Shown here piece by piece: positions 1 through 64,000 of a stretch of 64,000 nucleotides of DNA. The DNA is from Carnobacterium divergens DSM 20623 (GTDB taxonomy: Bacteria; Bacillota; Bacilli; Lactobacillales; Carnobacteriaceae), in contig NZ_JQLO01000001.1 of NCBI RefSeq assembly GCF_000744255.1, forward strand, positions 1,860,001-1,924,000, read 5' to 3'. Numbering within the stretch: the stretch's first letter is position 1; each line of letters begins with the position of its first letter. The notes under the pieces were generated by a model that did not search any database, had not been told where the DNA came from, and saw only the letters and a list, made by a program, of their open reading frames with translations. A program made the translations under genes and the position numbers.

Positions 1-2385
1 TTCATTAGTAGATGTAAAGCCTGAAGCTGTTGCATTAATAGCTGTTAAAGACAAATTAACTAACGGTTCAGTAAAGCTATCGTCGTAAACAGTGATATAA
101 TTTTCCTTTGTTGCTGTCGTACTTCCTGCTTGGTTGCTTGCCGATAACTGAACCGTGTATTTTCCAGCTTTACTAAACGCTGTTTCGACTTGTTTTTCGT
201 TACTCTTGTCAGGAGTTCCTCCTTCTATTGTCCAGTCTAATTTTTCTGCTGACAAAGAAGAGGTACTCGTCAAGGTTACTTTTTCACCAACTTTTACAAA
301 TGATTTATTTGCTGTAAAATTAGCTTGAGGTGCCTGTAAGTCCGTAAAGGCAAAGGATACTTGACTTGCTTGGTCCAGATGCTCCAATTGATTCTTATCT
401 ACCGGTACAATAATATAATTTAATTGATTCGTACTTGGACGTTTTTGTTTCGTTAGATAATAGGCCGTATTTGCTGTTGATCCTTCAAACTGTCTTTCAC
501 CTTGCTCATTTATACGGTAAATATTATATATTGAAGTAGCATCACCTTTTGATTCCCATTTTAGGCGCAGGTTTGCATAAAGGTCTTCTTCAATTGATTG
601 TCCTGCAATCGTTGCATTTTCTACAGGGCTCACTACTAATGGGGTTTCATCTAGAATAGCAAATTGCCCTAAATTAATTTTAGTGCTTGCTTCTGTCGTT
701 CCGTTTATCGTTAAAGAGATTGTGTCAATCGTTTTATTTTGGAAACGATTCAACTCAAAACGAGTTTCTGTCCAAGACCCAATTGCGTTCGTAGTTCCCT
801 TGATTGTTACAGGTACTGTCTCATTTTTAAAATTCAGTTTCAAGGTCATTTCTGCTGGACCTTTTGAAACAATTTTTGCGACTTCATTCCCCGTTAGGAG
901 CAATTCACTTTTGTATAGCTTCATTGTTGTTTCACCTTGTGGAATGGTTGAACCTGTTAAAGCAATAGACGAACCGCCATTAAAAGCGTCGCTATAATCA
1001 ATGTCCGCTTTTAATTGATTGCCTTTGTTGTCCAAAATCCAACGATAGGTTGGCATTACATCTTGAATACTGCGATTGTTAAAGGTTCCTTCTTTACTTA
1101 GATTGCCATTTTGATAAAAACGATCTCCGTTTCCTACATTAAAATTCGTCGTAAAAGGCAAACTTGTAACAGGTGATTTCTCCACGTAATAGCGTGAAAT
1201 ACCTTGCCATTCATTTGACTGCATACTTGTATCACGAGGATCTCCTGCTGAATTGACCCAAAACTTCTCTTCGTTCTTCCAGTAGGTAGGAATATCATAA
1301 TTAGCGCCATCTCGTAATGTCCAGTCTGGGCAATATAAACCTAAGGACACTAATGGTTTGCCGTTGACTACGATTGAGCTTGGCTTAGTTGCTGTATTAA
1401 ATCCTTGTGCTTGAACATCAATTCCGGCAAATAAATCATAGGGTGAGCGGGTAAGCTCCGTCGCTTTTTTGGCAGAGCTAGCTAGCTTACTTGGTGAATA
1501 TTGCCAGTTGAAATCTAAAAACATATTATCTGAAACTTTTTTATCGTTATTTTGAAAATACATTTTATTGCGATCGTTTAGGGCACCTTGCCATGAAATA
1601 CTGCCATTTTCTAGCATTGAATCATACCACATAATATCCATTTCTGGTTTTTTATGTGCTTGCAGATACGCTAGGAATTCTTTCATTGCTTTTGCTGTTG
1701 TTGGATTGCTTGCTGTTTCTTGATTGATAAACCAACCGTCAAATCCATAGTAATCAGCTAATTCAAGTAATTTATCTGCCATTGGAAAACTACCATCTGC
1801 TGCTTTTTGAACAAATTGATCTACCCATTCTGGTTTGCCTCCATAAGCTGTTGGTGGAAAGAAGACTGTTCCTAAAATTGGCACGCCATTTCGGTGAGCA
1901 GAATCTGTCAAATCGCCACTAGGTGGGACAATGATTCCTTCTCCTGCTGATCCTGCCCAAGCAACCATTGTATCAATGTACTGCCAGTGAGTAAAATTAT
2001 AGACCGCTTTATCTGAACTGCCTTGTGATGGCGTCCCACTAGTGTTACGATTAGCAATTGCTAATGACACAACTTTAGCATCTAGGCTTTGATCTTTATT
2101 GGTTTGTTCACTTTTAATTCGCTTAGCTAAAGGGACTTTTGAGACGTTATGAATACTATCCGCATCTGTTGCTGGATTCCATTTTTTTAGTTCTTCTGGG
2201 AAAAAATGCGAAGCAGTTGGGGCTTCTTTTATTTCGGGGATTTCATTTACTTGACCACTTGATACGGTGGAAATTGAAGTGCTTTCTTCTCCTTTTGCAA
2301 TGAGTGCATTTGAAAAATTACTAGCTAATAAAAATAAAACGCTTACATTTCTAACGTTACGAATCCATCTTTTTTTATTTTTCAC
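1..2385 (-). CDS. Secreted endo-beta-N-acetylglucosaminidase, GH85 (3' end beyond window)
   Basis: I read an uninterrupted minus-strand frame of 795 codons from a GTG at 2385 to the window edge, so the C-terminus is missing. The GTG follows an AAAGGGAGAG ribosome site. Residues 1-32 look like a signal peptide (basic start, hydrophobic core VSVLFLLASNFSNALIA). The GH85 catalytic signature DGWFINQET is present; Asn221 and Glu223 match the family's Asn/Glu pair for substrate-assisted hydrolysis. A WYDSM motif typical of GH85 follows. Around residues 665-760 there is a PKD/Ig-like domain, and the visible end may enter a discoidin-like carbohydrate-binding domain. GH85 enzymes cut the chitobiose core of N-glycans and release a mannose-rich glycan with one GlcNAc. 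It fits functionally with the mannosidases at 48.7-55.9 kb although it is about 46 kb away. The family is certain; the anchoring mode cannot be seen. Confidence 0.9.
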   Translation of the reverse strand, partial: MKNKKRWIRNVRNVSVLFLLASNFSNALIAKGEESTSISTVSSGQVNEIPEIKEAPTASHFFPEELKKWNPATDADSIHNVSKVPLAKRIKSEQTNKDQSLDAKVVSLAIANRNTSGTPSQGSSDKAVYNFTHWQYIDTMVAWAGSAGEGIIVPPSGDLTDSAHRNGVPILGTVFFPPTAYGGKPEWVDQFVQKAADGSFPMADKLLELADYYGFDGWFINQETASNPTTAKAMKEFLAYLQAHKKPEMDIMWYDSMLENGSISWQGALNDRNKMYFQNNDKKVSDNMFLDFNWQYSPSKLASSAKKATELTRSPYDLFAGIDVQAQGFNTATKPSSIVVNGKPLVSLGLYCPDWTLRDGANYDIPTYWKNEEKFWVNSAGDPRDTSMQSNEWQGISRYYVEKSPVTSLPFTTNFNVGNGDRFYQNGNLSKEGTFNNRSIQDVMPTYRWILDNKGNQLKADIDYSDAFNGGSSIALTGSTIPQGETTMKLYKSELLLTGNEVAKIVSKGPAEMTLKLNFKNETVPVTIKGTTNAIGSWTETRFELNRFQNKTIDTISLTINGTTEASTKINLGQFAILDETPLVVSPVENATIAGQSIEEDLYANLRLKWESKGDATSIYNIYRINEQGERQFEGSTANTAYYLTKQKRPSTNQLNYIIVPVDKNQLEHLDQASQVSFAFTDLQAPQANFTANKSFVKVGEKVTLTSTSSLSAEKLDWTIEGGTPDKSNEKQVETAFSKAGKYTVQLSASNQAGSTTATKENYITVYDDSFTEPLVNLSLTAINATASGFTSTNE

Positions 2386-2503
2386 TATCCAACTCTCCCT
2401 TTTTTTAATTTCAATCTGCAAATCTTAATTTACCAACTTTAGCATAGCGAAGTGATTTTCATAAAGATAGAGACATTTTATTGTTTTTTTGTAACAAACT
2501 ATA

Positions 2504-2538
2504 GAAAAAAACAAGGAACACTAACTCTCCCTTGTTTT
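2504..2538 (-). terminator. Rho-independent terminator of fabI
   Basis: On the minus strand the arms AAACAAGG and CCTTGTTT flank a short loop and are followed by a T run. The site lies 12 bases after the fabI stop codon, between fabI and the GH85 gene. Confidence 0.75.
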
Positions 2539-2550
2539 ACCTAGATATTA

Positions 2551-3309
2551 TTATGAAAGATGAGTTCCTTTGTCTACATAAATGGTGTCTCCATTAACCC
2601 CTGTTGATAAATCGCTCATTAGAAAGGCTGCTGTATTTCCAACTTCTCTTGTTGTTACCGGTTTATCAGAAGGTGTTCTTTCACTTGCTGAATCGAGCAA
2701 TTGTTGGAAACCTTTGATTCCTGATGAAGCTAGCGTTTTGATTGCTCCAGCTGAAATCGCGTTAATTCGAATATCTTGTGAAGCTAAATCGACTGCCAAA
2801 TATTTTACAATAGATTCTAATGAAGCTTTTGCAACACCCATAACATTATAATTAGGAACTGCACGATGAGAACCAATATAGGTCATAGTAGCAATACTTC
2901 CACCACGATTCATAATTTTGCTTGCATATTTTGAAACGGCGATTAATGAAAAGGCACTAACATCATGAGCAATGCTAAAGCCTTCACGACTTGCATCTAA
3001 TAAGCTTCCTTCTAATTCTTCTTTTCTTGCAAAAGCGATTGAATGAACAAGTCCATCAATCGTTCCATATTTTGTTGAAATTTCATTAAATGCTTTTTCA
3101 ACATCCTCATCTGTTGCAACATCACACTCCACCATTGGCGCATCTGCTCCCACCAATTTTTCTAGTTGACGTTTTACTCGGTCGTTTTGATACGTATAAA
3201 TGATAAAAGCACCACAATCTCTCATTGCTTCTACGCAACCCCATGCAATACTCGATTTATTTACAACACCCATAATAACTATTTTTTTTCCTTCAAGTAA
3301 TGTATTCAA
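2551..3309 (-). CDS. fabI: Enoyl-[acyl-carrier-protein] reductase (NADH), FabI
   Basis: The 252-residue product is a short-chain dehydrogenase of the FabI type and reduces the trans-2-enoyl-ACP double bond in the last step of each fatty-acid elongation cycle. The N-terminal nucleotide-binding segment contains GVVNKSSIAWG (residues 14-24). The catalytic residues fit FabI: Tyr144, Tyr154 and Lys161 in the Tyr-x6-Lys arrangement. The length is normal for the family. The start is TTG at 3309, supported by a strong GGGGAGG ribosome site 8 bases upstream; there is no better ATG. The gene is monocistronic, with its own terminator downstream and a TATAAT at 3341-3346, and is not in a fab operon. This resembles Enterococcus-type genomes, where fabI is a stand-alone enoyl reductase; whether a second reductase (FabK) exists elsewhere cannot be seen. 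Confidence 0.95.
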   Translation of the reverse strand: MNTLLEGKKIVIMGVVNKSSIAWGCVEAMRDCGAFIIYTYQNDRVKRQLEKLVGADAPMVECDVATDEDVEKAFNEISTKYGTIDGLVHSIAFARKEELEGSLLDASREGFSIAHDVSAFSLIAVSKYASKIMNRGGSIATMTYIGSHRAVPNYNVMGVAKASLESIVKYLAVDLASQDIRINAISAGAIKTLASSGIKGFQQLLDSASERTPSDKPVTTREVGNTAAFLMSDLSTGVNGDTIYVDKGTHLS

Positions 3310-3340
3310 ACTTAATGCCTCCCCGATATTTAGTACTGTT

Positions 3341-3346
3341 ATTATA
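3341..3346 (-). promoter_or_regulatory. Probable -10 element of the fabI promoter
   Basis: The minus strand reads TATAAT 32 bases before the TTG start of fabI. The -35 region 17 bases further upstream is poor (GCACGA), so the promoter may depend on an activator or an extended -10. An imperfect TTTGATAG sequence nearby is too weak to call a FabT operator. Confidence 0.45.
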
Positions 3347-3476
3347 GCACAAATTCTGTTTATTCGTGCTGTTTTCTATCAAAGTTTGTGAAAAACATTA
3401 AAAAAATCGTTGTTTTAACTCGCTTCTTCATGTGAAATACATTTAATATCCATAATAGACTTTTTTTATCCTTCAT

Positions 3477-3516
3477 ATAAAAAACCTCTCTAAGAAGGTT
3501 CATTCTTAGAGAGGTT
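3477..3516 (-). terminator. Strong terminator of the giant surface-protein gene
   Basis: A perfect 14-base inverted repeat (arm AACCTCTCTAAGAA) with a 6-base loop is followed on the minus strand by TTTTTAT. It begins 15 bases after the stop codon at 3532. Confidence 0.92.
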
Positions 3517-3531
3517 CATGGATATTAACGC

Positions 3532-6500
3532 TTATTTTTTAGCGAATTTTTTTCTTAAGAACAACAATGCTGCTGATCCTAGTGTTAAGAATCCAAGGTA
3601 GCTAAACAATGAATTATTTTGCTCTCCTGTTTGTGGGTAGCTATCTCCATTTTTATAGCCTTTTGATCCTTTTCCATTTACTTTAGTCGTTGTATACTTT
3701 CCACCGTTTGTCGTTCCTGAAGTTCCTAGATTTCCTGGTTTTCCTGGAGTTGTGCCAGTTCCATTTCCTGAACCTGGTTTCCCTGGAGTGACAGGAGTTC
3801 CTTGATTGTTCGTATCGACTGCTAAAACAATTGTTGATGCGGATGGTCCTTCTTTAACATCTCCACCATTAACGCCTTCGATAAGCGCTGTTACTTGGTC
3901 TCCAACTTTTAGAACGTAATTGCTTAAAATTGCTCTAGTGACTGGAGTAAGAGCTGCTTTGAATGTTCCATCTTCTGCAACACTGCCTTCAATTGTTGAA
4001 CCATCTGGTAAGGTAATAATCGCTGTAAATACGGTTCCTTCTGGAATTGGTGTATTTAGAGTCACTTTACCTGTTACAAATTTATCTCCAACGTGAATTG
4101 CATTAATAACTGGTTTCGTAATAACATACGCATCCCATGCTTCATTTGGTAAAATAGTTGACGTTACTGGTGTACTTTCTTTCGTTTCCCCACCATGTGT
4201 TGCTTCCACAACAATCGTTACATCTCCTGAAGTTAACACATTGTCGCCTAAATCAACTGAGATATGGCCATTTGAATCAACTGGAGCGGTAATAACTGTT
4301 CCATCTAGTAAAGTCACAATCGCTGTAAAGCTTGTATCTGCTGGAACTGGTTGATTCAATATTACTGAACCAATAATAGTTTTGTCGCCTGCATGAATTG
4401 GATCAATGACTGGGCTAGAAACCACATAGTCTTCCCACGCTGATGCTAGGACAGTTGTTGAGGTTGGCAAGCTTTCTTTTGTCACACCCGCTTTAGTTCC
4501 ACGGATAACGATTGAAAGAATGTCATTTTTCTTCACTTTTTTAGCACCAAACGGAATACTAATGACACCGTCTGTAGTACTAACTGGTACCTCAATTGTT
4601 GAGCCATCGGCTAAGGTCACGACTGCTACAAAAGTTGCACCTGCTGGAACTGGTGTTGGGAATGTTTCTGATCCAGTTAAGATTAAATCTTCCTCGTGAA
4701 CTTGATTGATTGTTGGTGCTGTAATCACATAGTTGTTCCATTCTGTTTCTGAAGTGGATGGTTCAACGATAGAAGTTACTGGTGTACTATCTTTTGTAAC
4801 GCCCCCATTGATACCTTGTACAATTGTTGATAATGAGTCGCCTTCTTTAAGGATATTGTCTCCTAAAGCAACAGTAAAGGTGCCATCTGGATTCACTTGT
4901 GCTTGAATAACTGTTCCATTTGGTAACGTTACTAATGCTGTAAAGCTTGAACCATTTGGTATTGGAGTAGTTAAGGTTACTTTTCCTGTGATTGTTGTAT
5001 CGCCTTCATGAACTGGGCTTACTACAGGTGGTGCAACAGTATAGGCTGCCCACGCTGGATCTGGTAAGGCTGTTTGCACAATACTTGTAACTGGAGTACT
5101 TAATTTAGTTGCTGTTCCATTTGTTGCTTCCACAACGTTTGAAAGTGTATCGCCAGCTACTGCTGTGTAACTTCCTAATGAAACAGAGATGTTGCCATCT
5201 ACACCTACAATGGCATTAACTTTACTACCATCTGGTAAGGTTACAACAACTTTAAATGTTGTACCTGTTGGAATCGGTGTGTTCAAAGTGACATTTCCAG
5301 TGAGAGTTGTGTCACCTACATGAACTGGGTTTAATACGGGTGCTGCCACTACATAATTTAACCATGCTGGACTTTCAGAAGCTGGTTTAATCGTTGTGAC
5401 AACTGGCGTACTGTCTTTTATTTCACCATTGTTTGTTGCTTCAATAATCGTTGAAATCGTGTCGCCTTCTTTAGGTGTATAACTTCCTAAAGGTGCTGTA
5501 AAGGTACCATCTGGATTCACTGTTGCCGTTACTTTTGTGCCATCTGGTAAGGTTACAATGGCTTCAAAGGTAGTACCTGCTGGGATTGGTGGTGCTAATG
5601 CTACTGTTCCAGTTACGGTTGTATCTCCAACATAAATTGGATTCACAACTGGTGTAGATACCACGTAATCTTTCCAACCTGCAGCTAAGACTGTTGATTC
5701 AACTGGATCACTATTTTTAATCACGCCACCATTCAAACCTTGAATGGTTGTAGATAAAATATCTCCTGCAGTTAATGTGTTACTTCCCAATGGAACAGTA
5801 AAGGTTCCATCTGGGTTAACTACGGCATTCACTTTTGTACCGTCTTTTAAGGTCACGATAGCAGTGAAAGTTGAACCGTTTGGAATTGGTGTTGTTAATG
5901 TTACTTTTCCTGTAATTGCTGTATCTCCTACTGAAACAGGTTCAACAACCGGGGATGCGATAACATAGGCTCCCCATGCTGGATCTGGAAGTGCTGCTAA
6001 GACAGTTGTCTCAACGACTGGGCTATCTTTTGTAACTCCGCCATTGATTCCTTGAACGATTGTTGATACAATATCTCCTTCAGCTACTAGATTGCTTCCT
6101 AACGCTACTGTAAAGGTACCATCTGGATTCACTGGAGCTTGAACCACATTTCCATTTGGTAAAGTTACTAATGTTGTAAAACTTGATCCTGCTGGAATTG
6201 GCGTTGTTAATGTTACTTTCCCTGTAATTGCTGTGTCTCCTGCGTGAATTGCATCAATGACAGGTGGTGCAACAGTATAGGCTGCCCACGCTGGGTCTGG
6301 CAAAGTTGCTTGAACGATACTCACAACGGGTGTGCTGTCTTTTGTTGCTACTCCATTCGTTGCTTGTACGATGGTTGATAACGAATCACCTAATTTAGGC
6401 GTATATCCATTTAATGCAACCGTAATACTGCCATCTGGAGCAACTACCGCATTTAGTTTTGTATTGTCTGGTAAAGTAATAATTGTAGAGAATGTTGTTC

Positions 6501-9500
6501 CTGCTGGAATCGGTGTGTTCAGAGTAACATTCCCAGTTAAGGTTGTATCTCCCACATGAATCGGATTTAATACGGGTGCTGCCACCACATAATTTAACCA
6601 TGCTGGACTTTCTGATACAGGTTTAATGGTTGTGACAACTGGTGTACTGTCTTTTATTTCACCATTGTTTGTTGCTTCAATAATCGTTGAAATCGTGTCG
6701 CCTTCTTTAGGTGTATAGCTTCCTAAAGGCGCTGTAAACGTTCCATCTGGATTCACTGTTGCGGTTACTTTTGTGCCATCTGGTAAGGTTACAATGGCTT
6801 CAAAGGTAGTACCTGCTGGGATTGGTGGTGCTAATGCTACTGTTCCAGTTACGGTTGTATCGCCTACATATACTGGATTAACTACTGGTGTAGATACCAC
6901 ATAGTCTTTCCAACCTTCTGCTAGAACTGTTGATTCAACTGGTGTACTATTTTTAATTACTCCACCGTTGATACCTTGAATTGTTGTAGATAGAATGTCT
7001 CCTGCTGTCAAAGTGTTGCTTCCTAGTGGGACAGTAAAGGTGCCGTCTGGATTCACTGTCGCATTCACTTTGGTACCATCTTTTAATGTGACAATAGCAG
7101 TGAATGTTGAACCGTTTGGTATTGGTGTTGTTAACGTTACTTTCCCTGTAATTGTTGTGTCACCTACTGAGATAGGTTCAATGACAGGTGCTGCGATAAC
7201 ATAGCCTGCCCACGCTGGATCTGGAAGTGCTGCTAAGACCGTTGTTAAAACAGGTGTGCTATTTTTTGTAGCTGTTCCATTTACCGCTTCCACAATACTT
7301 GAAAGAACATCGCCTTCAGTGATTGTGTTTGAACCTAACGAAGCGGTAAAGGTACCATCTGGATTAATTGCTGCGGTTATTTTTGTACCATTTGCTAACG
7401 TAATAATGGTTGAGAATGTTGTTCCTTCTGGAATTGGTGTGTTCAATAGAACCGTCCCAGTGATAGTTGTGTCCCCCACATGAACTGGGTTAATCATTGG
7501 TGCTGCCACTACATAATTTAACCATGCTGGACTTTCTGAAACTGGTTTAATCGTTGTGACAACTGGTGTACTGTCTTTTATTTCACCATTGTTTGTTGCT
7601 TCAATAATCGTTGAAATCGTGTCGCCTTCTTTAGGTGTATAGCTTCCTAAAGGTACTGTAAAGGTGCCATCTGGATTCACTGTTGCGGTTACTTTTGTGC
7701 CATCTGGTAAGGTTACAATTGCTTCAAAGGTAGTACCTGCTGGAATTGGTGTTGCTAATGCAACTGTTCCTGTTACAGTTGTATCGCCTACATAAATTGG
7801 ATTGACAACCGGTGTAGATACCACATAGTCTTTCCAGCCTTCTGCTAGAACCGTTGATTCAACTGAGGCACTATTTTTTATCACACCACCGTTGACACCT
7901 TGAATAGTTGTCGAAAGAATATCTCCTGCTGTCAAAGTGTTACTTCCTAAAGGAACAGTAAAGGTTCCATCCGAATTCACTGTAGCATTCACTTTTGTAC
8001 CGTCTTTTAAGGTCACGATAGCAGTAAATGTTGAACCATTTGGTATCGGGGTAGTCAATGTTACTTTTCCTGTGATGTTGGTATCCCCTACTGAGACTGG
8101 CTCAACGACAGGTGATGAAATAACGTAAGCTGCCCATGCTGGATCAACCACTGGGGCTAAAACAGTACTTTCTACTACGGTACTATTTTTTATCACTCCG
8201 CCGTTGATTCCTTGAACAATCGTGGATAAGACGTCTCCTTCAGATACAGTATTGCTTCCCAAAGCTACTGTGAAGGTTCCATCTGGATTGACTGGTGCTT
8301 GAACCACATTTCCATTTGGTAAAGTTACTAATGTTGTAAAGCTTGAACCTGGTGGAATTGGGGCTGCTAATGTTACCTTCCCTGTAATTTCTGTGTCCCC
8401 TGCATGAATTGAATCAATAATTGGGGCTGCAACCGTATAACCTGCCCATGCTGGATCTGGTAACGTTGCTTGAACAACGCTGCTAACCGGTGTGCTATCT
8501 TTTGTTGCTGTTCCATTTTTAGCTTCAACAATTGTTGATAAGGTATCACCTAATTTAGGAACGTAGCCATTTAATGCAACTGTAATACTGCCATCTGGGG
8601 CAATAATTGCATTTAATTTGGTATTATCTGGTAAAGTCACAACTGTTGAGAATGTTGTTCCTTCTGGGATTGGTGTATTCAAAGTAACATTACCAGTTAA
8701 GGTAGTATCTCCCACATGAATTGGGTTTAATACGGGTGCTGCCACTACATAATTTAACCATGCTGGACTTTCAGAAGCTGGTTTAATCGTTGTGACAACT
8801 GGCGTACTGTCTTTTATTTCACCATTGTTTGTTGCTTCAATAATCGTTGAAATCGTGTCGCCTTCTTTAGGTGTATAACTTCCTAAAGGTGCTGTAAAGG
8901 TACCATCTGGATTCACTGTTGCCGTTACTTTTGTGCCATCTGGTAAGGTTACAATGGCTTCAAAGGTAGTACCTGCTGGAATTGGTGTTGCTAATGCTAC
9001 TGTTCCAGTTACGGTTGTATCTCCAACATAAATTGGATTCACAACTGGTGTAGATACCACGTAATCTTTCCAACCTGCAGCTAAGACTGTTGATTCAACT
9101 GGATCACTATTTTTAATCACGCCACCATTCAAACCTTGAATGGTTGTAGATAAAATATCTCCTGCAGTTAATGTGTTACTTCCCAATGGAACAGTAAAGG
9201 TTCCATCTGGGTTAACTGTCGCATTCACTTTTGTACCGTCTTTTAAGGTCACGATAGCAGTGAAAGTTGAACCGTTTGGTATTGGTGTTGTTAAGGTTAC
9301 TTTTCCTGTAATTTCTGTATCACCTACTGAAACGGGTGCAACAACTGGTGGTGTAATAACGTAACCCGCCCATGCTGGATCTGGTAAGGTTGCCAAAACT
9401 GTTGTTAAAACAGGTGTGCTATTTTTTGTTTCTCCTGCATTTGCTCCTTGAACAATACTAGATAAGATTTCGCCTTCAGTAACTGCATTTGCCCCTAATG

Positions 9501-10992
9501 GTACGGTAAATGTTCCATCTGGATTAATCGTTGCTGTAACTTCTGTGCCGTTTGCTAATGTAATAATAGTTGTAAAAGTGGTTCCAGTTGGAATCGGTGT
9601 TGTTAAAGTTGTTTTACCTGTAATTTCAGTATCGCCTGCATGAACCGAATCAATTACTGGAGGCGCTACCACATAGGTGTCCCAACCTGGACTTGTATTA
9701 GCTAAAACGGTGGTTGTTACTGGTGTACTTGTTTTTGTAACACCGCCATTAAGCCCTTCAATAACAGTGGATAAGCTATCATTCGTTTTAGGTGTGTAAC
9801 TACCAAATGGAACTATGAAACTGCCATCTGGATTTACTACAGCAGTTGCTATTGAACCATCTGGTAATGTCACAACGGTACTAAATGTACTGCCGGCTGG
9901 AATTGGTGAAGCTAATGCTACAGTTCCAGTTAAGCTCGTATCTCCGACGTGAACGGGGTTAATGGTTGGTGGGGTGATTGTGTATGCTGTCCAAGCTGGG
10001 TTTGCAAAATTTAACGTTACGCTTGCTCCTTCAGATTGGATATCGCCTAAGATTCCGGCAGAAATAAGTGAGGTATTAATTGCTCCAGCAGTGATTTTTG
10101 ATTGAGCTGTGCCAGGTGGTGACACTGCAAATTTAACGTTGTAAGAAGTTCCTGCTAGCAAACTAGCACTAATTAAATTATTTAAAGCCGAACCTGTTAA
10201 ATTAAGCAACCCATCAACTACTGTGAAAATTGGGTTTAATGCATTTTTTAAAGTTGCTAAAAGAGGGTTTAAAGTTGCACCCGCCAAACCTGTAAATGCA
10301 ACAGCATTAATCGCATTGTGTAGGGCATCAAATAACCCTTTGAGTAACTGTTTTACATAATTTCCTAATCCATCTGTAAAGTTAACACTGATATATTTGC
10401 CATCAGGTGAAACTACACCAGGTAATGTTTCTTGATAATTCCCAAAATTTTGAGCTGTTTTAATTGCTTGAAAAGCCGCAATAACTGGATCTAATGCTGT
10501 TCCTTGACCTGCAAGGTTAGCTGCATTATCTAAAGTTGTCAAGGCTGCATCAGCGGTACCTATCAGTACAGGCAACCCAGGTAGTTGAGCTGGTGTAATT
10601 GGTAATAATTTAGCATCAATTGCAACGGTTGCCCCGCCTACGACTTTTCCTTGTAATTCAGTAGGTAAAGCAAATACAACTACTTTTGGTGTTCCTAAAC
10701 CTACGCTAGCTAAAGCATCTCCACTATAAGTTAAATCTAAATCATAATTTCCAGCGCCATTGGGACTAAGATTAGTTCCCGTATTAGAAACAAGTTGCGT
10801 ATTATTCAAAATACTTACATCTGCTAAAGCAGCTTGAGCTGTTTGTTCTTGGAAACCAATAAAATGTCCATTTTGAAATAATGGAGTAATCGGTGAAGCC
10901 AGTAACACTGATGCAGCAGAAACAATAACTGCCTTTTGAAAAACTTTCTTATTCGTTTTTGATTTTTTTGATTGATTCTTTTGACTATTCAT
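3532..10992 (-). CDS. Giant LPxTG-type cell-wall repeat protein (probable adhesin)
   Basis: This 2486-residue protein starts at ATG 10992 after an AGAGGGGGAG ribosome site. Residues 1-54 form a long signal peptide (lysine-rich, then VIVSAASVLLASPITP, cleaved near QTAQA-ALA). Residues 55-325 are a non-repeated, Ala/Leu/Gly-rich region. Residues about 328-2385 hold 20 tandem domains of about 100 residues, each starting near a Trp and carrying VGDT-x-TG, TTPIPxGTTF, VTLPDGTKV and NPDGTF signatures; they resemble bacterial Ig-like (Big_6-type) repeats. A Pro/Gly/Thr linker follows, then a sorting signal at 2452-2456 with YPQTG in place of LPxTG, a hydrophobic helix and a basic tail FLRKKFAKK. Sortase would attach it to peptidoglycan. 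A role in adhesion is inferred from the architecture; the ligand is unknown. The reading frame is intact through all repeats. Confidence 0.88.
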   Translation of the reverse strand: MNSQKNQSKKSKTNKKVFQKAVIVSAASVLLASPITPLFQNGHFIGFQEQTAQAALADVSILNNTQLVSNTGTNLSPNGAGNYDLDLTYSGDALASVGLGTPKVVVFALPTELQGKVVGGATVAIDAKLLPITPAQLPGLPVLIGTADAALTTLDNAANLAGQGTALDPVIAAFQAIKTAQNFGNYQETLPGVVSPDGKYISVNFTDGLGNYVKQLLKGLFDALHNAINAVAFTGLAGATLNPLLATLKNALNPIFTVVDGLLNLTGSALNNLISASLLAGTSYNVKFAVSPPGTAQSKITAGAINTSLISAGILGDIQSEGASVTLNFANPAWTAYTITPPTINPVHVGDTSLTGTVALASPIPAGSTFSTVVTLPDGSIATAVVNPDGSFIVPFGSYTPKTNDSLSTVIEGLNGGVTKTSTPVTTTVLANTSPGWDTYVVAPPVIDSVHAGDTEITGKTTLTTPIPTGTTFTTIITLANGTEVTATINPDGTFTVPLGANAVTEGEILSSIVQGANAGETKNSTPVLTTVLATLPDPAWAGYVITPPVVAPVSVGDTEITGKVTLTTPIPNGSTFTAIVTLKDGTKVNATVNPDGTFTVPLGSNTLTAGDILSTTIQGLNGGVIKNSDPVESTVLAAGWKDYVVSTPVVNPIYVGDTTVTGTVALATPIPAGTTFEAIVTLPDGTKVTATVNPDGTFTAPLGSYTPKEGDTISTIIEATNNGEIKDSTPVVTTIKPASESPAWLNYVVAAPVLNPIHVGDTTLTGNVTLNTPIPEGTTFSTVVTLPDNTKLNAIIAPDGSITVALNGYVPKLGDTLSTIVEAKNGTATKDSTPVSSVVQATLPDPAWAGYTVAAPIIDSIHAGDTEITGKVTLAAPIPPGSSFTTLVTLPNGNVVQAPVNPDGTFTVALGSNTVSEGDVLSTIVQGINGGVIKNSTVVESTVLAPVVDPAWAAYVISSPVVEPVSVGDTNITGKVTLTTPIPNGSTFTAIVTLKDGTKVNATVNSDGTFTVPLGSNTLTAGDILSTTIQGVNGGVIKNSASVESTVLAEGWKDYVVSTPVVNPIYVGDTTVTGTVALATPIPAGTTFEAIVTLPDGTKVTATVNPDGTFTVPLGSYTPKEGDTISTIIEATNNGEIKDSTPVVTTIKPVSESPAWLNYVVAAPMINPVHVGDTTITGTVLLNTPIPEGTTFSTIITLANGTKITAAINPDGTFTASLGSNTITEGDVLSSIVEAVNGTATKNSTPVLTTVLAALPDPAWAGYVIAAPVIEPISVGDTTITGKVTLTTPIPNGSTFTAIVTLKDGTKVNATVNPDGTFTVPLGSNTLTAGDILSTTIQGINGGVIKNSTPVESTVLAEGWKDYVVSTPVVNPVYVGDTTVTGTVALAPPIPAGTTFEAIVTLPDGTKVTATVNPDGTFTAPLGSYTPKEGDTISTIIEATNNGEIKDSTPVVTTIKPVSESPAWLNYVVAAPVLNPIHVGDTTLTGNVTLNTPIPAGTTFSTIITLPDNTKLNAVVAPDGSITVALNGYTPKLGDSLSTIVQATNGVATKDSTPVVSIVQATLPDPAWAAYTVAPPVIDAIHAGDTAITGKVTLTTPIPAGSSFTTLVTLPNGNVVQAPVNPDGTFTVALGSNLVAEGDIVSTIVQGINGGVTKDSPVVETTVLAALPDPAWGAYVIASPVVEPVSVGDTAITGKVTLTTPIPNGSTFTAIVTLKDGTKVNAVVNPDGTFTVPLGSNTLTAGDILSTTIQGLNGGVIKNSDPVESTVLAAGWKDYVVSTPVVNPIYVGDTTVTGTVALAPPIPAGTTFEAIVTLPDGTKVTATVNPDGTFTAPLGSYTPKEGDTISTIIEATNNGEIKDSTPVVTTIKPASESPAWLNYVVAAPVLNPVHVGDTTLTGNVTLNTPIPTGTTFKVVVTLPDGSKVNAIVGVDGNISVSLGSYTAVAGDTLSNVVEATNGTATKLSTPVTSIVQTALPDPAWAAYTVAPPVVSPVHEGDTTITGKVTLTTPIPNGSSFTALVTLPNGTVIQAQVNPDGTFTVALGDNILKEGDSLSTIVQGINGGVTKDSTPVTSIVEPSTSETEWNNYVITAPTINQVHEEDLILTGSETFPTPVPAGATFVAVVTLADGSTIEVPVSTTDGVISIPFGAKKVKKNDILSIVIRGTKAGVTKESLPTSTTVLASAWEDYVVSSPVIDPIHAGDKTIIGSVILNQPVPADTSFTAIVTLLDGTVITAPVDSNGHISVDLGDNVLTSGDVTIVVEATHGGETKESTPVTSTILPNEAWDAYVITKPVINAIHVGDKFVTGKVTLNTPIPEGTVFTAIITLPDGSTIEGSVAEDGTFKAALTPVTRAILSNYVLKVGDQVTALIEGVNGGDVKEGPSASTIVLAVDTNNQGTPVTPGKPGSGNGTGTTPGKPGNLGTSGTTNGGKYTTTKVNGKGSKGYKNGDSYPQTGEQNNSLFSYLGFLTLGSAALLFLRKKFAKK
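3826..10000 (-). repeat. Twenty tandem Ig-like domain repeats with a four-domain higher-order period
   Basis: Each unit is about 300-315 bp; unit starts (Trp codons) lie near 9991, 9681, 9370, 9070, 8758, 8443, 8137, 7832, 7520, 7209, 6911, 6598, 6287, 5972, 5669, 5357, 5048, 4738, 4434 and 4133. Units 3-17 fall into four subtypes in the order A-B-C-D. Type A carries VTLKDGTKVNA, type B starts GWKDYVVSTP, type C starts SPAWLNYVVAAP, and type D carries VTLPNGNVVQAPV. The blocks are A3-B4-C5-D6, A7-B8-C9, A10-B11-C12-D13 and A14-B15-C16-D17. The second block lacks D, and its unit 9 is a hybrid: a C-type first half joined to a second half like unit 2. A-unit spacings are about 1233, 928 and 1237 bp. 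Equivalent units in different blocks are nearly identical, so copy number may change by recombination. Confidence 0.9.
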
Positions 10993-11020
10993 TTTTTCTC
11001 CCCCTCTTTTTTACAAAATT

Positions 11021-11070
11021 CAGATTTAATACTAAAAAGCATTCCATAAGCTCTGGTACTTTTAAATCTG
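11021..11070 (-). promoter_or_regulatory. Stem-loop in the 5' leader of the giant surface-protein gene
   Basis: The 9-base arms CAGATTTAA and TTAAATCTG enclose about 32 bases and end 28 bases before the ATG. On the plus strand the right arm is followed by six T, but no plus-strand gene reads into it, so an mRNA leader structure (stability or translation control) is the likelier reading. Confidence 0.35.
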
Positions 11071-11119
11071 TTTTTTATTCCCCCCTATTACGAACCTCTT
11101 AAAATTAAAATAAGATTAA

Positions 11120-11149
11120 ATCATACGATTCAATTCTCACTCAAATCAA
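11120..11149 (-). promoter_or_regulatory. Candidate promoter of the giant surface-protein gene
   Basis: On the minus strand TTGATT (-35) is separated by 18 bases from TATGAT (-10). It would give a leader of about 120 nucleotides that includes the stem-loop at 11021-11070. The whole intergenic region is AT-rich, so chance matches are likely. Confidence 0.35.
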
Positions 11150-11510
11150 AAATAACATAATTTTAAATAAAATCAAATAAAAACACTTATCCAAATAAAG
11201 ACATCTAAGAATAAATAAAATATTTTTAGAACGTTTTCAAAAACACTTCCCAAAGGATTTGATTTTAATTATCAAAAAAACAAAATCCTAAAAATCGCTT
11301 AAAAAACAAGTGGTATAGGTACAAACGAATTCATAATTCTAATAAAAACTGGAAAATTTGTGAAAAAAAAGTATAAAAAATATCAATAATTAAAATTATA
11401 AACGAGAATATATATTTGAAAAAAAAACAAGAGGCATATATCTTCTCAAATTAAATAGCTACCCGGCTTTCAATTTATTTTGAATACTCTTGTATAATTT
11501 TATGTACAAC
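11150..11510. other. AT-rich intergenic stretch with no recognisable gene
   Basis: These 360 bases lie between the giant surface-protein gene and the MerR-gene terminator. They contain homopolymer A and T runs and no open frame with a ribosome site. A TTGTAC-17-TATTCA pair near 11480-11508 on the minus strand could be a more distant promoter, but it is weak. Confidence 0.5.
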
Positions 11511-11558
11511 TAAAAAGAAGCAAATCTATTTTTTAACAAATAGCTTTGCTTCTTTTTT
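11511..11558 (-). terminator. Terminator after the MerR-family gene, possibly bidirectional
   Basis: The arms AAAGAAGCAAA and TTTGCTTCTTT enclose about 20 bases. The minus strand, which carries the MerR gene ending at 11599, continues with Ts; the plus strand also has a long T run. Confidence 0.7.
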
Positions 11559-11598
11559 TATACTTATCTACATCCAAATACATAGGAGCCATTTAAAT

Positions 11599-12405
11599 TT
11601 AAACAATTGGAAAACAAATTTCCGTCACCCATTTTTCAACTTCTTTTTCTTGTGTGGGTGATACATGATAAATATTAAACATCTTGCCTTCAATCTTATA
11701 TTGGTGATCTTCAATCCAACAAGCAATACTCTCTGTTACATAAGAAACTTGGTGATAACTGCCATTCATTATGACCGTTGCTGCCTTTACAGTCGGTTCT
11801 TTTTTTACCTGAACCAATTTAGAATTAAGATTTAATTCTCCCTTAAAACTTGCTTGAATTTCAACATCAACATTCTTTTCTTTATATTCCTTGTCGTGGA
11901 AAATAGCTTTGTGTTGACCCAGTTGTTGTAGGTTCACTTTTTCTTTAGCAAGTTCTTCGTACAAAATACTCCATAACTTTCCTTCTTCTTGATAACTTGT
12001 TAAATTCGATCTCAGTGAAACTACCTGTTGTTCTGGAAAATATTTCAACTGAACATGGTAATTTAATGGTTCTTTTTGGTACTTCAAAGAATGGATTGAG
12101 CGTTGAAGCATTTTCTTTTGATGCGCTAATTTTTCTAATTCAACCTCTACTTCTGTCTCTCGCTTTTCAAAATATCCTTGAAGTGAATTTTCAGTCGTTA
12201 ACATTTCTTTAATTTCTGATAAACTAAATCCTAGCTCTTTTAGTCGTTGAATTTTATTTACTTTTTTAAGCTGTTTACTACTGTAGTATCGATAACCCGA
12301 TTCTGTATCAATCAGTTGTGGATTCAATAGATTTAATTGGTCATAATGCCTTAACATTCGTACGCTAATAGTGGATAATTTAGAAAATTCACCAATTTTA
12401 TACAC
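11599..12405 (-). CDS. MerR-family transcriptional regulator with effector-binding domain
   Basis: The 268-residue protein has an N-terminal MerR winged helix-turn-helix (residues 1-70, with ISVRMLRHYDQLNLL and the SGYRYY wing signature). A coiled-coil dimerisation helix follows at about 75-110, and then a GyrI/BmrR-like ligand-binding domain (about 120-268). MerR proteins of this build activate promoters with long spacers in response to small hydrophobic molecules. The in-frame start is GTG at 12405, 8 bases after an AGGAGG site; an overlapping ATG is out of frame. It lies 26 bases downstream of the AI-2E-type transporter gene and is probably cotranscribed, so control of that exporter is a reasonable guess. 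Its ligand and targets cannot be read from the sequence. Confidence 0.85.
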   Translation of the reverse strand: MYKIGEFSKLSTISVRMLRHYDQLNLLNPQLIDTESGYRYYSSKQLKKVNKIQRLKELGFSLSEIKEMLTTENSLQGYFEKRETEVEVELEKLAHQKKMLQRSIHSLKYQKEPLNYHVQLKYFPEQQVVSLRSNLTSYQEEGKLWSILYEELAKEKVNLQQLGQHKAIFHDKEYKEKNVDVEIQASFKGELNLNSKLVQVKKEPTVKAATVIMNGSYHQVSYVTESIACWIEDHQYKIEGKMFNIYHVSPTQEKEVEKWVTEICFPIV

Positions 12406-12431
12406 ATTAGACTCCTCCTAATTTTTAAGAG

Positions 12432-13550
12432 TTAAACTTCATCAATTTCTTCTCGATTTAATGGAATCTCTCTACGATCATCTACCATTCCATATAGGTG
12501 ATGCAACACAATTTTCAACACAGCATATAAAGGAATTCCTAAAATCATTCCTATTAAACCAGCTAAATTCCCAGCTACTAGCAGGATAAAAACAATGGTT
12601 AAGGGATGCATATCAAGAGATTTTCCCATCACCAATGGATAAACGATATTCGATTCACCTACTTGCGTCACAATCACAATAATTGCAACAAGTAAGGCTT
12701 CAAAAGGTGAACGAGTAAAGGCGATTAAAATCGCAGGAGTGACTCCCAACCAAGGACCTAAGTAAGGAATAATATCCATCGCACCAGCAATAACACCTAA
12801 CAATAATGCGTAGGGTAAGCCAATTGCCCAGTAGCCTAACGATGTACAAACTGCAACATATAAACAAACAATTGCTTGTCCGCTAATAAAAGAAGAAAGA
12901 GTATGATCCACATCTGTCAAAAGACTGCCTACTTCTTCTTTGTATTTTAATGGAACAAACCGTTGAACAGCTTTTGGAAATTTCTCTCCATCTTTAAACA
13001 TATAAAATAAAACGATTGGAACCGTGATAACTACAATTGTCACACTTGAAACAATTCCAATAATCGACAATAAACTATCTGTCACGCCAGAAAATGCCCC
13101 AGTGATAAATTTCGAAGTGGATAAGTTTAATTCATTTAAGTATTTTTGCAGATCAATATTTTTAAGTTCTGGACGTTCAACTAATAAATTAAACTGCTTT
13201 TGTCCCTCTTTCATCATAGCTGGGAAATTTTGAATCAGTTGTGTTAACTGTTCTAATAAATTGGGAATCAAATTTACTACTAACAAAACAAATAGAACAA
13301 TCAATACAATAAAGACTAATAAAATGCCCCAAATTCGTTTTATTTTCAAACGATTCTCCAAAAAATTGATTAGAGGGTTCATAATATAATATAAAAACCC
13401 TGCAACTAAAACTGGTGCAAATAGAGTTGAAACAAAAGTGCCAATTGGTTCAAATAAAAATCCTATTTTAGTGCTGACAAAAATAAGTGTTGCAAAGGCC
13501 AATAATTCAATTGTCCAAAAAAAGAGTCTTGATTCTTTTAATTTATTCAT
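12432..13550 (-). CDS. AI-2E family (PerM/YdiK/YtvI-like) membrane transporter
   Basis: The 372-residue protein has about eight membrane segments. Two pairs lie at the N-terminus (FFWTIELLAFATLIFVSTKIG and the GILLVFIVLIVLFVLLVV helix). A soluble region at about 95-150 follows, then a C-terminal bundle with the family pattern IIPYLGPWLGVTPA and a conserved glycine-rich end (LAGLIGMILGIPLYAVLK). Family members have been linked to export of autoinducer-2 or other small solutes and to Na+/H+ exchange, so the substrate stays open. It is the first gene of a likely two-gene unit with the MerR regulator downstream. The ATG at 13550 is preceded by an AAGGAG site. Confidence 0.82.
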   Translation of the reverse strand: MNKLKESRLFFWTIELLAFATLIFVSTKIGFLFEPIGTFVSTLFAPVLVAGFLYYIMNPLINFLENRLKIKRIWGILLVFIVLIVLFVLLVVNLIPNLLEQLTQLIQNFPAMMKEGQKQFNLLVERPELKNIDLQKYLNELNLSTSKFITGAFSGVTDSLLSIIGIVSSVTIVVITVPIVLFYMFKDGEKFPKAVQRFVPLKYKEEVGSLLTDVDHTLSSFISGQAIVCLYVAVCTSLGYWAIGLPYALLLGVIAGAMDIIPYLGPWLGVTPAILIAFTRSPFEALLVAIIVIVTQVGESNIVYPLVMGKSLDMHPLTIVFILLVAGNLAGLIGMILGIPLYAVLKIVLHHLYGMVDDRREIPLNREEIDEV

Positions 13551-13644
13551 ACGGTATTCTCCTTATCGTCGCATTTTCATTTATCGCGTGTATTCTTATT
13601 TATTTTAACATGTTTTTTAAATAAATGATTCCATTGAAACTAAT

Positions 13645-13679
13645 ACAAAAAAAATAAGCGATGTTGCCATCGCTTATTT
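13645..13679 (-). terminator. Terminator of the first beta-glucoside PTS operon
   Basis: A 12-base perfect stem (AAATAAGCGATG and its complement) with a 4-base loop is followed on the minus strand by eight T. It starts 5 bases after the PTS gene stop. Confidence 0.92.
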
Positions 13680-13684
13680 CCTAA

Positions 13685-15694
<2,010 letters not shown>

Positions 15695-15698
<4 letters not shown>

Positions 15699-15723
15699 TT
15701 GCCTGCTTTATCAGTAACAATCC
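15695..15723 (-). promoter_or_regulatory. RAT antiterminator site upstream of bglP
   Basis: The 29-base minus-strand element begins GGATTGTTACTG and ends GCAGGCAAAACC, separated by ATAAA. It matches the ribonucleic antiterminator consensus bound by LicT/BglG proteins. It lies between the antiterminator gene and bglP and overlaps the terminator stem. Confidence 0.93.
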
Positions 15724-15742
15724 ATCATCGATGTATTCTTAT

Positions 15743-16576
15743 TTAATTATCTGCTACTCGGTGAATATGAATGGTTAGATAAACCTGTTCATCCATCGAC
15801 ATCTCTTTTTGATGAGCACTCTTCAAGTAACTGTTGATTTTCACTGTACAATCAAATGCTTTTGGGTATTTGATTTGTACTTGTTCGTATAAAAAATCAT
15901 CTCCTGATTCATGGATCTCACCTGCAATCATTCGCTGAGCAAAATACTGTAAATGGGTTATGAACCGGGTATAGTTTAAGGAATTTTCATCGAAAACTAA
16001 ACCATAATGCATGCGAACAATGTTTAAGATATCTTGAACGATCTTTGTCATTTGAAACGTTTGATTCATATCTTGATCGCCTTGTCTTGCATTTACAATA
16101 TGCAACGCAATTGAACCGGCTTCATCAGGATTCAACGTTACACCTAATTTTTCTTGAATTCTATCAATCGCGTTTAACCCAATTTGGTATTCTTTTTTAT
16201 AAAACTTTTTGATTTCCCAAATTAAGGGATTTTTGAGGTCTAGTCCTTCTTTACTTCTAGTGATAGCAAAATGGATATGGTCGGTTAATGTCAAATGGAT
16301 ATTTGTGCTTAGTTTGACATCTAATTCTTTTTGAGCCAGCTGAATAATTTCATTTGCGACTTCTATTTCATCTAATGGAATTTCTTTGAATAGCTCAGCT
16401 AATTGTTCGGTGACTTCTTTTCCTTCGGTAACGAAAGTTTTTTCAATCAATGTGGGATCGATCCCATCCCCCACCCTCTTATTGAAGGCCAAACCTCTTC
16501 CCATTACGACCATTTCTTTTTCATCAGCAGTCAAGGTTAGAACGACATTGTTGTTTAAAATTTTTTCAATTATCAT
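15743..16576 (-). CDS. licT: BglG/LicT-family transcriptional antiterminator
   Basis: The 277-residue protein has an N-terminal RNA-binding (CAT) domain (about 1-56, starting MIIEKILNNNVVLTL). Two PTS regulation domains follow (about 70-170 and 175-277) with conserved His residues, for example in LTDHIHFAI and VYLTIHIHRVAD. It binds the RAT hairpin and lets transcription pass the terminator when its PRDs are set by PTS phosphorylation. ATG 16576 follows a GGTGGGGGAG site; a 16-residue upstream extension in frame has no ribosome site and would disturb the conserved start. The gene is autoregulated by a second RAT upstream and is followed by bglP, giving two switches in one operon. Confidence 0.93.
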   Translation of the reverse strand: MIIEKILNNNVVLTLTADEKEMVVMGRGLAFNKRVGDGIDPTLIEKTFVTEGKEVTEQLAELFKEIPLDEIEVANEIIQLAQKELDVKLSTNIHLTLTDHIHFAITRSKEGLDLKNPLIWEIKKFYKKEYQIGLNAIDRIQEKLGVTLNPDEAGSIALHIVNARQGDQDMNQTFQMTKIVQDILNIVRMHYGLVFDENSLNYTRFITHLQYFAQRMIAGEIHESGDDFLYEQVQIKYPKAFDCTVKINSYLKSAHQKEMSMDEQVYLTIHIHRVADN

Positions 16577-16604
16577 TTCTCCCCCACCTTTAATCCTAGA
16601 GTAA

Positions 16605-16680
16605 AAAGAAAAACCTAAACTCATTCCAAATCTAGTTATCCCTCAAAGTGGATAGATATGATTTCGAATCAATTTAGGTT
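16605..16680 (-). terminator. Conditional terminator upstream of licT
   Basis: On the minus strand AACCTAAATTGATTCGAAATC pairs imperfectly with GATTTGGAATGAGTTTAGGTT, which is followed by TTTTCTTTTT. The 5' arm overlaps the end of the RAT sequence at 16677-16705. Confidence 0.82.
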
Positions 16681-16705
16681 TTGCCTGCATGACCAGTAAC
16701 AACCC
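16677..16705 (-). promoter_or_regulatory. RAT antiterminator site upstream of licT
   Basis: The 29-base element begins GGGTTGTTACTG and ends GCAGGCAAAACC, separated by GTCAT. It differs from the downstream RAT mainly in the loop and in one stem base, and implies positive autoregulation of the antiterminator. Confidence 0.92.
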
Positions 16706-16721
16706 TGTCTGTTATATTCAC

Positions 16722-16750
16722 AATATACCATGTGATTTTAGTTTTTGCAA
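16722..16750 (-). promoter_or_regulatory. Promoter of the licT-bglP operon
   Basis: On the minus strand TTGCAA (-35) is 17 bases from TATATT (-10), and transcription would begin about 10 bases before the RAT. The -35 overlaps a cre-like sequence (TGCAACCGTTCTCT, two mismatches to the CcpA consensus), so catabolite repression is possible. Confidence 0.7.
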
Positions 16751-16803
16751 CCGTTCTCTTAATAAATTTTTTAATTTATTTTTATCCAATTCATTCAATA
16801 CTT

Positions 16804-16848
16804 TTTTTTATAGAAAAACGATTCGTAAAATCAGGCTACGAATCGTTT
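16804..16848 (-). terminator. Terminator of the ABC-F gene
   Basis: The 12-base arms AAACGATTCGTA and TACGAATCGTTT are followed on the minus strand by T-rich sequence. The hairpin begins 8 bases after the ABC-F stop codon. Confidence 0.85.
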
Positions 16849-16855
16849 CTTCTAT

Positions 16856-18421
16856 CTATTCTTTTAATTTTTTCAATAGTATTTGATACTCATTTTCCAA
16901 TTTTTGTCGGTCTTCTTTTGGATTTGGATTTGATAATTTCCCAATAATTGCCGTTAATTGGGTTTCTAATACTAGTTTTTCATCTGCTGATTGCTTTACT
17001 GGAATTTTTTTATCAGAGGTTTCTTTGTTCTTTTCAGCTTCCCGCATAGTCAGTTTTTGCTGTTTGATTTCCCAGTAATGAGTTGCTATCTTCTGGTTGA
17101 AAGTTTCATCATGTGAGACAAAAAGAAGCGTTCCTTCATAAGCCATTAAAGCTTCCTCGACTGCTTTTAATGAAGGAATGTCTAAATAGTTGGTAGGTTC
17201 ATCTAATAGTAGTAAATTGGCATCACTTACAAGAAGCTTCGCCAATGAAACCTTATTTTTTTCACCACCACTTAGTAAATGGACTTTTTTATAGACATCT
17301 TGCTTTCTAAATAATAGTCTTGCTAATAGCATCCGAACAAAGGTCTCGTCATGAACGCTTTCCTTCATTACATTTTCTAAAATCGTACTTTCTTCCTCCA
17401 ATAACTCTAGCTTTTGACTAAAGTAACCAATTGAAAGGTTTTTCACTTTTTGAATTTCCGGTGAATTTTCTATAATCAGTTTGAGTAAGGTTGTTTTTCC
17501 TACGCCATTTCCCCCGATTAAAGCTGTTTTTGAGTGATTGACTAACGAAAAATCAATTTGATTTAGAAGGATGCGTTCGTCAATTTTTTTAGTTAGCTTT
17601 GTTGCCGATAGTAAAATAGGTGCGTGTAAGGTCTTGCCTTTAGCCAATTTGATTTTAATGTTCGCAAGCTCCGTTGGCGCTTGTTTGACATCTAATTGAT
17701 CCAGTCGTTTTTCAGCATTTTTTGCTAATTGACCTAATTTTTTCTTAGCTTTTTGATCCCCCATCTTATGGAGTCTTGCTTCCGAATTCCCCATTCGTTT
17801 AGGAGCCTTTCGAATTTTCGACGCTCTTGTTTCTGTCTCTCTGGCCACTTGTTTTAATCGTTTTTTTTCTTTTTCGTATTGGTGATATTCTGCTTGCTCC
17901 GTATATTGTTTAAGTTCTTTTTGGTTTAAATAGTCGTCATAGTTTCCTTCGTAAAAGTACGTTTTTCCTCTTTCAAGTTCTACTATTTTAGTACAGACTT
18001 GGTTTAAAAAGGTTCGATCATGAGAAACCACAAGAACGGCACCATTAAATTGCTTGATTGCTTTTTCTAAATAAAGACGGTTGTCCTTATCAAGATGGCT
18101 TGTTGGTTCATCTGCTAGCAAAATGCCGCTTCCAAATTCAAACGCTTTTTGTAGCTTGCGTTTGGTTTCTTCTCCACCACTTACAGTAGCGCCTGCGACA
18201 GCATCTGGTAGTTGTTCCAAATAACCAATCGGACTAAACGAACGAATGAATCCACTATCAGGAACTTCTTTATTGCTTAATAAATTTAATAATGTTGTCT
18301 TACCTGAACCATTGGCGCCGACAATTCCAATGCGGTCGCCATCCTCAATTCGCCAGTTGTCAATCTCAACTAAGACACGACCTCCAACTGATTTTTTGAT
18401 TGCTTTTATTTCTACTAACAT
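16856..18421 (-). CDS. ABC-F ribosome-protection ATPase, Msr/Vga-like (probable antibiotic resistance)
   Basis: The 521-residue soluble protein has two ABC domains and no membrane segments. Domain 1 has Walker A GANGSGKT (35-42), signature SGGEE (81-85) and catalytic Glu105 in LLADEPTSHLD. A charged helical linker (about 190-270, rich in Lys/Arg/Gln) probes the ribosomal exit site in such proteins. Domain 2 has GGNGVGKT, LSGGEKNK and LLLLDEPTNYLD. The short spacing between Walker A and signature in domain 1, and phrases such as GYLEQL, resemble Msr and Vga proteins, which displace macrolides, lincosamides, streptogramins or pleuromutilins from the ribosome. The ATG at 18421 has a strong AAGGAGG site; an in-frame upstream ATG at 18466 has none. 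The long leader with a small ORF supports antibiotic-induced attenuation. The drug range is not predictable. Confidence 0.87.
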   Translation of the reverse strand: MLVEIKAIKKSVGGRVLVEIDNWRIEDGDRIGIVGANGSGKTTLLNLLSNKEVPDSGFIRSFSPIGYLEQLPDAVAGATVSGGEETKRKLQKAFEFGSGILLADEPTSHLDKDNRLYLEKAIKQFNGAVLVVSHDRTFLNQVCTKIVELERGKTYFYEGNYDDYLNQKELKQYTEQAEYHQYEKEKKRLKQVARETETRASKIRKAPKRMGNSEARLHKMGDQKAKKKLGQLAKNAEKRLDQLDVKQAPTELANIKIKLAKGKTLHAPILLSATKLTKKIDERILLNQIDFSLVNHSKTALIGGNGVGKTTLLKLIIENSPEIQKVKNLSIGYFSQKLELLEEESTILENVMKESVHDETFVRMLLARLLFRKQDVYKKVHLLSGGEKNKVSLAKLLVSDANLLLLDEPTNYLDIPSLKAVEEALMAYEGTLLFVSHDETFNQKIATHYWEIKQQKLTMREAEKNKETSDKKIPVKQSADEKLVLETQLTAIIGKLSNPNPKEDRQKLENEYQILLKKLKE

Positions 18422-18428
18422 AAAAAAA

Positions 18429-18449
18429 CCTCCTTCAAATCTGAAGAGG
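18429..18449 (-). promoter_or_regulatory. Hairpin sequestering the ABC-F ribosome-binding site
   Basis: The minus strand reads CCTCTTCA-GAT-TTGAAGGAGG, an imperfect hairpin whose 3' arm is the AAGGAGG site of the ABC-F gene. Such masking fits translational attenuation, in which a stalled upstream ribosome would open the site. Confidence 0.55.
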
Positions 18450-18539
18450 TGATGGTTTACTTGCATACAAAATAAATAGACCGATTCTAATAAAGGAACT
18501 AGACGGGTATTTTGGCTTGTATGTTGATAAAATCCACTC

Positions 18540-18575
18540 TCAGATTAGTTGCGAAAATTCCAAATAACCCTTCAT
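18540..18575 (-). CDS. Candidate leader peptide upstream of the ABC-F gene
   Basis: An 11-codon frame encodes MKGYLEFSQLI and stops at TGA. It is preceded by AAAGG at a workable distance. It lies about 100 nucleotides downstream of the predicted transcription start and 118 bases before the ABC-F ATG. Its codons for GGTTATTTGG can pair imperfectly with CCAAAATACCC located 35-60 bases downstream, so a stalled ribosome would change the leader fold. Leader peptides of this size control many ABC-F resistance genes. Expression is inferred only. Confidence 0.4.
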   Translation of the reverse strand: MKGYLEFSQLI

Positions 18576-18683
18576 TATTTTGCCTTTGAAGTTACTTTAA
18601 GAATTCAGTTAACTAAGAAACAGTGAATTATATTTTCATCGCCTTAAATACCTTTACCTTTCATGAATTGATCTTACACCGCT

Positions 18684-18712
18684 ATTGTACTTTATTTGTT
18701 GCTAAATTTCAA
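18684..18712 (-). promoter_or_regulatory. Promoter of the ABC-F gene
   Basis: On the minus strand TTGAAA (-35), 17 bases and TACAAT (-10) form a near-consensus sigma-A promoter. It predicts a leader of about 255 nucleotides. The 353-base gap between ABC-F and rlmN is therefore mostly transcribed leader. Confidence 0.72.
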
Positions 18713-18723
18713 ATCGTAGCATT

Positions 18724-18756
18724 AAAAAAAATCCCTTCAAAAAATAATTGAAGGAA
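18724..18756 (-). terminator. Terminator of rlmN
   Basis: The minus strand reads TTCCTTCAA, a 7-base loop, TTGAAGGGA and eight T, starting about 20 bases after the rlmN stop. It separates rlmN from the ABC-F transcription unit. Confidence 0.88.
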
Positions 18757-18774
18757 CTTTATTATACTATTGAA

Positions 18775-19833
18775 CTATTCTTTAGACTTTAATTGCTTGC
18801 TTCTTAGTTGTCCACAAGCAGCATCGATATCGCTTCCTTGTTCTTTACGGACAACTGAATTAATCCCTTTTTTCTTCAACGTATCGTGAAAGGCCAGTAC
18901 ATCTGCTTTTTTACTGCGGCTGTACTGATCGTGTTCGGATACTGAATTGTATGGAATCAAATTTACATAGGCTAAATGACGTTTATTAGCAAGGAGTGCT
19001 GCTAGTTCCAAAGCTTGTTCTTTTTGGTCATTTACGCCTCGTAACATAATGTATTCAAAGGTAATGCGACGATTTGTTTTTTCTAAATAATAATCGACGG
19101 CTTCCATTAATTTTTCAATTGGGAAGTTGCGATTGATACGCATAATGCTTGTTCTGATTTCATTGTTTGGCGCATGTAATGAGATTGCTAGGTTTACTTG
19201 CAAGCCGTTTTCAGCAAATTCTTTGATTTTTGGTGCTAGTCCACTAGTCGAAACTGTAATATGACGAGCGCCAATTGCTAGCCCTTCATTGTCATTAACG
19301 ATTTTCAAGAAACTCATCACATTATCATAATTATCGAAAGGCTCGCCAATTCCCATTACAACAATATGACTCACGCGGTCGTTTTCTTCTTTGTCATCTA
19401 AATAATGTTGTACTTGCATAATTTGCGAAACAATTTCACCGGCCGTTAAATCACGTTGTTTTTTCAAAAGACCACTTGCACAGAAGGTACAACCGATATT
19501 ACAGCCTACTTGAGTTGTCACACAAACAGATAAGCCGTATTCATGGCGCATTAATACCGTCTCAATCAACAAACCATCTGATAATTCAAACAGGTATTTA
19601 ATTGTTCCGTCATTTGATTCTTGAACAATTTTTTGTTCCAATGGTTGCATAATAAAATTTTCTTCCAATAATTGAATGGTTGCTTTTGAAAGATTCGTCA
19701 TTTCAGAAAATTGACGCACACGTTTTACATATAACCAGTCCCAAACTTGTGTTGCTCTAAATTTCTTTTGATCGTGTTCTAAAAACCACTCTATTAATTC
19801 TGCATTTGTTAATCCGTAAATTGACGGTTTCAT
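18775..19833 (-). CDS. rlmN: 23S rRNA (adenine2503-C2)-methyltransferase RlmN
   Basis: This 352-residue radical-SAM enzyme methylates C2 of A2503 in 23S rRNA and C2 of A37 in some tRNAs. The 4Fe-4S cluster is held by Cys111, Cys115 and Cys118 in CNIGCTFC. The second catalytic cysteine is Cys340 near the C-terminus in DIDAACGQL, and the partner cysteine is Cys104. The length and N-terminal helical domain fit RlmN rather than the resistance paralogue Cfr, although the two share motifs. ATG 19833 follows a GTGAGG site. The neighbouring ABC-F gene also acts at the peptidyl-transferase region but is transcribed separately. Confidence 0.95.
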
Positions 19834-19904
19834 CTTCTTACCTCACTTTTCTCACTTTTTTAATTTGTCATTCGTTACCTATATCACAATGGATAGTCTT
19901 TAAC

Positions 19905-19933
19905 AATATATACCAAAATGCCTATTCTAGCAA
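19905..19933 (-). promoter_or_regulatory. Candidate rlmN promoter
   Basis: On the minus strand TTGCTA and TATATT are spaced by 17 bases, 72 bases before the rlmN ATG. A second, overlapping choice (TTGTTA-17-TATAGG) lies further downstream. Confidence 0.5.
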
Positions 19934-20017
19934 TCTCTATTTGATTAATTTAATTTAAATGTGACAGATATCAAACGATTTATTTCTTTAATAAGGAAAG
20001 TTTTAATGAGGTATTAC

Positions 20018-20075
20018 TTGTAATTAAATTCTTTTTTTGTTAAAGTTAGATTATAAAGCAAGCGACTACTTGCTT
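20018..20075 (+). promoter_or_regulatory. Candidate promoter and leader hairpin of the P-type ATPase gene
   Basis: TTGTAA at 20018-20023 and TAAAGT at 20041-20046 are spaced by 17 bases. Just downstream a 7-base stem (AAGCAAG, loop CGACTA, CTTGCTT; 20056-20075) would lie at the 5' end of the mRNA. Both calls are weak. Confidence 0.35.
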
Positions 20076-20113
20076 GTATTTTCCAAAAAAATAGACTTAA
20101 AGGAGGATGATTT

Positions 20114-22747
20114 ATGGATTTAAGAACTGATTCAATACAGTCTGTCTTAAAAAAATTAAACGTCAACGAAAACAAGGGCTTGACTCTAGAACAAGTAGAA
20201 ACGATTCGAAATGAAACAGGGCCGAATCAATTTAAAGAAGAAAAAAAAGACTCTCTTTTCATAAAAGTCCTCGATCAACTAAAAGAAATTACCACCATTA
20301 TTTTACTTATTGCCGCGGCAATCTCCTTTTATTTGACCTTAACATTACATCCAGAAGATTTTGCTGAACCAATCGTTATTATTGCAATTGTGGTTTTGAA
20401 TGTAATTTTAAGTATCAAACAAGAGAATAATGCAGAAAAAGCCCTAGATTCTCTTAAGAACTTAAATTCACCACAAGCAACTGTTTTAAGAAACGGTCAA
20501 ATTGAAAAAGTTGAAGCTTGGGAGCTTGTTCCTGGTGACATTTTAATTTTAGAAGCGGGTGAATCGATTCCAGCCGACGCTAGATTATTGACGTCTTCTG
20601 GTTTAAGCGTGGAAGAATCTGCCTTGACTGGTGAAAGCTTACCTGTTGATAAGGATGAAAAAGCACTTGTTGCAGCCGATGCTGCTTTGGGGGATCACTT
20701 CAATATGGTTTTCTCAGGTTGTTTAATTACAAATGGTCGTGGAACTGCTGTGGTAGTTGCAACGGGCATGGATACTGAAATGGGAAAAATTGCTGAGTTA
20801 TTGAGCACAACTAAAAAAGCTAAAACACCTTTACAGCATCGTCTTCATAATTTAGGAAAAACGCTAAGTGTGATTGCTTTACTTGCCGGAGTTTTTATTT
20901 TCGTAATTGGTTACTTACATGGCGAAGCCCTTGCCGAGATGTTGATGACTGCTGTATCCTTAGCAGTTGCTGCCGTTCCTGAAACGTTACCGGTTATTGT
21001 GACGATTACTCTTGCCTACGGTGTTCAAAATATGGTTAAACGAAATGCGATTATTCGAAACATTCCTTCTGTTGAAACTTTAGGGAGCGCTTCTGTTATT
21101 TGTTCAGATAAAACAGGGACCTTAACACAAAATAAAATGACCATTAAAGAGCTTTGGGCAGTAAATCATGAACCTATCAAAGCTGATGCTGATTATCAAG
21201 AAGAAGAAAATAATTTATTAGAAATGATTAGTTTAGCAACAAATGCTACGATTGAGGAACGAGATGGCGAAGAAGTTTTAAGTGGGGACCCTACTGAATC
21301 TGCGATTATTCGCTTGCTACAAGATCGTGGTCAACAAAAAGATGAACTTGAGAAACGTCATCCTAGAATACACGAAATTCCTTTTGACTCCGAGCGTAAG
21401 TTAATGACTACCCTTCACGAATGGGAAAATGGCTATATTTCAATTACAAAAGGTGCATTCGATCGAATCCCTGCTGATTTTTCTAACGAGTTAAAATTAA
21501 AAGCGCAACAAATTCATGATTCTTTTGCTGAAAAAGCTCTTAGAGTTATCGCTGTGGGATACAAATATTACGAAGAGCTTCCTTCTGATTTAACTCAAGC
21601 AGAACTTGAAACAAATTTAACTTTTGCTGGAATCGTTGGGATGATTGATCCTCCTCGTAAAGAAAGTAAAGAAGCCGTTCGAGCCGCTAAAGCTGCCGGC
21701 ATTAAGACAGTCATGATTACCGGAGACCACATTGTCACTGCTAAAGCTATTGCTAAAGAGATTGGTATTTTAGAAGACGGTGATAAATCGATTACGGGAG
21801 CAAAATTAGCGCAACTATCTGATGAAGAGTTAAAAAATTCGGTTCGCGATTATGCAGTGTATGCCCGTGTTTCACCAGAAGACAAAATTCGAATCGTTAA
21901 AGCCTGGCAAGCAAACGGCGAAGTTGTTGCCATGACTGGAGACGGTGTCAATGATGCTCCTGCTTTAAAAGCAGCTGATGTTGGAACTGCGATGGGAATT
22001 GCTGGAACCGAAGTAGCGAAAAGTGCTGCGGATATGGTTTTAACGGATGATAACTTCGCAACGATTGTTCATGCAGTTGAAGAAGGTCGTCGTGTGTATG
22101 AAAACATTCGAAAAGCTGTTTACTTCCTATTAAGTTGTAATATTTCAGAGATTTTCGTTATGCTAATTGCGGTTAGTATGGGTTGGGGTGTTCCAGTGAT
22201 CTCGATTCAACTATTATTAATCAATGTTGTAGCTGATGGAATTCCTGGTTTCTCTTTAAGTAGAGAAAAAGCTGATGCAGATATTATGGAACAAACCCCT
22301 ACTAAAAAAGGCGCTAGTATCTTTAGTGGTGGCTTAGCTCAAAAAATTGGTGTACAATCAATCATCTTTACGATTATTACGTTGATTGGGTTTTATGTTG
22401 GTTCCTTTGTAGATATCAACCAAACGATTACAGCAAATCACCAAGTTGGACAAACGATGGCCTTTATCATTCTTGGCTGGTCTTCTGTTATCCACATTTT
22501 CAATGCGCGTAGTAAAGAATCGATTTTCAAAATTGGCTTTATGTCCAATCCCGTTTTATTCTGGTCTGCAATGCTTTCGATTTCACTGATTCTATTAGTA
22601 GCATTGGTCCCAGCCTTCGCAAGTATCTTCTCACTTGTGTCGCTAAGTTCCACTCACTGGTTACTAGCCGTTGGTTTATCCATCGTGCCATTAGTCGTAA
22701 TTGAGATTCAAAAAGCTGTGCTTAGAAAAATGGGGAAAAGTTTCTAA
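20114..22747 (+). CDS. Cation-transporting P-type ATPase, Ca2+-ATPase-like (P2A)
   Basis: The 877-residue membrane pump has the full P-type order. It has a cation ATPase N-domain (1-70), an actuator domain with LTGESLPV, a phosphorylation site DKTGTLT (Asp332), a nucleotide-binding domain, a hinge with TGDGVNDAPALK and ten membrane segments. Membrane-segment residues fit the Ca2+ subgroup: VPETLP in M4 and NISEIF in M5. M6 reads NVVADGIPGFSLSRE where most relatives have NLVTDGLPA, so Asn and Asp are kept but Thr is Ala. Probable role: ATP-driven export of Ca2+ or a similar divalent cation. ATG 20114 follows a strong AAAGGAGGATG site, and a terminator follows the gene, so it stands alone. Confidence 0.88.
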   Translation: MDLRTDSIQSVLKKLNVNENKGLTLEQVETIRNETGPNQFKEEKKDSLFIKVLDQLKEITTIILLIAAAISFYLTLTLHPEDFAEPIVIIAIVVLNVILSIKQENNAEKALDSLKNLNSPQATVLRNGQIEKVEAWELVPGDILILEAGESIPADARLLTSSGLSVEESALTGESLPVDKDEKALVAADAALGDHFNMVFSGCLITNGRGTAVVVATGMDTEMGKIAELLSTTKKAKTPLQHRLHNLGKTLSVIALLAGVFIFVIGYLHGEALAEMLMTAVSLAVAAVPETLPVIVTITLAYGVQNMVKRNAIIRNIPSVETLGSASVICSDKTGTLTQNKMTIKELWAVNHEPIKADADYQEEENNLLEMISLATNATIEERDGEEVLSGDPTESAIIRLLQDRGQQKDELEKRHPRIHEIPFDSERKLMTTLHEWENGYISITKGAFDRIPADFSNELKLKAQQIHDSFAEKALRVIAVGYKYYEELPSDLTQAELETNLTFAGIVGMIDPPRKESKEAVRAAKAAGIKTVMITGDHIVTAKAIAKEIGILEDGDKSITGAKLAQLSDEELKNSVRDYAVYARVSPEDKIRIVKAWQANGEVVAMTGDGVNDAPALKAADVGTAMGIAGTEVAKSAADMVLTDDNFATIVHAVEEGRRVYENIRKAVYFLLSCNISEIFVMLIAVSMGWGVPVISIQLLLINVVADGIPGFSLSREKADADIMEQTPTKKGASIFSGGLAQKIGVQSIIFTIITLIGFYVGSFVDINQTITANHQVGQTMAFIILGWSSVIHIFNARSKESIFKIGFMSNPVLFWSAMLSISLILLVALVPAFASIFSLVSLSSTHWLLAVGLSIVPLVVIEIQKAVLRKMGKSF

Positions 22748-22763
22748 AATAAAAAATGATTTC

Positions 22764-22803
22764 AACACTCTTATGCAGAACTTATGTATAAGAGTGTTTT
22801 TTA
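22764..22803 (+). terminator. Terminator of the P-type ATPase gene
   Basis: The 10-base arms ACACTCTTAT and ATAAGAGTGT enclose 13 bases and are followed by TTTTTTAG. Confidence 0.9.
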
Positions 22804-22907
22804 GATAAGTTTTCCTTAAAAGATAGTCTTTCCTGTTAGAAACTGATAAAATAGAACTATTCATTTATTTCTATTTATTGAAATAAAAATTAGAGCGAGG
22901 GATACTT

Positions 22908-24128
22908 ATGATACAAGATGATCATGGCAAACAATTTGAAATGAAACCTGTAGAAATGGAACACCTATCACAATTTAACGAGCTGTTACGCTATGTTTTT
23001 CAGGTGACCAATCAAGATCTTCAAGAAGTGGGCTATGAAGAAGATGAATTAGAACGGGCTAAACGACCGGTATTGCGTCAAGCCGATGTATTAGGTTGGT
23101 TTGATGATGAAAAATTGATTTCGCAATTAGCCGTTTATCCCTGCGAAGTAAACATTCGAGGAAAAATCGTAAAAATGGGCGGTCTAACAGGAGTTGGAAC
23201 TTATCCAGAGTATGCAAATTTAGGTCTGATGCATCATTTAATGAAAGAAAGCTTAAAACGCATGCGTGAAAAAGGCCAATGGATTTCTTACTTGTTCCCC
23301 TACTCCATTCCTTATTATCGCCGAAAAGGCTGGGAAATTATGTCAGATAAAATGACATTTACAATCAAAGACACGCAGCTACCAAAAGCTGTCCCAGTTA
23401 ATGGCTTTGTCGAACGCTTAGATATCAACCATCCTGACGTAATCGCTGTCTATGATACCTTTTCAAGAGTCAATCATGGCGCAATGATTCGTGATGAATT
23501 GGCTTGGGATGAATACTGGCGTTGGGAAAATGAAGAAGAGCATATTGCGGCTGTTTATTATAATGAAAAACAAGAACCGACTGGCTATCTTTTTTATTGG
23601 ATAGCAGAAGATGTCTTCCATATGAAAGAAATGATTTATTTAAATCAAGAAGCAAGAAAAGGTTTATGGAATTTTGTTACGGCCCATTTTTCAATGGTTG
23701 ACGAAGTACGCGGCAATATCTATAAAAATGAACCGATTGCATTTATTCTGGAGGATAGCGAAATTATTGAAACGATCCAGCCTTATTTTATGGCGCGAAT
23801 TGTTGACGTTGCTGAATTTTTAAAAGAATATCCTTTTGAAACCGTGACTGTTGAAGACTTCCATTTTGTTGTAGAAGATCCGATGTTAGAGTGGAATACC
23901 GGAGTTTTTGGACTTCAATTTTCTCCAGACGGCACCTTAGCTGTTACAGATAAAGCCATTGGCAATCCTGTTCACATTGATATCCAGACCTTGACAACCA
24001 TGTTGATGGGGTATCGCAGACCTTCTTATTTAGCAAAATTAGAACGATTAAGTACAGATAAAAAAACATTACGTAGTTTAGAACAACTTATTCCACAAGG
24101 TGAGCCTTACTTCTCAGACTACTTTTAA
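22908..24128 (+). CDS. Eis-like GNAT N-acetyltransferase
   Basis: The 406-residue protein has the three-part layout of the Eis family. An N-terminal GNAT domain contains the acetyl-CoA loop region VGTYPEYANLGLMHHLM, a second GNAT-like domain follows, and a C-terminal SCP2-like domain covers about 290-406. It ends in Phe with a free carboxylate, as in mycobacterial Eis, where that terminal carboxylate takes part in catalysis. One acetyl-CoA loop residue that is usually Arg is Asn here. Eis proteins acetylate amines such as aminoglycosides or protein lysines; the substrate here is unknown. ATG 22908 follows a GAGCGAGGG site. It is 22 bases before proB on the same strand and may be cotranscribed with it. 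Confidence 0.8.
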   Translation: MIQDDHGKQFEMKPVEMEHLSQFNELLRYVFQVTNQDLQEVGYEEDELERAKRPVLRQADVLGWFDDEKLISQLAVYPCEVNIRGKIVKMGGLTGVGTYPEYANLGLMHHLMKESLKRMREKGQWISYLFPYSIPYYRRKGWEIMSDKMTFTIKDTQLPKAVPVNGFVERLDINHPDVIAVYDTFSRVNHGAMIRDELAWDEYWRWENEEEHIAAVYYNEKQEPTGYLFYWIAEDVFHMKEMIYLNQEARKGLWNFVTAHFSMVDEVRGNIYKNEPIAFILEDSEIIETIQPYFMARIVDVAEFLKEYPFETVTVEDFHFVVEDPMLEWNTGVFGLQFSPDGTLAVTDKAIGNPVHIDIQTLTTMLMGYRRPSYLAKLERLSTDKKTLRSLEQLIPQGEPYFSDYF

Positions 24129-24150
24129 CTAGAAAATTGGAGGATGACTT

Positions 24151-24975
24151 ATGAAAGCAGCAACTCGTTCTTCATTAAATAAAATGAAACGAATCGTAAT
24201 CAAAGTTGGTACAAGCACCTTGATGTACCCAAATGGCAAACTGAATTTACAACGTATTGAAAAATTAGCTTTCGTGCTGACCGATTTAAAAAATCAAGGC
24301 AAAGAAGTCATCTTGGTTTCATCTGGTGCTATTGGCGTAGGATGCCATCGTTTGAATATAACTAAACGCCCAGCTACCATTCCTGAACAACAAGCTATTG
24401 CTGCCGTTGGCCAAAGCGAATTAATGAATTTATATAGCCAGTTCTTTGGAAATTATGGACAAATTGTTGGCCAATTGCTATTAACAAGAGATATTATTGA
24501 CTATCCTAAAAGTCGAAACAACGTGATTAATACCTTCGAGCAGTTGTTAAAACAAGGAATTATTCCTGTTGTTAATGAGAACGACACTGTAGCGGTAGAA
24601 GAACTAGATCATTTAACAAAATTTGGCGATAATGACCGACTTTCTGCGATTGTGAGCGAACTGGTCACTGCAGATTTACTGATTATGCTGTCTGATATTG
24701 ATGGTTTTTACAATGACAATCCCACAACTAATCCTGCTGCCACATTATTTTCTGACATCCATGCTATTACACCTGAATTGGTAATATTAGCAGGTGGAAA
24801 TGGTTCGGAATTTGGAACAGGTGGGATGGCAACAAAATTGAAAGCCGCCCACCATGTTTTAGAACAAAATGGACAAATGATTTTAGCAAATGGTGCAGAT
24901 CCAACGATCATTTTTGATATTATTAATGGGGAACAAATTGGAACGCATTTCAGAGCTTTGAAAGAGGTGGACTAA
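24151..24975 (+). CDS. proB: Glutamate 5-kinase
   Basis: The 274-residue product catalyses the first step of proline synthesis, ATP-dependent phosphorylation of glutamate. The amino-acid-kinase fold shows KVGTSTLM near residue 20, VSSGAIGVG, VNENDTV and the GTGGMATKLKAA signature. It lacks the C-terminal PUA domain found in many bacteria (about 370 residues in E. coli) and is a normal short form for lactic acid bacteria. ATG 24151 follows TTGGAGG. The stop codon directly abuts the proA start, giving tight translational coupling. No proC is next to it. Confidence 0.95.
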   Translation: MKAATRSSLNKMKRIVIKVGTSTLMYPNGKLNLQRIEKLAFVLTDLKNQGKEVILVSSGAIGVGCHRLNITKRPATIPEQQAIAAVGQSELMNLYSQFFGNYGQIVGQLLLTRDIIDYPKSRNNVINTFEQLLKQGIIPVVNENDTVAVEELDHLTKFGDNDRLSAIVSELVTADLLIMLSDIDGFYNDNPTTNPAATLFSDIHAITPELVILAGGNGSEFGTGGMATKLKAAHHVLEQNGQMILANGADPTIIFDIINGEQIGTHFRALKEVD

Positions 24976-26220
24976 ATGAGTGATTTAATAACGATGGGTA
25001 AAGCAGCCAAAAAATCTGCCACTTTTTTGGCCCAAGCAGATACGCTATTAAAAAATAATGCTTTAAAACAAATGAGTGCTGCTTTAATTGCTCATGATGC
25101 TACGATTATAAAAGCCAACGAACAAGACTTAAATGCTGCAAAAAATAATGGCGTTACTGAAGTCATGTTGGACCGCTTAAAACTTGATAAAAACCGTATT
25201 CAAGCAATGGCACAAGGACTTTTAGATGTCGCGGAATTACCGGATCCAATTGGCCATGTCAGTGAAATGTGGAAAACTGACGCTAATTTAACCATTGGCA
25301 AACAACAGGTTCCTTTGGGTGTTATTGGCATTATTTATGAATCTCGTCCAAATGTAACGGCTGATGCTGCAGCTCTTTGTTTTAAATCTGGAAATGCAGT
25401 CATTTTGCGTGGTGGAAAAGAAGCTATCCATTCTAATAGTGCAATTGTACTTATTTTACAAACAGCCATAGAACAAGCAGGCTTTCCAAAAGATGCGATT
25501 CAATTAATTACTGATACTTCAAGAGAAACTGCACGCCAATTGATGCAGTTAAATCGTTATTTAGATGTACTGATTCCTCGTGGAGGTGCCACATTAATTC
25601 AAACCGTTTTAGAGCATGCTACGGTTCCTATTATTGAAACAGGAACTGGAAATTGTCATGTCTACATTGATGGATCTGCCGATTTAAAAATGGCGACGGA
25701 TATTATCGTAAATGCTAAATGTTCTCGTCCATCTGTCTGTAACTCTGCTGAAACCTTATTGATTCATAGAAATGTAGCAAATACCTTTCTCCCTGTTATT
25801 GAAGAAGCCTTAGCTCCTTATCAAGTAGAATTACGAGCAGATTCTTCAGCTTTGGCTATCTTCAAAACGGCTGTTGAGGCAACTGAAGAGGATTGGGAAA
25901 CTGAATTTCTTGACTTCATTTTAGCTGTCAAAGTTGTGGATTCTATTGACGAAGCCATCAAACATATCAATCAATACAGTACAAAACATTCTGAATCGAT
26001 TGTGACAAGTAATTATTTTAATGGTCAACAATTCCACCGTGAGGTTGATTCGGCGGCTGTTTACATTAATGCCTCCACTCGTTTTACCGATGGTTTTGAA
26101 TTTGGTTTTGGGGCTGAAATTGGAATTAGCACGCAAAAACTTCATGCTCGAGGCCCAATGGGTTTAAATGAACTAACATCTTCAAAATACATTATCTTTG
26201 GCGAAGGTCAAATTCGATAA
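24976..26220 (+). CDS. proA: Gamma-glutamyl phosphate reductase
   Basis: This 414-residue aldehyde-dehydrogenase-fold enzyme uses NADPH to reduce glutamyl-5-phosphate to glutamate semialdehyde. The catalytic cysteine is Cys255 in [12 protein letters not shown]; a second, Cys249, lies just before it. [15 protein letters not shown] is a typical ProA segment. It starts immediately after proB, with a GAGGTGG site inside the end of proB. A terminator follows. The length is typical. Confidence 0.96.
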
Positions 26221-26266
26221 AAAAAAGGATATCTAAAAGCATGTTGCTTAATAGATGTCCTTTTTT
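26221..26266 (+). terminator. Terminator of the proBA operon
   Basis: The arms AAAAAAGGATATCTA and TAGATGTCCTTTTTT pair with one mismatch around a 16-base loop, directly after the proA stop codon. Confidence 0.9.
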
Positions 26267-26349
26267 GGTTTAACATTTAATGGATTAAAGTCTAAATTTA
26301 AATTATTAGAGGATTAGCAAATCTTTTTAGCTTCTATTTAAAAAAAGTT

Positions 26350-26410
26350 AAAAATCGATTGACTACCGATAGTAAAAGCTTTTTTCTTAAAAAAAAGACT
26401 AGCGATTTTT
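26350..26410 (-). terminator. Possible terminator of the DUF697 gene
   Basis: The outer arms AAAAATCG and CGATTTTT on the minus strand enclose a second small palindrome (ACTATCGGTAGT) and are followed by a T-rich stretch. The distance to the stop codon (about 40 bases) fits, but the structure is AT-rich. Confidence 0.45.
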
Positions 26411-26448
26411 ACATTCCTATTTCAAAATACAACTACTTCATTTAACCT

Positions 26449-27138
26449 CTACTTAGTTGACTTTCGAAGAGCTTTAAATAACATTGTATACTGCCCTTTA
26501 AAACTCATAGCTTCTTCAAATATATCTTGTCCATCATTTAACATTTTTACCGTAACCCAACCTAGCGCTTCCGTTATCGTACTCGCAACCGTAGCGTTGA
26601 TTGCTGCACCTGTCACAGTTCCTACCCCTGGAACTAACTTAACTATATTTCCAACGGTACTTCTTCCTAACCCAACAATTATCAATTCTTTTGATAAGCT
26701 TTTCCCTAAACTTTCCGACCATGATTGACCAAATAACTTATGCAGACGAGCCATCATGGTAAGTTGCACTGGGACTAGTAAAAAAGCGTCTGAAAAAGGA
26801 ATGGGAGAACAGCCAATAATAGCTGCTGTTAAGGAAGCTGCATGAATGATTGTATGGCATTTTTTCCTTGTTTGGCTATCGACATCTTTTAGAAACACAT
26901 CAAACTGTCCGTCTAATTGACTCTTACTATTTTCAAGTATTTTTTCAGCCCGTAATTTTGAGCTTTCATAACTTTTAAGAATGACTTTTCCTGTTTTAGA
27001 AGGCATTTTTTTTATTACTTCTGAAAAAAAAGAGTCAAATTCTTTGTCACTCTGTTCTAAAACTTGATTCTCTTCTTTAGGCTCTTTTTCTACTAATTTA
27101 TCTTCATCTATCCTTTTTTTCTTAAAAATTTTTTTCAT
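26449..27138 (-). CDS. DUF697 (YcjF-like) membrane-associated protein
   Basis: The 229-residue protein has a charged, Lys/Glu-rich N-terminal third (1-95) and then the DUF697 domain. The domain shows KCHTIIHAASLTAAIIGCSPIPFSDAFLLVP followed by LVPGVGTVTGAAINATVAS and ends with ITEALGWVTVKML. Two or three hydrophobic helices suggest membrane insertion. DUF697 domains often sit next to or are fused with Era/YcjX-type GTPases, but no GTPase gene is nearby and the function is unknown. ATG 27138 follows AGGAGG. It is monocistronic. Confidence 0.7.
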   Translation of the reverse strand: MKKIFKKKRIDEDKLVEKEPKEENQVLEQSDKEFDSFFSEVIKKMPSKTGKVILKSYESSKLRAEKILENSKSQLDGQFDVFLKDVDSQTRKKCHTIIHAASLTAAIIGCSPIPFSDAFLLVPVQLTMMARLHKLFGQSWSESLGKSLSKELIIVGLGRSTVGNIVKLVPGVGTVTGAAINATVASTITEALGWVTVKMLNDGQDIFEEAMSFKGQYTMLFKALRKSTK

Positions 27139-27578
27139 ATTGAGTTCCTCCTATATCTACTTAATTCGTTCTTTAAAATTTTCTAGTAAAATTAAGTTTT
27201 ATTTTACGCTTTTTTTGTGGTAAAACAAGATCCCCACCTTACATCTCCTATTTTATCACAAAACATAAATTACTCATGTCTTCATGTTTTTATAAGTTCG
27301 CATTCTTATTTAAAAGCAACTCTGAATTTAAATTGCCCTTTCGCTATCTTTTGAATTTACTTGTAACGAACTAGTGGTTTAGTGTTCCTATTCTTTTTCA
27401 AAATAGGGATGAGCATCTTTAGTTTCATTTAATAATTTGAAAAACTAGCTGTGTTCGTTTTATTGAACGATTATTATAGAGTTTTTAAATATGTAATTTA
27501 CGCGTGAATCTAACCTTCGGATTCACGCTATCTTTAGTTATTTTTTATTTGTACACATCTTTTTGAATTCATTTTTTA
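27139..27578. other. Intergenic region without a recognisable gene
   Basis: The 440 bases between the DUF697 gene and the SulP gene show no credible open frame. They hold the DUF697 promoter region, a run of Ts on the plus strand, and one GC-richer inverted repeat at 27502-27528. Confidence 0.5.
27502..27528. repeat. Nine-base perfect inverted repeat
   Basis: GCGTGAATC and GATTCACGC flank a 9-base loop 50 bases downstream of the SulP stop codon. There is no T run on the SulP strand, so a simple terminator is doubtful; the plus strand has a delayed T stretch. Confidence 0.5.
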
Positions 27579-29015
27579 TTATTCCGATAAAAGTAAGTCC
27601 ATCTCATTACGCAATTCAGGGTTATGAATTTCTAAACCAATAATGACTATTTTTCTGTTTTGTTTTTTTGTATTGATAATCAAGGTCTTTAGTGCTTCAA
27701 TTCCAGAATGATCCAATATATGTGAGTCAGATAAATTTATTATAAGTGTCTCGTTATCGTAATCACGAGATTCAAAATAGTGAAGAAACTCATGTGTAGA
27801 AGCAAAAAATAAAGGTCCCCTTACTACAAATACATTCTCCTCTTGAGTGATAGAAATGTTAGCTAATTTTGCCATGAAAATGACAGAACTTAGTAAAACT
27901 CCAACAAAAATACCAATTGCTAAATTATGTGTATAGACAACTAGACTAATGGTCACTAACATAATCATGCTCTCAGTTATTTGAAAAGATCGAATAAGCG
28001 ACAAGCTCTCCCATTCAAAGGTTTCAAATGAAACGGTAATCATAATTCCAATAAGAGCTGCCGTAGGAATTTGTACCATCATATCCTTTAACCCAAAAAT
28101 TAATACTAATAATGCTATTCCCGCAATAAAAGTAGAAAGCCTTTTTCGTCCTCCAGATTTTACATTTATCACAGCTTGCCCAATCATTGCGCAACCTGCT
28201 GGACCACCAAATAACCCTGTCACTATATTGGCAAGACCTTGCGATTTTACCTCTCTTTTACTATCCCCTTTAGTTTCAGTCATTTTATCAACTAATGGAA
28301 TCGTTAAAAGAGATTCTATAAGCCCCACCATTGTCAAAGCAATCGCTGTTGGAAAAATAATTACAAGTGTTTCAATAGTGAATGGAACAGTTGGAAAAGA
28401 CAAAATAGGTACAACTGTAGACATGTTTCCCATATCTCCAATTTTTTGCAAATACTCAGGAAATATCATTGCCACAACGGTCATGATCAGGATAACAATT
28501 AATGCTGGTGGGACTGATTTTATGATTTTTGGAAGTGCGTACATCAGTATAATAGTGAGTGCTACCATAAAATACGTCCATAATGTTTGCCCCGGCAATT
28601 GCTGAATTTGTGCTAAAAAAATCAAAATAGCTAAAGCATTTACGAAGCCAAACATAACAGTTTTTGGAATGAATTTCATTAATTTTTGAATCCCTAGGTA
28701 TCCTAAAATTAGTTGCAAAAGACCCGTTAAGATCGTTGCTGCAATCATATATTCAAGACCATGACTTTTGATTAAGCTAGCCATAACAAGCGCCATCGAT
28801 CCGGCAGCTGCAGAAACCATAGCCGGTCTTCCACCTGTAAAAGAAATTACCAAAATGGTCGTCGCTGAAGCAAATAAAGCTGTCATTGGATTTACCCCTG
28901 CAATAATGGCAAAGCCAACAACTTCTGGAAGTAATGCTATTGAAGAAACTAATCCAGCAAATAAATCATTTCTTATATTTCCTAGCCATTCTTCTTTTTT
29001 TATACTAAATAGCAT
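27579..29015 (-). CDS. SulP-family anion transporter with STAS domain
   Basis: The 478-residue protein has a transmembrane SulP core (about residues 15-370) with the family phrase LLPEVVGFAIIAGVNPMTALFA near the N-terminus and FGGPAGCAMIGQAVIN in the middle. A C-terminal STAS domain follows (about 385-478; LSDSHILDHSGIEAL). SulP proteins carry sulfate, bicarbonate or dicarboxylates; the substrate cannot be assigned. The ATG at 29015 is 13 bases after AAAGGA; an in-frame GTG at 29027 is only 1 base from that site, too close to be used. The gene stands alone. Its upstream region holds the DnaA-box cluster at 29119-29336, which could affect its expression. Confidence 0.88.
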   Translation of the reverse strand: MLFSIKKEEWLGNIRNDLFAGLVSSIALLPEVVGFAIIAGVNPMTALFASATTILVISFTGGRPAMVSAAAGSMALVMASLIKSHGLEYMIAATILTGLLQLILGYLGIQKLMKFIPKTVMFGFVNALAILIFLAQIQQLPGQTLWTYFMVALTIILMYALPKIIKSVPPALIVILIMTVVAMIFPEYLQKIGDMGNMSTVVPILSFPTVPFTIETLVIIFPTAIALTMVGLIESLLTIPLVDKMTETKGDSKREVKSQGLANIVTGLFGGPAGCAMIGQAVINVKSGGRKRLSTFIAGIALLVLIFGLKDMMVQIPTAALIGIMITVSFETFEWESLSLIRSFQITESMIMLVTISLVVYTHNLAIGIFVGVLLSSVIFMAKLANISITQEENVFVVRGPLFFASTHEFLHYFESRDYDNETLIINLSDSHILDHSGIEALKTLIINTKKQNRKIVIIGLEIHNPELRNEMDLLLSE

Positions 29016-29118
29016 GTAACCCGTCACATCCTTTAAAAATTATAGTTAAGTGTCACAACTTTACCATAATATCAAAATTATATTAACTAATAAAGCAACA
29101 CAGCCTCTTAAAAATATT

Positions 29119-29336
29119 TTATACACAGGTCTGTGGGTAACTATTATAAATGAATTTAAGTTATTCACAGAGGTTGTGTATAACTTATCTATTTTTCTGC
29201 AATTAAACCGATTAAAAAAACCGATTTTACGGTTTTAATAACAGCTATACATACTTATGCACATTTTCCTGTGGGTAACTCCTGACTTTATCCACAGATG
29301 CTTTCTGTTTTTGTTGATAACTTCTTTTTTTACACA
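29119..29336. promoter_or_regulatory. DnaA-box cluster (nine sites) upstream of the SulP gene
   Basis: Sites matching TTWTNCACA: 29119-29127 TTATACACA (+), 29161-29169 TTATTCACA (+), 29175-29183 TTATACACA (-), 29255-29263 TTATGCACA (+), 29288-29296 TTATCCACA (+, exact consensus) and 29328-29336 TTTTACACA (+). One-mismatch sites: 29132-29140 and 29270-29278 TTACCCACA (-), and 29312-29320 TTATCAACA (-). Three facing pairs have gaps of 4, 5 and 6 bases. No dnaA, dnaN or rpmH is near, so this is not the usual oriC; a DnaA-titration or regulatory site is more likely. Confidence 0.75.
29217..29236. repeat. Hairpin between the two halves of the DnaA-box cluster
   Basis: AAAACCG, loop ATTTTA, CGGTTTT. 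It splits the boxes into groups at 29119-29183 and 29255-29336. No gene ends here, so a terminator role is unlikely. Confidence 0.5.
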
Positions 29337-29346
29337 ATTATTTCCT

Positions 29347-29395
29347 TAAAAAAAGAATCAAACCCTTCCATAGTGGAAAACGGATCTGATTCTTT
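29347..29395 (-). terminator. Terminator of the amino-sugar-acid catabolic cluster
   Basis: On the minus strand AAAGAATCA pairs with TGATTCTTT, with further pairing inside, followed by five T. It lies about 18 bases after the kdgK stop codon. Confidence 0.85.
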
Positions 29396-29412
29396 CTACT
29401 TTAAATTCTTTC

Positions 29413-30423
29413 TTACCGAATAACGTCCCCTCGGTTTCCCTGACTAAACGCTTCTACCTGCTCTCTTCTCATTAAAGGGCTATCCCCGAAGGTCGTATGA
29501 GCTAGAACAGCATTATTGATTGCAAATTGAACCAATTTTTGATTGTCCCATTTCTCAATCATTCCTGTAATAATCCCTGCAGCATAGGCATCCCCAGTTC
29601 CGATACGGTCATAAATCTGTAATTCCATTGGCTGGCTCAGGGCGAATTCTTGGTTGCTTGTTACAAAACCTCGAATGGATGGAGTAGTTTCTTTTTGACG
29701 AATGGTTCCTGCAAAGTACGTTAATTGATACTGCTTGACAAACATTTGGCTAACATAGGCTAACTGTTCAATGGAACCTTCCAGTTCTGTTGGAATTTTA
29801 AAATCCATCAACTCTGTTAAATCTCTTATACCCCCAATCACAATGTCACAATAGGGTAGAATTGCCTCAAATTGTTGTTTTACCCATTCGTGACTATTGT
29901 GTTTATTTAAACTTGGCCGGTAATTGAAATCAAAACAAACTTTTTTACCCGTCTGATGTGCCAATTCAGCCAATTTAAAAGCTGCTTGTCTAGTCCCTTC
30001 TGACAACATTAACGCAATACCGCAAATATGGATCACCTCACTGTTAGCGACCGCTGTTGCTAAATCATAATCGATAAGGGTACTTTCACCAAAGGAGCTA
30101 GCTAAACGATTTAAATACGTCACTTCCGAAGGCCGATTGCCAAAGCCCATCTCTAAAAAATAAAGTCCCATATGATCGCCTTGATAACGAACGAATTCAT
30201 CTTTGATACCTAGGCTTCGAATGGCGCCTGCTGCTGCTCTTCCTACTTGATTGTCTGGTAAGATGGTTAACATTGATGTCTCGTACCCAAAATGAGATAA
30301 GCTACTCAAAATATTGACTCCTGTTCCGGTAAAGCTTAGATCTACATTATCTGTTTGTTGAATCAATTTATACTGAGGTGGCGTCAAACGCATCATCACT
30401 TCGCCAAATGCTAAAATTTTCAT
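29413..30423 (-). CDS. kdgK: 2-dehydro-3-deoxygluconokinase (PfkB-family sugar kinase)
   Basis: The 336-residue PfkB-fold kinase begins MKILAFGEVMMRLTPP, a start typical of KdgK, and has the C-terminal signature RIGTGDAYAAG with catalytic Asp278. It would phosphorylate 2-keto-3-deoxygluconate to KDGP, the substrate of the aldolase encoded just upstream. It is the last gene of the long cluster, 25 bases after dgaF, with an AAGGAG site and a terminator downstream. The cluster already makes KDGP through DgaE, so the kinase may let a non-phosphorylated ketodeoxy acid enter at the same point. Other sugar-acid substrates are possible. Confidence 0.85.
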   Translation of the reverse strand: MKILAFGEVMMRLTPPQYKLIQQTDNVDLSFTGTGVNILSSLSHFGYETSMLTILPDNQVGRAAAGAIRSLGIKDEFVRYQGDHMGLYFLEMGFGNRPSEVTYLNRLASSFGESTLIDYDLATAVANSEVIHICGIALMLSEGTRQAAFKLAELAHQTGKKVCFDFNYRPSLNKHNSHEWVKQQFEAILPYCDIVIGGIRDLTELMDFKIPTELEGSIEQLAYVSQMFVKQYQLTYFAGTIRQKETTPSIRGFVTSNQEFALSQPMELQIYDRIGTGDAYAAGIITGMIEKWDNQKLVQFAINNAVLAHTTFGDSPLMRREQVEAFSQGNRGDVIR

Positions 30424-30448
30424 AGGTAGCTCCTTTTTCTAAAATTGA

Positions 30449-31189
30449 TTACGCGAGTGTTTTTTTCATCATTGCAAGTAAAGTCTTCACGTCTTCGGGG
30501 CGTGTATCACCTGTTGTAGCATCAATAATTGAACTATAGACATGAGGAATAACTTTTTTTACGCCTGCATCAATAGCGATTTGAACAATTTCTTCAAAGT
30601 TTTCAAGATCAATACCACCTGTTGGCTCTAAATAAAAGTCATGTTCAGCGCATGCTTTGGCTACAGCTTTGTATTCTTCAATATGTTGCAAGCCTTTCAT
30701 TGGGAAAAATTTGATGGAACTGCCTCCCATATCTTTTAACAATGCAATTGCCGTTTCAATTGTCACTTCTCCAGCAGGCGTTTGACTACTTAGTGGACCT
30801 GTCGCGATATTCACTACGCCTACTTTTCCAGTTGGTGAAATCAGGCCGTTGACGATTGTTTCTGATTGATTTAATAAAGCGCGACTTGTTCCAACACCTG
30901 TGAATACTTGATTTACATGTTGCGGTTGTAAGGTTCCTGAGATGCGACTCACCATTTGACTTTGATTCGGATCTCCTGCCCCTAAACCAACTGATAAGGC
31001 ATTGTTAGTTGCAGCTTGGTAGCGTTCCATATCGGCAATTGCTGCCTCATCACTGTCATAATTTTTTGATAAAACTCCTAGCACGATATGCCCATCCGCT
31101 GCTTTATAACAGTCCATGGCGTTTTCAACAGAGTTGGCTAAGACATTTAAACAAATACGGTCTTCTAAATAATTGGGTGTTTTTTTCAT
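30449..31189 (-). CDS. dgaF: KDGP aldolase, DgaF family (EF_0839/AHA_3917-type)
   Basis: The 246-residue protein belongs to the DgaF family, which cleaves 2-keto-3-deoxygluconate-6-phosphate to pyruvate and glyceraldehyde-3-phosphate. The Schiff-base lysine is probably Lys160 in GGSSIKFFPMKG. EPTGGID later in the chain is the typical phosphate-binding end of the barrel. The length fits the family. It is 30 bases downstream of dgaE in the same transcription unit. DgaE and DgaF were described together in Salmonella D-glucosaminate use; the setting here is wider. Confidence 0.87.
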   Translation of the reverse strand: MKKTPNYLEDRICLNVLANSVENAMDCYKAADGHIVLGVLSKNYDSDEAAIADMERYQAATNNALSVGLGAGDPNQSQMVSRISGTLQPQHVNQVFTGVGTSRALLNQSETIVNGLISPTGKVGVVNIATGPLSSQTPAGEVTIETAIALLKDMGGSSIKFFPMKGLQHIEEYKAVAKACAEHDFYLEPTGGIDLENFEEIVQIAIDAGVKKVIPHVYSSIIDATTGDTRPEDVKTLLAMMKKTLA

Positions 31190-31219
31190 AATGGGGTTCC
31201 TTCTTTCATTTTAAGTCAT

Positions 31220-32317
31220 TTATTTTAAAATTTCTGCCAAACGAGTCACGATTTGTTGCATTTCTTTCTCGTTTACAGCACGAATATCAAATTCAATAAT
31301 GCCATTATTCCCGCGGTATTCTCTTGTATAAATCGCAATCTGGCCTTCTTTTAACTTTTTAATCACTTCTATTGCACTCAGTGGAGCAGAATCTTTAATT
31401 TGAACCTTCGCTCGGTAAATCTCACGTCCTGCTCCGTCTTGTTCCACGCTGGCTTGAAGATGAGGCAGTTGATTCAACTCTTTAATAAAAGGTTCTAAAC
31501 GAGTTCTCATAGATGTTCCTGACTCGCTACCATCTCGTACATATTCTTCAATTGCTGTGGTTAGGCCTAGAATATTTTCTTTTCCAATTTTCATGGCACG
31601 ACCAATGCCTTTTCCTTGCAGACGAACCCACTCAATAAAGCTCGCTTTTCCAATCACTAGTCCAGAACTTGGTCCGCCTAATGCTTTAGCACCGCTATAA
31701 ATGACTAAATCAGCGCCTGCTTCACGGTATTTCACTAAATCCTCTTCTGCTGCTGCATCCACAATCAGTGGCAACTTATGACGTTTGGCTACAGCTGCCG
31801 CCTCGTCAACCGTCAACATACTTTTTTGTACAGTATGATGGCTCTTAATATAGAGAATCGCCGCAGTATTTGGCGTAATCATCATTTCTAAGTGTTCAGC
31901 TGAGCACATATTTGCGTAGCCCGCTTCAACGACTTGCCCGCCACCTAATTCAACCATCACTTCTACAGGTGTTCCATAGTCAACATTATGACCTTTCGGT
32001 AGAATAATCTCACGTTTAGTAATCTGATTTGTAAACGGATGGTACACATGATACAAATTTCCTTCTCCAATTACTCCAGCTACCGATTGGGCAATTCCTG
32101 CTGAAGCTGAAGAAACAACAATTCCATCTTCTGCACCTAGCAAATTCGCAATGTGTTTCCCCGTTTGAATCGTTAAATCCGCCATCTCAAAAAAATGCTG
32201 TCCTCCAAATTGTTGCGCTGCAAGAACTTCATCACTAACCTTCGAAACTCCTAAGATGGTCATTTTTCCACTTGCATTAATAACCTCTTTTAGATTGTAT
32301 TTTTCGTAACTATTCAT
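31220..32317 (-). CDS. dgaE: SelA-fold PLP enzyme, DgaE-like aminosugar-acid-phosphate ammonia-lyase
   Basis: The 365-residue PLP enzyme has the SelA/cystathionine-type fold. The PLP lysine is Lys211 in YSGAKALGGPSSG, Asp187 in LIVDAAA would contact the pyridine nitrogen, and SSASAGIA (about 69-76) binds the phosphate. DgaE converts D-glucosaminate-6-phosphate to KDGP with loss of ammonia. ATG 32317 lies 1 base after the stop of the preceding amidohydrolase gene, whose last codons hold its AGGAGG site, so the pair is translationally coupled. The exact amino-sugar acid used here is inferred from family and context. Confidence 0.85.
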   Translation of the reverse strand: MNSYEKYNLKEVINASGKMTILGVSKVSDEVLAAQQFGGQHFFEMADLTIQTGKHIANLLGAEDGIVVSSASAGIAQSVAGVIGEGNLYHVYHPFTNQITKREIILPKGHNVDYGTPVEVMVELGGGQVVEAGYANMCSAEHLEMMITPNTAAILYIKSHHTVQKSMLTVDEAAAVAKRHKLPLIVDAAAEEDLVKYREAGADLVIYSGAKALGGPSSGLVIGKASFIEWVRLQGKGIGRAMKIGKENILGLTTAIEEYVRDGSESGTSMRTRLEPFIKELNQLPHLQASVEQDGAGREIYRAKVQIKDSAPLSAIEVIKKLKEGQIAIYTREYRGNNGIIEFDIRAVNEKEMQQIVTRLAEILK

Positions 32318-32318
32318 T

Positions 32319-33431
32319 TCAGTTTCCTCCTACTGGATAAACTTCGCCATTAACGATTGTGTAGATCGGCTGAATCAATTCATTGGTTTTTCTTGTTCCT
32401 CCATTTGAATCTGTTAGCCCTTTTTCACCCGCTACCACATTAAAAATAGTCATATCCGCATCAAAATCAGGCTTCAATTCGCCTTTAGTTGCTAAATGGA
32501 AAGCACGGGCTGGATTTGTTGTTACCATCGGCATTAGCTCTTCTAAGGTATATCCTAAAGTGCGCATTTTTTCAAGCGTTGTCGCTAAATCGTAGACTGG
32601 ACCTGTTTCACGATTTCGATGGTAAATATCGGTACTAACCGTTTGAGGCGTTAGCCCCGCTTCTTTAGCCACTTGAGCTACATGAAAATTAAAGCTATCT
32701 GTTCCGTGTCCAATATCAAAAAGAATACCACGACGGTATGCATCCCAAACAAAAGGTTTAATCCGTCCCTCACTGTCTAAAATTCCATTTTCTTTTCCAT
32801 TGAAACAGTGGGTTAATATATCGCCTTTTTCCATTAAAGCTAACGTTTCATCTAAGGTAGGTGGTGCCGATCCGATGTGTACCATTAAAGGTAAATTTTC
32901 ATTTTTCTTTTGGATATTTTTAGCTAACTCTAGTGGGACAACATCATTTTCTCCAACTACAGTCTTGCTCATCCTTGCTTTGATTCCCACGATAAAATCA
33001 GGATATTGTTGCAACGCTTCGTGAATCAATTCTTCTTTGATTTTTTTCAAATCAGCTAGTTCATCTTGCTCGACAATGCCCCATTTTGAAATATTCACCA
33101 GTGCATAGACATTGGTTTTGGACTTTTTCGCTAATTGATAAAAATCTCCAATATTTTCTGCACCAGTTGTTCCTGCGTCGATTACCGTCGTTACGCCTTT
33201 GGGAATTCCAATTGCATCGGGTGAATCATAATACAAGGTCATTTTTTCATAGCAATGCACATGGTCATCGATCCAACCAGCAGATACAACGGATTGATGC
33301 TTTAAATCTAACACTTTTTTAGCTGTCACCGATAGTTTTTCTGCAACTGCAGTAATTTTCCCAGCTTCAATGGCAACTTCAATTGATTTTCCTGTAACAC
33401 TCTTTCCATTTTTAATGTATAAATCTACCAT
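32319..33431 (-). CDS. Amidohydrolase/deacetylase-family metallohydrolase (EF_0837/AHA_3915-type)
   Basis: The 370-residue enzyme has the amidohydrolase barrel. Metal ligands can be placed: His57 and His59 in DDHVHC, a probable carboxylated Lys151 in GIKARM, His185, His208 and Asp268. The family is annotated as a deacetylase-type or dihydroorotase-like hydrolase of unknown substrate. Next to DgaE it most plausibly removes an acyl group from an amino-sugar acid or opens a lactam. ATG 33431 follows a GTGAGG site; an extension to 33443 would overlap the preceding gene and has no site. It is 8 bases from the GH170 gene and 1 base from dgaE. Confidence 0.82.
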   Translation of the reverse strand: MVDLYIKNGKSVTGKSIEVAIEAGKITAVAEKLSVTAKKVLDLKHQSVVSAGWIDDHVHCYEKMTLYYDSPDAIGIPKGVTTVIDAGTTGAENIGDFYQLAKKSKTNVYALVNISKWGIVEQDELADLKKIKEELIHEALQQYPDFIVGIKARMSKTVVGENDVVPLELAKNIQKKNENLPLMVHIGSAPPTLDETLALMEKGDILTHCFNGKENGILDSEGRIKPFVWDAYRRGILFDIGHGTDSFNFHVAQVAKEAGLTPQTVSTDIYHRNRETGPVYDLATTLEKMRTLGYTLEELMPMVTTNPARAFHLATKGELKPDFDADMTIFNVVAGEKGLTDSNGGTRKTNELIQPIYTIVNGEVYPVGGN

Positions 33432-33439
33432 GTTGCGCC

Positions 33440-34528
33440 TCACTTTTCGTTGAATTTAAACTTACTCCATGGATAGATAAAGTCCAACAAGATTTGCTCT
33501 TCAGGGATAATGTGTCCAACTAAATTTTTACGCTCATCCTGATGAGGCTCTAAAACCACTTGTAGTTCATTTTTGTATTTGCCAAATTGATCATTGCCAA
33601 TCACGATGTCGCCTTTTTGGAACATCTGTAAATGATCATGTGGTTTATTTTCATGATTTTTAAATTTTTTGCGTACTTCTGTGGAACGGATCACTTGATC
33701 CGTAATATCCCCTCGGCGGTAATGTTGCATTGTTTTAACGATTTCTTTTTCCACAGGATTAACGTCTGCCACAAACTCAATATCAAAGGTCACTTGATAA
33801 GGATTTATTTGTGATAAAGCGTTTAATTCATCGTCTGATGCATATGCATTGCCTATAATCACGTCATCAATCCTATTCGTAGCAAATAGATGCTTTGCTT
33901 GAACTTCAACGGGAAGAAAACGATGCATTTCGACTGTTGGCAATCCATCATTAATGTCCCAAGGACCCATCTTTCCTACTTGAGAATTTACAAAAGCTGC
34001 TGTTCTTAATCCTTGGTTTTTAAAACGTTCGTTGCATTTCATAAAGAAATCAAATGGCAATGCCGTTCCATTTTGTGGATAAAAATTATGACATCCATAC
34101 AACATTGGTTTATTGGCTTGATAAGTTAAGATGTTATCCAGGTACGCTACATCATTACTCATATTTAATTCAATAATCATTTCATATGGATTGAAAGAAA
34201 TCATCGCTTCTTTGTTTCCATCAAAACCAACATCTAACCGTAAACCGTCTGCTCCTAGCTGATGGAAAAAGCTTAAATCATCATATGAAATAGCTAGCTC
34301 ATCAAAAATAGACGGGGCAATATCTAAAATAACTTCGTATCCCAGTTCTTTCGCAAAATGAATAATATGAGTAAATTTAGTTGCAACAGCCTCTTTTCCT
34401 TCCGTTACTTCTAACATGCTCATAAAAATTCTTGAAAATCCATAATCTGCTGCTTTTTTTAAATAGGCTTCATCTACTGTTACATCACTATGATCTGGGT
34501 ATATGGATACACCTAAACGTCTCTTCAT
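33440..34528 (-). CDS. DUF871/GH170 (MupG-like) 6-phosphoglycosidase
   Basis: The 362-residue protein is a DUF871 member, now family GH170. It has an N-terminal TIM-barrel (about 1-240; GVSIYPDH at the start and MYGCHNFYPQNGTAL-like sequence in the middle) and a C-terminal cyclophilin-like domain (about 250-360). The characterised member, staphylococcal MupG, hydrolyses MurNAc-6-phosphate-GlcNAc. Here it would cleave a phosphorylated disaccharide brought in by the adjacent PTS. Its ATG overlaps the stop of the small membrane gene (ATGA), with a GAGGCGG site. The substrate is unproven: with DgaE/DgaF next door a glycoside of an amino-sugar acid is as likely as a muropeptide sugar. Confidence 0.83.
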   Translation of the reverse strand: MKRRLGVSIYPDHSDVTVDEAYLKKAADYGFSRIFMSMLEVTEGKEAVATKFTHIIHFAKELGYEVILDIAPSIFDELAISYDDLSFFHQLGADGLRLDVGFDGNKEAMISFNPYEMIIELNMSNDVAYLDNILTYQANKPMLYGCHNFYPQNGTALPFDFFMKCNERFKNQGLRTAAFVNSQVGKMGPWDINDGLPTVEMHRFLPVEVQAKHLFATNRIDDVIIGNAYASDDELNALSQINPYQVTFDIEFVADVNPVEKEIVKTMQHYRRGDITDQVIRSTEVRKKFKNHENKPHDHLQMFQKGDIVIGNDQFGKYKNELQVVLEPHQDERKNLVGHIIPEEQILLDFIYPWSKFKFNEK

Positions 34529-34797
34529 ATTTTACCGCCTCTTTCCATTTCATTAAATACTTTACGGTATTTGCCAGCAATAATACTTGCCACTAACATG
34601 GTCATTGCCACTACTAGTGGAACGGCAATCGATAATAAAACACCCATCACCATGCTTAAAACAATTACAAAAATACCACCTAAAATTAATTTCAGTGCAG
34701 AACAATCCATTATTTCTTTAGGGATTTTTTCTTTTTCTACAAGATATTGACACCCGATAAAATAAACGACAAATCCAATAAAATAAATTAGTTGCAT
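34525..34797 (-). CDS. Small membrane protein of unknown function
   Basis: The 90-residue protein has three hydrophobic helices (QLIYFIGFVVYFIG; ILGGIFVIVLSMVMGVLL; VVAMTMLVASIIAG) and a short charged tail. I do not recognise a family. It lies between the PTS EIIC and GH170 genes and overlaps the latter by 4 bases, so it is part of the operon. ATG 34797 has a GGTGAG site; an in-frame TTG at 34809 is an alternative. It may be an accessory subunit of the transporter. Confidence 0.6.
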   Translation of the reverse strand: MQLIYFIGFVVYFIGCQYLVEKEKIPKEIMDCSALKLILGGIFVIVLSMVMGVLLSIAVPLVVAMTMLVASIIAGKYRKVFNEMERGGKI

Positions 34798-34851
34798 TTT
34801 TCTCACCAAGGAAGAAAGCCAACGGACTTTCCCCCATTCCTTTTCTTAAAT

Positions 34852-36150
34852 TTAGTTCATTTCAGCTGCTTCTCGTTCACGAGCTAATTGTTGTTTTTCA
34901 AAAACTTTAAAGAATGGATAATAGATAGCTAAGGAAATAAAGAAGTTGATAATAACTAAAATTCCCGCCATAATACTCCAGTTCGTACTAATCCAAGCTG
35001 CAATCGGTGAAATAACTGTAAATGGCAACCTTGCTGTCATCATCGGGACGACATTGGTCACTGTTAAAATATAAGATAATGTTGTTGTAACTAACGGAGC
35101 AAGAATAAATGGCAAACCTAAAATTGGATTCATTACAATGGGTGCACCAAAAATAATCGGTTCATTGATATTGAATAATCCTGGTAAAAGTGACAATTTT
35201 CCTAAGCTACGTAAATATTCTGATTTTGAAAAGAGGAATAAAACGACTAACGAAAGCGTCGCTCCTGCTCCACCAATCCAGACAAACCATTGTAAGAATT
35301 GTTCTGTAAAGATATTAGGCAATTGATGGGCATTTGTTCCAGCTTGAAAAGCATCCATATTTTCTGCAATTGAAATATCCCAGAAAGGACGAATTACTGG
35401 TCCCATAATTGCTGGCCCGTGAATTCCCAAAACCCAGAAGAAAGTAATTAGAAAGACCGTTAAAAGTCCACCAAATAAACTATTCCCAGCTAACACGCCT
35501 TTCAAGGGCATCAATATCGTACTTAAGAAGCTACTAATATCAAAACCTAAAACATAACGAATTGTCCAAAAGAACAGAATAATGACTGCTGTTGGCAATA
35601 AAGCGACAAATGAATTGGAAACCTCAGGTGGAACACCTTCTGGCATTTTAATGGTAATATTCTTTTCTTTCATAAAGCGATAGATCTCAACTGAAATAAT
35701 TGATGTTACAATGGCACCAAATAACGATGCCGAGCTTAGCGATGCGATATTAATATAACGACCCGCTTCAATTACTTTATCGACTGGATCTAAGACTTGC
35801 GTGGGTACCACAGTGGAAATTAAGAAGGCTAAAACTGCCAGTAATCCACTGGTCATACTATCCATTTTATAGCTTTTGGCTAATGAAGATGAGATCCCAA
35901 AGGTAGCATATAAAGACAGGATTCCAACTGTAAATCGAAATGGAACATCTAAAATAGATTTATAAGGTTCAATGATAGCTGCAACGGAATCAATTGGAAT
36001 ATTAAGCAAAATCGTGAAAAATGATCCGACAATTGTTAAGGGTAGCGTTGCAATAATCCCTTTTCTAATCGCCGTCATATGACGTTGTGATCCAATTTTT
36101 GTTGCTACTGGTAGTACTTTTGATTCTAATAACTCAACAAGTTTATCCAT
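34852..36150 (-). CDS. PTS EIIC, lactose/cellobiose family
   Basis: The 432-residue membrane protein is an EIIC of the cellobiose/diacetylchitobiose type. It has an N-terminal start like other CelB proteins (MDKLVELLESKVLPVATKIG), about ten helices and the conserved NINEPIIFGAPIVMNP motif. No EIIA or EIIB of that family is adjacent; the SFCGS protein upstream or proteins elsewhere would have to supply phosphate. ATG 36150 follows GGGAGG. A perfect inverted repeat and a cre-like sequence precede it and suggest an internal control point in the cluster. Confidence 0.9.
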   Translation of the reverse strand: MDKLVELLESKVLPVATKIGSQRHMTAIRKGIIATLPLTIVGSFFTILLNIPIDSVAAIIEPYKSILDVPFRFTVGILSLYATFGISSSLAKSYKMDSMTSGLLAVLAFLISTVVPTQVLDPVDKVIEAGRYINIASLSSASLFGAIVTSIISVEIYRFMKEKNITIKMPEGVPPEVSNSFVALLPTAVIILFFWTIRYVLGFDISSFLSTILMPLKGVLAGNSLFGGLLTVFLITFFWVLGIHGPAIMGPVIRPFWDISIAENMDAFQAGTNAHQLPNIFTEQFLQWFVWIGGAGATLSLVVLFLFSKSEYLRSLGKLSLLPGLFNINEPIIFGAPIVMNPILGLPFILAPLVTTTLSYILTVTNVVPMMTARLPFTVISPIAAWISTNWSIMAGILVIINFFISLAIYYPFFKVFEKQQLAREREAAEMN

Positions 36151-36165
36151 ACGTTCCTCCCAAAT

Positions 36166-36210
36166 AAAGATTATAATGTTTTACAAAAACAATATAACAT
36201 TATAATCTTT
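36166..36210. promoter_or_regulatory. Perfect 15-base inverted repeat upstream of the PTS EIIC gene
   Basis: AAAGATTATAATGTT and its exact complement are separated by 15 bases and lie 16-60 bases before the EIIC ATG. Each arm contains the palindrome ATTATAAT, so a TATAAT is present in both directions. It could be a two-site operator over an internal promoter or an mRNA hairpin at a processing point. No T run follows on either strand. Confidence 0.6.
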
Positions 36211-36213
36211 AGA

Positions 36214-36227
36214 TGTAAACGATTTCT
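36214..36227. promoter_or_regulatory. Candidate CcpA cre site
   Basis: TGTAAACGATTTCT matches the cre consensus TGNAANCGNWWNCA except for the last base. It sits next to the inverted repeat upstream of the EIIC gene and suggests glucose repression of the downstream catabolic half of the cluster. Confidence 0.5.
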
Positions 36228-36267
36228 TGAATTGTTTTTTAGATTCATCCCTCCCACCTTCTTAAAA

Positions 36268-36924
36268 CTAACTTCCTAAAGCAATAGGGAAAATCGCTCC
36301 TAAAATCATGGCTCCTAAAATGGCTCCTCCTGCAATGGGTTTTTTCCAAAGATAAAAAATGACTGAGCCAATTGTTGCACCAATTCCAATTGGAATCGAT
36401 GCGCCACATGCGCTTAAAATAATCAAAGGACCTAAAAATCGACCTGAGGCATTTCCTGCTCCCATCATGACATCTGCTCCAAAAGTTGAATTTGATTGAT
36501 TGATAGTAAACTTACGAATCAATACAATAATTCCTCCGGTTGCCAATCCACAAATTAAACCTGTTAATAATGCCAATGCAAAATTTTCAATTGGGGCAAC
36601 AATTCCCATACTAAGCAAAATCGCTGGCACACCGATTCCAATTCCGGTTAAAATCGCTCCCCCTAGATCTAAGATACCGACTAATGACCCTTCTAATATG
36701 CGAGCAAATAAGAAACTAGCACCAAAAGCTGCAGCTGCGCCATAGGAACCTCCATCCATTCCCGCTTTTAACATTGCCACAATTGCGACCTCGTTAAATG
36801 CTCCAACGCCGTACACAAAATACATATGTGTTCCGGCAAAAATACCTGCCGCTAAAAGCCCAACAAAGATTGGAAACGACCAATCCGCAAACCAAAAATT
36901 TGGTTTTTCAATTCGTTCATTCAT
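36268..36924 (-). CDS. DUF4310 family membrane protein (EF_0833/AHA_3914-type)
   Basis: The 218-residue protein is almost entirely hydrophobic, with about six helices rich in Gly/Ala, including VGILDLGGAILTGIGIGVP and a loop FGADVMMGAGNASGRF. It belongs to a family found only beside DUF4311, DUF4312 and the SFCGS protein. The Gly-rich helices suggest a channel or transporter core. It lies 22 bases after the DUF4311 gene; ATG 36924 follows AGGTGGG. No biochemical function is known to me. Confidence 0.82.
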   Translation of the reverse strand: MNERIEKPNFWFADWSFPIFVGLLAAGIFAGTHMYFVYGVGAFNEVAIVAMLKAGMDGGSYGAAAAFGASFLFARILEGSLVGILDLGGAILTGIGIGVPAILLSMGIVAPIENFALALLTGLICGLATGGIIVLIRKFTINQSNSTFGADVMMGAGNASGRFLGPLIILSACGASIPIGIGATIGSVIFYLWKKPIAGGAILGAMILGAIFPIALGS

Positions 36925-36946
36925 CTATTATTCCCACCTTCTTTTA

Positions 36947-37729
36947 TTATTTGCCGATATTAAAGATACCGTGAGTGTTTTCTAACCATTGTGGAATTTG
37001 TACTCTAAAGCTTTCTAGCATTTGTAAATCAAAGCCTCTAAAGAAACCACTTAAAATAAAGAGTAAAATAACTGCTACCATCATGCTCTTAGTCACACGA
37101 TTCCAACCAATTTCATCCACGCCTTTGCCAATTAGAATCCCAAGGACTACGCCTGGTGTTGCATTTCCCATAACCATTGCAGATAAGCCACCGAAAATAG
37201 TTCCCCATAAACCAGAACGTTTTCCAGCATCAATTGCAGCTAACCAAAATAGTACTGGCATGACAGTGTTGATTAATAGATTGGCTGCTGGTACTAAAAC
37301 CGCTACTGCCGTTACTTGTAACGCTTCTGGAATTGCTGAAGCGGTTGTATTTAAGAATGCCACTAAAATCATTCCAATCACGCCGCCAGCAATACTCATT
37401 TTTTTAGGATCATGCATTGTTTCTGCTACGTTTTTATTTTTAATCATCAAAGCAGCCGTTGCCCAGTTGGGAATGACACGGTGGGTAATATCTTGCGTAA
37501 ACGCACCTGCTCCAACAGTTGATGCCCAAGCATTAAAGAAAAAACCTAGTCCAAATGAGAAATGACTCGCTGCATCCCCTTCACAAGCGTTCATCTCACC
37601 TAGCGTTCTAAAGGCGCCTAGGCCTTGTGTTGTCGGGGCATGGAACATTCGTGCTGCCCCAGCTCCAGCTGCAAATCCCACCAAGCCTCCGATAAACAAT
37701 GATTTCAACAAAATAATAATAATCGTCAT
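36947..37729 (-). CDS. DUF4311 family membrane protein (EF_0832/AHA_3913-type)
   Basis: The 260-residue protein has about seven hydrophobic segments and a conserved polar stretch (GEMNACEGDAASHFSFG, about residues 43-59) that could bind a ligand or take part in phosphotransfer. Its start codon directly follows the stop of the DUF4312 gene, which indicates coupling and likely complex formation. With DUF4310 it probably forms the membrane part of an uncharacterised transporter. Confidence 0.82.
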   Translation of the reverse strand: MTIIIILLKSLFIGGLVGFAAGAGAARMFHAPTTQGLGAFRTLGEMNACEGDAASHFSFGLGFFFNAWASTVGAGAFTQDITHRVIPNWATAALMIKNKNVAETMHDPKKMSIAGGVIGMILVAFLNTTASAIPEALQVTAVAVLVPAANLLINTVMPVLFWLAAIDAGKRSGLWGTIFGGLSAMVMGNATPGVVLGILIGKGVDEIGWNRVTKSMMVAVILLFILSGFFRGFDLQMLESFRVQIPQWLENTHGIFNIGK

Positions 37730-38104
37730 CTAACTTTCCTCCTTTTGAATCAATTTCTTTTTACGAAAAGGATTGGAGACACCATTTGGATCAGAAATCT
37801 TTTTTTGGACAAAGGTTACTTTCTCCATTTCGATTAAGGTTACTTCAATCTCAACATTTAAAACGACCCGGTAAGTAACTCTTGTTCTTGGCAAGAACAG
37901 GAATAGAAATTTTTCTGTAAAAGTTTCTTCTTCCGCAACAAGAACCTGAACATCTAACGGTTCAATACGTAGCACAACTTCATTGCTTTCCTTTAATACT
38001 TTTGTATGAATGCTATTTAAGGCACTTGCAAAAGCTTGTGTTTTTTCTTTACCAGTTCCCTCTACTCGAATCACCTGTCTTTTTTTGCATCTGACTTCTG
38101 ACAA
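37730..38104 (-). CDS. DUF4312 family cytosolic protein (EF_0831/AHA_3912-type)
   Basis: The 124-residue soluble protein has an alternating beta pattern (KRQVIRVEGTGKEKTQAFASA) and a basic C-terminus (NPFRKKKLIQKEES). The start is TTG at 38104 with a GGAGGAG site 6 bases away; no ATG fits. It abuts the DUF4311 gene. It is a candidate small subunit of the DUF4310/4311 system. Its function is unknown. Confidence 0.78.
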   Translation of the reverse strand: MSEVRCKKRQVIRVEGTGKEKTQAFASALNSIHTKVLKESNEVVLRIEPLDVQVLVAEEETFTEKFLFLFLPRTRVTYRVVLNVEIEVTLIEMEKVTFVQKKISDPNGVSNPFRKKKLIQKEES

Positions 38105-38136
38105 ATGGATCTCCTCCTCTTGTGTTTTTTATTCTA

Positions 38137-38493
38137 TTAGGATCCAATTTTTTTTAAATACGTTTCAACAATCCGTTTCCCTAATTCTTCTTGGTCCATG
38201 AAACCAAAGCCTAAAACAGTTTTTCCATCATTGATTGCCGTGATTCCCTCTTCGACTGAGCGCATGCCATGTCGTTCTGGATAGCCATATTTCGTTGCTG
38301 CTGTTAACGCCCCAGCGCCTCCACTGCCACAAAATGAAATACCTAAATCGGCTTTCTCTTGTTGCATCACGTCACCCAAACGCATATCAGCCCCCATTCC
38401 TGGTACTACAACAGCTTTTCCTCCTGCTGCTTCTACTCCTTTTGCGACATTTTGTCCTTTTCCTAATCGATCTGCAATGACTACTGTTATCAT
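38137..38493 (-). CDS. Glycine-rich SFCGS-family protein (EF_0830/AHA_3911-type)
   Basis: The 118-residue protein starts MITVVIADRLGKGQNVAKG and contains the family signature ISFCGSGGAGA with Cys55. The Rossmann-like pattern with a cysteine near a Gly-rich loop resembles the phospho-cysteine region of PTS EIIB proteins, so a phosphocarrier role is possible; this is an inference. ATG 38493 follows AGGAGG. It is 32 bases before the DUF4312 gene. Confidence 0.78.
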   Translation of the reverse strand: MITVVIADRLGKGQNVAKGVEAAGGKAVVVPGMGADMRLGDVMQQEKADLGISFCGSGGAGALTAATKYGYPERHGMRSVEEGITAINDGKTVLGFGFMDQEELGKRIVETYLKKIGS

Positions 38494-38533
38494 AATTGTT
38501 GCCTCCTAGTATTATTGTTTGTATTTCATTTAG

Positions 38534-38881
38534 TTAATTCAATTTATTTTGTCTTGCTGTTTCAAAATGAATCGATAAAACATATTTTTCATCAACGGCT
38601 AAATTTCCAACTTCTTTTACGACTGCTTGAGAAAGGGCAAGTGCCTCCTTAGAAACCTCGCTAAACATCAACGGATCAACACGCATCATCCTTTCGTTCG
38701 TTTGTGAACGACGAATCATTTCACCTAAATGATTCGCTAATACAACCAATTGAACTTCCGTTGGTACAATTTCAAATGTGCGTAATTTTGCTAACGTAAA
38801 ATCTATTATTTTTCTTGTTGCAACAGAGTCGTGACTTGCTAAAATGATTTCTTCAACCGCTTGTGTCACTTGATTTTCCAA
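38534..38881 (-). CDS. Single-PRD protein (EF_0829/AHA_3910-type)
   Basis: The 115-residue protein consists of one PTS regulation domain. His51 (in VLANHLGEM) and His105 (in LSIHFE) correspond to the conserved phosphorylatable PRD histidines. It has no DNA- or RNA-binding part and could relay or buffer phosphate between PTS components and the neighbouring regulator. The start is TTG at 38881, 8 bases after AGGAGG. It is 12 bases downstream of the regulator gene. Confidence 0.8.
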   Translation of the reverse strand: MENQVTQAVEEIILASHDSVATRKIIDFTLAKLRTFEIVPTEVQLVVLANHLGEMIRRSQTNERMMRVDPLMFSEVSKEALALSQAVVKEVGNLAVDEKYVLSIHFETARQNKLN

Positions 38882-38893
38882 AATCTATTCCTC

Positions 38894-40750
38894 CTAAATG
38901 GTTAGGTATTGTAATAAAGCTGTGATTTCAGCTTTGTTAATTGGCAACTTATTTTTTGCCATAATGCTTTCAATTTCAGCAACTTCTTCTTGATAATTAA
39001 GTAATGAATCTGGTGCTACATTGCCTTCATTTTCATATTGCGATTGAAAATAAATTCGATGAACCATCATATAGACATGTAATAAAAAGGCTGCTTCGTA
39101 CTCTTCTTGGATACGTTGATTAAATAATTTTATTAGTTCCTCATATACCAGAAATCCCATTAAAATTAATTCTCTGCTTTCTTCTTCAATTCCGTTTTGA
39201 CTTGGTTTTCCTTTACTTGCCAAAAATTTTGTCGTTGTTTTGTTTGGATTTCCTTGTAAAATTCCTTCTACCATTTTACGAATGGTTGCGATATCTGATT
39301 TAGTTGGGATGGGATTGACTTTAACGAAGGGCAGTTGTATATCTTCTAATGGAAAAATACTCACAACTAAATCGGGCTCTACTTCTTGAAGGACTTCTTT
39401 TACTTTTAAAACAGAAGCAAAGCTAGCAATTTCAACGTTTGGAACTTCTTCCATAATTCGTTGTTGAATGAGACTCGTCACTCCTAAACCGGTAGAACAA
39501 ATGTAAACGATTCTCACAATCGTCTGATTGATCGTTAATTTTTCAAATGACACGAGAAAATGCAAGGCAATGTACGAAATAAAAGAATCATTAATAATCG
39601 ATACGGATTTAGAAATTTCTTTTTGACAAGCATCACTAATCGTTTGAAATAAAGAAGGATACCGTTGCTTAATATCTTCTGTAAAGGGATTGTACTCATT
39701 TACAAACAAGTATTTTTTATGCAGCTTCAATGATAAATGGGCGAATAAATTGGTAAATAATTGCTGATCTCCATTGAATGCAACCTCTTCTTTTTCGCTG
39801 ACAAATGCAATCATCTGCCTCGTTAAATCGGCTATATTATGTTCTTCATAAGCCATTAAAACATCACTAAAAATATAAATGTACTCATCTTCCAATATTG
39901 GAAATTCATAGGAACTAAAAACTTGTCGCATCAATAAGAATGGCAATTCTTTTTTCTTTTCCAATAGTTCTTGATTGGGCAATATTTTATAGCTTTCAAT
40001 GGTGTGATTGATATTCATTCTGGCAGTCGCGATGGTTACGCGTAAAATAATCGATAAAATTTCGCTATAATTGAACTGCTCTAACACTTCTTGATTCACG
40101 ATTTTTGACATTTCAAATAAGGTTACTTGATAGATCTGTTGCATTTGGCTATGAATGGCTAATTTCAACTGATGATTGCTTTCCTCAGTGGGATTGGTGA
40201 TCACGTTCATAATATTGTAAATATCGTAATCGGTAATTTCTTTTTGAATAATAAATTCTAGCAACAGCCGAATCTGATTTTCTGCTCCTACGATGGTGTA
40301 ACCAAAATAGTTCTTTCGAATCAATTGCAATTGGTAGCTCATTAAGACCTGTTCTAATTTTTCTAAATCTGCTACAATGGTGCTTTTACTGACTTTTAAA
40401 TCATCTGCAAGCTGTTGGGTGGTTAAATAAGTTGTTTGCAAACATAGAATCGTAATCATTTGATGTATTCTAATTTCTTGATCTGGATACAATTCATAAC
40501 GCTCAACTTGCAACAGTTCATTTTTTAATTCGATTCTTTTGGAGTCTGTCACGTCTAGCCAGATTCCTTTGTTTCGCTGTGTGCACAATAAACTGCCTTT
40601 CTTTGTAAACCATGTTTTGATTGCGTCTAAATCATACTTGATTGTGCGAATACTCATTTGAAACTGTTCAGCTAATTCTTTGGTTGTAATGGCGTTTTCT
40701 AAATCCAATAAGGCTAAAATTATTTTGATTTGTCGTTTTGATAGCTGCAT
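38894..40750 (-). CDS. PRD-containing transcriptional activator (BglG/MtlR-like)
   Basis: The 618-residue regulator has an HTH domain (1-60; RQIKIILALLDLE and TTKELAEQFQMSIRTIKYDLDAI) and a second Mga-like HTH (about 80-150; TTQQLADDLKVSKSTIVADLEKLE). Two PRDs follow (about 165-390), then an EIIB-like module with Cys418 in YICSTGLGVTS and a C-terminal region that could be a degenerate EIIA/PRD. It is the first gene of the cluster and probably its PTS-controlled activator. ATG 40750 follows AAAGGA; a 57-residue upstream extension runs through the promoter and is not credible. A palindrome just upstream of its promoter is a candidate binding site. Confidence 0.87.
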   Translation of the reverse strand: MQLSKRQIKIILALLDLENAITTKELAEQFQMSIRTIKYDLDAIKTWFTKKGSLLCTQRNKGIWLDVTDSKRIELKNELLQVERYELYPDQEIRIHQMITILCLQTTYLTTQQLADDLKVSKSTIVADLEKLEQVLMSYQLQLIRKNYFGYTIVGAENQIRLLLEFIIQKEITDYDIYNIMNVITNPTEESNHQLKLAIHSQMQQIYQVTLFEMSKIVNQEVLEQFNYSEILSIILRVTIATARMNINHTIESYKILPNQELLEKKKELPFLLMRQVFSSYEFPILEDEYIYIFSDVLMAYEEHNIADLTRQMIAFVSEKEEVAFNGDQQLFTNLFAHLSLKLHKKYLFVNEYNPFTEDIKQRYPSLFQTISDACQKEISKSVSIINDSFISYIALHFLVSFEKLTINQTIVRIVYICSTGLGVTSLIQQRIMEEVPNVEIASFASVLKVKEVLQEVEPDLVVSIFPLEDIQLPFVKVNPIPTKSDIATIRKMVEGILQGNPNKTTTKFLASKGKPSQNGIEEESRELILMGFLVYEELIKLFNQRIQEEYEAAFLLHVYMMVHRIYFQSQYENEGNVAPDSLLNYQEEVAEIESIMAKNKLPINKAEITALLQYLTI

Positions 40751-40801
40751 CTTACTCAATCCTTTCTTTTTCAGCACTTTATTGAAACCCTTTACATTTA
40801 A

Positions 40802-40830
40802 AATATATCGGTATCCTAGCTGAAATACAA
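40802..40830 (-). promoter_or_regulatory. Promoter of the PRD regulator and transporter cluster
   Basis: On the minus strand TTGTAT, 17 bases and TATATT lie 52 bases before the regulator ATG. A sequence close to a cre (TGAAACCCTTTACA, 40782-40795) follows the -10, but its central CG is CC, so it is weak. Confidence 0.6.
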
Positions 40831-40841
40831 TAGTAGATGAT

Positions 40842-40859
40842 TGCACTTGAATAAGTGCA
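40842..40859. promoter_or_regulatory. Palindrome upstream of the PRD-regulator promoter
   Basis: TGCACTT-GAAT-AAGTGCA ends 12 bases upstream of the -35 element, a usual position for an activator site. On the plus strand it is followed by seven T, but no plus-strand gene precedes it. Confidence 0.5.
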
Positions 40860-40918
40860 GTTTTTTTATTTTCTTTTTTTAGCTCTTGCATGACTTTTCT
40901 TTTTAAATAAATGAATAA

Positions 40919-40959
40919 CAAAAAAACAGCACTAAGCCGCGGCTTTTTGTGCTGTTTTT
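40919..40959 (-). terminator. Terminator of the GntR gene (bidirectional form)
   Basis: The arms AAAAACAGCAC and GTGCTGTTTTT carry an inner GCCGCGGC stem; a T run follows on the minus strand. It lies 15 bases after the GntR stop and separates it from the PRD-regulator cluster. Confidence 0.88.
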
Positions 40960-40974
40960 CGTCCTTATTAGGGA

Positions 40975-41679
40975 TTAAATTTCATATTCAATCAAATAAG
41001 GATACTTGATTGTGTCGTAAAGTGCATAAGAAATTTCAATAATTTCTCCTGTTTGACTATATGAAGTTCGCTTTCGTTTTAATAAGTGGCTTTGATCGGT
41101 GGCTAATAAAGTTTTAATTTCTCTACTTACTTCCTCCACTGAAAAGCTATCTTGAAATCGAGCAACCACTTTTTGGTGACTAGCTAACCATTTATACAAA
41201 GAGATTTGTTCCATTTGAATCAGATTTTTTTCGTTTCCTAACGTTGGTAAGTAATGTTCAAAGTAAATATAAGGTTCCTCGTCTAAACGATAAAAACGTG
41301 TTAATTTAAAGGCTTGTTTGCCAAAAATTTGTGTTAGCTCTGTTTGATCGACGGTTAGTTTCACTTTTTCTACGGCTAAAATTTCTTTGGTTAAATGGTG
41401 CCCTGATGCTTCAATCATACTAGAAAATGAGGCTGCTTTAGACAGTTTATTAAATAATCGATCACTTAATACGGTTGTTCCTTTGCCACTTTTCTTTTCC
41501 ACATAGCCTTCATTCGATAAAATCTCAATAGCTTTACGAACCGTGATTTTACTAACGTTAAAGGTTTGTTCCAACTCATTTTCAGTAGGGATTTGTGTGC
41601 CAACAGGATAAACCCCATTTAAAATAGCGGATTTAATATTTTCAGCAACTTCGATATACAGTGGACCTTTTGCTTTCAT
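40975..41679 (-). CDS. GntR-family (HutC/UTRA) transcriptional regulator
   Basis: The 234-residue protein has an N-terminal winged helix (about 1-70; GTQIPTENELEQTFNVSKITVRKAI region) and a UTRA effector domain (about 90-234) that binds phosphorylated sugars or related ligands. ATG 41679 follows AAGGGAGAG; a 20-residue extension to 41739 would overlap the promoter. It lies between the amino-sugar-acid cluster and the second beta-glucoside operon, each separated by a terminator, so its target could be either. NagR-type relatives respond to glucosamine-6-phosphate derivatives, which would fit the former. Confidence 0.85.
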   Translation of the reverse strand: MKAKGPLYIEVAENIKSAILNGVYPVGTQIPTENELEQTFNVSKITVRKAIEILSNEGYVEKKSGKGTTVLSDRLFNKLSKAASFSSMIEASGHHLTKEILAVEKVKLTVDQTELTQIFGKQAFKLTRFYRLDEEPYIYFEHYLPTLGNEKNLIQMEQISLYKWLASHQKVVARFQDSFSVEEVSREIKTLLATDQSHLLKRKRTSYSQTGEIIEISYALYDTIKYPYLIEYEI

Positions 41680-41710
41680 AGTCTCTCCCTTCATTTTATG
41701 TAGTATCTTT

Positions 41711-41739
41711 AGAATAGGAGAGTCGGTGGCATTAGTCAA
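41711..41739 (-). promoter_or_regulatory. Promoter of the GntR gene
   Basis: On the minus strand TTGACT, 17 bases and TATTCT; the ATG follows about 30 bases after the -10. Confidence 0.68.
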
Positions 41740-41819
41740 TAAAAAACTTTATTTCGTTAAAATGTCTTTAACTATTTTGAGCAAGACTAGTTGTCATCGC
41801 TATTCTTATCTTCTTTGCT

Positions 41820-41856
41820 TAAAAAAAACAAGCCTTGACTTCAAATCAAGACTTGT
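41820..41856 (-). terminator. Terminator of the second beta-glucoside operon
   Basis: The arms AACAAGTCTTGA and TCAAGGCTTGTT (one wobble or mismatch) with a 7-base loop are followed by seven T on the minus strand. Confidence 0.88.
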
Positions 41857-41875
41857 TGAATCATTTAATCAGACA

Positions 41876-42727
41876 CTAGTCATTTTCAATCGCAGAATGA
41901 TTCATCAAACGATTAAGATGAACACCAAGGTAAACCAATTCATTTTCCGGTATTTGTGTATAGTAGCTTTGATCGATATAATTTTTAACTTTTGTTGCAA
42001 TTTCCATTGCACCTGGATATAAAGACCACATTTGACGGTACAATTCATCTTCCTTTTCTTGAAGTAGACCATCGGAAAAAAAACGATCAACAAAAAAGCG
42101 GACATGGGTGATAAAACGTGTATAATGTACTGAATTTGTATCAATTTCTTGTCGTAGTGAATAGCGGACCATATTAACGATTGTTCCAACCAATTTAGCT
42201 TTTTTTAACCCATCTTTGTCCTCGTGGTTGTCGGATTGGGCATTAATTAAATGAAAAGCGATATTTGAAGCTTCTTCAATTGGTAGCTCAATTTGATAGC
42301 TCCTTTTCATTTTGTTTAAAGCAATCTCACCAATATGAAGCTCTTTTGGATAGTAATTTTTAATTTCCCAATACAATCGATTCGAAGTATTTAATCCCTT
42401 CTCACTACGTTCAACTGCAAAATGCAAGTGGTCGGAAAGGGTTAAATAAATACTTGTATTCAGTGATACAGCTAACTCTTCTTCTGCAATCGAAACAATT
42501 TCTTTCGTGATTTCAAAAAATTTCATTGGAATTTCATCAACTAGTTCAGCAAATTGTGAAGATTTCTGCTCTTCTATTGGCAAGAAAATTTGGTCAACTA
42601 CTGAATCGGAAATAAAATCGCCCCTTTTTTTACCGTAACCGATTCCTTTCCCTAAAGCAATCATTTCTTGTCCTTCTTTTTCCACAAGAACTACACTTGA
42701 ATTCAATACTTTTTTTACTAAGATCAT
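41876..42727 (-). CDS. BglG/LicT-family transcriptional antiterminator (second copy)
   Basis: The 283-residue protein has an RNA-binding domain (about 1-55, start MILVKKVLNSSVVLVEKEGQ) and two PRDs with His residues in LSDHLHFAVE and YLGVHLNRL. It is the last gene of the operon and should act on the RAT at 46203-46231. ATG 42727 follows AAGGAG; the in-frame extension to 42796 overlaps the GH1 gene end. It differs clearly from the LicT at 15.7 kb, and the two RAT types also differ, which suggests that each protein serves its own operon. Confidence 0.92.
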   Translation of the reverse strand: MILVKKVLNSSVVLVEKEGQEMIALGKGIGYGKKRGDFISDSVVDQIFLPIEEQKSSQFAELVDEIPMKFFEITKEIVSIAEEELAVSLNTSIYLTLSDHLHFAVERSEKGLNTSNRLYWEIKNYYPKELHIGEIALNKMKRSYQIELPIEEASNIAFHLINAQSDNHEDKDGLKKAKLVGTIVNMVRYSLRQEIDTNSVHYTRFITHVRFFVDRFFSDGLLQEKEDELYRQMWSLYPGAMEIATKVKNYIDQSYYTQIPENELVYLGVHLNRLMNHSAIEND

Positions 42728-42747
42728 CCAGATCCTCTCCTTGTCTA

Positions 42748-44223
<1,476 letters not shown>

Positions 44224-44243
44224 CTATTTTCACGTTTTTTCTG

Positions 44244-46082
44244 TTATATAATTGGTACAATGGATAAGACATCCGTCTGGTTCGTAACCATCTCAGATTG
44301 ATGAGACGTTTTAACCGTGTAGGCTTCCTTATTTGTTACAACACAGACAATCGTTGGATCAAATCCAGCTGATTTAATTTTTTCCAAATTGAATTCAATC
44401 AATTTTTGTCCTTTTACGACCTTATCTCCCACTTGTACAAATGCTTCAAATCCTTCTCCGCCTAATTGTACGGTATTTAGACCAATGTGAAATAGAATTT
44501 CTGCTCCATTAGTTGTTTTAAATCCTAAAGCATGTTTTGTTTCAAACACCATGGTAATTTCACCGTCTTCTGGTGCAATCAATACATTATCGTCTGGAAT
44601 GATCGCAAGTCCATCTCCCATTAACCCACTTGAAAAGACATCGTCTTTGACTTCACTCAAAGAAATAATTTGTCCTGCGACTGGACTGATTAGTTTTTCA
44701 GCGTCTGCGTTAGAAGCTTCGTTGACCTCATCAGCTTTTTCTAATTCAACCTCATCTTTGTAGCTAACTAGTACAGCTATAAATCCAATTACAAAGGAAA
44801 TACCTACTGTGACAAATGCCCAAATTAAGTTCATTGGATTTATTTTATCGACAAACATCGTAATGCTAGCTAAACCAGGTCCTACCAATGCAAAAGCTTT
44901 AATAGCCATAATTCCTGCAAAACTACCTCCGACTAAACTAGCAAACATCACACTATACAACACACGTTTATTTAAAATCGTTACGCCATATAAAGCTGGT
45001 TCTGTAATCCCAAAGAGTGCTGAAATTGCTGCAGATATCGCAGTAGAACGTAGCTTTTGATCTTTTGTTTTAATACTTACAGCAAAACAGGCCCCTGATT
45101 CCGCAATGTTATGGGCTAATGAAGCAGGTAAATAAAGGAGTTCCGCTCCAATTTCACTCATTGAAGAAACAGCATATGGAATCATGGCTTTGTGCATACC
45201 CGTCACTACCATAAAGGGCAATCCAGCTGCCAATACTCCTGTAGCAACCCACCCCAAGCGAGAATAAAGCCAAATGATTGCTGTAGAAAAAACGGTCCCA
45301 ACATTATATCCTAATGGTCCTAAAACAAGTAGTGCGACTGGTACTGTAATCAATAAACTCATCATTGGAACAAAGAAAATTCGAATGGGCTTTGGTGAAT
45401 AGTTGGTAAATAGTTTTTCTACCTGAGCATAAAATAATACCGTTAAAATTGCTGGAAATACTTGAGAAGCATAGGCAATATTCGTTATACCAAAGCCTAA
45501 AAAAGTAGCTCCTTCTGTCAATAAAGTAGACAGCTCTGGCAAAATCAGTGCACCTACAGCTGATACGGCAACCAGCTGGTTTACTTTTAATTTATTTGCC
45601 GTTGTCATAGCAACCAAAATAGGTAAAAAGTAAAGCGGTGCACCTCCAATTAAGTTAAGAATTTGGTATGTTTGACTTTGATCGCTCATTACTCCAGTAA
45701 CAGAAGCAAGTAACAATAATGATTTTAAAATACCTCCACCAGCAATGGCTGGAATAAGGGGCTGAAAAATAGAAATAATAAAATCTAATATCACGGCTCC
45801 CCATTTTTGTTTTTCAGTTGAACTGCCTGATTCTGATAGTTCTCCTAACAAAGCTTTCATTTCATCGTAAACTTCAACAACATCATTGCCAATAATGACT
45901 TGACATTGAACATTTTGACGAACTCCAATGACGCCATCAATTTTTTCAAGTTTTTCAGTTTCTATTTTAGTATTATCTTTTAACGTAAAACGTAATCGAG
46001 TCGAGCAATGCTCAAGGTGTGATACATTTTCTTTTCCGCCAATTAGCGATAGAATCGATACAGCAGTTTCTTTATAGTTCAT
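44244..46082 (-). CDS. PTS beta-glucoside transporter EIIBCA (second copy)
   Basis: The 612-residue protein has EIIB with Cys26 (EHCSTRLRF), EIIC in the middle with the GITEPALYG motif, and EIIA with His532 (FHIGLNTVQ). ATG 46082 follows AAAGGAG at 8 bases. The upstream in-frame extension runs into the terminator and is not used. First gene of the operon with the GH1 enzyme and antiterminator, controlled by the RAT switch and a cre. It is only moderately similar to the copy at 13.7 kb, so the sugars probably differ. Confidence 0.92.
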   Translation of the reverse strand: MNYKETAVSILSLIGGKENVSHLEHCSTRLRFTLKDNTKIETEKLEKIDGVIGVRQNVQCQVIIGNDVVEVYDEMKALLGELSESGSSTEKQKWGAVILDFIISIFQPLIPAIAGGGILKSLLLLASVTGVMSDQSQTYQILNLIGGAPLYFLPILVAMTTANKLKVNQLVAVSAVGALILPELSTLLTEGATFLGFGITNIAYASQVFPAILTVLFYAQVEKLFTNYSPKPIRIFFVPMMSLLITVPVALLVLGPLGYNVGTVFSTAIIWLYSRLGWVATGVLAAGLPFMVVTGMHKAMIPYAVSSMSEIGAELLYLPASLAHNIAESGACFAVSIKTKDQKLRSTAISAAISALFGITEPALYGVTILNKRVLYSVMFASLVGGSFAGIMAIKAFALVGPGLASITMFVDKINPMNLIWAFVTVGISFVIGFIAVLVSYKDEVELEKADEVNEASNADAEKLISPVAGQIISLSEVKDDVFSSGLMGDGLAIIPDDNVLIAPEDGEITMVFETKHALGFKTTNGAEILFHIGLNTVQLGGEGFEAFVQVGDKVVKGQKLIEFNLEKIKSAGFDPTIVCVVTNKEAYTVKTSHQSEMVTNQTDVLSIVPII

Positions 46083-46132
46083 CACAATTTCTCCTTTATA
46101 AGTAGTTACGTAGTATTGGCCAAACACTACGC

Positions 46133-46213
46133 AAAAAAACAGGCAGAATCTAAATACTGCATTCATCAAAATGAAACTCTTTTTTGAAAAATACTGTATT
46201 TAGGTCCTGCCTG
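46133..46213 (-). terminator. Conditional terminator upstream of the second beta-glucoside operon
   Basis: On the minus strand CAGGCAG and CTAAATAC pair with GTATTTAG and CTGCCTG, followed by seven T. The 5' arm overlaps the RAT, giving the usual mutually exclusive hairpins. Confidence 0.88.
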
Positions 46214-46231
46214 CATTACCAGTCACATGCC
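46203..46231 (-). promoter_or_regulatory. RAT antiterminator site of the second beta-glucoside operon
   Basis: The 29-base element begins GGCATGTGACTG and ends GCAGGCAGGACC with GTAAT between. It follows the RAT pattern but has compensating changes in the lower stem compared with the two RATs at 15.7 and 16.7 kb. Confidence 0.87.
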
Positions 46232-46248
46232 TGTTCTTAATTGTCTTT

Positions 46249-46277
46249 ATGTTAGCATATGTTTTTTGAAAACGCAA
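46249..46277 (-). promoter_or_regulatory. Promoter of the second beta-glucoside operon
   Basis: On the minus strand TTGCGT, 17 bases and TAACAT. The start would lie just before the RAT. Confidence 0.65.
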
Positions 46278-46280
46278 CCA
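46267..46280. promoter_or_regulatory. CcpA cre site
   Basis: TGAAAACGCAACCA matches the cre consensus TGNAANCGNWWNCA at every fixed position and overlaps the -35 of the operon promoter, so CcpA should block RNA polymerase when preferred sugars are present. Confidence 0.8.
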
Positions 46281-46308
46281 TTTTTTTGTTTAGCTGATTT
46301 ATTATGTA

Positions 46309-46348
46309 AAAAAAAACGATACAACCATCTATTTAAAGGTTGTATCGT
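46309..46348 (-). terminator. Terminator of kup
   Basis: The 11-base arms ACGATACAACC and GGTTGTATCGT with an 11-base loop are followed by a T run on the minus strand, about 23 bases after the kup stop. Confidence 0.92.
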
Positions 46349-46371
46349 CTTTTATAGCTTTATATGTCACG

Positions 46372-48381
46372 TTACTTCGCTACTCGTTTTAACACCAAAT
46401 CTTTCCGCTTCCCTAAGAATAATGGCACGTATTCGATTTCAACGTCACTTGCATTTAAGCCAAACCATTTTTCGGGTTCAACTGTATGACGTTTCAGCAT
46501 GAGTTTCGCTTGCATTATAAAGGTTTCAAAGCTGTTTAATTCTGTTTCCATGGAAAGTTGTTCTTGAATCAAGATAAAGCGGAAATCGCCGACTTTACGT
46601 CCTGGAATGGTTGTATAGTTTCTTGATTGAATGTCTACTTCGCCACTTTCAACTAATTCTGTTACGATTTGTCGTAAGAATACATTGAGTTTTTGATTGA
46701 CTCTAAACCCTAATTTTAGTTGAATCTTAATCATATAATCTGTTCCACCAATGTTGTCTACGGTGTACTCTGCGGTATAGGGTTCGTCTGTTACAACCAC
46801 ATTTACAAACCAATACACATCTGCGCGTTTTGGTCGTTTATCTAAGATAGAATACATAATTTTAGATTCTACTTGTCCGGGTTTGGCACAATTGGTTAAA
46901 TAAACTAAGTTTGTTGCATATTTTGTACGGTCTGCGTCATGAGTTAATTGCACCAACTGATCTTTATAATCTGCTAATGGCACATTTTCCAATAAGCGCA
47001 TTTTAATTTTGTAGCTGCGAATGCAGATAAACATAACAAACAGAATAGCCAGTGCTATAATCACAGTTACAAAACCACCATGCATAAATTTAACGGCACT
47101 TGATAGGAAGAATGAAAATTCAAAAGCGCCAAAGAAAAGCAACATTCCCATTGCAACCCATTTTGGACAATGAATTTTAATCAAATAATTGTACAATAAA
47201 ATAGTCGTCATCAACATAGTGACCGTAATGGCTAAACCATAGGCGGCCTCCATTCGATCAGAACTTCTAAAGAATAACACCACTCCTACGCACACTGCCC
47301 AAAGGATTGTATTGACTGTTGAAATGTAAACTTGTCCTTTTGAACTTGATGGATAGCGACTGTGAAGACGTGGCAATAGATTCAATTTAATGGCTTCTGA
47401 AACAAGTGTATACGAGCCAGAAATCAAGGCTTGTGAGGCTATGATTGCGGCTAATGTAGCGATTACGACACCATAAATCAAGAATTGTTTTGGCATCATT
47501 TGAAAGAAAGGGTTCATATCTTTCATTGCTAATAATCGAGGATCATTTTTGGCATCTAATAACCATGCAGCTTGACCAAAATAATTTAAAACTAGACTTA
47601 ATTTTACAAAGCCCCATGTTGCGTAAATGTTTTTTCTTCCCGCATGTCCCAAATCAGAATACAACGCTTCTGCACCTGTTGTTGCTAGGAAAACACCACC
47701 TAAAATGAAAAATCCCATTTTATTTTCATCGCTAAAAAGAACTGCGATTGCATAGTGTGGGGACAATGCTCTAAACAACGTCACATCTCTTGTAATATTC
47801 ACAATCCCAAAAATAGCTAAGGTTGTAAACCAAACCATCATAATTGGTCCAAACATTTTCCCAACAGTTTCTGATCCAAAACGTTGAATTAAAAACAAGG
47901 CACTGATAATCGTAATTACAATTACGATGATTATATGTTGGTTTTCACCAAAGAACGAACTAAATACCGGTATCTCTTTTAATCCTTCAATGGCTGACGT
48001 TACTGTTACCGCCGGGGTGAGCATTCCGTCTGCTAAGAGCGTGGCGCCCCCAATCATAGCTGGAACGATGAGCCATTTGGCTTGCTTTCGAACTAAAGTA
48101 TATAAGGAGAAAATCCCACCTTCACCATGGTTATCTGCCCGTAACGTAATTAAGACGTATTTAATGGTTGTTAAAATGGTAATCGTCCAAAATACGAGTG
48201 AAACTGAACCTAAAATAAAGTTTTCGGAAATATTAGCTAAACCACCATTTCCTTTTACAATAGCTTTCATTACATAAAGTGGTGACGTTCCGATATCGCC
48301 ATAAACAACACCTAACGCAACTAAAATTCCACCTAGTGTTACTTTGTTCATATGACTTCTTCTGTCATGATTTACTTCCAT
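46372..48381 (-). CDS. kup: Low-affinity K+ transporter, Kup/HAK family
   Basis: The 669-residue protein has the Kup signature GVVYGDIGTSPLYV near residue 20, about twelve membrane helices to residue 430 and a C-terminal soluble domain. NHGEGGIFSLYTLVRK and DGMLTPAVTVTSA are conserved Kup stretches. It imports K+ probably with H+. ATG 48381 has an AGAGGAT site; a second ATG at 48351 (MNKVTLGG) is closer to some family starts but has a weak site. It is monocistronic and divergent from the GH92 gene. No c-di-AMP riboswitch was recognised in its leader of about 105 nucleotides. Confidence 0.94.
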   Translation of the reverse strand: MEVNHDRRSHMNKVTLGGILVALGVVYGDIGTSPLYVMKAIVKGNGGLANISENFILGSVSLVFWTITILTTIKYVLITLRADNHGEGGIFSLYTLVRKQAKWLIVPAMIGGATLLADGMLTPAVTVTSAIEGLKEIPVFSSFFGENQHIIIVIVITIISALFLIQRFGSETVGKMFGPIMMVWFTTLAIFGIVNITRDVTLFRALSPHYAIAVLFSDENKMGFFILGGVFLATTGAEALYSDLGHAGRKNIYATWGFVKLSLVLNYFGQAAWLLDAKNDPRLLAMKDMNPFFQMMPKQFLIYGVVIATLAAIIASQALISGSYTLVSEAIKLNLLPRLHSRYPSSSKGQVYISTVNTILWAVCVGVVLFFRSSDRMEAAYGLAITVTMLMTTILLYNYLIKIHCPKWVAMGMLLFFGAFEFSFFLSSAVKFMHGGFVTVIIALAILFVMFICIRSYKIKMRLLENVPLADYKDQLVQLTHDADRTKYATNLVYLTNCAKPGQVESKIMYSILDKRPKRADVYWFVNVVVTDEPYTAEYTVDNIGGTDYMIKIQLKLGFRVNQKLNVFLRQIVTELVESGEVDIQSRNYTTIPGRKVGDFRFILIQEQLSMETELNSFETFIMQAKLMLKRHTVEPEKWFGLNASDVEIEYVPLFLGKRKDLVLKRVAK

Positions 48382-48492
48382 TTTTCTGATCCTCTTTTAA
48401 TTGAATTTTGACTTGCTTTGTGAATTTGAAACTTTCCTTGAAACCATTTCGATTTGTTTTATTGATAATAGCATTCCTGAAATCTAAGCTTG

Positions 48493-48520
48493 ATTATACC
48501 AAATATAAAAATAATAACAA
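48493..48520 (-). promoter_or_regulatory. Promoter of kup
   Basis: On the minus strand TTGTTA, 16 bases and a perfect TATAAT. It gives a leader of about 105 nucleotides. Confidence 0.68.
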
Positions 48521-48578
48521 TCATCTTTTCAACTTTATTTTTACCAAGAAATTATTAAAAAAAATTTTAGTTCAGCCC

Positions 48579-48602
48579 TTTTTAATGATATATCATTAAA
48601 AA
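48579..48602. promoter_or_regulatory. Upstream operator of the GH92 gene (24-base perfect palindrome)
   Basis: A perfect palindrome centred on ATGATATATCAT with TTTTTA/TAAAAA flanks. It lies 24 bases upstream of the GH92 -35. The same core is found at the GH125 promoter and the GntR gene, so it is a candidate site for the GntR/LacI-type regulator encoded at 56099. Confidence 0.7.
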
Positions 48603-48626
48603 GAAATACAACATTTCACAAACACC

Positions 48627-48655
48627 TTACAAACCTTTTATAGATATGTTAAAAT
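48627..48655 (+). promoter_or_regulatory. Promoter of the GH92 gene
   Basis: TTACAA, 17 bases and TAAAAT, ending 44 bases before the ATG. It lies between the two palindromic operators. Confidence 0.68.
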
Positions 48656-48662
48656 AGCTATA

Positions 48663-48674
48663 TTGATATATCAA
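48663..48674. promoter_or_regulatory. Downstream operator of the GH92 gene
   Basis: The palindrome TTGATATATCAA covers the predicted transcription start, directly after the -10. The centre GATATATC is shared with the other operators; a repressor here would block initiation. Confidence 0.65.
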
Positions 48675-48699
48675 ATAAAACAAAAAGAGAGGTTTTATT

Positions 48700-50898
48700 A
48701 TGCTAGAGTCTATTGACACACGACAAGGTACTCATAACAGTCACAGTTTTTCAAATGGAAATACCTTACCTTACACAAGTTTGCCTTTTGGAATGAATCA
48801 TTATGTTCCGCAAACCAATCATGAATCTAGTTGGTTTTTCAATCCACTTCACCGCACCTTTCAAGGAATTCGAATTAGCCATCAACCAAGTCCTTGGATG
48901 GGCGATTTTGCACATATCTTAATGACACCGGTTACAGGAACCTATTTAAAAGGAGATGTGTTTAGCTATCAAAGCTCCTATCGACCTGAAGAAGCGATTT
49001 TTCAACCTCACTATTTAAAAATAAAGCAACAGCGCTATCAAATTACAACTGAATTGACTCCTACTGAACGCGGCGCCAGTTTAAAACTAACCTATCCACA
49101 GAAAGATGATCCTGGCTTTATTTTACAAGCACCTGGCAAATCCTCTTATCAACTTGATGTTGAAACTTCGACGTTAACCGGTTTTATTTCAAATTTCTCA
49201 GGTTGTTTAGATGAAAATTTTAAACTCTACTTCACAATGACTTTTGATGCTTCTATTGACTTAGCTAAAACGGGCTACTTTAATGGCGATGACTTTATCT
49301 CAGCTACTGAATTAAACGGGCAAGATAAAGCTTTTATTCTTCGTTTTTTGACATTGTCGAATCAACAGGCATCTATTAAATTAGCCACTTCTTATATCAG
49401 TATTGAGCAGGCTCAATTAAATTACCAACGTGAACTAGCTGAACATTCATTTGCAGATTTAAAGACTCTTGCAGCAGATCGTTGGACTCATTATCTATCT
49501 AAAATTGAGATTCAAAGCTCCAATCAAGAACAGGTGAAAACTTTTTACACTTGCTTGTACCGAATGTTTTTATTTCCACAAAAATTCTACGAGCTTACAT
49601 TAGATAATCAACCGATTCACTACAATACAACTACTAAAAAAGTCGCTAATGGTATTTTGTACACAAATAATGGTTTTTGGGATACTTACAAAACCGTCTA
49701 CCCTCTCTATTCTTTGATTGCTCCTACTGAATATCAAGAAATTTTGGAGGGTTTGCTCACTTCCTATCGCGAAACAGGCTACTTACCTAAATGGCTTTCA
49801 CCTGATGAACGCGGACTGATGCCAGGAACCTTGGTGGATGCTGTTATTGCTGACGCTGCAGTGAAAGGTCTCGTTAATAAAGTTCAACTAGAAGAATTTT
49901 TATCTGCCATGCTCCATGCTGCTACAACTCAAAGTAAAGATCCAAATTATGGTCGAAGAGGGACAACCGATTACCTGAAATATGGCTACGTTCCACTGGA
50001 TCACCATGAAAGTGTGAACCACACCTTGGATTATGCGTATAGTGATTTTTGTATTAGCCAAGTAGCTGATTTATTAGGAAAAACCGAGTTGGCTAAAACG
50101 TACCGCTCAAATGCTTTAAATTATCAGAATTTATTTGATCCTGCTTCTGGCTTGATGCGGGCGAAAAATACAAAAGGGGAATTCAGACCACATTTTAACG
50201 ATCTGAACTGGGGTCTTGATTACGCAGAAGGCAGCGCATGGCAAAATAGTTTTGCTGTCTACCAGGATTTTGCAGGTTTAATCAAGCTTTATGGCTCAAA
50301 GGAAGCCTTCTTCAAAAAAATAACTGATTTGTGCAACCAACCGCCTGAATTTGATGTGCTTGGCTATGGTTTTGAAATTCATGAAATGAGTGAAATGGCC
50401 GCTGTTGATTATGGTCAGTTAGCTCTTTCAAATCAACCTAGCTTCCATTTGCCTTACTTGTTTAATTATGTAGGGCAACCTGCTTCCACTCAAGTTGTAG
50501 TGAAACAACTCATGGCACGCTTGTTTAATAGTGGTTTTGATGGCTTTCCAGGGGATGAAGATAATGGGAGCATGTCTGGTTGGTTTGTCTTTAGTGCTCT
50601 TGGCTTTTATCCAGTAACGCCAGGTAGTGGGGAATATGTCCTTGGCATTCCATTGTTTGATTCAGTTAAGATACACTTGCCAAATGGAAAGGCTTTGACG
50701 ATTGAAACAGACAATAACGTTCCCCAAGCAAATTTTGTTGCCAATTTGAAAGTGAATCAACAAGACTATCGCCCTCTATTTTTAACTCATCAAACCTTAC
50801 TAGAGGGAGCAAGTCTTCATTTTACATTAGGACTAGCGCCAACTTACCATGACTATTCAACTAAAGAAGTTCCTTTCTCAATTTCTGAATCCAACTAA
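48700..50898 (+). CDS. Alpha-1,2-mannosidase, GH92 (intracellular)
   Basis: The 732-residue protein covers the GH92 fold: an N-terminal beta-sandwich (about 1-245) and a C-terminal alpha/alpha barrel. Family motifs are GDEDNGSMSGW (618-628, with catalytic acids), ALGFYPVTPG and SNQPSFHLPYLFNYVGQP. GH92 enzymes are Ca2+-dependent exo-mannosidases and usually remove alpha-1,2-linked mannose from high-mannose N-glycans. There is no signal peptide, so it acts on imported glycans. ATG 48700 follows AAAGAGAGG. It is transcribed convergently with the ROK-GH38-GH125 group and shares the operator type with it. Confidence 0.93.
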   Translation: MLESIDTRQGTHNSHSFSNGNTLPYTSLPFGMNHYVPQTNHESSWFFNPLHRTFQGIRISHQPSPWMGDFAHILMTPVTGTYLKGDVFSYQSSYRPEEAIFQPHYLKIKQQRYQITTELTPTERGASLKLTYPQKDDPGFILQAPGKSSYQLDVETSTLTGFISNFSGCLDENFKLYFTMTFDASIDLAKTGYFNGDDFISATELNGQDKAFILRFLTLSNQQASIKLATSYISIEQAQLNYQRELAEHSFADLKTLAADRWTHYLSKIEIQSSNQEQVKTFYTCLYRMFLFPQKFYELTLDNQPIHYNTTTKKVANGILYTNNGFWDTYKTVYPLYSLIAPTEYQEILEGLLTSYRETGYLPKWLSPDERGLMPGTLVDAVIADAAVKGLVNKVQLEEFLSAMLHAATTQSKDPNYGRRGTTDYLKYGYVPLDHHESVNHTLDYAYSDFCISQVADLLGKTELAKTYRSNALNYQNLFDPASGLMRAKNTKGEFRPHFNDLNWGLDYAEGSAWQNSFAVYQDFAGLIKLYGSKEAFFKKITDLCNQPPEFDVLGYGFEIHEMSEMAAVDYGQLALSNQPSFHLPYLFNYVGQPASTQVVVKQLMARLFNSGFDGFPGDEDNGSMSGWFVFSALGFYPVTPGSGEYVLGIPLFDSVKIHLPNGKALTIETDNNVPQANFVANLKVNQQDYRPLFLTHQTLLEGASLHFTLGLAPTYHDYSTKEVPFSISESN

Positions 50899-50937
50899 AA
50901 AAACATTGAGCTAATTGAATTAGCTCAATGTTTTTTT
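50897..50937. terminator. Bidirectional terminator between the GH92 and ROK genes
   Basis: Near-perfect hairpin: AAAAAAACATTGAGCTAATT and its complement around a 1-base centre, with T runs on both strands. It overlaps both stop codons. Confidence 0.93.
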
Positions 50938-51811
50938 AGTTTAAACTCGGATAACGCTCACTAAATACCGCAACTGCTCCTACCAAATTCGCATCATTTC
51001 GATACACACAAGGGATCACTTGAGGGACAAAGTCTTTCAGCTCATTTTTAGCTAATAAGACTTCCATTCGCTGGTTGATTTCAGGATAAAGCTCTTCTTT
51101 TTTTGAAATTCCGCCACCAATAATAATCAATTCTGGATCTACTGTGAATTGTAAATTATACAGCCCGACTGTTAAATAGTGATAAAATTCATGAATAGCT
51201 TCCAAGGCATCTTCTTCTCCTTGATTGGCTCTTTCAAAAACCTCTTCCCCTGTATAGAGTGTTCCTTTTTTTTCTGAATAACGTTTCGCCATATTGGCTG
51301 CTGTTCCTAGCTCGCTAAAGCTTTCTCCACGATCCAAAATCATTAAACCAAATTCACCGCCATAAAGATGTTGCCCCTTTTGCAACTTCCCTTCCATGAT
51401 TACTGCTCCGCCAATTCCTGTACCAATGACAACAAACAATACATTTTTCTTTCCCTTACCAGCGCCTTGCCACATTTCAGCTAGGGCAGCGCAGTTGGCG
51501 TCATTTTCAATTGTCACAGGTCGATTAAAGCTGTGCTCAAAATGGGCTTTGATGGGAAAACGATGAATATAAGGAATGGCGCTGATTCCCCCAATTTCGC
51601 CTTTTTGAGTGTCTACTGTGCCTGGTGCACTAATCCCAATACCCGCTATTTCATATTTTAATTCAAGCTCATTTAAAACCGCTTTCATTTTTTCTTCTAA
51701 TTCATCAAAAGAAGTTGGGGTACTAAAACTGCTGATTTCTTGCAACTGATTGTTTTCCCAAATTCCGTATTTTACTGCCGTTCCGCCTAAGTCAAAAGCT
51801 AAAATTGCCAT
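50936..51811 (-). CDS. ROK-family sugar kinase
   Basis: The 291-residue protein has the ROK/ASKHA ATP-binding loop DLGGTAVKYG (7-16), ISAPGTVD, the catalytic Asp104 in IENDANC and GTGIGGAV. The Cys-rich zinc motif (CxCGxxGCxE) of most ROK kinases is absent; the corresponding region reads LYGGEFGLMILDRGE. The context suggests phosphorylation of mannose released by the neighbouring mannosidases, but glucose or a beta-glucoside is possible. ATG 51811 follows AGGAGG. A terminator and a promoter separate it from the GH38 gene, so it can be expressed on its own. Confidence 0.87.
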   Translation of the reverse strand: MAILAFDLGGTAVKYGIWENNQLQEISSFSTPTSFDELEEKMKAVLNELELKYEIAGIGISAPGTVDTQKGEIGGISAIPYIHRFPIKAHFEHSFNRPVTIENDANCAALAEMWQGAGKGKKNVLFVVIGTGIGGAVIMEGKLQKGQHLYGGEFGLMILDRGESFSELGTAANMAKRYSEKKGTLYTGEEVFERANQGEEDALEAIHEFYHYLTVGLYNLQFTVDPELIIIGGGISKKEELYPEINQRMEVLLAKNELKDFVPQVIPCVYRNDANLVGAVAVFSERYPSLN

Positions 51812-51842
51812 CTACGTTCCTCCTAAAGAATTCGTTTCTTTT

Positions 51843-51870
51843 ATTTTACATGATTCTATTAAATTCGCAA
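51843..51870 (-). promoter_or_regulatory. Promoter of the ROK kinase gene
   Basis: On the minus strand TTGCGA, 16 bases and TAAAAT, 31 bases before the ATG and directly after the GH38 terminator. Confidence 0.55.
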
Positions 51871-51878
51871 TTTATAGC

Positions 51879-51908
51879 GAAAAAACACTATAGAAAATAG
51901 TGTTTTTT
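51879..51908 (-). terminator. Terminator of the GH125-GH38 operon
   Basis: The arms AAAAAACACTA and TAGTGTTTTTT with a short loop lie about 10 bases after the GH38 stop codon. Confidence 0.82.
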
Positions 51909-51917
51909 CACTCGTGT

Positions 51918-54605
51918 TTAATTGCCTTTTTGCCAACGATAGCTAATAATTTCATAAGGAGCTACTACTTTTGTCGGCTTAGCATCAGATATTTCTTCAA
52001 TTAAATTACAAACATACGGAGTTTGATTAGGAATCGTTAAGTTAAACGTTGTTTGCTCATTTGTTAAATTATACACTCGTGTAACGATTTCAGAAGTAGC
52101 TTCATTTCGTTTAAAGGCCGTTAAGGCAACTTTTTCGCCTTCTAAATCCGCAAAACAATGGGTTAGCGGCAATGACCCTTGATGACGATCCGTTTGATAC
52201 GTACTAAACGGAACTTGGAACGTCATTGCTTCATGATATGTCTGAACGGCATCCGCTGAGCCGTGGAAAGATAGGGCATACTCGACAACCTGTTCTCCTA
52301 GGCATTGCGCTTCTGGGGTTGGAAAATATCCCCAATCTCCAAGCTCTCCGACGCTACGTAATAGGGTTAACGCAATGGTTGTGTCTTCAGGTAAAATTTC
52401 GTACTCATTTAAGCCAAAATTAGCTACGGTTACACCTTGACGCTGATCTTTTACGTTCACAAAAGCATGCTGGTGCTGTGCATTCGTTGGATTTTCCCAG
52501 GCACTATCGGTGGTATTAGGTCTTTCAACAACTTCATAAATACTATCAGCATAATGAACCGTTGTCTCAATTCCTGTTGGGAAAAGAACACGAAGTCGAT
52601 GATCTTTCATTTGGTTATCAAAGTGAGTGGTGAATTTTAGTTGTCTGCTACCTTTTTCTAATAAAATTTTAGTGGTTAGAGTAAACGGAGCAAGTTTTTT
52701 ACTGCGTTCTGCTTTACGATAACGGAATTCAACAACCGCTTTTTGTTCTTCTTCTAAGCGCTTATCCATTGAAATTGGTATGTCCAATTGTTGGGTAACT
52801 TCAATTTCTCCGTAGCTTGCTGTATTGTTAAGAGTCTTGACTGTCGCTTGACTATTTTTAGAATAAATCGGTTGATCATTAGCAGGTTGTTTAAAAATGT
52901 ATTCATTCCCTAAATCTCCGACATCTTCAAAATTCAATAAGTCGTGATAGGTGTGATTCGTTTCCTTATCAAGAACCGTCAAGATGCCATTAGAAGCAAT
53001 CGTAACTTTAAGATACTCATTTTCCATTGTGCCTTCGAGCTCGTTAATAAGTTCGTCTGACGCTTCTTGCAGATTTTTTTCTGTTTCTACTAACATAAAT
53101 GTTTCCCAGCTCAAACCTGTCATGGCTTCCATTGGAATTTCAACTCGTGCATATCGTGCCATAAAGGGCTGTCTAAAACGATCTTTTGGTAAATCGTATC
53201 CGAACTCAACTCCATCATCTTTAATTTCAGCTAAAACAACTTCTCCTTTGCTGTTTTTTACACTAAACGTAGGGAAATCTTCTGCTTTTAACGTTTGATA
53301 AAGGGTTTCTGGCAAACCACTAGCAAATGGCAAGCGTTTGATCTCCAAACGAATCGTTGCTAGACCTGTTTTTTCTGAACCATTCGTGTTAAATACAACA
53401 AACGGAATTCCATTCTCTGGTAAACTAGCCGTATCAATAGCAGCAATTAATTGGCGTGCTGCTTCATCGGCAACAAATTTTCCAACTTCATTGGCTTTTT
53501 CAAAACGTGGCATCATTTCCCGATGAACCTCATCCACACTACAACCACAGATACTATCGTGTGGATGGTTTTGCATCAATGTTTTCCATGCGTAACGCAA
53601 TGAATCGTGTGGATACTCTTTTGTCACTTCATAAGCCATTGTTGCTAAAGGTTCTGCAATATTTTCTAATTGTCTTGAAACGCGAGTATTCCATTGTTTT
53701 AAATAGATCCGTGCAGAAGCAGTGTTCGCCAACGTATACCAGCCGTCAGTCTCTTGTGAAGTCAATTCTCCAGTGACGGTACTTAAATCAGCAGGTAAGG
53801 CTTCTTTGAGTCCCGTTAAATACGTATCAAAATCAGTATGCACAAATTCAATCTCTGGATACAATTCATTGGCTACTGCGATGGCTTTTGATAAGTCTTT
53901 TTGAACGGGTTGATGATCGCAACCATTCATCATTAATAGATGATCCGTCGATGCATACGTTTCTGCATCTGCTAATTTTTTCGCCCAAAAGGCTTTTGCG
54001 GCTTCTTTTTCAACTGGAATTTCATTTCCATTGCTGTACCAATTGGCAAACAATAGACCTAAAATCTTAGAACCATCTGGACCTTCCCACCACATTTCTG
54101 AGTATTGAGAAGCATATTTTTCATCATTAATCACTACATTATCAAAACCTGTTGGCTTCACTCCTCGACCAAATGCCGCAACATCTAGCCCAGCTTGTTT
54201 CATCATCTGCGGAGTTTGCCCCATATTTCCAAAAGTATCTGGAAAATAACCAAGTTGAACCGGTACACCCCATTTTTTACTTTCATCCATACCAATCAGC
54301 ATATTGCGGGTGTTGGATTCACTACTTGTTAAGAAATCGTCTTGCAAAATGTAGAAGGGACCAATTTTTAATTTTCCTTCTGTAATGTATTTTTGGACTA
54401 ATGCTTTTTTTTCTGGTCGGACTTGTAAATAGTCGTCTAAAATAATCGTTTGTCCATCTAAATGGAAACTGTTAAAATCAGGATCCGTTTCAAATAACTC
54501 AAGCAAATCATCCATTAATTCTACTAATCGCATATGGTGCTGTTCGTAGGGTAAATACCATTCTCGATCCCAGTGACTATGGGCAATAATTGATACTTTT
54601 TTCAT
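51918..54605 (-). CDS. Alpha-mannosidase, GH38
   Basis: The 895-residue enzyme has the GH38 zinc-binding start IIAHSHWDREW (His11 and Asp13 as ligands) and a probable nucleophile Asp123 in YFPDTFGN. A helical domain and C-terminal beta-domains (residues about 500-895) follow. Bacterial homologues cleave alpha-1,3-mannosyl links after the alpha-1,2 residues are gone. There is no signal peptide. The ATG at 54605 is 9 bases after AAGGA; the ATG at 54614 touches that site and is less likely. It follows the GH125 gene by 15 bases. Confidence 0.92.
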   Translation of the reverse strand: MKKVSIIAHSHWDREWYLPYEQHHMRLVELMDDLLELFETDPDFNSFHLDGQTIILDDYLQVRPEKKALVQKYITEGKLKIGPFYILQDDFLTSSESNTRNMLIGMDESKKWGVPVQLGYFPDTFGNMGQTPQMMKQAGLDVAAFGRGVKPTGFDNVVINDEKYASQYSEMWWEGPDGSKILGLLFANWYSNGNEIPVEKEAAKAFWAKKLADAETYASTDHLLMMNGCDHQPVQKDLSKAIAVANELYPEIEFVHTDFDTYLTGLKEALPADLSTVTGELTSQETDGWYTLANTASARIYLKQWNTRVSRQLENIAEPLATMAYEVTKEYPHDSLRYAWKTLMQNHPHDSICGCSVDEVHREMMPRFEKANEVGKFVADEAARQLIAAIDTASLPENGIPFVVFNTNGSEKTGLATIRLEIKRLPFASGLPETLYQTLKAEDFPTFSVKNSKGEVVLAEIKDDGVEFGYDLPKDRFRQPFMARYARVEIPMEAMTGLSWETFMLVETEKNLQEASDELINELEGTMENEYLKVTIASNGILTVLDKETNHTYHDLLNFEDVGDLGNEYIFKQPANDQPIYSKNSQATVKTLNNTASYGEIEVTQQLDIPISMDKRLEEEQKAVVEFRYRKAERSKKLAPFTLTTKILLEKGSRQLKFTTHFDNQMKDHRLRVLFPTGIETTVHYADSIYEVVERPNTTDSAWENPTNAQHQHAFVNVKDQRQGVTVANFGLNEYEILPEDTTIALTLLRSVGELGDWGYFPTPEAQCLGEQVVEYALSFHGSADAVQTYHEAMTFQVPFSTYQTDRHQGSLPLTHCFADLEGEKVALTAFKRNEATSEIVTRVYNLTNEQTTFNLTIPNQTPYVCNLIEEISDAKPTKVVAPYEIISYRWQKGN

Positions 54606-54620
54606 GCTTTCCATTCCTTT

Positions 54621-55907
54621 CTACTTCTCGATTTGAATATCAAAGTAATCCATTACTAACTCGCAAAACATCATGTTTGCCCATGAAAACCACTCTCTAG
54701 TGTACTGATTTGGGTCATTAACATCAAAGCCTTCATGCATTAAATTCGTCCCACCGTCTGTTGCAACTAGCGTATTTAAAATTCGTTCTTTTTCTGACTT
54801 ATCAGAAGTCGTCAACCCTTCCATTGCCATCGCAATTGGCCAAATATAGTTCTCTGGTGTGTGGGAGCTTCCGATTCCTTTCGCAAATTCACCTTCATAA
54901 AAGAAAGGATTTTCACTGCTCAACAGGGTTTTTCTTGTGGTTAAATAGACTTCATCTTCTGGCGAACAATAGCCCAAATAAGGAGCGGCTAATAAATTAG
55001 GCACATTGGAATCATCCATTAAGCTAGCATTTCCTAGACCATCTACTTCATATGCAAAAACTGTTTCACCAGCTTTATTCGTTGTTTTTCCATATTTTTC
55101 AATACCTTCTTGAATGGCTTCTCGTAAAGCTGTGATTCGGGGAATCAGTTCTTCTTCTTTTAAAATCGTCTCAAAAATTTCTTTTAAATAGTCCAAAACA
55201 ACCACAGCAAACATATTAGACGGAACTAGGTAATGATAAATACAGCGATCATCACTTGGTCTAAAACCAGACCACGTCATACCTGTTGGCGCAACTTCTG
55301 TTCCTCGACCTCTATTTACTAACGTGTCTTCTTCTCTTGTTGTATCGCGTTCAAATTGATACGCAGATCGATTATGATCTTGTTCAATTTCCCAGACTGT
55401 TAAAACTTCATTCACTGCTGCTTTAAACGTTTGATTGAATTGAGTGGTTCGGCCAGTTGCTTTCCATAATAAGTAGCTTAGTTGCAATGGGTAGCATAAG
55501 GAATCAATTTCATATTTGCGTTCCCAAATCCATGGATTCATCTTCGTATGATCCGTTTGATGACCGGCGTGATTTGCCGTTTCGTTAAAAGCGTTTGCGT
55601 AAGGGTCTAACTGAATATATTGAAATTGTTTTTCTACTAACCCTTCAATCATATCTCCAATATCTGAATCTTCTTTTGCGATGGCTAAATAAGGACGAAC
55701 TTGCGCTGTTGAATCACGTAACCACATCGCTGGAATATCTCCTGTTAAAACAAAGGTCGTTCCATCTTCTTGGCGTTTAACGGTTGTTAGCAATGTATTT
55801 GCAAAACAAGCATTAAAATTCTCTGCCCAACGTGGATGCTCTTGGCACTTTTCTGTAATCGTATTCATAAAATTTTTAACTGATGTAGGGATTTCTTGAT
55901 AAACCAT
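54621..55907 (-). CDS. Exo-alpha-1,6-mannosidase, GH125
   Basis: The 428-residue protein has the alpha/alpha-barrel GH125 motifs IPAMWLRDSTAQVRPYL (59-75), MNPWIWERKYEIDSL and TGMTWSGFRPSDDRC. The characterised pneumococcal and clostridial enzymes are inverting exo-alpha-1,6-mannosidases acting on N-glycan cores. It is cytoplasmic. First gene of the GH125-GH38 operon; its promoter spacer contains the palindromic operator. ATG 55907 follows AAGAGGAG. Confidence 0.93.
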   Translation of the reverse strand: MVYQEIPTSVKNFMNTITEKCQEHPRWAENFNACFANTLLTTVKRQEDGTTFVLTGDIPAMWLRDSTAQVRPYLAIAKEDSDIGDMIEGLVEKQFQYIQLDPYANAFNETANHAGHQTDHTKMNPWIWERKYEIDSLCYPLQLSYLLWKATGRTTQFNQTFKAAVNEVLTVWEIEQDHNRSAYQFERDTTREEDTLVNRGRGTEVAPTGMTWSGFRPSDDRCIYHYLVPSNMFAVVVLDYLKEIFETILKEEELIPRITALREAIQEGIEKYGKTTNKAGETVFAYEVDGLGNASLMDDSNVPNLLAAPYLGYCSPEDEVYLTTRKTLLSSENPFFYEGEFAKGIGSSHTPENYIWPIAMAMEGLTTSDKSEKERILNTLVATDGGTNLMHEGFDVNDPNQYTREWFSWANMMFCELVMDYFDIQIEK

Positions 55908-55946
55908 TTTATTCGCTCCTCTTATATCATTTTTAGTTATATAACA

Positions 55947-55975
55947 ATTATATGATATATCATTTATATTGTCTA
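55947..55975 (-). promoter_or_regulatory. Promoter of the GH125-GH38 operon with embedded operator
   Basis: On the minus strand TAGACA, 17 bases and TATAAT. The palindrome ATGATATATCAT (55952-55963) lies in the spacer and touches the -10, an ideal place for repression. A half-site (TATATCAT) is present at 55923-55930. Confidence 0.75.
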
Positions 55976-56040
55976 CACTTTCTACTGAATTTAATTAAAA
56001 TCTCTTATTTTCTTTCTTTCGCTTTCTTTTAACTGAAATA

Positions 56041-56054
56041 AATGATATATTAAT
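56041..56054. promoter_or_regulatory. Imperfect operator upstream of the GntR/LacI-type regulator gene
   Basis: AATGATATATTAAT keeps one half of the ATGATATATCAT palindrome intact and degrades the other. It lies 45 bases before the regulator start and could provide weak autoregulation. Confidence 0.5.
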
Positions 56055-56098
56055 AAAACAAGAACTATACCATTTAAAACAACTAAGGAGCTTTTAAG

Positions 56099-57187
56099 AT
56101 GAAAAAAGAACCTCTTTACAAAGTCATTTATCTCGACTTAAAAAACGCTATTTTAAATCAACACTACTCCTATGGGACTCAGGTTCCTACTGAAATGGAG
56201 TTAACTGAAACTTATCAAGTAAGCAGGATTACAGCTAAACGTGCTTTAATGGAGCTTGAAAGCGATAGATTAATTGAACGAACTGCCGGAAAAGGAAGCT
56301 TTGTAATCTACCAAAGTCAATCCCTTCCTCAAACGTATGAACTTGCTTTTATGTTGCCTTTTTCTCAAGCAGCAGGTTTAGAATATTACGTACAAGGGGC
56401 AACAGATTACTTAGAAAAAACACCCTATCAATTAACCATCCACGCAACTGAAGGAAGCCCTACTCGACAACGCGAATTATTGCAGAATTTAAAAGAAGAT
56501 AAATACGACGGACTGATTATTTATCCAGAAAACCCAATCAATTCCATCGACTTACTTTACCGTCAGCATCTAAATGGCTTCCCAATCGTAATGCTGGATA
56601 AAAAGCTAGAAGGGACGGATATTCCTTCCATAACTTCAGATAACTTTAATGGTGGTGCGCTAGCTGCTAACTACGCCCTCAAAATGGGGCATACAAAAAT
56701 CGCCTATTTGTCCACGATTGATTTGCTAGAAAACACTTCCGTTCGTGATCGCTACTTAGGCTATTTAAAGGCTCTCCACGACGCTAAAATTCAAGACTAT
56801 TCAGATGGGTTAACAAATAAAAAATTCATCAAACAATTGGATACTGCTTCCTTACAAGAATACCTTTTAGAAATTAAACGGACTGGCTTCACTTGCATTA
56901 TTGCTGAAAACGACATTATTGCCATGCGTTTATTAGCAGAAGCTAAAAAACTCAAACTAGATATTCCAAATGATCTTTCGTTGATTGGCTTTGATAACAT
57001 CCAAATGACTGATTTAGTTTCCCCACAGCTCACAACTGTCGAACAAAATTTTTATCAAATTGGCTTTTTAGCAGCCGAGTCTTTGGTTCAACAATTAACT
57101 GAGCGCGACAATACTAATCAAAAATTTTCAAAAATTGTTCCTGTTGCGTTGGTGGAAAGAGAATCTGTTCAAAAACAGACTCTTTAG
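56099..57187 (+). CDS. GntR-type regulator with LacI-like sugar-binding domain (AraR-type)
   Basis: The 362-residue protein joins a GntR winged helix (1-72; QVPTEMELTETYQVSRITAKRAL) to a periplasmic-binding-protein-like effector domain (about 80-362; GALAANYALKMGHTKIAYL and SLIGFDNIQMTDLVSPQLTTV). Such hybrids (AraR type) are usually repressors released by a sugar. It is divergent from the GH125-GH38 operon, and palindromes at both mannosidase promoters and its own are likely targets. Mannose or a mannosyl-oligosaccharide is a plausible inducer. ATG 56099 follows AAGGAG. Confidence 0.9.
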   Translation: MKKEPLYKVIYLDLKNAILNQHYSYGTQVPTEMELTETYQVSRITAKRALMELESDRLIERTAGKGSFVIYQSQSLPQTYELAFMLPFSQAAGLEYYVQGATDYLEKTPYQLTIHATEGSPTRQRELLQNLKEDKYDGLIIYPENPINSIDLLYRQHLNGFPIVMLDKKLEGTDIPSITSDNFNGGALAANYALKMGHTKIAYLSTIDLLENTSVRDRYLGYLKALHDAKIQDYSDGLTNKKFIKQLDTASLQEYLLEIKRTGFTCIIAENDIIAMRLLAEAKKLKLDIPNDLSLIGFDNIQMTDLVSPQLTTVEQNFYQIGFLAAESLVQQLTERDNTNQKFSKIVPVALVERESVQKQTL

Positions 57188-57280
57188 ATTAAGTTTAATG
57201 GGTTTGTTTACTTGAAACTAGTAACAAATTAAAGCGGTTTTTAGACAAATTATCGTTTGTTGATACTTTTTAAGATAAGT

Positions 57281-57316
57281 AAATAAGCAATACCTACAAC
57301 TAGGTACTGCTTATTT
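57281..57316. terminator. Terminator between the convergent regulator and response-regulator genes
   Basis: AAATAAGCA and TGCTTATTT with an inner CCTA/TAGG stem; usable on both strands, with modest T tracts. Confidence 0.65.
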
Positions 57317-57354
57317 GCTTTATAAAATCAGTTTCAATAAAAAAATTTGGGTTT

Positions 57355-58806
57355 TTATTTCCGATTCAAATATTGTTCTCTAAATTCCTTCGGTGAGACG
57401 CCACACTTTTTCTTAAAGTTCTTATAAAAATAACCGGAGCTTTGGTAGCCCACGTTTAAGGCAATATCATTAATTGGATCCGTTGAATGCAGTAGGAGAT
57501 TTTGAGCTAACTTAATCCGGTAGTCGTTTAAGTAGGTTGAAAAGCTCTTTTTCGTTTCTTTTTTAAATAGCTGTCCTAAGTACATCACGTTGACATGTAA
57601 TTTTTTTGCAATCATTTTTAAATTCAAATCTTCACGGTAGCTCGTTTGGACTAATTCAATCACTTGTTGCGTAATGGGACTGTAGATAACTAGATGCTCA
57701 TCTAATTCGATTATTTGAAGCATTTTTAATAAGATGTTTTCTACATCTTTTAGTTTTTTAGCCTGATTCACCTCATTTATTTTTTCTTGAAAAAGGGTGT
57801 TTTCAATGAAGGTAAATTGTAAATGAAGGTGCATTAAGAGTAAATTAGCATGCTGCTTCACCATTTTTGGTTGTTCCACATTTTGCTCAAAATGAGTTAA
57901 AATTTCTTGCATAGCTGCTTTAATTTTGCTCAAGTCTTGCAATGCTAATACTTCTGTAAACTGTTTAAAGGACTCTGGTAGGAATTGGCTTGGTTTCTCC
58001 TTTTCTACGATTAAAACATCCTTATTGTAGAAGGCGAATGTATCTAATTTCCCTTTAGCTGTTTGATAACTTCCTCCTACTTCCTCCATCGTTGCAACAA
58101 CTGTTCCTTCAAAAACCAATACGTTCTCTTGCATTTTACTGGTTAAGTCAGAAATCAATTCGTCTTTTCGAGAATCCATTACAATCACTGCCAGTTCAGT
58201 TTCAGAAACCATTAAAAATAAATAATGACTGTTTGAAGCCAATTCTTTTTTTAAACGCTCTTGTTCTTCTCGTTTAATTTTAAAAAGTACCACTTGATAG
58301 TTCTGGCTAACGATTGTTCTTCCGCTTGAAGTAGCCCACCTATTTAAGGCGTCGTAATCAACGGTATTTAGTAACCAATCATTTAGCATGCTCCGATACA
58401 ATAAGTCTTCATTTTGAAAATTTTCTTTTTGAGAATCAAGTTCATTAATGAGTTTTAACAAGGTCTCTTTTAGTTCGATTTTATCCACTGGTTTCACTAA
58501 ATAATTAGCAGCTCCCAGTTGCATGCCCTCCTTAATATAATCAAATTCTTGGTAGCCTGAAAGAATAATTGTTTTAAATTGTTGATTTAAGCGTTGGGCT
58601 TCTTTAATAAATTCTATCCCTGATAAAAGTGGCATGGTCACATCCGTTAGGACGATATCCACTGAATTGGCAACTACAAAATCAAGTGCCTCTTGACCAT
58701 TTTTAGCAGTACCTACAATGGTCAAATTTAAACTTTCCCAGTCAATTAGTTTTTGTAGTCCCATCAAAATCATATACTCATCGTCTACAATCAACACTTT
58801 ATACAT
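57355..58806 (-). CDS. YesN-like AraC-type response regulator
   Basis: The 483-residue protein has a receiver domain (1-120) with phospho-acceptor Asp55 in LTDVTMP and Lys in LVKPVD. A middle region of about 250 residues without a clear fold follows, and then a C-terminal AraC double helix-turn-helix (about 385-483; YRIKLAQNLLLHSTDPINDIA and GYQSSGYFYKNFKKKCGVSP). ATG 58806 follows AAGGAG by 7 bases; a TTG two codons upstream is less likely. It lies 12 bases after the sensor kinase and should activate the ABC importer genes on sensing the glycan or a product. Confidence 0.92.
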   Translation of the reverse strand: MYKVLIVDDEYMILMGLQKLIDWESLNLTIVGTAKNGQEALDFVVANSVDIVLTDVTMPLLSGIEFIKEAQRLNQQFKTIILSGYQEFDYIKEGMQLGAANYLVKPVDKIELKETLLKLINELDSQKENFQNEDLLYRSMLNDWLLNTVDYDALNRWATSSGRTIVSQNYQVVLFKIKREEQERLKKELASNSHYLFLMVSETELAVIVMDSRKDELISDLTSKMQENVLVFEGTVVATMEEVGGSYQTAKGKLDTFAFYNKDVLIVEKEKPSQFLPESFKQFTEVLALQDLSKIKAAMQEILTHFEQNVEQPKMVKQHANLLLMHLHLQFTFIENTLFQEKINEVNQAKKLKDVENILLKMLQIIELDEHLVIYSPITQQVIELVQTSYREDLNLKMIAKKLHVNVMYLGQLFKKETKKSFSTYLNDYRIKLAQNLLLHSTDPINDIALNVGYQSSGYFYKNFKKKCGVSPKEFREQYLNRK

Positions 58807-58818
58807 AAGCAAGCTCCT

Positions 58819-60528
58819 TTAAGTTTGTTCTTCTTTGTCTTTAAAACGTATGACAATCGTTGTTCCTCCATTTTCTGTTGAGGAATACTTCATATGATAG
58901 GAAGATCCGTAATACAGTCTTAGGCGTGTGTTCACATTGTGAATGCCTACTGAATTGACTTTTACCTCATGATTAAAAGCTAAGGCTTCATTGATTGCTC
59001 CATACTGGATTTCAGACATCCCTAAACCGTTGTCACTGATTTTAATTACGATCTCCTCGTTTTCACGATAGGCCTTCACTCCTATTGCATTTTCCATTTT
59101 TAAATAATCGATGCCATGTTGGAAATAGTTTTCAATTAAAGGTTGAATCGCAAATTTTGGAATAGGTAAGCTTTTAATAGATTCTTCGATTGAAAAAGAA
59201 TAGGCAATGCTATCTGGGTAGCGCATTTGGTAAAGGTAAACGTATTTTTCACAAAATTTCAATTCATTTTCTAATGTGACTGTTTTTTCTTGTGAAATAT
59301 TATTGCGTAACAAGGCTGCAAAATTGTATACGACCTCTGCCAGTTCATCTGCGCCTTCACTGACTGCAGACATCCGAATGTATTCTAACGTATTATACAA
59401 AAAATGAGGATTGATTTGCGATTGTAACGCTCGCATGTCCGCGTCTTTTTGTTTGATTTCCAGCTCATAGATATCCTTTAAATAGTTTTGAATGCTATCT
59501 AACATCTGGTTAATTCCAATCGAGATTTGTTTCATTTCAGCTTGCTTATGATTGACTTCAATCCGATTCTCAATTTTACCTTTGGTGATTTCATTGATTG
59601 ATAGTAAAATATCTTCTACTTGTCGAACATACTTTCCAAATAATTTAAAAAGAGTTAGCAGTAAAATACTATCAATAATCAAGCTAAATAAAAACAACCA
59701 CAGAAAGCTTTTAGCTGACTTTAAAAATACTGATTTTTTAGGGACAAAAGTATAAATTTGATACCCTTCTTTTGTTTTTAATTGTGTCATAAAATACGAT
59801 TCTTTTAGTTTCGATGGTTGAATTTTTGAATGATCGTTCATTTGTTGAACTAATTCTGATTCTAGTGGGGAACCCTTTTCTTTTGTTTTTCTTGAGTAGA
59901 TTAAGCGATTCGTGTTTGAAAAAATAAAGGTTTCCGATTCTGTTTGTTGGCTATTGTTTGTAACAGCTTTGTTAAATTCCTCTACACTCAATGATAAATA
60001 AAACGTACCGATATATTTTGATGTATCTGGATTGTTTAATAATTTTGGAATCATTACTCCAGTGTCTTTTGGAAATTCCTCCAGTTTAATGCCTTGCTTG
60101 TTAGCCAAAGTTGATGAATAAACTTCCTTAAATTCATTTAACGAAATGGCGACAGATTGAATGGATTCGTCTAAGTAATACATGTGTTCAATTTCTTTGG
60201 GTAGGTAAATATACATGTTATAGTCTTGACTGATGTCTAAGGTATAACTAAGATACTGTTGATAATCCAGTTGGAAATAGCGATATAAGTTCTCAATGCG
60301 CAAAGGATTGGATGTCAACTCTGTCGCCATACGCGCGGCCTTTTTTTCATCTTCAACTAAAATGGCATCGATTCGATTTGAAATATCTACTGTTACCTGT
60401 TTGGCTTCTTCGTTGTTCTTCTTGGAAATGGTATAACTAACGACTAAAGAGAAGACAGTGACGCCAACAATCAAAATCATTGAGTATATTTTTAATAGGG
60501 AATAGATTTGATTCTGTTTGCTTTTCAT
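58819..60528 (-). CDS. YesM-like sensor histidine kinase
   Basis: The 569-residue kinase has an N-terminal helix (about 15-40), an extracellular sensor domain (about 40-270), a second helix near 275-300 and a HAMP domain. The His_kinase domain has phospho-acceptor His375 in QINPHFLYN, and the ATPase has the box ISDNGLGMS. ATG 60528 follows AAAGGAG; a longer frame to 60561 would overlap the YesL gene. LytS/YesM-type kinases often work with solute-binding proteins of neighbouring sugar importers. Confidence 0.92.
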   Translation of the reverse strand: MKSKQNQIYSLLKIYSMILIVGVTVFSLVVSYTISKKNNEEAKQVTVDISNRIDAILVEDEKKAARMATELTSNPLRIENLYRYFQLDYQQYLSYTLDISQDYNMYIYLPKEIEHMYYLDESIQSVAISLNEFKEVYSSTLANKQGIKLEEFPKDTGVMIPKLLNNPDTSKYIGTFYLSLSVEEFNKAVTNNSQQTESETFIFSNTNRLIYSRKTKEKGSPLESELVQQMNDHSKIQPSKLKESYFMTQLKTKEGYQIYTFVPKKSVFLKSAKSFLWLFLFSLIIDSILLLTLFKLFGKYVRQVEDILLSINEITKGKIENRIEVNHKQAEMKQISIGINQMLDSIQNYLKDIYELEIKQKDADMRALQSQINPHFLYNTLEYIRMSAVSEGADELAEVVYNFAALLRNNISQEKTVTLENELKFCEKYVYLYQMRYPDSIAYSFSIEESIKSLPIPKFAIQPLIENYFQHGIDYLKMENAIGVKAYRENEEIVIKISDNGLGMSEIQYGAINEALAFNHEVKVNSVGIHNVNTRLRLYYGSSYHMKYSSTENGGTTIVIRFKDKEEQT

Positions 60529-60547
60529 CACACTTCTCCTTTCGCCA

Positions 60548-61153
60548 TTAAATGGATTCAATCTTTAAACGATTAAAAATTTTAGTTGTTACTTGATTGA
60601 CAACCGCAACGCTTAAGCCGACACTGATAAATAAAATAAGTCCAGGATAACGATAAGTAATCGTCCAAATCACAACTAAGCAAAGCCCTGCAACTAAGCA
60701 TTCTTTTAAACTTGTAAAAAATGTGATAAATGCTAATTTTAAAGTATTAGACAGATTGATTTCATACGTAACCGTTATCAGTATACTTAAAATAAAGACA
60801 TTTATCATTAAAAATAAGACAGCTATAATCAAAAAGTCAATTACCACAAAGATAAATCCCTGTGTTTGAACTGATAGATATAAATTTAATAACAAAAATA
60901 AAATAGTACTTCCAAAAATTAACATCATTTGATTTCCTCTAATAATATACGCTTTAAATAGCGCCCAACTTTTTTTCCAAGTTAATTCTTTATAATTCCA
61001 AGCTGCTTCTTGATGAGTCTCCGTTAAGGTCAAGAGCGCTGGCACAAAACCAAATACAATTAAGCCGCTTAAGCTTAACCCCCAGAAGTACAAGCTCAAT
61101 TTAATTAAATAGTACACTCTGTTAAAACCTGTTTCTAGTCCTTTTGCTATCAT
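60548..61153 (-). CDS. YesL-like DUF624 membrane protein
   Basis: The 201-residue protein has five hydrophobic helices and the DUF624 pattern (LIKLSLYFWGLSLSG, then GFVPALLTL). YesL-type genes recur next to YesM/YesN and carbohydrate ABC importers of the LplABC type. The function is unknown; a role in transporter assembly or sensing is an inference. ATG 61153 follows GAGGGAG. It lies after a hairpin that may limit transcription from the importer genes. Confidence 0.8.
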   Translation of the reverse strand: MIAKGLETGFNRVYYLIKLSLYFWGLSLSGLIVFGFVPALLTLTETHQEAAWNYKELTWKKSWALFKAYIIRGNQMMLIFGSTILFLLLNLYLSVQTQGFIFVVIDFLIIAVLFLMINVFILSILITVTYEINLSNTLKLAFITFFTSLKECLVAGLCLVVIWTITYRYPGLILFISVGLSVAVVNQVTTKIFNRLKIESI

Positions 61154-61175
61154 GTTTGTATACTCCCTCTAATAA

Positions 61176-61219
61176 AATGCAAAGAGACCCATCAATAACT
61201 GACAGGTGCTCTTTTGCAT
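61176..61219 (-). terminator. Hairpin between the solute-binding-protein and yesL genes (partial terminator)
   Basis: TGCAAAAGAG...CC pairs with GG...CTCTTTGCA with internal mismatches; only TTTTA follows. It lies directly after the binding-protein stop. Incomplete termination would give much binding protein and little kinase and regulator. Confidence 0.55.
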
Positions 61220-61223
61220 GTTC

Positions 61224-62696
61224 TTATTTTTTTGATTTATTAAATTCATCAAATTGTTTTTGCATTTCTGCTCTTACTTTTTCAAGCCCAGCACCGTTTA
61301 ATTTTTGATTCATTTCTGGTAGAGCTTTATCAGGATCCAATGTTCCGGTGTGCAATCCATCTAAATATTGACTCATGACATTGTTGATATTGGTTAATTC
61401 TGTTTTCACATTATCCGTTACAAAATTAAAGCCAAGTAATGGTGATTTTTCAGCATTTTCAATACTTTCTTTTCTTTTCTCGATTTGTTCATCTGTAATT
61501 GATTTTTCAAGGTAAACAATTTCATTGTTTCCTGTATTCCATGCAGACATATGATTTTTTGGTCCGTATGCTTTTAATAACTCAACACGATCATTGTCTA
61601 ATTTTTTCCAAGTTTCGTCTTCAATTCCGTAAACCAAACCATTTAATAATTCAGGATCTGAGTTTAATAGGTTTAAAAGTTCAACTGATTTTTCTTTGTT
61701 TTTAGAATTATTTGATACTACGAAGTTTGCCATACGTGCATTGGCAGTATTTTTGATTGGGCTTGTAATCGGTCTAGATACGATTGGTTTTTGAGCAGCT
61801 CTTGTTAATAAAGTATCGCCGTAATCGTATGGGCCTTGTGTTTCAATACGAGCAAACCATGTGTCTGATTCTAAATTATAGTCTGTGTTGCTTGTTGCGG
61901 CATCTTTCGCCACATAACCTAACTCATAGAATTTGTGCATTGTTTTTAGGTCTGGAATCACGCCATCCCCAGTTTCATATGGGTTAATGATTTTTGTTGT
62001 ATCCCCATGAATATCTACTGCCAACGGAACTTTATCGTCCATTACGTATTCAATATCACGGATGACTCTCCAGCCAGATCCGGCCGCTACAGGAACGACA
62101 TTCGGTTCTTTCTCTTTGATTACTTGTAACATTGGTTCCATATCTGCCAATGTTTTTACATTTGAAACATCTAAGTTGTATTTATCTAGGAACGTTGAGT
62201 TAAATGATAAAACTTGTTGTGCATACACGTTTCCATTAACCGGCATTGCGTAAAGCTTCCCATTCACAGTATTTCCTTGAATATAGGCTTCATCTAACAT
62301 GTCGTAACTTTCTTTCGCATACTTAGGTAGCATATCTGTTAAATCAGCATAGGCCCCTTTTTGAGCGTTTGCTACATAGTTTTTAGCTAATGCAATATCA
62401 TAGTTTTCACCTGATGAGGTAATCACTGACATTTTCTTTTCATAATCGCCCCAACCAATGTATTGTAAATTCACTTTATAGCCAATCTTATCTTTGATAC
62501 GCTTATTCGCAACTTCCATCAATTGATCGTAATTTTCTGGCTTGTCTCCAATTTGATACATCAATAAAGTTTTGCCATCATCATCTTTTGTGGCTTTTCC
62601 AGCATCCCCTTTTAAGCCACCACAACCTGCCAACACGCCTCCAAGAAGTGCAAATGCTGCACCTGAGACCAACATTTTTTTGAACGTTTTGTTCAT
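61224..62696 (-). CDS. ABC-type carbohydrate solute-binding lipoprotein (LplA/NgtS-like)
   Basis: The 490-residue protein has a lipoprotein signal with lipobox LAGC (Cys25). The body is a type-1 extracellular solute-binding domain, and the C-terminal part (about 340-490) resembles the DUF3502 extension of LplA proteins. In S. pneumoniae a protein of this class (NgtS) binds N-glycans released by an endo-glycosidase, and the mannosidase genes here point to the same cargo. That assignment is an inference. ATG 62696 follows GGAGGG, 20 bases after the permease gene. Confidence 0.87.
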   Translation of the reverse strand: MNKTFKKMLVSGAAFALLGGVLAGCGGLKGDAGKATKDDDGKTLLMYQIGDKPENYDQLMEVANKRIKDKIGYKVNLQYIGWGDYEKKMSVITSSGENYDIALAKNYVANAQKGAYADLTDMLPKYAKESYDMLDEAYIQGNTVNGKLYAMPVNGNVYAQQVLSFNSTFLDKYNLDVSNVKTLADMEPMLQVIKEKEPNVVPVAAGSGWRVIRDIEYVMDDKVPLAVDIHGDTTKIINPYETGDGVIPDLKTMHKFYELGYVAKDAATSNTDYNLESDTWFARIETQGPYDYGDTLLTRAAQKPIVSRPITSPIKNTANARMANFVVSNNSKNKEKSVELLNLLNSDPELLNGLVYGIEDETWKKLDNDRVELLKAYGPKNHMSAWNTGNNEIVYLEKSITDEQIEKRKESIENAEKSPLLGFNFVTDNVKTELTNINNVMSQYLDGLHTGTLDPDKALPEMNQKLNGAGLEKVRAEMQKQFDEFNKSKK

Positions 62697-62716
62697 TTTA
62701 AACCCTCCATTTATGA

Positions 62717-63646
62717 TTATTCTTTAACTCCGCCAATTGTCAAACCACTGATAAAATATTTTTGGAAAAATGGATAACTACATGCGATTGGAACTGTTGA
62801 AATAACAACCATCGCCATTCTTGTTGCTTCTTTTGGAATTGCTGCTGCCCCACCGCTTAATGCTGAACTCATATTGGCATTTTGGGACATATATTCAATA
62901 TTACTTTGAATTTTCATTAATAAATATTGTAAAGGAACTAAATTATCACTTTGAATATAAAGCAATGCATTAAACCAATCATTCCAATAACCTAAAGCTG
63001 CAAACAAGCTGATTGTTGCAATTCCAGGGACTGCTAGTGGCAATACGATTTGCATAAAGACGCGTAATTCACCTGCTCCATCGATTTTTGCTGATTCAAT
63101 AATCGCATCTGGTACAGAGCGTTTAAAGAAGGTGCGCATCACTATGATATTAAAGGGACTTAACGCCATTGGCAAAATCAATGCCCAAACAGTATCTTTT
63201 AAGTTTAATAACGTTGTCATTACGATATAGTTCGGTACCATTCCTGCACTAAATAACATTGTGACTAAGGCAAACACGGTGAAAAATTTACGGTAACGAA
63301 ACGAATTTCTTGAAATTGCATAGGCATACGTAGAGGTAAACGTCACGTTCACTAGAGTCCCTACAACCGTTACAAAAACCGTGATAAATAGCGCTTGTAA
63401 AATTTGATCTTTCATTTCGTAAAGGTATCGATACCCATCAAAACTCCATGAAGAAGGTATGATTCGATACCCTTCTGTTATTAGTGACGTTTCACTTGTA
63501 AATGAAATAATAATAACAAAAATAAATGGGAAGATACAGGAGAAAGCGAAGAGCGCGATAATAATGTTAAAGAAAATATCCGCTTTTTTTCCAAAGGTTT
63601 GCACCTTTACTGTATTTATTTTTTTCTTTTTACGTTTTTCTTCCAT
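62717..63646 (-). CDS. Carbohydrate ABC transporter permease (LplC/YtcP-like)
   Basis: The 309-residue permease has six helices and the EAA-type loop SAKIDGAGELRVFMQIVLPL (about 182-201) that contacts the ATPase. It is a CUT1 member of the LplC group and ends GLTIGGVKE as they do. It follows the first permease by 18 bases. No ATPase gene is seen; importers of this type commonly use a shared MsmK-like ATPase encoded elsewhere. Confidence 0.92.
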   Translation of the reverse strand: MEEKRKKKKINTVKVQTFGKKADIFFNIIIALFAFSCIFPFIFVIIISFTSETSLITEGYRIIPSSWSFDGYRYLYEMKDQILQALFITVFVTVVGTLVNVTFTSTYAYAISRNSFRYRKFFTVFALVTMLFSAGMVPNYIVMTTLLNLKDTVWALILPMALSPFNIIVMRTFFKRSVPDAIIESAKIDGAGELRVFMQIVLPLAVPGIATISLFAALGYWNDWFNALLYIQSDNLVPLQYLLMKIQSNIEYMSQNANMSSALSGGAAAIPKEATRMAMVVISTVPIACSYPFFQKYFISGLTIGGVKE

Positions 63647-63664
63647 GTTTTCGATTCTCCTCTC

Positions 63665-64000
63665 CTAGAATAGCGCTGATTCCTCGTCATATTTGCGAAC
63701 CAATAAGTTCGTGCCAATAACTAAAATACAACCCACAACCGATTGATACAAGCCAGCTGCTGAAGCCATTCCGATATCTCCACTACTTGTTAACCCATTA
63801 TAAATATACGTATCTAAAACAGAAGTTACCTCGTATAAGGCTCCTGAGTTTCGTGGAACTTGATAAAACAGACCAAAGTCAGCTCTAAAAATATTACCTA
63901 CGGCTAAAATCGTTAAAATAGTCATTAACGGTGCTAATTGAGGCAAGGTTACATTTTTGATTTGTTGCCATTTTGTTGCACCATCAATCATTGCTGCTTC
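63665..64000 (-). CDS. Carbohydrate ABC transporter permease (LplB-like), 5' part outside window
   Basis: Only the last 111 codons are visible; the frame is open to the right edge, so the start is missing. The visible part begins in the EAA loop (EAAMIDGATKWQQIKNVTLP) and contains the last two helices, including MASAAGLYQSVVGCILVIGTN. It pairs with the LplC-like permease downstream as the two membrane subunits. Confidence 0.88.
   Translation of the reverse strand, partial: EAAMIDGATKWQQIKNVTLPQLAPLMTILTILAVGNIFRADFGLFYQVPRNSGALYEVTSVLDTYIYNGLTSSGDIGMASAAGLYQSVVGCILVIGTNLLVRKYDEESALF

Follow-up and report, generated by a model that had tools for sequence, protein, structure and literature searches.

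A conserved cluster of facing DnaA-box pairs in the kdgK–proBA interval, a likely DnaA-titrating site outside oriC

The intergenic DNA at positions 29119–29336 of the window (the whole 64-kb stretch analyzed here; genome 1889119–1889336) carries nine DnaA-type boxes, six of which match TTWTNCACA, including one exact TTATCCACA, with the other three one mismatch away from TTATCCACA. We observe the boxes, their clustering beyond chance, the conservation of the cluster and its spacing in one chromosomal interval, its independence from the neighboring gene, and the presence of a partner on the opposite chromosome arm. Judged from these sequence features and by analogy with Bacillus subtilis, the region is more probably than not a selected chromosomal DnaA-box cluster outside oriC that titrates the DnaA predicted to bind it, as the B. 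subtilis clusters are thought to do. In this process, DnaA would bind the boxes, and the cluster, together with a second one between gor and marR, would be duplicated some time after oriC fires. The extra copies would then hold back free DnaA, and the lowered level of free DnaA would delay re-initiation and steady the timing of replication. We infer all three of the elements of this model: binding by DnaA, titration through that binding, and initiation timing as the output.

Conservation was assessed in three genomes that belong to different species of one genus: the genome analyzed here, its close relative G001, and G002. Boxes were defined by the consensus TTWTNCACA, with sites one mismatch from TTATCCACA as a weaker class, and TTATNCACA served as the pattern for genome-wide counts. 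With these definitions, every box listed in an initial annotation of the region was recovered (Table 1). The nine boxes strictly alternate in orientation (+ - + - + - + - +), and mapping confirmed that they include three facing pairs, with CACA ends inward and gaps of 4, 5 and 6 bp. When nine boxes were laid out at random, at least three facing pairs with a gap of 4 to 6 bp appeared in 0.08% of layouts, in a simulation made after the pattern had been seen. Three further sites in the same intergenic region are one mismatch from TTWTNCACA and were left uncounted, 29117+ and 29326+ because they overlap better boxes and 29372- because it lies outside the cluster. The flanking genes are those first named, SulP (PF00916 with STAS) on one side and the PfkB-family kinase gene kdgK on the other. 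The initial annotation also described a hairpin at 29217–29236 that splits the boxes into two groups. This hairpin is predicted in our genome (-6.3 kcal/mol, with 5 of 200 shuffles equally good), but it is not predicted beyond chance in G001, where 144 of 200 shuffles were equally good, and the alignment places a 12-base gap at the site in G002. We rejected it as a working part of the cluster because it is not conserved in either relative, and the inverted repeat itself probably has no such role. A direct repeat, AAACCGATT, is present in two copies at window positions 29205–29226, and both copies read AAATTGATT in G001, a matching change.

Table 1. Features of the kdgK–proBA cluster and its flanks, in window coordinates.
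Feature	Position	Strand	Class	Sequence, arrangement and relatives
SulP/STAS transporter gene	27579..29027	-		PF00916 + STAS; variable neighbor, not found in G001 or G002
DnaA box 1	29119..29127	+	TTWTNCACA	TTATACACA; faces box 2 across a gap of 4 (pair A); TTATTCACA in G001, TTATCCACA in G002
DnaA box 2	29132..29140	-	one mismatch	TTACCCACA; consensus TTATCCACA in both relatives
DnaA box 3	29161..29169	+	TTWTNCACA	TTATTCACA; faces box 4 across a gap of 5 (pair B); 20 bp from pair A here and in G002
DnaA box 4	29175..29183	-	TTWTNCACA	TTATACACA; TTATGCACA in G002; degenerate TTGTGCACA in G001
Small inverted repeat AAAACCG/CGGTTTT	29217..29236			between the two box groups; no conserved hairpin
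DnaA box 5	29255..29263	+	TTWTNCACA	TTATGCACA; faces box 6 across a gap of 6 (pair C); TTATCCACA in G001, TTATCAACA in G002
DnaA box 6	29270..29278	-	one mismatch	TTACCCACA; identical in G001, TTATCCACT in G002
DnaA box 7	29288..29296	+	TTWTNCACA	exact TTATCCACA, 9 bp from pair C; TTTTACACA at that distance in G002
DnaA box 8	29312..29320	-	one mismatch	TTATCAACA; TTATTAACA in G001; no equivalent box in G002
DnaA box 9	29328..29336	+	TTWTNCACA	TTTTACACA; not conserved in G001
PfkB-family kinase gene (kdgK)	29413..30423	-		cluster on kdgK 3' side in 3/3 genomes: adjoining in two, 5.7 kb off in G002

The expectation that chance would give far fewer boxes was borne out. The rest of the window holds 11 TTWTNCACA sites, which corresponds to ~0.04 expected per 218 bp. 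Across the genome, a single contig of 2,619,222 bases, TTATNCACA occurs 134 times (70 + 64) versus 103 times for a reversed control pattern. The excess of single sites is therefore mild, and clustering is what stands out. With all 134 sites mapped, a comparison with oriC of the kind first proposed found only four places with at least four TTATNCACA sites per 250 bp: the kdgK–proBA cluster and oriC with five each, and the rlmH and gor–marR clusters with four each. None of 20,000 random placements of the sites reached four, the maximum being three per 250 bp, and similar clusters are thus not common by chance. Two other groups of boxes resembled clusters and were not counted as comparable: one (genome 1963019–1963408) is inside a DEAD-box helicase reading frame, and the other (genome 2075422–2075534), which follows an L7/L12-like reading frame on its downstream side, has three TTWTNCACA sites in ~110 bp. 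A DnaA domain was matched at genome 2321489–2321974, ~432 kb from the cluster, with boxes flanking dnaA on both sides. With oriC set at 2322500, the cluster lies 433 kb, or 59.6 degrees, away from it. Linkage to dnaA, dnaN or rpmH, as at oriC, is absent. Reading by eye the translations of all open reading frames of at least 80 aa at 22–38 kb of the window revealed no replication gene, in agreement with the initial annotation.

The cluster sits between kdgK and proA in all three genomes, with the other genes of the interval differing among them. A DNA search with the cluster matched G001 at 73% over about 205 bases and left G002 unmatched; there the cluster was recovered by the facing-pair pattern instead. 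Boxes are kept in both relatives. The kdgK side is unchanged in G001, where ABC-transporter and other genes stand in place of SulP and its neighbor. In G002, kdgK lies 5.7 kb to one side in the same relative orientation and proA ~2.3 kb to the other, and the pairs have the same order and orientation relative to kdgK as in our genome. The dnaA match is ~410 kb from the cluster in G001; in G002 the distance is ~815 kb. The differing genes around a retained cluster indicate that genes have come and gone in the kdgK–proBA interval while the cluster stayed. In our genome, the proBA–kdgK interval (window 26221–29412) contains SulP and a DUF697 gene. The corresponding genes in G002 read as a uracil-DNA glycosylase, two-component genes and a metallo-hydrolase.

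Selection on the boxes was tested in a MAFFT alignment with gaps uncounted, comparing eight boxes with G001 and the seven alignable boxes with G002; box 9 (29328) was left out because it is not aligned as a box in G001. Between our genome and G001, identity was 62/64 at the specified bases of TTATNCACA, 3/8 at the free fifth base, N, and 79/129 at other bases. The corresponding values against G002 were 50/56, 2/7 and 42/103. Specified bases differed from other bases with Fisher p values of 1.1e-8 (G001) and 1.3e-9 (G002), and from N positions with p values of 8e-5 and 1e-3, respectively. Pair A of G002 is box-like by construction, as the search pattern fixed it, and without this pair the counts are 35/40 for specified bases and 1/5 for N. 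Constrained specified bases with a free N are the signature that selection for DnaA binding would be expected to leave. Some boxes have nevertheless drifted from the consensus, namely boxes 4 and 8 in G001, and 3/7 alignable boxes in G002 mismatch TTWTNCACA. Identity to G001 is far higher in neighboring DNA (98.2% for kdgK, 97.6% for proA) and in the gor–marR intergenic region (97.2%) than in the cluster region. Because the flanks are so much closer than the cluster, either our genome or G001 probably received an older cluster allele together with its island.

The spacing of the boxes is conserved as well. Pairs A and B span 65 bp in both our genome and G002, and in both pair C is followed by a + box after 9 bp. 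The gap set of 4, 5 and 6 recurs in G002, support that is only partly independent because the search pattern required one such pair. Among 246 Lactobacillales genomes (64 genera), an even draw from a larger group, the exact pair A–pair B pattern was found in two, both in this genus, and G001 misses it by one base in box 4. The arrangement was not found outside the genus in this set and is therefore not generally required. Facing consensus pairs with a gap of 3 to 8 bp occur in our genome only at the kdgK–proBA cluster and at gor–marR. A simple facing-pair pattern matched 6/18 genomes of the family, at four places in our genome and three in G001, each at kdgK or gor–marR, with zero and one match, respectively, for the reversed control. 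Outside the genus, this pattern matched one place apiece in three genomes: two facing pairs between ywlC-like and prmC-like genes, as named by reading translations, in G016 (L038:1378-1523), a location that corresponds to a further known DnaA site of B. subtilis; a sequence that reads as a terminator hairpin in G014; and, in G007, a match with only one further box in its 2.3-kb locus. The facing-pair layout of the cluster is unusual. A looser two-pair pattern retrieved 25 loci from GTDB species genomes, 11 at oriC (located by tblastn) and nine beside rlmH, all nine in Enterococcus, and therefore such pairs mark DnaA regions. The other five comprise three in Lachnospiraceae/Clostridia, one in Treponema (~5 kb from rpmH) and one in Bacteroidetes. 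No Carnobacterium locus was retrieved, in a scan from which records of or near our genome may be omitted and which is silent on spread within the genus. In three Lachnospiraceae/Clostridia loci (L047, L055 and L056), a triple of DnaA boxes with a box I to III distance of 25 bp, a spacing close to that of DARS, lies upstream of a gene that by eye resembles a ribosome-hibernation factor. Contigs from a viral collection (L072:7154-7222, L075:2085-2153 and L076:8297-8366) carry 13 DnaA boxes with at most one mismatch in ~370 bp, with repeated facing pairs.

The partner cluster lies at genome 188007–188117 (L005:2508-2618), between a gor-like pyridine-nucleotide-disulfide reductase gene and a marR gene. 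It is 485 kb, or 66.6 degrees, from oriC, on the opposite arm from the kdgK–proBA cluster. Its three-box core has the order + - -, with a gap of 4 followed by another gap of 4 and 26 bp from box I to box III. This cluster is conserved in G001, where the copy differs solely inside the first gap and lies ~540 kb from the dnaA match, if the 2,702,442-base contig is a closed chromosome. In G002, the marR protein has distant matches only. The remaining cluster lies upstream of rlmH, at 2256873–2257209 of our genome (L008:2374-2710), and we take it to be the counterpart of the B. subtilis yydA site. At least four TTATNCACA sites occur within 700 bp upstream of rlmH in 16/16 scored genomes of the family; the start was not recognized by the motif used in the other two of the 18, which were left unscored. 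Like the kdgK cluster, the rlmH cluster consists of DnaA boxes away from oriC. However, it spans the family and Enterococcus, in contrast to the single genus in which we found the kdgK cluster, and its copy in our genome has no facing pair with a gap of 4 to 6 bp.

An alternative to titration is that the cluster is a DARS-like site, in which facing boxes would position a pair of DnaA molecules head to head, releasing ADP and recharging DnaA, with one such site on each arm. We regard this as unlikely. Escherichia coli DARS1 is presumably located between bioD and uvrB, and DARS2 between rppH and mutH. In the sequence of E. coli K-12, we measured in both a facing pair with CACA inward and a gap of 5 bp, then a tandem box after a gap of 3, with 26 bp from box I to III, and this order agrees with the available part of a published account (PMC5742627). 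The kdgK–proBA cluster shares the facing, CACA-inward boxes, with gaps that are short and not fixed (4, 5 and 6 here versus 5 in DARS1 and DARS2). In models described in the accessible portions of two papers, head-to-head dimerization of ADP-DnaA on the opposing boxes I and II leads to ADP release (PMC8682772, PMC5742627). The gor–marR core shares both the + - - order and the 26-bp distance with DARS1 and DARS2, and the two clusters, at 60 and 67 degrees from oriC, would provide one site per arm. However, the kdgK–proBA cluster differs from DARS in that its pairs have no box III beside them: no third box was found 24–28 bp from any pair in the three genomes, the best candidates having two mismatches. 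Furthermore, triples of nearly equal spacing, mostly 25 bp from I to III, occur at other loci in a sample that is biased because it was fetched by the facing-pair pattern, and DARS-like geometry is therefore not specific. The DnaA of some Firmicutes reportedly exchanges ADP quickly unaided, which also counts against this reading. According to the available text of a 2026 review, B. subtilis lacks DARS1, DARS2 and IHF, and it is unknown whether that species has regulators of the interconversion or balance of ADP- and ATP-bound DnaA (PMC13220808). It is doubtful that the genus has a two-site system, formed by the kdgK–proBA and gor–marR clusters, that would act like DARS1 and DARS2 by changing the nucleotide state of DnaA. 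If it did, a Gram-positive bacterium would have a DNA element that recharges DnaA.

Bound DnaA might instead control transcription of SulP or another neighbor, as at sda or ywlC in B. subtilis, and coupling to SulP had been raised in the initial annotation. The cluster is upstream of the SulP start codon, with the nearest box ~92 bp away, and in the part of the source available to us sda of B. subtilis is activated by DnaA, which also appears to act as a repressor of several genes (PMC4447404). Against this possibility, both relatives keep the cluster and searches of them found no SulP, and in G001 the two nearest open reading frames of at least 90 aa, one on either side, have their 3' ends toward the cluster. 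SulP homologs elsewhere also lack a cluster, as none of 18 match loci from 12 genomes, with up to ~1.5 kb of flank each, has more than two TTWTNCACA sites. Four promoter-like sites were predicted in window 28900–29500, near the shuffle mean of 2.4, and all four are on the + strand with none on the SulP strand. We rejected coupling to SulP on the basis of clusters without the gene and genes without the cluster, and consider transcription control of any neighbor distinctly unlikely.

That the palindromic pairs bind another regulator and merely resemble DnaA boxes is quite improbable. In its favor, dimeric regulators typically bind facing repeats separated by a short gap. However, a fixed dimer site would not have a gap that varies from 4 to 5 to 6 in a single cluster, constraint falls on the specified positions of TTATNCACA and leaves N free, and a similar pair pattern retrieved oriC and rlmH sites elsewhere. 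A secondary replication origin, remnant or active, for example of an integrated element, would account for AT-rich surroundings and a TTATNCACA count per 250 bp equal to that of oriC, but we rejected it as very improbable: no initiator gene was read among the open reading frames at 22–38 kb of the window, 72,556 plasmid records gave no match, GC skew has no clear sign change (negative in 5/7 4-kb steps before 28 kb and 9/9 after), and three genomes, each of a different species, carry the site in synteny.

Titration of DnaA by a selected cluster outside oriC is therefore the reading that we favor. DnaA-box clusters are known in Bacillus, and we found no published description of the kdgK–proBA cluster or its paired layout in the titles and abstract openings of the open-licence literature, where it is apparently undescribed. 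The cluster would offer a concrete, testable example of DNA sites that control DnaA in a lactic-acid-type bacterium, and it has both a partner site on the other arm and a clear evolutionary signature. It also sets a widely shared Bacilli cluster, at rlmH, apart from genus-specific clusters with a defined facing-pair layout. This separation allows one to ask if box geometry, beyond box number, decides between titration and DARS-like recharging.

The initial annotation likened the region to the B. subtilis clusters and to E. coli datA, and the first of these comparisons is apt. The six clusters deleted in B. subtilis by Okumura in 2012 are said to have been ywcI/vpr, gcp/ydiF, trmE, ywlC, yqeG/sda and yydA. 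As described in the portions of two sources available to us, deleting all six DnaA-box clusters outside oriC led to early initiation and restoring one gave partial relief (PMC5295017, PMC13220808). Titration is disputed even in this species, however, in the accessible parts of the same sources (PMC5295017, PMC13220808): one review holds that a cluster of significant effect has yet to be identified there (PMC5295017), and about tenfold overproduction of DnaA occurred without over-initiation (PMC13220808). The strongest regions in vitro, in the available part of the report, were oriC (two), ywcI/vpr, gcp/ydiF, trmE, ywlC, yqeG/sda and yydA, and the clusters had an affinity for DnaA similar to that of oriC (PMC4447404). 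The kdgK–proBA cluster shares with these clusters several DnaA boxes in intergenic DNA far from oriC. It is likewise between gene ends, as is gcp/ydiF, a strong cluster between two gene ends with a summit at 628 kb in the excerpts consulted (PMC5295017, PMC4447404, PMC13220808). It differs in its chromosomal interval and may also differ in its geometry, in which boxes of alternating orientation make up facing pairs 4, 5 and 6 bp apart. Its neighbors (proBA, SulP and kdgK) match 0/8 of the strongest B. subtilis regions as given in the available text (PMC4447404). The cluster is thus of the same kind as the B. subtilis clusters and orthologous to none of the eight strongest regions. The datA site of E. 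coli is also a non-coding cluster of DnaA boxes away from oriC, but its essential boxes share one direction and are accompanied by an IHF site, as far as the source could be consulted (PMC5742627), whereas the kdgK–proBA boxes alternate. This shared direction makes datA a poor structural match, and the facing-pair geometry of the cluster resembles the core of DARS more than it does datA.
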